From positions 1 to 28,032 of IMG/VR virus record IMGVR_UViG_3300027771_001122: a DNA stretch of 28,032 nucleotides, one strand, 5' to 3'. The stretch is from a virus. The notes beneath the pieces are model-generated. The model searched no databases. It saw only the letters and a list, made by a program, of their open reading frames with translations, and was not told the DNA's origin. Positions within the stretch are counted from its first letter, which is position 1. Every line of letters begins with the position of its first letter. The position numbers and the translations under genes were made by a program. This document shows, in pieces, positions 1 to 28,032 of this stretch.

Positions 1-41
1 CCCTTAATTTGCTCGACCTTCTCATAGAATTCGTAGATATA

Positions 42-1178
42 TCAGGCACTTAGTGCTTGCTGAATACCATTTGGTAACTCATTTGGAGACAATTTGTCCT
101 GCCCTTTGTCCATCATTTGGAGGGCTGTTATGCCTGACTGCAAGGCACTGTCTGTGACTTTTGCATAACGTGCTGTTTGTGTGATGTTGCTGTGTCCCAT
201 TAGCTGCTGGACAATCTTAAGGTTAACGTCTGCCTCAACTAAACGAGTGGCAAAGGTGTGGCGCATGCCGTACCAAACTTCCTCGTCTGTCCAGTTCATC
301 ACAGGCCTTACTAGCTCATTCCAGAAGCGCGTACAGTGCCACTTATAGTCGAGCTTAGCAAACGGCTGGTGGTCAGCAGTCTGCCACTGTGAACGCTTCA
401 TAAGGATGCGCTTTACTCGGTCAGTCATTGGGATATCCCGTGACTTCTTGGTCTTGCTATAAGCCTTCGGTATGCGTATCACTGGGCTTCCGTTTACATC
501 GTGCTTAATCCAATCACAATGGAAGCTGTGAGCTTCACGCCAAGGCCTCATGCCAGTGTCAAATAACACTACAATGAAATCCACAAGCAGGTCATTGATA
601 GATGAACAATGGAAGTCCATATCACCTGCAAGGCCTATCAGGTTGCTCTCTTCCACAGGGCTGTAGTAGCGCATGCGTGAGTTGTCCCCGATGCTTTCCC
701 ATTGGATGATGGGTGGGTGCTTCAAGCGTCCTGTGTGGGCCATGTGCTTAAGCATTGAGGATAGGCAGGTTAGCTTGTTGTTGATGGTTTTGGGCTTGTT
801 ACCCTTGTTACGCAAATGCCTGATGTAAGAATCAATCATCATTGTATCAACATCTTCTAAGCGGTGTGCTTTTTCCTGCTTAATAAAGAACTGCTCAATC
901 GACTTCCAGTACTGAACCACTTTGGTCTGGTAGTCGTTGCTCTGATAGGCCCACTTGTGCTCCCACGTTTCATCATAGGCTAGCTGCAGGGTTAGACTTG
1001 TGCCGTGGCGTAACTGCCCACCGACAGGCCTAAGACCCCGTGCCATATCTGCAATGGCCTGCGCTTCAATAGCGACTGCCTCTGCATGTAGGTCTAGGCC
1101 TTTGACAAAATCAACGAAACGGTGACCGTCACGCATTACTTTTATCTGCCAGCCTGTTGCTTTTTGATAGATAGACAT
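42..1178 (-). CDS. int: Phage tyrosine recombinase (integrase)
   Basis: A 378-residue protein of the lambda-Int/XerD family, which would catalyse site-specific integration and excision of the phage genome. The C-terminal catalytic domain is clear: Arg I in TGMRPWRE (R211), a basic beta-hairpin KTKK (K242-K245), the Arg II box YGMRHTFATR (R306), GHS (H329) and the nucleophile Tyr in TARYAKV (Y338). The usual His of the HxxR box is replaced by Tyr (Y303). Residues about 60-150 look like a SAM-like core-binding domain, with an arm-binding type region in front. The ATG is preceded by TAGGAGACAGGATT, a good ribosome binding site. It lies 11 bp downstream of the MarR-like gene and is probably cotranscribed with it. 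An integrase next to the early genes also occurs in cyanophage P-SSP7 and some pelagiphages. The attachment site was not found and may lie beyond the left edge. Confidence 0.96.
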   Translation of the reverse strand: MSIYQKATGWQIKVMRDGHRFVDFVKGLDLHAEAVAIEAQAIADMARGLRPVGGQLRHGTSLTLQLAYDETWEHKWAYQSNDYQTKVVQYWKSIEQFFIKQEKAHRLEDVDTMMIDSYIRHLRNKGNKPKTINNKLTCLSSMLKHMAHTGRLKHPPIIQWESIGDNSRMRYYSPVEESNLIGLAGDMDFHCSSINDLLVDFIVVLFDTGMRPWREAHSFHCDWIKHDVNGSPVIRIPKAYSKTKKSRDIPMTDRVKRILMKRSQWQTADHQPFAKLDYKWHCTRFWNELVRPVMNWTDEEVWYGMRHTFATRLVEADVNLKIVQQLMGHSNITQTARYAKVTDSALQSGITALQMMDKGQDKLSPNELPNGIQQALSA

Positions 1179-1189
1179 AATCCTGTCTC

Positions 1190-1534
1190 CTAATTAAAAT
1201 GAGAAGTAAGTTGCTTGGCAAAAGCTTTGCCCTTCTCGGTAAGTTGGACATAACGCACTCGCCTGTCTAAAGGGTCGGTTGTCAGTTCAACAAGGTTTAG
1301 CGGTTCGACTTTACGCCTTGCCACTGTGATGTCAGATAGTGCAGCTACACACCTGCTAACATTTGAACCTGTTGTGTTCATAGCATTGCAAATCTCGCGC
1401 CCTGTCACTGAGCCACGTCTAGCAACTACTATAAATACACGCATCTGCATGGCTGTCATTTCGACATATAATTCGTTGAAATTTGCCAATGCCCCTGCAA
1501 GACCTGCGAGTGTTTTCTGTTCAATTGTATCCAT
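1190..1534 (-). CDS. MarR-like winged-helix transcriptional regulator
   Basis: A 114-residue small DNA-binding protein. The order is an N-terminal helix, a segment MQMRVFIVVARRGSVTG, a recognition region with TGSNVSRCVAAL, and a beta-wing around DPLDRRVRYVQLTEKG. That last motif (DxxDRRxxxxxLTxxG) is the MarR signature. The ATG at 1534 is preferred over an in-frame GTG at 1543 because AAGGTG lies at correct distance. The stop of the preceding ORF is 2 bp upstream, suggesting translational coupling. It sits directly before the integrase, so I infer a role in lysogeny or integrase control, possibly as the phage repressor; no operator is proven. MarR proteins usually act as dimers and some sense ligands. 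It is shorter than typical host MarR proteins (about 140 residues), mainly at the C-terminal dimerisation helix. Other winged-helix families are possible. Confidence 0.8.
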   Translation of the reverse strand: MDTIEQKTLAGLAGALANFNELYVEMTAMQMRVFIVVARRGSVTGREICNAMNTTGSNVSRCVAALSDITVARRKVEPLNLVELTTDPLDRRVRYVQLTEKGKAFAKQLTSHFN

Positions 1535-1535
1535 A

Positions 1536-1739
1536 CTATTCACCTTCTATAATTAAATATTGTGTTCCAACACCGAGATTATATTGGCAGTGCCAAAAGT
1601 ATGGTGTTATGTAAAGGTCGCCACGCCCTAATAAATCTGAGTTTGCATCGACCATCCAAAACCAGATGGGCCAGTTTGATTCTCGCATCCATGCCATCAT
1701 TCGACAGTTTATTTTGGATGCTATGCTAAAAATTGTCAT
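1536..1739 (-). CDS. Hypothetical protein, 67 residues
   Basis: An unrecognised small protein, rich in aromatic residues (WPIWFWMVDAN, YFWHCQY), with no membrane segment or known motif that I can name. It begins 2 bp after the stop of the preceding 41-codon ORF, behind AAAAGGCG, and ends 1 bp before the ATG of the MarR-like gene. The tight packing supports a small operon ending in the integrase. The sequence is base-composition neutral and could be a chance ORF; the spacing is the main support. Confidence 0.5.
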   Translation of the reverse strand: MTIFSIASKINCRMMAWMRESNWPIWFWMVDANSDLLGRGDLYITPYFWHCQYNLGVGTQYLIIEGE

Positions 1740-1741
1740 AT

Positions 1742-1867
1742 TTAGTACGCCTTTTTATCCAGTGCTTTTAGGTCGTTTTTAGTAAATAGGGCATATTGTC
1801 CCCATTCAATAATAAATTCTACCTTAGCTATTCTTAAAAATAAATAATGAGATGGCGTCAATTCCAC
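1742..1867 (-). CDS. Possible small protein with GTG start, 41 residues
   Basis: A short open frame with protein-like composition (segment FIIEWGQYALFTKNDLKAL) ending 2 bp before the next ORF. No ATG exists in frame. A GTG at 1867 has CGGAA about eight bases upstream, a weak ribosome binding site. The frame is open upstream of the GTG to a TAG near 1911, so a TTG start is also possible. No family recognised. The support is mainly position in a tightly packed run towards the MarR-like gene. Confidence 0.35.
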   Translation of the reverse strand: MELTPSHYLFLRIAKVEFIIEWGQYALFTKNDLKALDKKAY

Positions 1868-1985
1868 CTCGAAAATTCCGAAAATACTGATATTAAACAA
1901 TCTTTTGATAGTCTATTTCCCTTGGTCGCTTAATACTGATTATTATTAAAACGCTGGTGATTTGAATTATACTCATTATTGAAAC
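1868..1985. other. Short AT-rich spacer without a convincing gene
   Basis: AT-rich DNA between two very small ORFs. A 27-codon frame (1893-1976, minus) with a hydrophobic N-terminus is present but has only a weak TAGGT upstream, so it is not called. I see no clear promoter consensus here. Confidence 0.4.
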
Positions 1986-2090
1986 CTATTGCATACAGCC
2001 AATAGTCTTGTACGCACCATAAAGCTGCCCTATAGCGCAGTAATCTTGATTTTCAATCAAATCAATCAAATCTAAAATGTCAAATTCCAT
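1986..2090 (-). CDS. Small ORF, 34 residues, with strong ribosome binding site
   Basis: A very short ORF that starts at an ATG with AAGGGGACGGTAT directly upstream, one of the best ribosome binding sites in the region. The product begins MEFDILDLIDLIENQD, an acidic amphipathic helix, and ends GCMQ. No family recognised. It lies just downstream of the hairpin terminator at 2144-2171, so it would be the first gene of the lysogeny-side transcript. A small acidic helical protein could be a regulator or inhibitor, but that is speculation. Confidence 0.5.
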   Translation of the reverse strand: MEFDILDLIDLIENQDYCAIGQLYGAYKTIGCMQ

Positions 2091-2143
2091 ATACCGTCCC
2101 CTTGTGCTGTTTTGTTTTGTGTTGGCTCAGTATTGAACCCCCC

Positions 2144-2171
2144 AAAAACGCCCCCTATGTTGAGGCGCTTT
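2144..2171 (-). terminator. Intrinsic terminator-like hairpin after the early gene cluster
   Basis: On the minus strand, AAAGCGCC pairs with GGCGTTTTT across a loop of roughly ten bases. The right arm ends in a five-T run, so it fits a Rho-independent terminator. It follows the stop of the 64-residue early gene by about a dozen bases. A related hairpin with the same GCGCC/GGCGTT arms occurs at 3301-3321. Confidence 0.6.
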
Positions 2172-2182
2172 AAGTGGACCCA

Positions 2183-2377
2183 TTACGCTGTTCTGACCCT
2201 CCGAGCTATGTCTGCTATCAGAACCCGTGCCTCGTTGCTTGTGTACCTGCTAGCTGCCCTGCGTCCCATTGCGTAATGGTGGTTTAATGTCATAGCCTCA
2301 CCTGCATCTATCGCCTTGAGGCCTAGCGCGCGTTCAATGGACAATCTAAGTCGCTTTTGCTGTTCGTATCTGCTCAT
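2183..2377 (-). CDS. Hypothetical basic helical protein, 64 residues
   Basis: An Arg- and Ala-rich, probably all-helical protein starting MSRYEQQKRLRLSIERALGL. The ATG at 2377 overlaps the stop of the peptidase-like gene as ATGA, and AAGGGTGGGG lies upstream. A longer frame upstream of this ATG overlaps the neighbouring gene and is rejected. No family recognised. The basic composition would suit nucleic-acid binding, but there is no motif. It is the last gene of the early cluster, before the terminator. Confidence 0.65.
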   Translation of the reverse strand: MSRYEQQKRLRLSIERALGLKAIDAGEAMTLNHHYAMGRRAASRYTSNEARVLIADIARRVRTA

Positions 2378-2784
2378 TTCATCACCCCACCCTTTGCCAT
2401 TTCCCAAACATTCAATACCTTGTGTGCTTTGTCTGCCGTCCAATCCAAAACCTCACCGTTTACCATGGCTGCTACGTGTCCGCTGTAGCTCACAATGTAG
2501 TGGCCTTTTGGATATACCTTGCCAATTGAACGGGCTGTGAATAGATTTCCCTTGTCTGTCTTAGGGTAGAATCTGCGAGTACCAATCCCTAGCTTATGGG
2601 CTGCGTTTAGTATCTGTGTATCGTAAACACCTTGGCCCTTTTTGCGCCCAAACACTTTAAGCGCGGCCCGTGCTTGTGGGTAGGTGACTTGACCAGCGAT
2701 AGCCAAAGCCATGACGCTGCAGTCGCTTGTCTCCCCTAGTTTCTGGGATGTCTTAAGTAGACGCTGGTATTTATTAATTGCCAT
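2374..2784 (-). CDS. Putative papain-like cysteine peptidase-fold protein
   Basis: A 136-residue protein with the layout of small phage papain-like/C39-type domains. A Cys opens a helix in TSDCSVMALAIA (C22), a beta-strand carries the His in GHYIVSYSGHVAAMVNG (H103), and an Asp follows in GEVLDWT (D114). The order Cys-His-Asp is what the papain superfamily uses. The protein is close to the minimum size for the fold. ATG is preceded by AGGAG ten bases away; the stop overlaps the next gene as ATGA. The location among small early genes would fit a host-modifying role such as cleavage or deamidation of a host protein. Activity is inferred from residues only, and a non-catalytic relative is possible. 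Confidence 0.6.
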   Translation of the reverse strand: MAINKYQRLLKTSQKLGETSDCSVMALAIAGQVTYPQARAALKVFGRKKGQGVYDTQILNAAHKLGIGTRRFYPKTDKGNLFTARSIGKVYPKGHYIVSYSGHVAAMVNGEVLDWTADKAHKVLNVWEMAKGGVMK

Positions 2785-2789
2785 GATGT

Positions 2790-3020
2790 TTATGCTCCTG
2801 CAGCTAGGCGTGCTAGCTTTTTTAGTATTTCATCTTTAAGAACTGTGTTTTCAATATCCTCAGCCACTACCCACTCGTTTCTACGCTGGTAAATTGCTGT
2901 AAGCGGTGCGCCTTGCTCTGATGCCTTGCGTTGCTCATTGCTGATATAACTGGAAAAGCTGCCCAAATTGCGCCCCCATATGGCGATGCATTTATAGGCT
3001 GATGGTAGATAAATTTGCAT
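2790..3020 (-). CDS. Hypothetical protein, 76 residues
   Basis: An unrecognised small soluble protein. It starts MQIYLPSAYKCIAIWGRN and has a helical C-terminus (ENTVLKDEILKKLARLAAGA). The ribosome binding site AAGGAACAACATC before the ATG is clear. It ends 5 bp before the peptidase-like gene and begins 15 bp after the previous gene, so it is a member of the early operon. No domain recognised. Confidence 0.7.
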   Translation of the reverse strand: MQIYLPSAYKCIAIWGRNLGSFSSYISNEQRKASEQGAPLTAIYQRRNEWVVAEDIENTVLKDEILKKLARLAAGA

Positions 3021-3035
3021 GATGTTGTTCCTTGG

Positions 3036-3260
3036 TTATCGTTTGGCGTAGGCGCTTAAATTGGCTAGATATTTGGCAGGGTTTTTGTTTCGTTCCATGT
3101 TCCCCACCCATGCAGCAACACATGATTTGGTTGACGTGATACCGAGCCAAATTCCACGGGCACCGTTAGGGCCTGCAGTTATCCATTGCCCAACCTGCAG
3201 GGCTTCGCGCTCCGAATAGGTAGCGGCCCAAATGTCTACAGTTTTTTGATACTTTGCCAT
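3036..3260 (-). CDS. Hypothetical protein, 74 residues
   Basis: An unrecognised small protein containing GQWITAGPNGARGIWLGIT and a C-terminal basic helix (NPAKYLANLSAYAKR). The ribosome binding site AAAGGAAGTAAACATC closely resembles those of its neighbours. It lies just downstream of a stem-loop (3301-3321) that may process or attenuate the early transcript. Confidence 0.7.
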   Translation of the reverse strand: MAKYQKTVDIWAATYSEREALQVGQWITAGPNGARGIWLGITSTKSCVAAWVGNMERNKNPAKYLANLSAYAKR

Positions 3261-3300
3261 GATGTTTACTTCCTTTTGTTGTGCTTGTTGAGGTCTACAT

Positions 3301-3321
3301 AAACGCCCTTCTAAGGCGCTT
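3301..3321 (-). terminator. Intergenic stem-loop, possible attenuator or RNase III site
   Basis: On the minus strand the 21 bases form a nine-pair stem (two G-U pairs) around a three-base loop, with left arm AAGCGCCTT and right arm AGGGCGTTT. Only three T follow, so termination would be weak. T7 early mRNA is cut by RNase III at intergenic hairpins, which is the main alternative. It shares arm sequence with the hairpin at 2144-2171. Confidence 0.4.
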
Positions 3322-3334
3322 AAATTGAACCCAT

Positions 3335-3454
3335 CTAAGGCTTTGGAGTTGGTGCAAAGATGCAGACTAGGCCCCCTACAACGCCCCCTAGGACAATCAA
3401 ACCAAGTACCGCTAAAAGTGGGTATGTGTGTGGCAAAAATGTGATGTGTTCCAT
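3335..3454 (-). CDS. Single-pass small membrane protein, 39 residues
   Basis: A short ORF encoding one strongly hydrophobic helix: PLLAVLGLIVLGGVVGGLV at about residues 12-30, with a short polar start MEHITFLPH and a Pro-rich end APTPKP. The ribosome binding site CAGGGGATTTAACAGC precedes the ATG. It starts 27 bp after the GP88-like gene in the same operon. Function unknown. Early phage proteins of this type often act on the host membrane, or it could be a small holin or superinfection-exclusion protein; nothing here decides that. Confidence 0.65.
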   Translation of the reverse strand: MEHITFLPHTYPLLAVLGLIVLGGVVGGLVCIFAPTPKP

Positions 3455-3481
3455 GCTGTTAAATCCCCTGTATTGAAAGTA

Positions 3482-4228
3482 TTAGTGCTGTTTGTAGCTA
3501 ACGTGTTGAACATCTGCAGACCAACAAGCGCGGCAATCTTGGCACCCGTCTTGTGTCTTTTCACTGGCAGGGCAAGCTTGACCGCGACCGCCATTGTCTG
3601 GAGTGTGGACGCCACTTGTAAGGCCCTTAAACTTGTTCTTTGACTGGTTCACCATGTCATCTGATAAACGGGTTACACAATTGGCAAGGCCTAGCAAAGG
3701 ACGTGCAAGGATTGGTTCCTTTGTTGGTATCCAGTGCTTGACGTGTGGTGTCAGTTCAATGGCTGTCTTGATTAGTTGGACATATTCGGCACTAAACAAA
3801 TCACCTGCGCTGTGCCACCTGAAATAAGTCTCTTTTTCCATGCAGATAACAAAGGCAGCAAGCCACAAATAGTCTATGTGCTCAGATTCAAGGGCTAGCT
3901 TGATTAGGTCCCATCTGCGTTGCTTTGCCGTCTTAGCTGGTTGCATTCCATCGTGGCCCTTGACTGCATAACAATCAAAGCAAACGGTGCCTTTAATCAA
4001 GCTCAATTTGCCACCTCTAGGGCAGCTTTCACGGGCTGGTATAGCTAGGGTGAACGCTGGCATTTTGTTATTTTGTGATAGCCCGATAAAAGCACGGGCT
4101 TGCTTTAAGCCTCGCTTTGACCCTGTAATAAAGTCTATAGCATCCTTTTTGATTCCGCTGGTTGAATCTGCAAAAATCATGCAGGCCTTTGCAATGTCTG
4201 TCATGGTACTGGTTGCAATCATGTTCAT
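3482..4228 (-). CDS. GP88-family phage protein, cysteine-rich
   Basis: A 248-residue protein resembling the phage 'gene product 88' family, whose function is unknown. The visible marks are an N-terminal half ending ESCPRGG (C69) then CFDCYAVKG (C83, C86), a middle region FRWHSAGDLFSAEY, and a C-terminal cysteine cluster CPAS...GCQDCRACW followed by VQHVSYKQH. The spaced cysteines suggest metal or iron-sulphur binding, but this is inference. I chose the ATG at 4228, preceded by AAAAGGAATCACCACC, which is nearly identical to the site before the 146-residue upstream gene. The longer frame to 4351 would overlap that gene by more than 80 bases. It lies in the middle of the early operon. Confidence 0.75.
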   Translation of the reverse strand: MNMIATSTMTDIAKACMIFADSTSGIKKDAIDFITGSKRGLKQARAFIGLSQNNKMPAFTLAIPARESCPRGGKLSLIKGTVCFDCYAVKGHDGMQPAKTAKQRRWDLIKLALESEHIDYLWLAAFVICMEKETYFRWHSAGDLFSAEYVQLIKTAIELTPHVKHWIPTKEPILARPLLGLANCVTRLSDDMVNQSKNKFKGLTSGVHTPDNGGRGQACPASEKTQDGCQDCRACWSADVQHVSYKQH

Positions 4229-4268
4229 GGTGGTGATTCCTTTTAAGTGTGTTGTTTGTGTGGGTTGC

Positions 4269-4709
4269 TTAAGACTGAGCACGTTTATAGAAGTCGGCAC
4301 GGGCTTGTACAGTGTCCTTCTGACAATACCAACCGTGGTGAAACGCTCCATTAAAGAACTTCCACGTCACGTACTCACCACGCCAAACCGCAAGAACTAC
4401 AGTGTCATGGCCATTTTGACCCATTGAAGTCAGGCACAAGATTGCACCCATTGATTCTGCATGCTTCTGCATTTGACCAAACTCAGTGGCGGTGTCAGCT
4501 TCTTCAATGCTGGCAGCATGGACCAACCGAACCCAATCCTTAACATCTGCTATAGAGTTGTATTCTTGAGCGTCATTGCCGTCCATGTTAGTTACTCTAT
4601 AGGTGCTCCAACGGATGGAATCAGAAACGATAAACTCAAGGCCTTTATAATGGACCGTCACAGGACGTGGTGTGGATGCATTCAATTGTGTGATTGTAAT
4701 TATGTTCAT
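4269..4709 (-). CDS. Hypothetical early protein, 146 residues
   Basis: An unrecognised soluble protein. The N-terminal part has alternating strands (MNIITITQLNAS, VTVHYKGLEFIVSD), the C-terminal part is aromatic-rich (YVTWKFFNGAFHHGWY). The ribosome binding site AAAAGGAATCAACACC is shared almost base for base with the next gene, suggesting coordinated early expression. There are no membrane segments or catalytic motifs that I can name. Confidence 0.75.
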   Translation of the reverse strand: MNIITITQLNASTPRPVTVHYKGLEFIVSDSIRWSTYRVTNMDGNDAQEYNSIADVKDWVRLVHAASIEEADTATEFGQMQKHAESMGAILCLTSMGQNGHDTVVLAVWRGEYVTWKFFNGAFHHGWYCQKDTVQARADFYKRAQS

Positions 4710-4723
4710 GGTGTTGATTCCTT

Positions 4724-5014
4724 TTATGCTGCAGCGTTGATTAAAAATGGAGTGACTAACAAGCCAGCCATGCAGATGGTTGAAACAAAAACTGCAATGG
4801 TGATACCAAAGTTTATGCTGTCTTGCTTCAATGGCTTGTGGTTCAGGTTTAACTTGGTTCTAATCTTAAGCTGTCGTTTTGTCCTAGCTGCAATTCTGCC
4901 TTGAAGCTCCAGCCGCTTATCAATCATGCGGCTATCATATGGAGTGCAGACAGTGCCAGTGCTTAAAGGCATCTTAAGAGAGTGAGCAAACTGTAATTGG
5001 GTCATATCGTTCAT
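4724..5014 (-). CDS. Putative single-pass membrane protein, first early gene
   Basis: A 96-residue protein with a basic central part (IAARTKRQLKIRTKLNLNHK) and a C-terminal membrane helix (FGITIAVFVSTICMAGLLV), ending LINAAA. The ATG at 5014 is preceded by TAGGTAATAACAAA, a modest ribosome binding site; the frame extends upstream to 5077 without a better site. It is the first gene after the long non-coding region and about 70 bp downstream of the promoter-like site at 5082-5108. Function unknown; a membrane-acting early protein is plausible. Confidence 0.6.
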   Translation of the reverse strand: MNDMTQLQFAHSLKMPLSTGTVCTPYDSRMIDKRLELQGRIAARTKRQLKIRTKLNLNHKPLKQDSINFGITIAVFVSTICMAGLLVTPFLINAAA

Positions 5015-5081
5015 TTTGTTATTACCTATATAAGTGGGTTGGTCCGATTCAGCACTGCAGCCGCCTCGGTACTGCAACTAA

Positions 5082-5108
5082 CTATAGTGAATGGTTTGAG
5101 GATTGCAA
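5082..5108 (-). promoter_or_regulatory. Promoter-like site upstream of the early genes
   Basis: On the minus strand, TCAAACCATTCACTATAG (5099 to 5082) matches the T7 RNA polymerase promoter TAATACGACTCACTATAG at 14 of 18 positions, including an unbroken TCACTATAG. The same DNA also reads as a host sigma-70 promoter: TTGCAA, 16 bases, TATAGT. Position ahead of the first early gene favours the sigma-70 reading, since early genes must be read by host polymerase. The run after the G (TTAG) is not the GGG typical of T7 promoters. Both readings are inference from sequence. Confidence 0.5.
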
Positions 5109-5153
5109 CTTATTTCGATGCTGAACTGCAAATAAGTGTCAAATAAACCTAAT

Positions 5154-5334
5154 TCAATAGGGAATCAATAGGATGTTGGTAGATGTTGGTGGATGTTTGG
5201 AGTTCAGTTGGAGTTCAGTTGGAGTTCAATAGGTTGTCAATAGGTTGTTCAATGAGAAAAACAAAAACGGAAAAGTGTAAGTAGATGGAGAAAACAGACA
5301 GCACCATTATAGATAGTCAATAGGACCTCAATAG
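5154..5334. repeat. Array of short phased direct repeats (11-bp and 10-bp periodicity)
   Basis: TCAATAGG occurs at 5154, 5165, 5226, 5237 and 5317, with TCAATAG at 5328: three pairs, each separated by exactly 11 bp. The related unit TCAGTTGGAGT repeats at 5204 and 5215 in the same 11-bp phase as 5226 and 5237, and a diverged TCAATGAG is at 5249. Between them a 10-bp unit GATGTTGGTA/G repeats three times at 5172-5201. A TATAAT is embedded at 5306-5311 on the minus strand. One-turn spacing suggests cooperative protein binding, as in operators or replication iterons. Short repeat arrays also flank the T7 genome ends. Function is inferred. Confidence 0.85.
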
Positions 5335-5536
5335 ATAGCCAATTGAACCCTTTATAATGGCAATAAAGGCTGGTTACCTCTTATTGATTCAGCCATGGCA
5401 GGCCCTGCAGAGCCATTAGGAAAATGATTAGGACAAATGAAAGAGTCTTGACTTGTCTTTTGATAGGGCCAAGGGGGATTTCGGGCCGTCCCTATACGTA
5501 ATTGGGGCCTCATAGTTTTTCGCCAAAACAAAAGTT

Positions 5537-5570
5537 GGAACATCCCAAAGAACTCATGCGGAACATCCCA
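5537..5570. repeat. Direct repeat GGAACATCCCA, two copies
   Basis: Perfect 11-base copies at 5537-5547 and 5560-5570, 23 bp apart start to start (about two helical turns). They lie in the post-terminase non-coding region. Purpose unknown; candidates are terminase recognition or phage-end maturation sites. Confidence 0.7.
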
Positions 5571-5600
5571 TAGACATCAAGTAGAAATCAAATAGCACAC

Positions 5601-5636
5601 ACATAAAGGATATCTTGAGGAGCTACATAAAGGATA
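5601..5636. repeat. Direct repeat ACATAAAGGATA, two copies
   Basis: Perfect 12-base copies at 5601-5612 and 5625-5636, 24 bp apart start to start. The core TAAAG is reminiscent of the CCTAAAG arrays near T7 genome ends, but the similarity is too short to prove relation. Confidence 0.65.
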
Positions 5637-5732
5637 GCTGTCGGACTATACCAAGAGAATGTTAGAGATGAACTCAGAGCTATGGTGTTGTAGATTAATA
5701 CCTCAAACATCATATCTCAGAGATTAGTCCAT

Positions 5733-5746
5733 CCCCTTCTCAGGGG
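5733..5746. other. GC-rich stem-loop downstream of terminase
   Basis: CCCCT-TCTC-AGGGG forms a five-pair stem with a four-base loop, about 60 bp after the terminase stop. Neither strand shows a T run after it, so it is not a standard intrinsic terminator. It could be an RNA-processing or end-related structure. Confidence 0.35.
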
Positions 5747-5804
5747 TTCCCCCTTAGTGCAACCTTTGATATTAAGTTTTTACTAATATAGTCCACAACG
5801 CTGA

Positions 5805-7466
5805 TTACATCCACGTCACAGCCCTAGGTTTCTGTCCTACAGCTTGGTCCATGAACTTCTCAATCTCTCTAGAGAAAGCTTCAGCCTTCTGAATGCTAGC
5901 CATCGACTCACTATCAGCGTCCATCTGTTCAGTCCAGTAGGCAACAGCCATAGCCAGAGCATCCAAGCGGTCATCATGAATGATTGCGCCTCTATCTCTG
6001 GTAAGTCTGGTCATCTGGTAGAACAAACTGTAAGCAGGTTCAGGAGCACTGTCATAGTCTTCCTTAATGAGCTTCTCATCGACTACCAAACGGTGCTGCA
6101 TCATCACAGGCTCAAGGGTATCTATCATCCTCAACTCCTTCTGAGTGGAGTGACGGACTTCTTCTATAGCTACCTTGTGAATCCTATTGAGGATGGGTGT
6201 AAGTAACTTCACATACATACCATCACCGAAGTTAGACTCGACAATAATCATGTTCACAGACTCTTGCTTAGCGACTGTAGCTAGATTGGTCAACGTCTTG
6301 TCTGAGTAGCCTCCTGTGAAGCCACCTATACGAGTGACATACAGGTAACCATTCAACATCTTCACAACAGCATAGGCTGTCTCATCCTTACCACGACCAG
6401 ATGGGTCAATGGACATAACTGAACCTTGGAAGTCCAACATGTCATCAGACATCCACATAGGACGATAGAACTTATCACCTGTGAATCCAACGATAGGGAC
6501 ATCTTGTACTATCTGAGAAGGTCCAGAGGCCCACGCTAGGTCAGCCCACCCCTTCTTAGGGTTCAATGCAGTCACCATCAAATCTGCTAGCTTCAGAGGG
6601 TACTTATCAGCATCTGCTAATGTAGTATCCAACATGAATTGTAGAGCAAATCCAGCCTTACCATAGGAAGCTTCACGCTCCATCAGGTCTTCTTTGGTGA
6701 ATCGTTGAGGCTCAGTAGGAGCACCCCCCTGGTTCTCTCTACGGAGGTCTATGAAGGGAGCTAATCTGCCTTGATACATTGAGGCCTGTTTGTCTGTGGG
6801 GTACCTAGCAGGCCACACACGTATCTCATAGCCACGTTCTGGCAGGAGGTTGTATATGGACATCTCTGTCTGAGGTGTACCAAGATAAATCACACGACCA
6901 TTAGGCTTTAGAACAGCATCAAACTCTTTGATAGCTTCAGATAACTTGTCTCTCATAGTCTGAGTAGCGGAGTTGTTTGTAACTTCCACGTCATCTGCGA
7001 TTATTGTCTGAGCGCGTGAACCTGTAAGCTGACCTGAGATGCCCACTGACTTAACTGAAGGGGAATGGTCGGGTAAGCTAGGCCCAACATCAAAAGCAAT
7101 GACAGAATCACGCTGACCATTTTTAGTTCTAAGGTGGGCGAGTAGTTCAATTTCATTGATAAGTCTTTTAGTAAATGTTGAGAAGGCATCAGCACGTTCT
7201 TTGGAGGCTGATACAACGAGAATCTTGTGTTGAGGGTCACAATATAACAACCACACCACATAGGCTGAAGTTATCCATGACTTACCGATGCCACGGAATG
7301 CTTCAATGACACAACGTCTAGGCCCCATTTGGAGGTAGCTTCCCATGTCGTACTGGATTGGGGTAGGGTCTGGGAGATTCAGGGTGTGCCATACAATCCA
7401 TAAGAATTTACGGAAGTCTTGTTTGATAGGGTCGTCTACTACCAACTGAGTGGAGGGTTGTGCCAT
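5805..7466 (-). CDS. terL: Terminase large subunit (T7 gp19-like DNA maturase B)
   Basis: A 553-residue packaging motor that threads DNA into the prohead and cuts concatemers. The N-terminal ATPase has a Walker A AFRGIGKS (residues 56-63) and Walker B QTIIADD (D158, D159), followed by the coupling motif YLGTPQ (194-199). The C-terminal nuclease has SIDPSGRGKDE (D354), IIVES (E410) and HDDRLDA (D499, D502). The length is near that of T7 gp19 (586). ATG is preceded by TAGGTAACAC. It lies 7 bp after the small subunit and is the last late gene before the non-coding junction. Confidence 0.97.
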   Translation of the reverse strand: MAQPSTQLVVDDPIKQDFRKFLWIVWHTLNLPDPTPIQYDMGSYLQMGPRRCVIEAFRGIGKSWITSAYVVWLLYCDPQHKILVVSASKERADAFSTFTKRLINEIELLAHLRTKNGQRDSVIAFDVGPSLPDHSPSVKSVGISGQLTGSRAQTIIADDVEVTNNSATQTMRDKLSEAIKEFDAVLKPNGRVIYLGTPQTEMSIYNLLPERGYEIRVWPARYPTDKQASMYQGRLAPFIDLRRENQGGAPTEPQRFTKEDLMEREASYGKAGFALQFMLDTTLADADKYPLKLADLMVTALNPKKGWADLAWASGPSQIVQDVPIVGFTGDKFYRPMWMSDDMLDFQGSVMSIDPSGRGKDETAYAVVKMLNGYLYVTRIGGFTGGYSDKTLTNLATVAKQESVNMIIVESNFGDGMYVKLLTPILNRIHKVAIEEVRHSTQKELRMIDTLEPVMMQHRLVVDEKLIKEDYDSAPEPAYSLFYQMTRLTRDRGAIIHDDRLDALAMAVAYWTEQMDADSESMASIQKAEAFSREIEKFMDQAVGQKPRAVTWM

Positions 7467-7473
7467 GTGTTAC

Positions 7474-7704
7474 CTAGTGTCTGGGGAGTTCATCTTCACT
7501 GAAGTCAGGAAGAGCATGAATAAGATTGTCCAAAGGGTTGCCTTGGGTCGGTACACCATCAATGCCGTTGTCCTTGAGGAACTGACGGGCTACGTTGAGG
7601 ATGCTTGCAGATGTATCACCAGCCTGTACTTGACCTAGCAGTTGTGTAGCTAGTTCAGCGTGAAGGTCTGCCATGATTTCTTCTAAGCGGTTGCTTGTGC
7701 TCAT
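7474..7704 (-). CDS. terS: Terminase small subunit (T7 gp18-like DNA maturase A)
   Basis: A 76-residue protein of the T7 gp18 type, which recognises phage DNA and delivers it to the large subunit. Features are an N-terminal helix NRLEEIMADLHAELATQLL, then ILNVARQFLKDNGIDGVPTQ, typical of this family, and an acidic tail DFSEDELPRH. The ATG overlaps the stop of the holin gene as ATGA and AAAGGACTTACATC is upstream. The order holin-terS-terL is as in T7 (17.5-18-19). T7 places an Rz gene (18.5) between terS and terL; it is absent here. Confidence 0.85.
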   Translation of the reverse strand: MSTSNRLEEIMADLHAELATQLLGQVQAGDTSASILNVARQFLKDNGIDGVPTQGNPLDNLIHALPDFSEDELPRH

Positions 7705-8096
7705 GATGTAAGTCCTTTAGCTTTCTCATAACTGCGTAGTCCACCTAATCCTAGGAGGGACATTACAAGTGTTGAGAGTTCTGCTGCTTGAATAGAGGGT
7801 AGTTCTGCTGGAAGTGCATAGAATGCGTTGATAAGTCCAGCAAAGGGGAGGATAAGGAACTGGTAACCAAGACCAATTGCACATACCCACCCTATCGCAG
7901 GCCTCCACCCAGCAACGAACACGGAGCTATGTTTAGCACCTTCGATGTTTGCCATCGCTTGTAAGTTGTGGGGTTTTTGGAGGAGTTCAGTTATCTTTAG
8001 AGTGGCATTCGCCTTCTCTTCATCAGATGTGAACAGGTCATCAAGACCTTCCATGACACTCCCTGCAATCCCAGCGAAGGGGTTGAGAGATGCCAT
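7701..8096 (-). CDS. Putative holin of the 3TM/GTA type
   Basis: A 131-residue membrane protein. An N-terminal soluble helix (DDLFTSDEEKANATLKITELL) is followed by the family mark VAGWRPAIGWVCAIGLGYQF and hydrophobic stretches at about residues 62-93 and 102-120. It resembles the three-TM holins first described with gene transfer agents. A holin would permeabilise the inner membrane for lysis. The position before the terminase genes matches T7 holin 17.5. TAGGAAAATATC precedes the ATG. No endolysin is adjacent. Confidence 0.75.
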   Translation of the reverse strand: MASLNPFAGIAGSVMEGLDDLFTSDEEKANATLKITELLQKPHNLQAMANIEGAKHSSVFVAGWRPAIGWVCAIGLGYQFLILPFAGLINAFYALPAELPSIQAAELSTLVMSLLGLGGLRSYEKAKGLTS

Positions 8097-8113
8097 GATA
8101 TTTTCCTAGTTTG

Positions 8114-8341
8114 TTAAAGTGCTGCTAGTTTAAGCGCACCCATGATTCCTAATTGGTCTGCAAACACAACTGCGCCTGCACCCACAGCAATCCATTTGAT
8201 TTGCTTGAGAGTCATAGTGATTATTTCAAGAGTTGTCTTTAAGTCAGTGGAGGTTTGCTTGAGGATAGAGATTTCATTCTCATGACCGTCCACTCTCCAC
8301 TCTATTTTAGTGAGCCTTTCGTTATACTGCTCCATTACCAT
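8114..8341 (-). CDS. XhlA-like coiled-coil membrane protein, lysis-associated
   Basis: A 75-residue protein with an N-terminal coiled coil (NERLTKIEWRVDGHENEISIL, heptad-like) and a C-terminal membrane helix (IKWIAVGAGAVVFADQLGIM). This layout matches haemolysin XhlA-like proteins, which work with holins in several phages. The frame opens with ATG GTA ATG; the second ATG (8335) has GGGG at a slightly better distance, so the start is uncertain by two codons. It overlaps the end of the 53-residue gene upstream and lies 17 bp before the holin. The role in lysis is inferred from topology and context. Confidence 0.65.
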   Translation of the reverse strand: MVMEQYNERLTKIEWRVDGHENEISILKQTSTDLKTTLEIITMTLKQIKWIAVGAGAVVFADQLGIMGALKLAAL

Positions 8342-8483
8342 CCCCGTAAGTTGTGCCTGACTCAGGCTGCTTCATTAATACAGCAGGAAGTGTAGGGACT
8401 TCAGAGGCTAAGGGCGTAAACCCCCAGCCCCAATCAAGTCCGACCTCCTCTGTGGCTGGTACAATCCATTCAAAGTCTGTCAT
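8322..8483 (-). CDS. Small hypothetical protein, 53 residues, overlapping both neighbours
   Basis: A short ORF whose ATG overlaps the stop of the upstream tail-region gene as ATGA, and whose TAA lies inside the start of the XhlA-like gene. The product begins MTDFEWIVPATEEVGLDWGW and is acidic and Trp-rich, ending GDGNGAV. No family recognised. The double overlap is the main evidence that it is translated, by coupling. There is no strong ribosome binding site. It might be a tail-assembly or lysis-control protein; this is not shown. Confidence 0.6.
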   Translation of the reverse strand: MTDFEWIVPATEEVGLDWGWGFTPLASEVPTLPAVLMKQPESGTTYGDGNGAV

Positions 8484-9025
8484 GTTTCTACATACTCATC
8501 ATCAGGGAAACCATCCCATCCCCAAGGGGTCCGATAGCACATACCATCTTCATCATCAGGCATACGTGTTCCACCCATAGCTAGGATAAACTTAACCATG
8601 TTGTCACCACGGGGATGAAGGATGATGCGCTGGATGCCTGTAGGCTTCATGAGTTCTTCTACCACTGAATTACTTGGAGGAGCATAAGCCCACGCCAAGG
8701 AGCCAGAAGCATCAGGACCAAAGAAGCTTAAGACAACATCGAAAGTTCCTTGAGCATCTACAGTCCCACTCTGTACCATTAACAATACATCTGTGCCTAC
8801 TTCTCGCAATTCAAATACAACTGCTGTCTTGAACATTTCATGGAGTCTATTTTTTAAAGTGTTCTTAACATGGAACCCTTTATATATCCCGTCTTGAGCA
8901 ACACCTTCACTGTCAAGAGGGATACTTGTGCCTAGGTTACCTTCAAGGATGTACGGCTCACTAGAGGCATACAACACATCAAAGTCACTGTCGGATATCG
9001 CTGTTATTAATTTTGAATACATCAT
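8480..9025 (-). CDS. Hypothetical tail-region protein, 181 residues
   Basis: A soluble protein without a recognised family, starting MMYSKLITAISDSDFDVLYA and with a C-terminal segment RIILHPRGDNMVKFILAMGG. I chose the ATG at 9025, which overlaps the preceding stop (TCATGATG) and has GGTGA upstream, rather than the frame extension to 9088 that would run into the previous gene. Its location after the fibre genes suggests a tail-tip, adhesin or fibre-chaperone role. The mixed alpha/beta look and lack of repeats do not help further. Confidence 0.65.
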   Translation of the reverse strand: MMYSKLITAISDSDFDVLYASSEPYILEGNLGTSIPLDSEGVAQDGIYKGFHVKNTLKNRLHEMFKTAVVFELREVGTDVLLMVQSGTVDAQGTFDVVLSFFGPDASGSLAWAYAPPSNSVVEELMKPTGIQRIILHPRGDNMVKFILAMGGTRMPDDEDGMCYRTPWGWDGFPDDEYVET

Positions 9026-9561
9026 GATATTGTCACCGTTGAGGAGCCTCCCGTTAGTATGCTTCCCATCGAACAGTCCCACTTCCACTGCGTTATTGGA
9101 GTGTTAGTTCCTGTGGACATTTCTGTACCTGAAAAATAATAGGAACCATTACCCACCGTGAAAGTCGTACCGTCAAGAGTTATGGAACTAATAAAGTTCT
9201 CAGGGTGGTTACCTGCGATTATGAATACGAAGTACCCTTGACCCGCATTATTAGCACTCGCAGCCCAGTGGCGTGTTGATATGTTATCTATACGCTGACC
9301 TTTGAAGGTGGTAGGGCTGACTGAACCGTGGTTACTTCCAATAGCGTAGTTGTCCATATTCAGGGATTGGTCCCATCGGAAGTAACCTCGCTGGTCGTTG
9401 TCACCCATCATCTTGTCACCGCGCAGTGCAGCATAAGCATTCTGAGTTGTTAAGGTGGTGGCTGCTGTGTAAATCAAAGAGCCATTAAGTCTGACCTCAC
9501 TGACTGTAACACCATTGAAATTCACAGTTGCCAAGTTACCGAAAGCAATTGATTGACTCAT
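9022..9561 (-). CDS. Putative tail-tip/receptor-binding protein, 179 residues
   Basis: A beta-rich protein rich in Gly, Ser, Thr and Asn. The N-terminal NFNGVTVSEVRLNGSLIYTA is a pattern common at the ends of phage tail and baseplate proteins (short strands ending in a 'LNG' turn). The middle contains RGYFRWDQSLNMDNYAIGS, the C-terminus SGTEMSTGTNTPITQWKWD. The ribosome binding site AAGGAGG is close to perfect, suggesting high expression as a structural protein. It follows the second collagen-like fibre by 9 bp. The role in host binding is inferred. Confidence 0.6.
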   Translation of the reverse strand: MSQSIAFGNLATVNFNGVTVSEVRLNGSLIYTAATTLTTQNAYAALRGDKMMGDNDQRGYFRWDQSLNMDNYAIGSNHGSVSPTTFKGQRIDNISTRHWAASANNAGQGYFVFIIAGNHPENFISSITLDGTTFTVGNGSYYFSGTEMSTGTNTPITQWKWDCSMGSILTGGSSTVTIS

Positions 9562-9570
9562 ATTGCCTCC

Positions 9571-10556
<986 letters not shown>

Positions 10557-10557
<1 letters not shown>

Positions 10558-12008
10558 TAGATTGTTACCTCTAGTTCACCGTTTGAATTGATTGAGAAGT
10601 CTTGGTCTGCGGCACTACCGTAATATTCGATAGTCAGCATTCCTGTGTTCGGGTCCATGTAGAAGTTACCGAAGGCAAGTCCTAATGCAGTTGGACCGAG
10701 AGGACCAGCAGCACCCACAGGACCTGTAGGGCCTAATGGGCCTTGGTCACCATCGACACCTTTGTTACCAAAGTCTCCTTGAATACCTTGAGGACCGTCT
10801 GGGCCTAGTGGTCCTGTAGAACCTGTTGGTCCTTGTGAGCCTGTAGCTCCTAATGGACCGTCATCACCTACTGGGCCTTGAGAACCTGTCAGTCCCGTAG
10901 GACCTTGAGAACCTGTAGAACCAGTAGCACCAACAGGGCCTTCATTACCTACTGGGCCTTGAACACCTGTCTCTCCTGTAGGGCCTTGAGTACCTGTAGA
11001 ACCAGTGGGTCCCATAGGACCGTCACCACCTTCAGGGCCTTGTGTACCTGTGATGCCAGTTGGGCCTTGTTGACCTGCCTCACCAGTTGGCCCAAGAGGA
11101 CCATCATTACCTTCGGGGCCTTGAGAACCAGTTCCACCTGTCGCACCTGTAGGACCTTCATCACCAACAACACCTTGTATGCCTGTTGGGCCTACGGGTC
11201 CTGCTGTGCCACGGGGGCCTTGGCTACCTGTAACTCCTTGGTCACCTATAGCACCTGTGTTACCTAATTCACCCTGCTCACCACGGGGTCCTTCAGGTCC
11301 AATAACACCTTGAGGTCCAAATGGTCCTTGAGGGCCAGTGCCGCCTGTATCACCTGTTGCACCTATTGGTCCTTGAGGGCCTTCAGATAGTGAGAAGGTG
11401 AGTAAGCCTGTGTTTACATCATAGTCAACAGAGCCTGTGGCTCCATAAGGAAGCGAGGTCATTGCTGTGGTTAAGCCATATAGCTCATCACGTATGTGAA
11501 CTACATCGGTGTGCTTGATTACAACGTCATTGTGCTTGGCTAACACTTCGCCATGCTTGGTTGTCACGTCTGGCATAACACCATCAGCGTAGGCTTTGGT
11601 CACCACATCAGTTGGTTCAACAGGAGGAGCTATGTTTGCTAGCCGTTTGTTTGCAGCATCGAAAGCGCCTGCTGCATTTAATTGAATTGAGTTGTCTGCA
11701 GCGTCAAAAGCTTCTTGAGCTACATGGAATAACTGGTTGCTGTCTGTATCAAGAGAAGCTTCATTTAGAATTGAGCCATCTTGGAAATCAACAACGCGAA
11801 GTTCACGGTTGGTTGTTCTTCTAATGTCTATCACATCACCTATAGTAGGCGGTGTACTAAACTGTATGCGGCTTGAATCAAGCCATGTGAATGTACTAGC
11901 AACGCCATCAACAGATGCGCTCACTGTGTCCTGTGTCAGGTAAGTGAAGGTAACTATATAAGACGAAGTAGTACCGTCACCTGTGTATTGCACAAAGGAT
12001 AAGGCCAT
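10557..12008 (-). CDS. Tail fibre with T7 gp17-type N-terminus and collagen-like shaft
   Basis: A 483-residue fibre. Residues 1-150 match the T7 gp17 N-terminal domain that anchors fibres to the tail ([51 protein letters not shown]). A short heptad-like linker ([20 protein letters not shown]) leads to collagen Gly-X-Y repeats at about residues 210-440. The C-terminus repeats a strand motif that also precedes the collagen part ([11 protein letters not shown] before, [11 protein letters not shown] after). The globular T7 receptor-binding tip is replaced. It follows an intrinsic terminator, so it needs read-through or its own promoter. Confidence 0.92.
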
Positions 12009-12036
12009 AGTTGTTCTCTATGTTTTAAGAATTTGG

Positions 12037-12063
12037 ATAAAAGAAACCCCTCGACTGAGGGGC
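12037..12063 (-). terminator. Intrinsic terminator between gp16-like gene and tail fibre
   Basis: On the minus strand CCCCTC-AGTC-GAGGGG forms a six-pair GC-rich stem with a four-base loop, followed by TTTCTTTT. It starts 13 bp after the stop of the gp16-like gene and ends 28 bp before the fibre ATG. A standard Rho-independent terminator. Confidence 0.9.
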
Positions 12064-12076
12064 TTTAAGGGTAGTG

Positions 12077-15000
12077 CTAGAAGAGTTGTTTCTTCACTTC
12101 GTGTTTCCTGAAGTCAAGGTCTTGGTACATCTGCTCAAATATAGGAGACTCTTTGAGTAACCTAATCTTGGCTTTGTCTCTGTACCTCTTTACGACCTTT
12201 GCCAACAAGGCAACATGAGGTGAGTTAACATCTAGGTAAGGGGATTTCTGGAGTTCCATATACTTATCAGAAGTGATTAGCGTGTACAGTGCAGACTCAA
12301 GGCTCTCACCTCTAATCTCTGTCTCGCCTATGAACCTGTTGTACTTTGCGTATACAGATTCTTTCTCACCCCTGTCATATATCTCACGGTAATCAACACG
12401 GCCTGCACTCAGGTTGCGTGGTGGCTCACCTAGAAGTCCCTCTTTATCCTGAACAATTCGCAGGTCAAAGATTTCTTGGAAGACAGTCTTCGCTACACTT
12501 TGAGTATCAGCACGTACATCAGGAGTCTTGAACAAGTTCCAACCATCATTGGGCTTCAACATTGGTTGACCTGTGACATCGTACTGAGCACCTAGCTCAT
12601 CAGACCAGCCAGCAAGCTTCCGCTGCACTTGCTCCATTAAGGAAGTAGCTTCACGGACATTGGGGTCTCTGTTCATCTGGTTAGACATGTTAGGGACAAA
12701 GGATGTGACAGCACCATAAATCACAGATGTCGTTTTATTATCTTCACCTGTCAACATCTTCATCCAATCGTTGATTGACTGAAAGTAAGCCTTGTTAAGT
12801 ATACTGTGAGTCACAGACATTTGGATTGCTTCAAGAATACTGGCAGTTCCATCCTGATACTTCTCAGGGTTCATCTTCCAGATGTAATGAGCGTTAGCAA
12901 CAGAACCCATGATAGTTGAGAAAGGCTCAATCTTTTCATAGGGAACAGGAATCCCACCAATGTTAATTGTGTAGGGTTTGTTACCTGCTAACTCCCAAGC
13001 TTTACGCATCTTCCAATCTGAAGGGCCGCCACCTGTTAGCTCATTAGACTCTGCCGTGTACCATAAGTAAGCAATAGCCATTGCACCTACTTTCTTACGC
13101 GCTCTAAGCTTAGCTATCTGAACCTTGTCACCAGAGGCCAAGATTTGCTTCTGCTTAGCTGAGATATGCTTCGTAATAAGTTCAGGCAGAGGCGCATACT
13201 GGAGAGCATAGGAGATAGAGTTAACAGGAGCACGTCTAAATGGTAGGACAAATGCACCTACACCGCCTCCCATTCTAGCTATACCATTAACAAGTGAACC
13301 AACAGGACCAACAAGTTCTTCTGTGAAAGTCTCCATACGCACTTCACGCATGATGGCTTCATCAATGACACGACCTGACTCATCGAACTTAGAGGCAATC
13401 TCTTTCTCAATGAACTTGGTGTATTCTTCACTGCCAACTTTGAATGAAGTCTTGCCTTGTTCCTTTGCAGTCAACTCCAGCCTCTTCGCTTCAACAACTG
13501 CGTCAGCAAATGCCAGCGAGTGAGCGCGTGTGAACTTGTGTTGTTCATCTAAGGCCATCAATACAGTGTGGGCATAACCTGTCACATTCTCATATATGAT
13601 ACGCTTCTTAGACTTGAACTGGTTACCTGCCTGATGAGCACTAGATTCAAGGTGAGTTACACTAGGGTCACTAATGTGTACGCCCATCTTCACAGCCTTC
13701 ATCGCAGTCTTCCAGCCTTGCTTGTAGTATTGCATGTTGCCTGAGTATTGAGCCAAGGCTCTTGTACGGGCCAATGCATCTTCCATCTTTGAAGCACGGG
13801 AGGCTTTAGTAAGACCAAAGTTGTGGCGACTTACATACTCTAAAGCAGGTTGGTATATCATCTGGAAGTGGTTTGATACTGCAGCTAAAGTCATGGTGGA
13901 TATACCACCCAACATTGAGCCAGCACGGACCCTGTTAACTTCAGCAACAATCTTCTTCCACCGACTCGGCTCTAGCAAGTCACGGATTTCTTTAGGTCCT
14001 TTAATCTTGCCAGATTCTAGACCATTGATTATGTCCTTGACTAATTTATCAACGACAATAGGTCCATTCCCATTCTCTATAGCCAGCATTCCCTGTGCAT
14101 CAATGACAGGTAGGATAGTCTCAGCTTCTGCTTCTAGAGCTTTCTCAGCAGTGTTCTGAACATCATCAACGAACCCACCACGGATAAGAGTGTCATCTGC
14201 GATAGCCATTGCTCTACGTGAGCCAAGCACTTGTGACGCACTTTGAGATTGCTTGAGTGTGAGTGGTGTCAGAGCATTAGTCATCTCAACAACCTTAAGT
14301 AGTTCAACTATCTCCTTCCTACTCAGCCCTCCTTCTATGCCTGTGTCTGCATGCTTATACGCAAGACGCTTCAGTTCCCCAAAAGTCCATGCATGTAAGT
14401 CACGGGTAGATTTGATACGAGCAGTGATTGCTCTTTGTGCATCTAAATCTCCTTTCAGCAATTTGATGATTGAGTTGAAATCACCACCTGTCGATTCAGC
14501 CAGTTCTTTAGCTGCAACCTTACCTTCTTCAGCAACCATTTCTAAGGTCTGCGAATCCCGTGGGTTCTCATCTAAGTACTTCTCAGCACGTTCTAGTACT
14601 AAGTTCTGGACATCCTTACTTGTTGACATCCTGTCTACGTTGTAAGGCATTGCTCTTGTGTTGCCTTCTTCATAGATTGAGGGCTTGGGGTCATTCGCTT
14701 TGGATTCGCCTGAAGGTCTGCGTGGTTTCTTTGAAGGTTCAAACATGGTGTTAATAACCAAATCACCATCAAGGTCCACATCACCATTCTTTGCCCCTTC
14801 TTTTAGCTTTGCTTTGACTGACTGCGCCATCTCGTCAATCTCTTCCTCTAACTTATCAGGGAAGACACCACGTAAGAATCGCATGTGCTCGTCATGAGCC
14901 TTGGACCCTTTGCTTGCTACAATGAAGAGAGCCTTATCAACGTCAGAGTCAAACTTAATCTTGAAGTTCTCACCCTGATAACCATAGCGAGGCTTGGAGC

Positions 15001-16273
15001 CTGCAAGACCTTTAGGCATTACTGTTGTTGATTTGATTTTCTCTCCTGACGTTACCTCTATAACAGTGTCTACAGAATCAGAACCATCGTAGACAATGCC
15101 CCAATCTTCATCAGTAAACTCATCAGCAAAGTCACCCTCAAAGTCTTCCAGCCAATCAGCTTCAGTGGCTGCATCATCAGGATTGAAGTCATCAGTTAAG
15201 TCATCAAGTACTTTAGGAGTCTCAACAACTTCACCGATTACTTCATCAGCCTGAACAACACCTTCATCAATCACTTCATCAGCAACTTCATTGACTTGCT
15301 CAGCAACTTCATTGACTTGCTCAGCAACTTCATCAGTATTCTTTACTAACTTACTGGCAGCACGTTTACCTGTCCACGCAGCTAAGCTGCCTATAAGAGT
15401 GAAACCAGCCACAACACCTATGCCTGTCATGGTTGCAGCTTCAGCAACGTCATACTCACCCTGCTGCCCTGTATCAATCTTAATCTTCTGTTGCATGAGG
15501 TTGTCAGCACCCATGTATCCACCGATTTCAACGGCTCCAACTGTGCCTGCACCAGCAGTAGATAGAAGCATCTTCTTAACAGCACTCGCTGCCATAGGCT
15601 TTAGGGCTATCTTAGAAAGTGCAGATAGTACAAAGCCTAATCCAATGTAGGTTGTTGGGTCACCAGCAAGGCCTTCAAATGCTCTCCTTGTGGTAGCCAG
15701 TGAGATAGGAAGTTCTTCGTACTGGGCCATTAAACGAACCAGCGCAACCTGTTCTTCGTCAGACCAATCACCAACATCGAATGCTAGATTACCCGTCTTG
15801 ACCATGTTCCAGCGTGTGGTACCTAACCAATCAAGAGTCTCGGAAGTCATATCACTGTCAGACATTGAGTCACGATAAGCTGCACGATACGCAGGGTCAG
15901 TGCGTTTCTGTTCATCTATCTTGGCCTGCATATCTTCTATGCTAGGCTGCGTAACACCTTTCGCCATATCTGCGGCAAAGGAATGCCCTTGGTTCAGTGG
16001 TGAAGGACGTGCAGGGGCTTTGATAATCCTAGAGGACAATGTGCGTGAATCCGCTACAGACTGAGTGTCTGCGTGGAACGCCTCTTCATTGAACACAGGA
16101 AGTTCTTCAAGCCCTGCTTCCTCCCGTGTAAATGGAATGGCTGTGCTTTTCACAACAGGGACATTGGGTACATCGTCAGGGAGTTCTTCAGGGCGTGGTG
16201 CTTCTTGCTCTTCAGGCCCCTCCCCTTGGATTGCCCAAATGTCCTCAGTTGCATATTTATTTTCACTACTCAT
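12077..16273 (-). CDS. Large internal virion/ejection protein (T7 gp16-like)
   Basis: A 1398-residue protein in the position of T7 gp16 (1318), which is ejected into the cell and builds the DNA-translocation channel. An acidic N-terminus is followed by hydrophobic segments at about residues 209-224, 237-255 and 281-300 that could insert into the inner membrane. A Val/Glu/Asp-rich linker (314-395) includes tandem EVAEQVN repeats. The helical C-terminal half contains FRRAPVNSISYALQYAPL, as in large ejection proteins of podoviruses. I do not see the transglycosylase domain that opens T7 gp16. AAGGAAAATAAACA precedes the ATG. Confidence 0.85.
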   Translation of the reverse strand: MSSENKYATEDIWAIQGEGPEEQEAPRPEELPDDVPNVPVVKSTAIPFTREEAGLEELPVFNEEAFHADTQSVADSRTLSSRIIKAPARPSPLNQGHSFAADMAKGVTQPSIEDMQAKIDEQKRTDPAYRAAYRDSMSDSDMTSETLDWLGTTRWNMVKTGNLAFDVGDWSDEEQVALVRLMAQYEELPISLATTRRAFEGLAGDPTTYIGLGFVLSALSKIALKPMAASAVKKMLLSTAGAGTVGAVEIGGYMGADNLMQQKIKIDTGQQGEYDVAEAATMTGIGVVAGFTLIGSLAAWTGKRAASKLVKNTDEVAEQVNEVAEQVNEVADEVIDEGVVQADEVIGEVVETPKVLDDLTDDFNPDDAATEADWLEDFEGDFADEFTDEDWGIVYDGSDSVDTVIEVTSGEKIKSTTVMPKGLAGSKPRYGYQGENFKIKFDSDVDKALFIVASKGSKAHDEHMRFLRGVFPDKLEEEIDEMAQSVKAKLKEGAKNGDVDLDGDLVINTMFEPSKKPRRPSGESKANDPKPSIYEEGNTRAMPYNVDRMSTSKDVQNLVLERAEKYLDENPRDSQTLEMVAEEGKVAAKELAESTGGDFNSIIKLLKGDLDAQRAITARIKSTRDLHAWTFGELKRLAYKHADTGIEGGLSRKEIVELLKVVEMTNALTPLTLKQSQSASQVLGSRRAMAIADDTLIRGGFVDDVQNTAEKALEAEAETILPVIDAQGMLAIENGNGPIVVDKLVKDIINGLESGKIKGPKEIRDLLEPSRWKKIVAEVNRVRAGSMLGGISTMTLAAVSNHFQMIYQPALEYVSRHNFGLTKASRASKMEDALARTRALAQYSGNMQYYKQGWKTAMKAVKMGVHISDPSVTHLESSAHQAGNQFKSKKRIIYENVTGYAHTVLMALDEQHKFTRAHSLAFADAVVEAKRLELTAKEQGKTSFKVGSEEYTKFIEKEIASKFDESGRVIDEAIMREVRMETFTEELVGPVGSLVNGIARMGGGVGAFVLPFRRAPVNSISYALQYAPLPELITKHISAKQKQILASGDKVQIAKLRARKKVGAMAIAYLWYTAESNELTGGGPSDWKMRKAWELAGNKPYTINIGGIPVPYEKIEPFSTIMGSVANAHYIWKMNPEKYQDGTASILEAIQMSVTHSILNKAYFQSINDWMKMLTGEDNKTTSVIYGAVTSFVPNMSNQMNRDPNVREATSLMEQVQRKLAGWSDELGAQYDVTGQPMLKPNDGWNLFKTPDVRADTQSVAKTVFQEIFDLRIVQDKEGLLGEPPRNLSAGRVDYREIYDRGEKESVYAKYNRFIGETEIRGESLESALYTLITSDKYMELQKSPYLDVNSPHVALLAKVVKRYRDKAKIRLLKESPIFEQMYQDLDFRKHEVKKQLF
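15280..15334 (-). repeat. In-frame 21-bp tandem repeat inside the gp16-like gene
   Basis: Two perfect 21-base units (15280-15300, 15301-15321) plus a partial third copy. On the coding strand they encode EVAEQVN twice followed by EVADEV, an acidic coiled-coil-like linker. The unit length is a multiple of three, so copy number can change without a frameshift. Confidence 0.9.
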
Positions 16274-16276
16274 TGT

Positions 16277-18211
16277 TTATTTTCCTTGGGTTGTCTTCCG
16301 AGCGCGCCAGTCAGTCTTTGATATATAGGCTTTGTTGTTCCTCATACCACCATAGGCTCTGTAGTAACGGGCGAATGCGCCTTCACCAAACTGCTTATCA
16401 AATGCAACATAGGCAGGTACTGAACCCCATTGTTTCCATCGCTCTTCAGTGAGGTCTTCTTGGGTCATCATGTATGTAGGGTCATTTAGAACCTGACTTA
16501 ATACCTGTGGGTGTGCCAACGCTTTGATTCTCTCCACCTTCAGGTCACCTGATATTGTTCTTTCGTTTGTAGTCCCAATATCATTAAACCTACCTGCGGT
16601 AACCATTCCATCACCACCCTCCTCAGACTTCATGATTGCAGCGTCTATTGCAGATTGGTGGTCTGTAATCTCCGTCTTCTCAGTCGCACTAGCTACTTGA
16701 CTGTCTGCATATTGCTTGTTCATGAAACCTTCAACATGTGCAACCCAGCTACGCATTGTTGCTGAATTAGGGGGACCTTCATTCTCTACGAAATGGTCAA
16801 AGATTAGGTTCTCCATTTCCCGTTGCCAGATTTTGGTGTACTCACGTTTCATCTGCTTAGCATCAATGTCGTAGTCATCCTCCATCTCAATGGCTGCATC
16901 AATGTACTGCTTCATTGGTTGGCTGAGTGTGGCGCTTTGTAGAAGAGGCTGTGCCTTCTCAACTTTCTCAAGGTGGCCCAACATCTCTTTCATACGTGAC
17001 GGGTGGATGGGGTTATTATCACTGAAGACATACCCTTTAACATTGCCATATTCAGAAGCGAAGTTAGGGTCAAGGCGGTTCTGTGAAACATCCAGTATGT
17101 ACTTCTGGAAATTCTCAAGCTGAGTGGCTGATTCCTTAACTTCCATAAGCTTGGCAACAGCGGCCTGTTCTGCAAGCATATTCTCAGGGGTGATGTTCAG
17201 TTCCTTCATCTGCAAAATTAGTTCTGCGGAGAAAGTGCCTTCACCATTGTTATCAACTAGCAGAGTGGTCAGTGCAATTTCACCTGCCTTCTTTGCTGCT
17301 GCCTTTGCTGCAACCTGTTCAGCCTTCTGCTTAGCCTGCACTGCACGAAGACGCGCATCATTGAGGTCTTCTGCGGCAGTAATTGCAGCCTGTGCTTCTG
17401 GGCGTAAGGTTTCCCCTTTGCCTTTTGAATAGCGCACAAGAGAAGCCATGTGAAGATACCTCTCAGCAACTTCAGGACTCGCTGCCTTTGCCATATCAAG
17501 AAGAGATTGGAAGACCATCTTATTGCCTTCACCCTTGGATAGAGGTGTTGTCAGAGAATACTGAGTAGCAAGGTTGTCGAGTTCTTTGATGCGCTGGTAG
17601 AATCCTGTCGGAGCTACTGTGTCACCAAATTCATTGACAATAGGTTTCTCATGCACGATGCCATCTACACGAAGAGTGAAGCTATTCGCTGTTTCCTCAA
17701 AAGCGCGCTTGTCTAGAAAGGCAACGTGGTCTTTTCGAAGAGCATTGCGCGTTTCTATTAACACTCGCTGTGCGCCTGCCTGTAGGAACTGACCGCCCTT
17801 ACCTTTGAGGCCTTCCATAATAGGACTGAACATCTCATTAAGCTTGGCATCAACATCACTACCATCACTGGCTGATGAATGTTGCCACTCAGCAAAGTCA
17901 CTGGCTATGGTAGGTGCTGCTTCTACAGCATGTTGGAAGCCACGGTTCTCAAGGATTGTTGCCCTGTAGGCAGGGTGAGAGCTATGTCCTTCAGCAAATG
18001 CATGGAGGTCTTTAGGTCCTCCTGCAAGTGACTCAGCGACTGCTGCCAACTCCCCTTCTCTTACAGCGCGTTCATTGTCTGTCTTCTTAATACTCTCTGT
18101 CAGCCTACTGATTGCAGCTTGGTTACGCTCAAACTCTGGGCGAACATAGGTATCCATAGCGCGCGCTGCAGGTCTAAGGGCCGTTACTTGTAGTTCACGT
18201 TGTTGTGCCAT
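16277..18211 (-). CDS. Internal virion protein (T7 gp15-like)
   Basis: A 644-residue, mostly helical protein with long coiled-coil-like stretches (AISRLTESIKKTDNERAVRE; KAEQVAAKAAAKKAGEI). By position and size it corresponds to T7 gp15 (747), an ejection protein that forms a tube with gp16 between tail and inner membrane. The true start is probably the ATG at 18211, one base after the stop of the previous gene and ten bases after AAGGA; a TTG three codons earlier overlaps that gene. There is no signal peptide or enzyme motif. Confidence 0.75.
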   Translation of the reverse strand: MAQQRELQVTALRPAARAMDTYVRPEFERNQAAISRLTESIKKTDNERAVREGELAAVAESLAGGPKDLHAFAEGHSSHPAYRATILENRGFQHAVEAAPTIASDFAEWQHSSASDGSDVDAKLNEMFSPIMEGLKGKGGQFLQAGAQRVLIETRNALRKDHVAFLDKRAFEETANSFTLRVDGIVHEKPIVNEFGDTVAPTGFYQRIKELDNLATQYSLTTPLSKGEGNKMVFQSLLDMAKAASPEVAERYLHMASLVRYSKGKGETLRPEAQAAITAAEDLNDARLRAVQAKQKAEQVAAKAAAKKAGEIALTTLLVDNNGEGTFSAELILQMKELNITPENMLAEQAAVAKLMEVKESATQLENFQKYILDVSQNRLDPNFASEYGNVKGYVFSDNNPIHPSRMKEMLGHLEKVEKAQPLLQSATLSQPMKQYIDAAIEMEDDYDIDAKQMKREYTKIWQREMENLIFDHFVENEGPPNSATMRSWVAHVEGFMNKQYADSQVASATEKTEITDHQSAIDAAIMKSEEGGDGMVTAGRFNDIGTTNERTISGDLKVERIKALAHPQVLSQVLNDPTYMMTQEDLTEERWKQWGSVPAYVAFDKQFGEGAFARYYRAYGGMRNNKAYISKTDWRARKTTQGK

Positions 18212-18212
18212 C

Positions 18213-18668
18213 TTATCCAATTCCTTGTGCTGCTTTATCTTTGTTGTAGATGTCGTACATCTCTAAGCCAGTAGGTACCATGCTAGGGCCTGACTTCATC
18301 CGACCTGTGGATTGTGTCTGGAAACCTTGCATCGCATACTGCTTCTGCTGTACATCCATCTTATAGTTCTCACCAATGTTGTTCTTGTTACGAGCTTCAA
18401 TTGCTTTCTGCTCATTAACTAAGCGCGTTACCAGAGAGCCGCCCATACCTTCTGAGTTTGCATAGACTGCTGCTTGGTTCGTCTTGGCTGCAAGGGTGTC
18501 TTGGAAGAGTGCATCAGACATCTGCTCATGAGTCTGCAGTTGGGATAATCTTGTTTGACTTACTTTCTGGAAGTAGTCTTTTCGTGATGCTTCATTTTGA
18601 GCATTCACTTGGCTTTCTTTCTCAGCAAACGCCAGCATCGAAAGGCCTACACTTACGGGGTCACACAT
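18213..18668 (-). CDS. Internal virion protein (T7 gp14-like)
   Basis: A 151-residue protein starting MCDPVSVGLSMLAFAEKESQ, a start typical of gp14-like proteins of T7-type phages. A helical body has many Gln residues (TRLSQLQTHEQMSDALFQD), and the C-terminus is MKSGPSMVPTGLEMYDIYN. In T7, gp14 inserts in the outer membrane to open the ejection channel. I prefer the ATG at 18668, where AAAGGTGAATGAAA gives correct spacing, over the ATG two codons earlier. It overlaps the end of the gp13-like gene by eight bases. Confidence 0.8.
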   Translation of the reverse strand: MCDPVSVGLSMLAFAEKESQVNAQNEASRKDYFQKVSQTRLSQLQTHEQMSDALFQDTLAAKTNQAAVYANSEGMGGSLVTRLVNEQKAIEARNKNNIGENYKMDVQQKQYAMQGFQTQSTGRMKSGPSMVPTGLEMYDIYNKDKAAQGIG

Positions 18669-19131
18669 TTTCATTCACCTTTACGAATTCATAGAATGGT
18701 GCTTTACCTACCCCATACTCTGGGTCTAGATAAATAAATTGGAAGCCAAGCCACTTGAGCCAACGAATGGCTTTAGTGTTCTCAGCATGTACATAATTAA
18801 CAAGGACCCTGTGGTCCCGTGATACTTCGGCTAGCCATGACTTACACTCAGTCGTAAACTCTCTAGCATGTTCATAGATACCTGAACTTCCAAGCATCCA
18901 AGGAATTCCTAATCCATCTATAGTTGCATCAACTACACCGAACATCGCAAAGGGAATGTCTGACTCATCCACAGCCACATAGGCTGCTTCAGAGGCATTC
19001 ATTGACAGGGTAAGGGCCGTTATAGGACCCAACCCACAGGAGAGTTTTAACTCATCCTTATCTTCCTGACGTAAGCGTGGGCCTAGCGTATTACAGTCAT
19101 TCAGTTTTGCTGGCCTAACGCTCATCGTCAT
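18661..19131 (-). CDS. T7 gp13-like protein with GNAT acetyltransferase fold
   Basis: A 156-residue protein with the layout of a GNAT N-acetyltransferase: N-terminal strand-helix VRPAKLNDCNTLGPRLRQED, central strands AAYVAVDESDIPFAMFGVVD, and a C-terminal NTKAIRWLKWLGFQFIYLDP, the classic 'N..A...L..LGF' segment. T7 gp13, which is required for virion assembly, belongs to such a family. The canonical acetyl-CoA loop (Q/RxxGxG/A) is replaced by a region around MLGSSGIYEHAREF and may be inactive. GGAGAATCTAA precedes the ATG, directly after the tail tubular B stop. Confidence 0.75.
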   Translation of the reverse strand: MTMSVRPAKLNDCNTLGPRLRQEDKDELKLSCGLGPITALTLSMNASEAAYVAVDESDIPFAMFGVVDATIDGLGIPWMLGSSGIYEHAREFTTECKSWLAEVSRDHRVLVNYVHAENTKAIRWLKWLGFQFIYLDPEYGVGKAPFYEFVKVNENV

Positions 19132-21342
19132 TTAGATTCTCCTAGATTTTGTTGTGTAGAAGCCTGTCCACTCTGCTGATTGGAAGGCTGATGGGTAGTG
19201 AGTGTCGTTGCTGACTTTCACTGTTAGACGGTCATTCTTAGATTGAAGTGGGAACTCAAACACACCTGAAGTTATTTCTATCTGACCTAGAGTGAGGAGA
19301 CCAAGAGGCTTTCCTGTGTAGGTATAAGTGTGTGTTACACCTTGTGAGATAGTCTGAACATCAAAGCGCCCTGTATTTTCATAGAGAAGTTTGAATTGAC
19401 GCATCTGCATACGCCCTGAAGTATCAGTCAATAGACTTCCACCAAGGCCTTGGGTGCGTTTGTACTGTGTTGAGAAGGTGTATTCCATTTTGTAGGGGTA
19501 ACCAACATAGTCAACGCTATCGACAGTAACAACTGACTGTCCTGCTAAGGCTGTGGAGGACGCAGTAAGTCCATCTAAGAACACCATTGAGCCACTTGGC
19601 GTGAACTCTGGAGCCTCTTGGAGTTGCATCTTCTCTAGAACGATACGGTTGCCACGCTTCATCACCCAGAATGCAGTGGATTCAATCGTGCCTATACTTA
19701 GTATCTTGTCACAGCTAGGGAACTCCCACTTAGACCAAGACACTTGAAGTGCTTGCTGGTCTTGACGGAGGTACTTATAGACATAACAAGTTGCTACATC
19801 ATGAACACCATCAGTCAATACAAACAAGATATCTTCGTTAGTGTTGGACACCAGTGAAGTAGCATTGCCCTTTATATAGCGAGGTACATTGAGGGTCGCA
19901 TCAATAGCGATGTTGCTTGAAGTATCTGCCTGAACGAAGAACTCACGCACACCTGTGAAACCTTCACGGTTAGTGGCGAAGTAGATGTACTCACCAGCAC
20001 CCACAGGCTCTGCCCGTAGACTAGATTCATACTCTGTTGTCTGGTTAATAGACACTGTTGCTGGAGTCAATGAGTCCCCTGCGCTCAACATGAACTGTGT
20101 TTGGTCAGAGAACAATAGCAAGGTTTCGTTAAAGGGAATCGCATGGCGAAGGATAGATACTTTGGTGTGACTTACTGCCACATCTATTGGGTCAGTAGCC
20201 AGAACAGTAGTGACTGTCTCAGGATAGAAAGAGAAGTATTTACCAGAACGACTGAAGATAACATTCTCATCAGCAATCACACCTAAGCGGTTGCGATGGA
20301 AGAAGATGTCGTTCAACTTACGACCAGCAAAGCTTGGGTCTGGGGCTGAGTCAAGGTCACCAACAGAGCGATTCTCCCATTCATTAGGAGCTAGGGTAAA
20401 TGTACCATCAGCATTGCTCACCAATTTCCACGGCATGGTGTTGGGGTCAAGCGTGGTGTCTGCGCCATCTGCGAGAGTTTCTTTCCACAGACCTACAGCT
20501 TCATCACCCTCTTCATACTCAACATAATAGTTGTCACTGGATGAGGCTTTCTCACCAATGATTTCAATTTTGAATCCAGAAAAGGCCCTACGTGGTAAGT
20601 CAGAGAATTTCTGAATAGAACCCTTAGCAGCGATTAATGCAAGGTTACCGAATGAGTCCTCAGTTCTTAGAGTGAAGTCTTCACCATCTGTACGCTGAAT
20701 GAGGATTGCATTTCCTTTACGAGTTACCGTGAAGAAGCTCCCTAGGTTTGATACCAATTGACCACTTAAAGTTGTGGCAATGGCATTAGTTTTTAGCTGA
20801 GCCTTAACATCATCAGCAGTGGTGTAGCTTGCTTTCTCTACATCGTCAATGAAGACCTTGTAGTCTGTTGCATAGTTACCTTGCTTCACATGGACAATGC
20901 CTTCAGGGAAGGGTGCGGTGGTTGCAGTAGGCAGAACCTCGGTGGCTACATTCTTATTCAAAAGGAAAGTATAGTCAGCAATGGTCACTGCTTTGAAATC
21001 TGTCAAGGGGTTACCTTGGGTGAGGTAAGAATATCCCTCTGGTGTGTTAACGGTGTACTCAGTTCCTGAAAAGTCAAACACCCTTAATGCAGTGTTGGTT
21101 GCAATGACTAAGTACCGTTCATTAACATCACGATTAATAGTATGGATGAAGTAATCATCAGTTGAGTTAGCGTCAGCAATTAGCTCAGCCATGTGTTGTG
21201 TCGGTGGGCGTTTGCGTAATCCACTGATTACTGAACTAAACGCATTGACTTGTTCCTCACCTTGAGAAAGAAGACGGACACTTGGGGCTTGCTGGGAGAC
21301 ACCATTAGCTATGTTAGGTATTGAACTACTTACAAGTCCCAT
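19132..21342 (-). CDS. Tail tubular protein B (T7 gp12-like nozzle)
   Basis: A 736-residue protein that forms the tail nozzle below the gatekeeper ring. Its beginning SSSIPNIANGVSQQAPSVRL and the following FSSVISGLRKRPPTQHM are typical of the T7 gp12 family, as are HRNRLGVIADENVIFSRSG near the middle and a C-terminus KVSNDTHYPSAFQSAEWTGF. The length is close to T7 gp12 (794). GAGGTAACAC precedes the ATG, 3 bp after tail tubular A. Confidence 0.95.
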   Translation of the reverse strand: MGLVSSSIPNIANGVSQQAPSVRLLSQGEEQVNAFSSVISGLRKRPPTQHMAELIADANSTDDYFIHTINRDVNERYLVIATNTALRVFDFSGTEYTVNTPEGYSYLTQGNPLTDFKAVTIADYTFLLNKNVATEVLPTATTAPFPEGIVHVKQGNYATDYKVFIDDVEKASYTTADDVKAQLKTNAIATTLSGQLVSNLGSFFTVTRKGNAILIQRTDGEDFTLRTEDSFGNLALIAAKGSIQKFSDLPRRAFSGFKIEIIGEKASSSDNYYVEYEEGDEAVGLWKETLADGADTTLDPNTMPWKLVSNADGTFTLAPNEWENRSVGDLDSAPDPSFAGRKLNDIFFHRNRLGVIADENVIFSRSGKYFSFYPETVTTVLATDPIDVAVSHTKVSILRHAIPFNETLLLFSDQTQFMLSAGDSLTPATVSINQTTEYESSLRAEPVGAGEYIYFATNREGFTGVREFFVQADTSSNIAIDATLNVPRYIKGNATSLVSNTNEDILFVLTDGVHDVATCYVYKYLRQDQQALQVSWSKWEFPSCDKILSIGTIESTAFWVMKRGNRIVLEKMQLQEAPEFTPSGSMVFLDGLTASSTALAGQSVVTVDSVDYVGYPYKMEYTFSTQYKRTQGLGGSLLTDTSGRMQMRQFKLLYENTGRFDVQTISQGVTHTYTYTGKPLGLLTLGQIEITSGVFEFPLQSKNDRLTVKVSNDTHYPSAFQSAEWTGFYTTKSRRI

Positions 21343-21345
21343 GTG

Positions 21346-21924
21346 TTACCTCGTTAGTATTCGGCTTACGGAAGTACTGCCTGTCAGCATGTTGTAGTCT
21401 GCATTCTCAGATTCCATAAGGCGTAATGTTGTTAGTGCATAATATTCATCTTCACGATGCATACTGTGTAGTGAGTCAGACCCTAGTGTACGGTCTTGGA
21501 ACATGCGCGATGCACGTTGGGTGATGTACGTTCTTGCTGCCTCTGGGATTTCCTCAAAGCTAAGCAAGAGGGTGAGGTCACATTTAAGAACGCCAGTGAA
21601 TTGGTAGGTGTGGTTCTTCTTGTCATAGACTCTTGAACCACGTTGAATAACATCGTGCTCTGCAGAGGGAGTAGATGAATCCATAGACATTGTGTTTGTA
21701 GGTAGAACCAGTTGGCCTGTGCCGTCTGGAGTCAAGGGGAAGTTACGCTCAGTGTTGAAGAACCATCCTTGTACTTGAACCTCACGGTTCACTGCTCTCA
21801 AGACTGCCACAGCAGTGATTGCGTCTACAGAAGTCATACTGACCAAGCTATTTACAGGAGCTTCTCCAATCGTGTTCAGCATAGAGTTGACTGCTTCTAG
21901 TTCAGTCGTGGGATTTAGTGACAT
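21346..21924 (-). CDS. Tail tubular protein A (T7 gp11-like gatekeeper)
   Basis: A 192-residue adaptor that links portal and nozzle. ELEAVNSMLNTIGEAPVNSL near the N-terminus and EAARTYITQRASRMFQDRTLG in the C-terminal half are characteristic of this family. The length equals that of T7 gp11 (196) within a few residues. AAAGGACACGGT precedes the ATG. A strong intrinsic terminator lies between it and the capsid gene, so expression depends on read-through or a separate start. Confidence 0.95.
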   Translation of the reverse strand: MSLNPTTELEAVNSMLNTIGEAPVNSLVSMTSVDAITAVAVLRAVNREVQVQGWFFNTERNFPLTPDGTGQLVLPTNTMSMDSSTPSAEHDVIQRGSRVYDKKNHTYQFTGVLKCDLTLLLSFEEIPEAARTYITQRASRMFQDRTLGSDSLHSMHREDEYYALTTLRLMESENADYNMLTGSTSVSRILTR

Positions 21925-21945
21925 ACCGTGTCCTTTATTGGAAGT

Positions 21946-21971
21946 AAAAAAAAGGGAACCGAAGTTCCCTT
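21946..21971 (-). terminator. Intrinsic terminator after the capsid gene
   Basis: On the minus strand AAGGGAAC-TTCG-GTTCCCTT forms an eight-pair stem capped by a stable TTCG tetraloop, and the descending arm runs into eight T. It occupies the same place as T7 T-phi, directly after the capsid gene. It would limit transcription into the less abundant tail proteins. Confidence 0.95.
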
Positions 21972-21993
21972 GTGGCTACCTAGAAGGTAGAGC

Positions 21994-22929
21994 TTATGTA
22001 AGCTTTAATTCAATGGCAGATTCTGGACGCAGAATGCCACTGCCCATTGCATACTTAGCAACAAACAAAGTACCTTGACGGCGAATGTCGTACTCAGACT
22101 CAAGAGCCAAGTCCAACAACTTCACAGTACCGATAGCAGACTGATGGAATACAACAGCCTTGGTCTTGGTGAAGTCACCGTGGTAAGTGTTGTTCTCACC
22201 AGCAGTCGCAGTCTGAACACCAGTAGGAAGGTGGTTAGACATTACGATTGCAATACCAGCAACACGGATTACTTTGGCATCAGCGTAAACACCAGCACCG
22301 CCCCAATCCTTGTTCATGATAGTAGTGTCTTGCGCTAGCTTGTAGTACAAGGCAGGTGATAGGACCGCTACGCGACCATCAGCAGGGATGTCTTTGCCGT
22401 CCATCTCTTCAGCAGCTTCAAACAAAGCAGCGATGATGTTAGCAGTAGTGGTGTAGTTGGCTTTAGAAATCTGAGCGCCAGACTTGCCAGAACCAGTGAT
22501 AGTCTCAGCACCACGGGCAGCGTTAACTACCATGCGTAGGCCGTTCTTATCGAAGGCATTTGCCAAAGCATTGCCTAACTCAGCAGTGTATGTTGAACGA
22601 ACATCATAGTGATTTTTCGCTTCCAAAATATTGGAGATGAAGGCAGGTGCGATTAACAAATCGTCAACAGCGATAACTTTCTCAGCGTGCTTTACAGAAC
22701 CGCCAGTGATTTCTTCACCAACAGAATGGTAAGCTGCAGTAGCAGTACCCATTACAGGGAAAGAGGCAGACTTGCCGTTAGAGATAGTGCGTACTTGATG
22801 TAAGCCCATCATGATATTCTTTTCTTCGAACTGAGTGATTACTTCACCAGCGAATAATTTTAGGAATAACGCATCTTCTGCGCCTGCGCCATTTACTTGG
22901 CCTAATTGTGATACGGTTGCATTAGTCAT
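21994..22929 (-). CDS. Major capsid protein (T7 gp10-like)
   Basis: A 311-residue capsid protein of the HK97-fold T7 family. The N-terminus reads LFLKLFAGEVITQFEEKNIM, then TISNGKSASFPVMGTATAAY, and a central IAVDDLLIAPAFISNI, all typical of gp10-type proteins. The C-terminus ends SGILRPESAIELKLT. AAGGAAATATTTAAA precedes the ATG. It is followed by a strong terminator, and preceded by 167 bp of non-coding DNA that separates it from scaffold. I see no sign of a gp10B-type frameshift extension in the frames after the stop. Confidence 0.97.
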   Translation of the reverse strand: MTNATVSQLGQVNGAGAEDALFLKLFAGEVITQFEEKNIMMGLHQVRTISNGKSASFPVMGTATAAYHSVGEEITGGSVKHAEKVIAVDDLLIAPAFISNILEAKNHYDVRSTYTAELGNALANAFDKNGLRMVVNAARGAETITGSGKSGAQISKANYTTTANIIAALFEAAEEMDGKDIPADGRVAVLSPALYYKLAQDTTIMNKDWGGAGVYADAKVIRVAGIAIVMSNHLPTGVQTATAGENNTYHGDFTKTKAVVFHQSAIGTVKLLDLALESEYDIRRQGTLFVAKYAMGSGILRPESAIELKLT

Positions 22930-23096
22930 TTTAAATATTTCCTTAAAGAGGATTGAAGTTTCAAGTTGGTTTGTTTCCTTGAGGCTTCAGCACTCAATAA
23001 CTTCCCACAGCGTTGTCCTCCTCGGAGGCGCAGTTTCTTTGTCATTAATAGCTTGGGGCTTTGGGGAGGTTGGCCCCCTAGAGGGCCGTGTGTTGT
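22930..23096 (-). promoter_or_regulatory. Capsid leader region with GC-rich inverted repeats
   Basis: 167 bp between scaffold stop and capsid ATG, with no gene. On the minus strand it contains GGCCCTCTAGGGGGCC (GGCCC/GGGCC arms) and CCTCCGAGGAGG, neither followed by a T run. The length and position resemble the T7 phi10 leader, so a late promoter or an mRNA-stabilising leader is plausible. No clear match to the promoter-like site at 5082-5099 was found. Confidence 0.35.
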
Positions 23097-23885
23097 TTAC
23101 AGAATTGAGGAGTTTGAAAGTTTGCTCTGTACACTCTGTCGGAATGCTGGGTCCTTCGCATAACGAGGGTCCCTCATTGCTTCAGTTAACTGAGCTACAC
23201 TCTCAAAGCGACCGCCTGCATTTGCAGAGGTAGTGTCACCACTAATTAACTTAGGGTCGCTACCATTGGCTGCTGTGTAACGTGCTTTTAAACCATGGAC
23301 AGACATCTGAATCTGGTCAGAGTTACCGCTGTTCATGGTTGTGTTGTAGGCATCTACTTCACCAGCGTTCAGGTTCGTACTTGCCCATTCCATCATTGTG
23401 TTATAAGTTTCTTCACCGCCTACACTATTGAACATAGTTGTCCGTTGAGATGTAGCGAGTTCTTCTTGACCAGCGATGTATGAGTCTACGACTTCACGCG
23501 GAATTCCTGACTTAGCCAGTGATTCATAGGTGTCATCAGTGAGACCTTGGTTTGCTGCATACTCCGTTTGGAGTGCGCCAAAGTCTAAGCCTGCATTCTC
23601 AACTGCTTCCGATGCATCAGGGGTAGGAATCTCTGTCTCAGGGACTGCAGGTTCATCTGCAATGTTTCCGCTGGACATCTTCTTTTCCAATGCTGCATAG
23701 GAGTTAGCTAAGTCTTCAGGGGTCTTGAACTTTTCTGGTAACCATTCAGGCCTGTCTGCCACAGTGGCTTCAAGGTTCTCCTGCACAGGTGGATTTTGGG
23801 CATTCTCCGCCTTAGCCACCATTGCATCAATATGCTCTTGTGACTGAGGTTGTGGTTCTTGCTTAATTGTTACTGTTTCTACCAT
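23097..23885 (-). CDS. Scaffolding (capsid assembly) protein, T7 gp9-like
   Basis: A 262-residue acidic, Gln/Glu-rich, low-complexity protein (TVTIKQEPQPQSQEHIDAMV) typical of scaffolds. It has PEWLPEKFKTPEDLANSYAA, the W-P-x-K-F-x-x-P-E-D motif found in podovirus scaffolds, and a C-terminal RDPRYAKDPAFRQSVQSKL. Scaffolds shape the prohead and then leave. Its ATG overlaps the portal stop as TAATG. The position between portal and capsid is as in T7. Confidence 0.92.
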   Translation of the reverse strand: MVETVTIKQEPQPQSQEHIDAMVAKAENAQNPPVQENLEATVADRPEWLPEKFKTPEDLANSYAALEKKMSSGNIADEPAVPETEIPTPDASEAVENAGLDFGALQTEYAANQGLTDDTYESLAKSGIPREVVDSYIAGQEELATSQRTTMFNSVGGEETYNTMMEWASTNLNAGEVDAYNTTMNSGNSDQIQMSVHGLKARYTAANGSDPKLISGDTTSANAGGRFESVAQLTEAMRDPRYAKDPAFRQSVQSKLSNSSIL

Positions 23886-25435
23886 TACTGTTCTTCACTT
23901 CCTTGGGGTTGTTGTTGTGCCATCATCTGCTCTTTCACAGCATCAAATGCTTGAGGCGCTAATTGCTGCCCTGTTTGTTGCATCTGTTGCTGTTGAGTTT
24001 CTTCTGCAATTGCCTCGTCAGATTTGATTAAGCCCTTCATATCAATACCTAGTGATGTACCAACACGGGAGATATAGTCTCCTACGTTCATGTACTTCAT
24101 AAGTGTTTCAGGACCTAGCTGACTAAGTTGTTCCAGCATGGCTGCTAGTTTGTTTAAATCATGACCACGACCAAGTGCTTCAAGGCCTGTGGTGATTGTT
24201 GGGGATACGATGCCTTTAGGTAGAGAAGGAACTTTGCGCTGCTTCTGCATCTGTAAAAGTAATCGGTTCACTAAAGGTAGCTGAAATTCCTGAGACAAGA
24301 TTGAGTAGATACCACCAAGGGCATCTTCTAATTCACCTGCCATGTATCGGATTTCTTCAGCGGTCACACGTTCAGCATTGCGCTGTACCGATGAGTTCAT
24401 CAAGAAGGCATAAGCTAAACGCTCTTTGATTTCCTGTGCTGTCTGGAAGGCAATCTGAAAGTCGCCTCCCTTCTGAACTTGGAGTGTGCTTACATCAGCA
24501 GCATCGCCTTCACGGATTGCTCCATTAGGTGCTTCTGCTAAGACTCGCGCACGGGTTGTTCCATTGGGTCGGACTAAGAATAGTACCTTGGCAGAGGCTG
24601 CAGAGCCTTCAACGATAGCTTGTGTCAGAGTCTCAAGGGACTTTAAGTCACCTAAGTATTCTTCAACATAACCACGGCCCCATGATTCCCCGTCAATGCG
24701 AGAAAGTCTTAGAGGTATCCAAGGTGTCTTGTCTAATGGGTATGTTCCTTCAGAGTCAGGGACTGCTTTCCCTTTAAGCTCTTGGCTCACCTTCCACTTC
24801 TTATCAACCCGAACAATACGGGTGTATAGCTCTACCGATTCATAGCCGTAGCCATCTTCTTTGCCTTCTTCATATCCACATAACTCTTGGAGTTCAGGTG
24901 TTAATGTTTCTGGTGAGATGTTTTCTTTGGTAATCATTTCCAACGCATTACCCATAGGGTCACGTTTGATTACATATCTGTCCATGTGGAACACACGCAT
25001 ACCACCCTCAGTCTCAGGGAGATATAGCAATACATTACCAGCAACTAACAAATGCTTGAGAGCTTCAAAGGTAGCAATACGCACAGAGCTTGATTCAATC
25101 TCTGACATTACTGCACGTTCAATTGAGGACAAGGCTTCTTCCACTTCTGCCCTAGCACCCTCTTGTTGGGTGAGTTCCTGTAACTTAAAGTCATCCACTG
25201 TTAAGCGGAAGAACGGTGAGTTGGGTGGGACAAGTGCTAATAGTAATTTGGAGGCGAGGTTGTTTACACCACGCGCACCAATGCCTTGGAAGGGCGTATC
25301 AAATTTACTACTAGCAGAATGTCCTGAATCAGGGACTAGAGTCGGGAGAGTTAACTTACTACATTCTCTCGCTCTCGTAAGGAAAGGGTTTCGCTCTGTC
25401 TCCAACTTTTCATATCGTTGGCGAATAGAGGTCAT
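23885..25435 (-). CDS. Portal protein (T7 gp8-like head-tail connector)
   Basis: A 516-residue portal, the dodecameric ring through which DNA enters and leaves. The N-terminal RYEKLETERNPFLTRARECS and FQGIGARGVNNLASKLLLAL, the central YPLDKTPWIPLRLSRIDGES, and NSSVQRNAERVTAEEIRYMA are hallmarks of T7-type portals. The C-terminus is a Gln-rich tail. The length is near T7 gp8 (536). AGGACACT precedes the ATG. Confidence 0.97.
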   Translation of the reverse strand: MTSIRQRYEKLETERNPFLTRARECSKLTLPTLVPDSGHSASSKFDTPFQGIGARGVNNLASKLLLALVPPNSPFFRLTVDDFKLQELTQQEGARAEVEEALSSIERAVMSEIESSSVRIATFEALKHLLVAGNVLLYLPETEGGMRVFHMDRYVIKRDPMGNALEMITKENISPETLTPELQELCGYEEGKEDGYGYESVELYTRIVRVDKKWKVSQELKGKAVPDSEGTYPLDKTPWIPLRLSRIDGESWGRGYVEEYLGDLKSLETLTQAIVEGSAASAKVLFLVRPNGTTRARVLAEAPNGAIREGDAADVSTLQVQKGGDFQIAFQTAQEIKERLAYAFLMNSSVQRNAERVTAEEIRYMAGELEDALGGIYSILSQEFQLPLVNRLLLQMQKQRKVPSLPKGIVSPTITTGLEALGRGHDLNKLAAMLEQLSQLGPETLMKYMNVGDYISRVGTSLGIDMKGLIKSDEAIAEETQQQQMQQTGQQLAPQAFDAVKEQMMAQQQPQGSEEQ

Positions 25436-25441
25436 AGTGTC

Positions 25442-25648
25442 CTACTTAGTTGGGATGTTAGTGCCAGTTGAAGAAGTTCCGCCAACAGTACGCTCAATGC
25501 GTAGTGAGCCAGTGCCTTTCTTCTTACGGTTTACTTGACTACGGGTACTGTCAGAGTCACCATTTTCCCCAATCTTTGGGGCTTCTGGGGCTAGGTCAGC
25601 AGGTGGTGGTGGAGGTGGAGTTGCTTTTGGTGCGGTTGGAAAACACAT
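25442..25648 (-). CDS. T7 gp7.3-like small virion protein
   Basis: A 68-residue protein that starts MCFPTAPKATPPPPPPADLA (Pro-rich) and ends with a basic segment NRKKKGTGSLRIERTVGG and a Gly/Ser/Thr tail. The C-terminal pattern (basic run, S-L-x-I/V-x-R-x-x-GG) resembles T7 gp7.3, a tail-associated protein needed for adsorption or ejection, which also sits directly before the portal gene. The ATG lies 6 bp after the preceding stop, with GGAG somewhat far upstream. The assignment rests on short similarity plus synteny. Confidence 0.6.
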   Translation of the reverse strand: MCFPTAPKATPPPPPPADLAPEAPKIGENGDSDSTRSQVNRKKKGTGSLRIERTVGGTSSTGTNIPTK

Positions 25649-25654
25649 ATATGT

Positions 25655-25846
25655 TTAATGCTCCGTCTTTTCAGTTTCATTCTGGGCTTCATACTGTACC
25701 CGTAACATACGGATTACATTTACAGCACCAACGTGTGCGAATATTTCACGTTCACTATCATCAATAGAAGGAACGCAATCTGGGATTATTTCTTCAAGAT
25801 ACTCAATGAGTTCTTTAGGAACAAAGGGGAAATCATGAAATGTCAT
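25655..25846 (-). CDS. Hypothetical acidic protein, 63 residues
   Basis: A small acidic, mostly helical protein (FVPKELIEYLEEIIPDCVPS; AVNVIRMLRVQYEAQNETEK). AAGG lies about eleven bases before the ATG. It lies between the phoH-like gene and the gp7.3-like gene, where T7-like phages keep genes 6.7-7. No family recognised. Confidence 0.65.
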   Translation of the reverse strand: MTFHDFPFVPKELIEYLEEIIPDCVPSIDDSEREIFAHVGAVNVIRMLRVQYEAQNETEKTEH

Positions 25847-25874
25847 GTTTTATGTAACCTTCTTATGGTGCAAC

Positions 25875-26576
25875 CTATGCTTGACTTTTATCAAACGCTT
25901 CAATCCACATCTTACATTCTGCACTACGTACAACATCATCAATGGTGAATTCAATCACAGGCACTGGTAAGTTATAGCGTTGGGCAAGGTCAATGATTGT
26001 TGATAGGCCACTGGTTGTTTTGATATCAGATTGTTTAATGTCACCATTGATTACGATGCGGCAGTTCTCACCGATACGGGTGGTGAACATCTTCATCTCT
26101 TCTGGTGTTGTGTTCTGAGCTTCGTCCATGATGACAAAGGCATCACTGAATGATGAACCACGCATGGTTTCAAACGGGGCAACGATGATTGCACCCCGTC
26201 TTATGGCATTTTCATAAGCACCCCCCATGCAGTTCCTAAGCACTTCAACCACTGGAGTAGTCCACGGAGCCATCTTCTCTTCTAGAGTGCCAGGAAATGA
26301 ACCTAGGGACCTTGACGAAGGCACATTAGGACGTGTCAGGATTATCTTATCGATAGTTCCTTTCATGTATAACTGTGCTGCCATTGTGCTAGCGATGTAG
26401 GTCTTACCTGTACCAGCGCAGCCTAAGCTGATGGTCTGGGTGAAGTTGTTAATCGCCTCAATGTAACGTGCTTGCATCTGAGTCTTAGGGTGTAGTGCAG
26501 TGCGAGGTGAGCGTTCTTCTTCGAACTTCTCTTTAATCTCTCGCTTAGGTTTTTGCTTACGTATTTGTCGAGACAT
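25875..26576 (-). CDS. phoH: PhoH-like P-loop ATPase
   Basis: A PhoH-family nucleotide-binding protein of about 233 residues. It has Walker A GCAGTGKT (about residue 52 onward from this start), then IILTRPNVPSSRSLGSFPGT, Walker B FVIMDEAQN and the sensor-like IVINGDIKQSDI. phoH is a widespread auxiliary gene of marine phages; its role is uncertain and may concern RNA metabolism or phosphate stress rather than phosphate uptake directly. The start is uncertain: the ATG at 26576 avoids overlap with the ribonucleotide reductase gene, while an ATG at 26594 has a slightly better GGTGA. The N-terminus is very basic (SRQIRKQKPKREIKEKFEEE). Confidence 0.93.
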   Translation of the reverse strand: MSRQIRKQKPKREIKEKFEEERSPRTALHPKTQMQARYIEAINNFTQTISLGCAGTGKTYIASTMAAQLYMKGTIDKIILTRPNVPSSRSLGSFPGTLEEKMAPWTTPVVEVLRNCMGGAYENAIRRGAIIVAPFETMRGSSFSDAFVIMDEAQNTTPEEMKMFTTRIGENCRIVINGDIKQSDIKTTSGLSTIIDLAQRYNLPVPVIEFTIDDVVRSAECKMWIEAFDKSQA

Positions 26577-26581
26577 GTTCT

Positions 26582-27535
26582 TTACCATCCCCATGAGTCA
26601 CCAGACATTCCGTCTGCTGAGTAGTCTGTTACGCGACCTTCAAAGAAATTCTTGAAGCTGTCGCCATTTAATACCCAATCTAGCCAAGGCAGTGGGTTCT
26701 CTTGAATATCCCAATTAGGCTTCAATCCTAGGTTTACCAATCGCCTGTCTGCGATGAACCTGATATACGTCTTAACTTCGCTTGCGCTGAGACCTTCCAT
26801 AGGACCCAATTCAAACGCCAAATCAATAACCTTATCCTCAAGTGACACAGCAGTGCGGTACATCTCGTAGATACCCAGCTTGAATTCATCTGTTACTACC
26901 TCTGGATTTTCTTTAATAAATGTTCTGAATATCTCAGTCATACCTGCAACATGGATAGTCTCATCACGGATAGACCATTCAACTATCTCGCACATGCCTT
27001 TCAACTTTCCAAAGCGTTGGAAGTTAAGCAGCATCACGAATGCAGAGAACAGGGACATACCTTCATTACACACAGTCTGGGCAAGAGCTTTTGCTAGGCC
27101 AGCTTTAGTATCAGGGTCAAAGTCCTGCATGAACTCAATCTTCTCAGACATCGCATCGTATTCAAGGAAGGCTGTGTACTCAGCTTCAGGGAATCCAAGG
27201 GTGTCATTGAGCAGCGCATACGAGCGCATGTGGATAGTCTCTCGGTGGGCGAATGACAGCATCATCATCCTAGCTTCGTTGTTTTTAATACGTGGCAGGA
27301 ACACGTCAACATAGCTACCCCCGACTATCACATCTGACTGTGTAAATAGACGAAGGATTTGGGTGATGAAGTTCTTCTCAGGTGGGCTAATCTTTCCAGA
27401 CTTCCACTGAGCTACATCTTCATTAAGGTCACACTCCCACTCACCCCAGTGAAGCTTGTCATGTTCAATTGCTTGGTTGACAAAGCTAGGGTTAGCGAAA
27501 GGTTTGTATGCTGCTGATTGTGTTAGTAAGCTCAT
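26582..27535 (-). CDS. nrdB: Ribonucleotide reductase class I beta subunit
   Basis: A 317-residue diiron/tyrosyl-radical subunit which, with the alpha subunit, makes deoxynucleotides for phage replication. Metal ligands are visible in RETIHMRSY (Glu, His, then the radical Tyr), in NEGMSLFSAF (Glu) and in RDETIHVAGM (Glu, His). The ATG at 27535 follows CCAAGGATAACA, just after the alpha stop; a frame extension to 27559 overlaps nrdA. The C-terminus ends SGDSWGW, of the type that docks into alpha. The Tyr position (E-x-x-H-x-x-x-Y) is intact, so an active class Ia-type enzyme is expected. Confidence 0.96.
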   Translation of the reverse strand: MSLLTQSAAYKPFANPSFVNQAIEHDKLHWGEWECDLNEDVAQWKSGKISPPEKNFITQILRLFTQSDVIVGGSYVDVFLPRIKNNEARMMMLSFAHRETIHMRSYALLNDTLGFPEAEYTAFLEYDAMSEKIEFMQDFDPDTKAGLAKALAQTVCNEGMSLFSAFVMLLNFQRFGKLKGMCEIVEWSIRDETIHVAGMTEIFRTFIKENPEVVTDEFKLGIYEMYRTAVSLEDKVIDLAFELGPMEGLSASEVKTYIRFIADRRLVNLGLKPNWDIQENPLPWLDWVLNGDSFKNFFEGRVTDYSADGMSGDSWGW

Positions 27536-27537
27536 TG

Positions 27538-28032
27538 TTATCCTTGGCAGCTTAGGCACTCATCGTCATCTACAGCATAGTCTTTGAGAGCTACACGGGT
27601 GGGCTTGAAGCTCACTGTATCCGCTTTAGCTCCAGCACTTGTCCGAAGATAATAGAGTCCTTTAAGTTTCTTGTTGAAGGCACGAAGATGTACCTCATTG
27701 ACGTAGGCCTTATCTGTCCCTGCTGGGAAGAAGAGGTTCACTGATTGACCTTGGCAGATGTACGGTTGACGTTCTGCGGCATGGTCTACTACCCATCGTT
27801 GGTCTAGCTCGAAAGCTGTCTTGTAGATTTCTTTATCCCAATCATCCATCCACTCAAGGTGCTGTACGCTACCTTCATTGAGTATGATTGAGGTCCACTG
27901 CTCTTCCATCCACTTGTCAGATGAACCTTGCCAGAGTTCAGCATATGCTCTGATGACCTTATCTAGGTAAGGGTTACGGACAAGGTGAGCGCCTACACGG
28001 GTACGGTGTGTAAAGGCGTTTGACTTCAAAGG
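27538..28032 (-). CDS. nrdA: Ribonucleotide reductase alpha subunit, C-terminal part (cut by window edge)
   Basis: Only the last 164 codons are in the window; the 5' part lies beyond 28032. Visible marks are AAERQPYICQGQSVNLFF (catalytic-barrel segment), then LKGLYYLRT with the Tyr-Tyr pair of the radical-transfer path, and the C-terminal redox pair in DECLSCQG, which is reduced by thioredoxin or glutaredoxin. The overlap-free 2-bp junction with nrdB indicates an operon. No intein or other insertion in the visible part. Confidence 0.95.
   Translation of the reverse strand, partial: PLKSNAFTHRTRVGAHLVRNPYLDKVIRAYAELWQGSSDKWMEEQWTSIILNEGSVQHLEWMDDWDKEIYKTAFELDQRWVVDHAAERQPYICQGQSVNLFFPAGTDKAYVNEVHLRAFNKKLKGLYYLRTSAGAKADTVSFKPTRVALKDYAVDDDECLSCQG

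Follow-up and report, generated by a model that had tools for sequence, protein, structure and literature searches.

A short-period repeat array beside the terminase gene of an uncultured T7-like phage, a likely genome-end repeat block at a concatemer junction of the T7 type

Background

The closest described counterparts of the locus studied here are the concatemer junctions of phages T7 and T3. In T7, copies of CCTAAAG directly adjoin the terminal repeat on its right, where most are spaced 13 bp apart, and others lie within the repeat and on its left side; the arrays flanking the terminal repeat are named SRL and SRR in the T7 literature. The heptamer ATCTGTT is described in a passage of PMC11617373 as a class II pause or termination sequence that is present also at the concatemer junction, and an excerpt of PMC3276506 states that the polymerase paused at this junction interacts with gp18 and gp19, starting maturation and packaging. 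T7-like phages can also be temperate, as presented for LUZ100 in part of PMC10134795, where a MarR-like regulator is proposed to control lysis and lysogeny in related temperate phages.

A stretch of 28,032 nt (the window) was analysed here. It is a 28-kb fragment of viral DNA from a T7-like phage whose main genes lie on the minus strand, and it carries a short-period repeat array between the large terminase gene and the first early gene. A first-pass annotation had proposed three roles for this array: operators of the MarR-like protein, a replication origin, or an equivalent of the repeats flanking the T7 ends.

Results

Genome setting

The features of the locus, in the order of the phage coding strand, are as follows.

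7474–7704, minus strand: small terminase (phrog_891), putative reader of the arrays
5805–7466, minus strand: large terminase (phrog_38)
5537–5640, minus strand: weaker array, the second of the locus, between the terminase gene and the predicted terminal repeat, recognised in the sequence, with units CTATTTGATTT / CTACTTGATGT / CTATGGGATGT, GATGTTCC and ATCCTTTATGT
5503–5521, minus strand: left-end signature GAAAAACTATGAG-GCCCCA, immediately ahead of the predicted cut, in a conserved alignment block
5300–5502, minus strand: predicted direct terminal repeat of about 203 bp, placed by the left-end signature, a pause-like element and the end of contig L005
5317–5335, minus strand: CCTATTGA / TCTATTGA pair, within the predicted terminal repeat and close to its right edge
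5291–5299, minus strand: GTCTGTTTT, similar to ATCTGTT(TT), the class II pause sequence at the concatemer junction of T7
5256–5268, minus strand: GTTTTTGTTTTTC, T-rich element kept in relatives (8-sequence alignment), directly ahead of the main block
5154–5256, minus strand: main right-hand repeat block, of left-genome-end type, recognised by its sequence and a lag-11 peak; units on the phage strand are CTCATTGA at 5256, CCTATTGA at 5244 and 5233, CCAACTGA at 5222 and 5211, CCAAAC/CCAAC at 5200, 5189 and 5179, and CCTATTGA at 5172 and 5161
5081–5108, minus strand: possible early host-type promoter TTGCAA-16-TATAGT (weak)
4724–5014, minus strand: first early gene, conserved in relatives

The promoter-like site, about 46 bp beyond the array, is a single sigma-70-like match where 2.4 were expected from shuffles. 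An integrase (42–1178) adjoins a MarR-like regulator (1190–1543, phrog_9665), and this pairing at 42–1543 suggests a temperate T7-like phage comparable to LUZ100. The name MarR-like is that of the first-pass annotation and the LUZ100 paper; the PHROGs label is transcriptional regulator. Elsewhere in the window, a PhoH-like gene and ribonucleotide reductase subunits lie beside structural genes (25875–28029), two adjacent genes, which may encode collagen-like tail proteins, contain long 9-bp-based tandem repeats (9571–12008), and a gene of 1398 residues contains 12- and 21-bp tandem repeats (15106–15448).

Record G001, which is 99.8–99.9% identical to the window where compared, encodes a T7-type RNA polymerase. 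This enzyme was matched in 12 of the 14 records searched, the two without a match (the window and G004) being fragments, and a family A DNA polymerase was found in 9 of 9 records. G001 (L142, L143) is 49.7 kb long and has two family A DNA polymerases; its DNA polymerase region occurs in two diverged copies, 75% identical in DNA over 5 kb and 40.4 kb apart, so two related phages seem to have been joined. G001 is probably a chimera of these, and the join point could in principle lie within the window. The order from terminase to array is regarded as natural, since independent relatives have the same order and can be aligned through the junction.

Units and register of the array

In the window sequence, TCAATAGG is present exactly at 5154, 5165, 5226, 5237 and 5317 and TCAATAGA at 5328, forming three pairs with an internal spacing of 11 bp each, as the first-pass annotation had reported. 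On the minus strand, which is the coding strand of the phage, the unit reads CCTATTGA. Two copies of TCAGTTGGAGT at 5204 and 5215 are in register with TCAATAGGTTG at 5226 and 5237, as had been claimed for these four positions; the three pairs themselves lie 72 and 80 bp from each other and so have no single 11-bp register in common. A 10-bp unit, which had been counted three times at 5172–5201, is exact at 5172 and 5182 (GATGTTGGT) and is followed at 5192 by a variant, GATGTTTGG. Read along the phage strand, one continuous 11-bp register of six units (CCTATTGA, CCAACTGA and CCAAC variants) extends from 5244 to 5189; past 5189 come steps of 10 and then 7 bp, and the register is thus interrupted ahead of the last CCTATTGA pair. 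The CCTATTGA unit is not palindromic, all exact units of the array are on the same strand, and the only further exact copy in the window is at 6183, within the terminase gene.

The pattern TCAATAGN4TCAATAG occurs 3 times in the window versus 0 in 200 dinucleotide shuffles, and the window maximum of lag-11 identity over 80 bases (51/80) is located at 5154. The array is real and beyond chance. At other lags, and in 8-mer copy number, the coding repeats at about 9.6–11.2 kb and 15.1–15.4 kb match or surpass it.

Predicted genome ends

The position of the genome ends was calibrated on eight isolate records with duplicated ends. In five of them (T7, T3, HTVC019P, Syn5 and P-SSP7) the repeat starts exactly 6 nt after TGA[AG] and 24–26 nt before CCCCC. 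According to an excerpt of PMC3896407 the T3 ends agree with read-end mapping, and those of P-SSP7 are given as sequenced in part of PMC3350473. Among the remaining three, the annotated edge of LUZ100 is 12 nt further right, the record edge of Lo5R7ANS is 7 nt further left and contains an N, and BB8 has no TGA[AG]. The right edge continues with ATCTGTT in T7, T3 and Syn5 and with ACCTGTT in P-SSP7 (4/8); neither is present at the right edge of HTVC019P, LUZ100, BB8 or Lo5R7ANS (4/8), and only 4 of 51 loci had an ATCTGTT-like element.

In the window, the left edge reads TATGAG-GCCCCA|ATTACG, with 25 bases on to CCCCC, which predicts a left end at 5502. From GTCTGTTTT at 5299–5291, the terminal repeat is predicted to span 5300–5502. 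Contig L005, which is 100% identical to the window and comes from a metagenome other than that of contig L004 (a near-identical relative, see below), terminates at window base 5301. A right edge near 5300 is favoured on account of the GTCTGTTTT element and this contig end; the edge could also lie at the T-rich element (5269) or at CC|ATCTAC (5287), and the main block is outside the terminal repeat under all three placements. In an alignment of eight junctions, conservation extended across the terminal repeat as far as the array and took in AAAGAGG, the T-rich element and the end signature.

A looser regular expression, composed after several of the loci had been viewed, matched downstream of the terminase in 50 of 73 loci, the controls giving 2 matches (coding DNA upstream), 1 match (reverse strand) and an expectation of 3.9 (shuffles). 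It had been run on 76 of 80 terminase loci (L034, L035, L039 and L040, whose terminase matches are incomplete, were excluded) and gave 51 matches in all, the 73 being those of the 76 with at least 400 bp downstream. Some matches more than 900 bp from the terminase stop (L054, L061, L072) may be due to chance, and the expression missed L016 and L017, in which the strict signature is present, and L024, in which a variant was seen by eye. The strict 30-base signature was found in 19 contigs of the viral collection, and 19 of 19 were among the contigs found via terminase. The signature, exact in 5 of the 8 isolates, can serve as a sequence-only proposal of genome ends for many T7-like contigs whose assemblies are circular or fragmentary.

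Of the 19 strict-signature contigs, not one has its start at the predicted left end; L129 starts within the array. Contig ends fell within 30 bp in 6 of 39 cases (jitter null, 68/10000), a clustering that is weak after dereplication (429/10000, with one of the similar pair L063/L065 dropped). Five further contigs terminate 173–187 bases past their own predicted left ends. L052, L063 and L065 stop at this distance, and the related L053 and L069 continue at or near the stop point with GGGTGTTTAT, which is perhaps another form of right-end signal.

Close relatives and whole-unit changes

Among 17 loci with about 90% terminase identity, at least three CCTATTGA copies were found within 700 bases after the terminase in eight (L006, L007, L009, L010, L011, L014, L015 and L049) and one copy in three (L012, L013 and L064). 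The unit was not found in the other six (L016–L019, L008 and L041), of which L008 and L041 stop after 271 and 449 bases, respectively. Tandem CCTATTGA copies in these relatives have a 12-bp period, with 3–9 units in nine of ten contigs examined; the tenth, L012, has one unit.

Over their aligned stretch, the window differs from L004 by exactly one 11-bp unit and by nothing else, and L014, L015 and L129, which by their identifiers come from one metagenome, have 6, 8 and at least 9 units. These differences in unit count between near-identical genomes indicate that the array changes by whole units. Because of them, and because the period depends on the lineage (12 bp in these relatives, mostly 13 bp in T7), strict helical phasing is not conserved. 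A spacing of one helical turn, pointed out in the first-pass annotation, was rejected as the key property. In L014, a tandem repeat of about 18 bp, TTACTTAAATAGTTGTTG, lies between the array and the first early gene, some 575–640 bases past the terminase stop.

Arrays flanking the junction across the family

Short-period arrays were searched for on both sides of the junction at lags of 8–15, with a cut-off of at most 2 in 200 shuffles, in 26 metagenomic and 6 isolate junctions. The set had been dereplicated at 95% terminase DNA identity, and junctions with less than 300 bp on the right or 100 bp on the left were dropped, P-SSP7 included; the window was represented by L004, and CRP-114, BB8, Lo5R7ANS, RHEph21, HTVC120P and YIMV22061 were not entered. 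The right-hand stretch was 450 nt and may extend into early genes (e.g. in L026 and L067). Significant arrays were present on the right in 18/32 junctions, on the left in 16/32, on either side in 23/32 and on both in 11/32. The controls gave 0/29 in coding DNA and 6/75 in other non-coding gaps of the same loci, the latter comparison being approximate since stretch lengths were unequal. Lags of 11–13 accounted for 16 of the 18 right-hand and 14 of the 16 left-hand matches; two right-hand matches have lags of 8 and 9. In 9 of the 32 junctions, including Syn5 and T3, neither side had a significant array; in T3, copies of CCTAAAG are visible and the periodicity test was not significant. ICP3 was significant on the left (0/200) and narrowly outside the cut-off on the right (4/200), and HTVC019P was significant on the right only. 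Units vary by lineage and include CCTATTGA, GCTATCTACCA, ACCACCTAAGC and GCCCCACAAG, among others.

On the left side of L004, lag 11 was significant (0/200 shuffles). The left array of the window has CTATTTGA and CTACTTGA at 11-bp spacing, near but not equal to the right-hand unit; exact CTATTGA was not found in it, and the core that it has in common with the right array is only approximate.

The search for the array in related phages, which had been recommended in the first-pass annotation, thus gave arrays at 18 of 32 right-hand junctions, with CCTATTGA itself missing from 6 of 17 close relatives (two of them stopping early). It shows that arrays flanking the genome ends are by no means confined to T7: in varying form they extend to relatives that are uncultured and probably temperate. 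In the titles and abstract openings searched, a coverage outside which the older T7/T3 packaging papers fall, such arrays were not described, and the one CCTAAAG in an excerpt of PMC6918029, a paper on a roseophage, belongs to a PCR primer.

Discussion

Set beside the observed sequence and location of the array, its counterparts in relatives and in T7, and the whole-unit differences, the reading that we consider likely is a concatemer junction of the T7 type, with predicted ends, in which the array forms the left-genome-end repeat block. Of the three roles proposed earlier, the T7 end-flanking equivalent gained from the position at the junction and from the weaker counterpart array, while the MarR operators lost support. 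The array probably serves concatemer maturation and packaging, a role argued from knowledge of T7 and T3. In the concatemer, the order would be the terminase gene, the weaker left array, the left-end cut (5502/5503), the terminal repeat (5300–5502, about 203 bp), the pause-like GTCTGTTTT, the CCTATTGA array and the early promoter. The phage RNA polymerase may pause at the GTCTGTTTT element; the small and large terminases would gather on the many low-specificity repeat copies of both sides, and, if the repeats are needed and the predicted ends are right, would then cut both ends and start packaging. Should the arrays serve to load terminase, natural variants that are one unit apart make array function testable. 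The kind of finding is ordinary; the end signature, the wide spread and the whole-unit change are its useful parts.

The strongest rival is neutral slippage, since copy number clearly slips and some close relatives have no array; the repeats would then be its products, lying in unconstrained intergenic DNA beside a functional terminal repeat. The single 11-bp unit between the window and L004, the 6, 8 and at least 9 units within one metagenome, and the dependence of unit sequence and period on lineage all fit slippage. It accounts poorly for arrays that flank the same point left and right in distant phages, for their frequency there (18/32 and 16/32, versus 6/75 in other non-coding gaps of unequal length) and for the common strand of the exact units, and we regard it as unlikely. 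Operators through which the MarR-like regulator controls the early promoter are less likely than slippage. The regulator is present in the window, a promoter-like site lies close to the array, and such control has been proposed in temperate relatives (in part of PMC10134795), but no member of the regulator family was matched in T7, T3 or ICP3, although the arrays of T7 and ICP3 are significant and the CCTAAAG copies of T3 are visible. Overall, the family was matched in 18 of 30 records, several of the others being short fragments. The lack of a palindrome in the unit, the absence of exact units near the regulator gene or its own promoter (the other exact copy is that in the terminase) and the second array on the far side of the terminal repeat also speak against operators, which we hold to be very improbable.

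A replication origin with iterons is likewise less likely than slippage, and the most doubtful of these explanations. Direct repeats at 11-bp spacing are iteron-like in form, and nothing positive was found past this form. T7-type origins use promoters and are not known to use iterons, and against an iteron origin stand the T7-type RNA polymerase in 12/14 records, the family A DNA polymerase in 9/9 and PHROG scans of 20 window proteins (a general scan), which named no initiator.

Within the preferred reading, a genome-end repeat block, the arrays might also act as a fast-changing packaging identity code, with unit, period and copy number drifting with the small terminase in each lineage; we think this improbable. 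If true, a phage in a mixed infection would package its own concatemers and not those of a close relative. Among the first 45 of the 76 loci, L018 and L019, both without CCTATTGA, have a small terminase of 66% identity with a large terminase of 90%, which counts for the code; L024 (CCTAAAG-type array, small terminase 85% identical) and L016 (no array, small terminase 81% identical) count against it, and these comparisons are suggestive at most.

The first-pass annotation was wrong to exclude such arrays from the standard early region of T7, as the CCTAAAG repeats of T7 adjoin its terminal repeat on the right. Like those of T7, the main array of the window lies between the large terminase and the first early gene, directly to the right of the predicted terminal repeat and ahead of the early promoters and genes, consists of many same-strand copies of a 7–8-bp unit at 11–13-bp spacing, has a companion array across the terminal repeat (significant in L004) and has a unit beginning with CCTA. 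Unlike T7, the unit is CCTATTGA/CCAACTGA and not CCTAAAG, which has 5 of 7 positions in common with CCTATTG; the spacing is 11 bp and not 13 bp, and the ends are predicted. CCTAAAG is present in L018 and L024, and since units differ between lineages, its letters are taken as typical of T7 and not as defining this kind of array. ICP3 and HTVC019P, like the window, have short repeats at about 11–13-bp spacing adjoining the genome end; their units, ATCATCAAG and CACCACAAG as read by eye, differ from that of the window.
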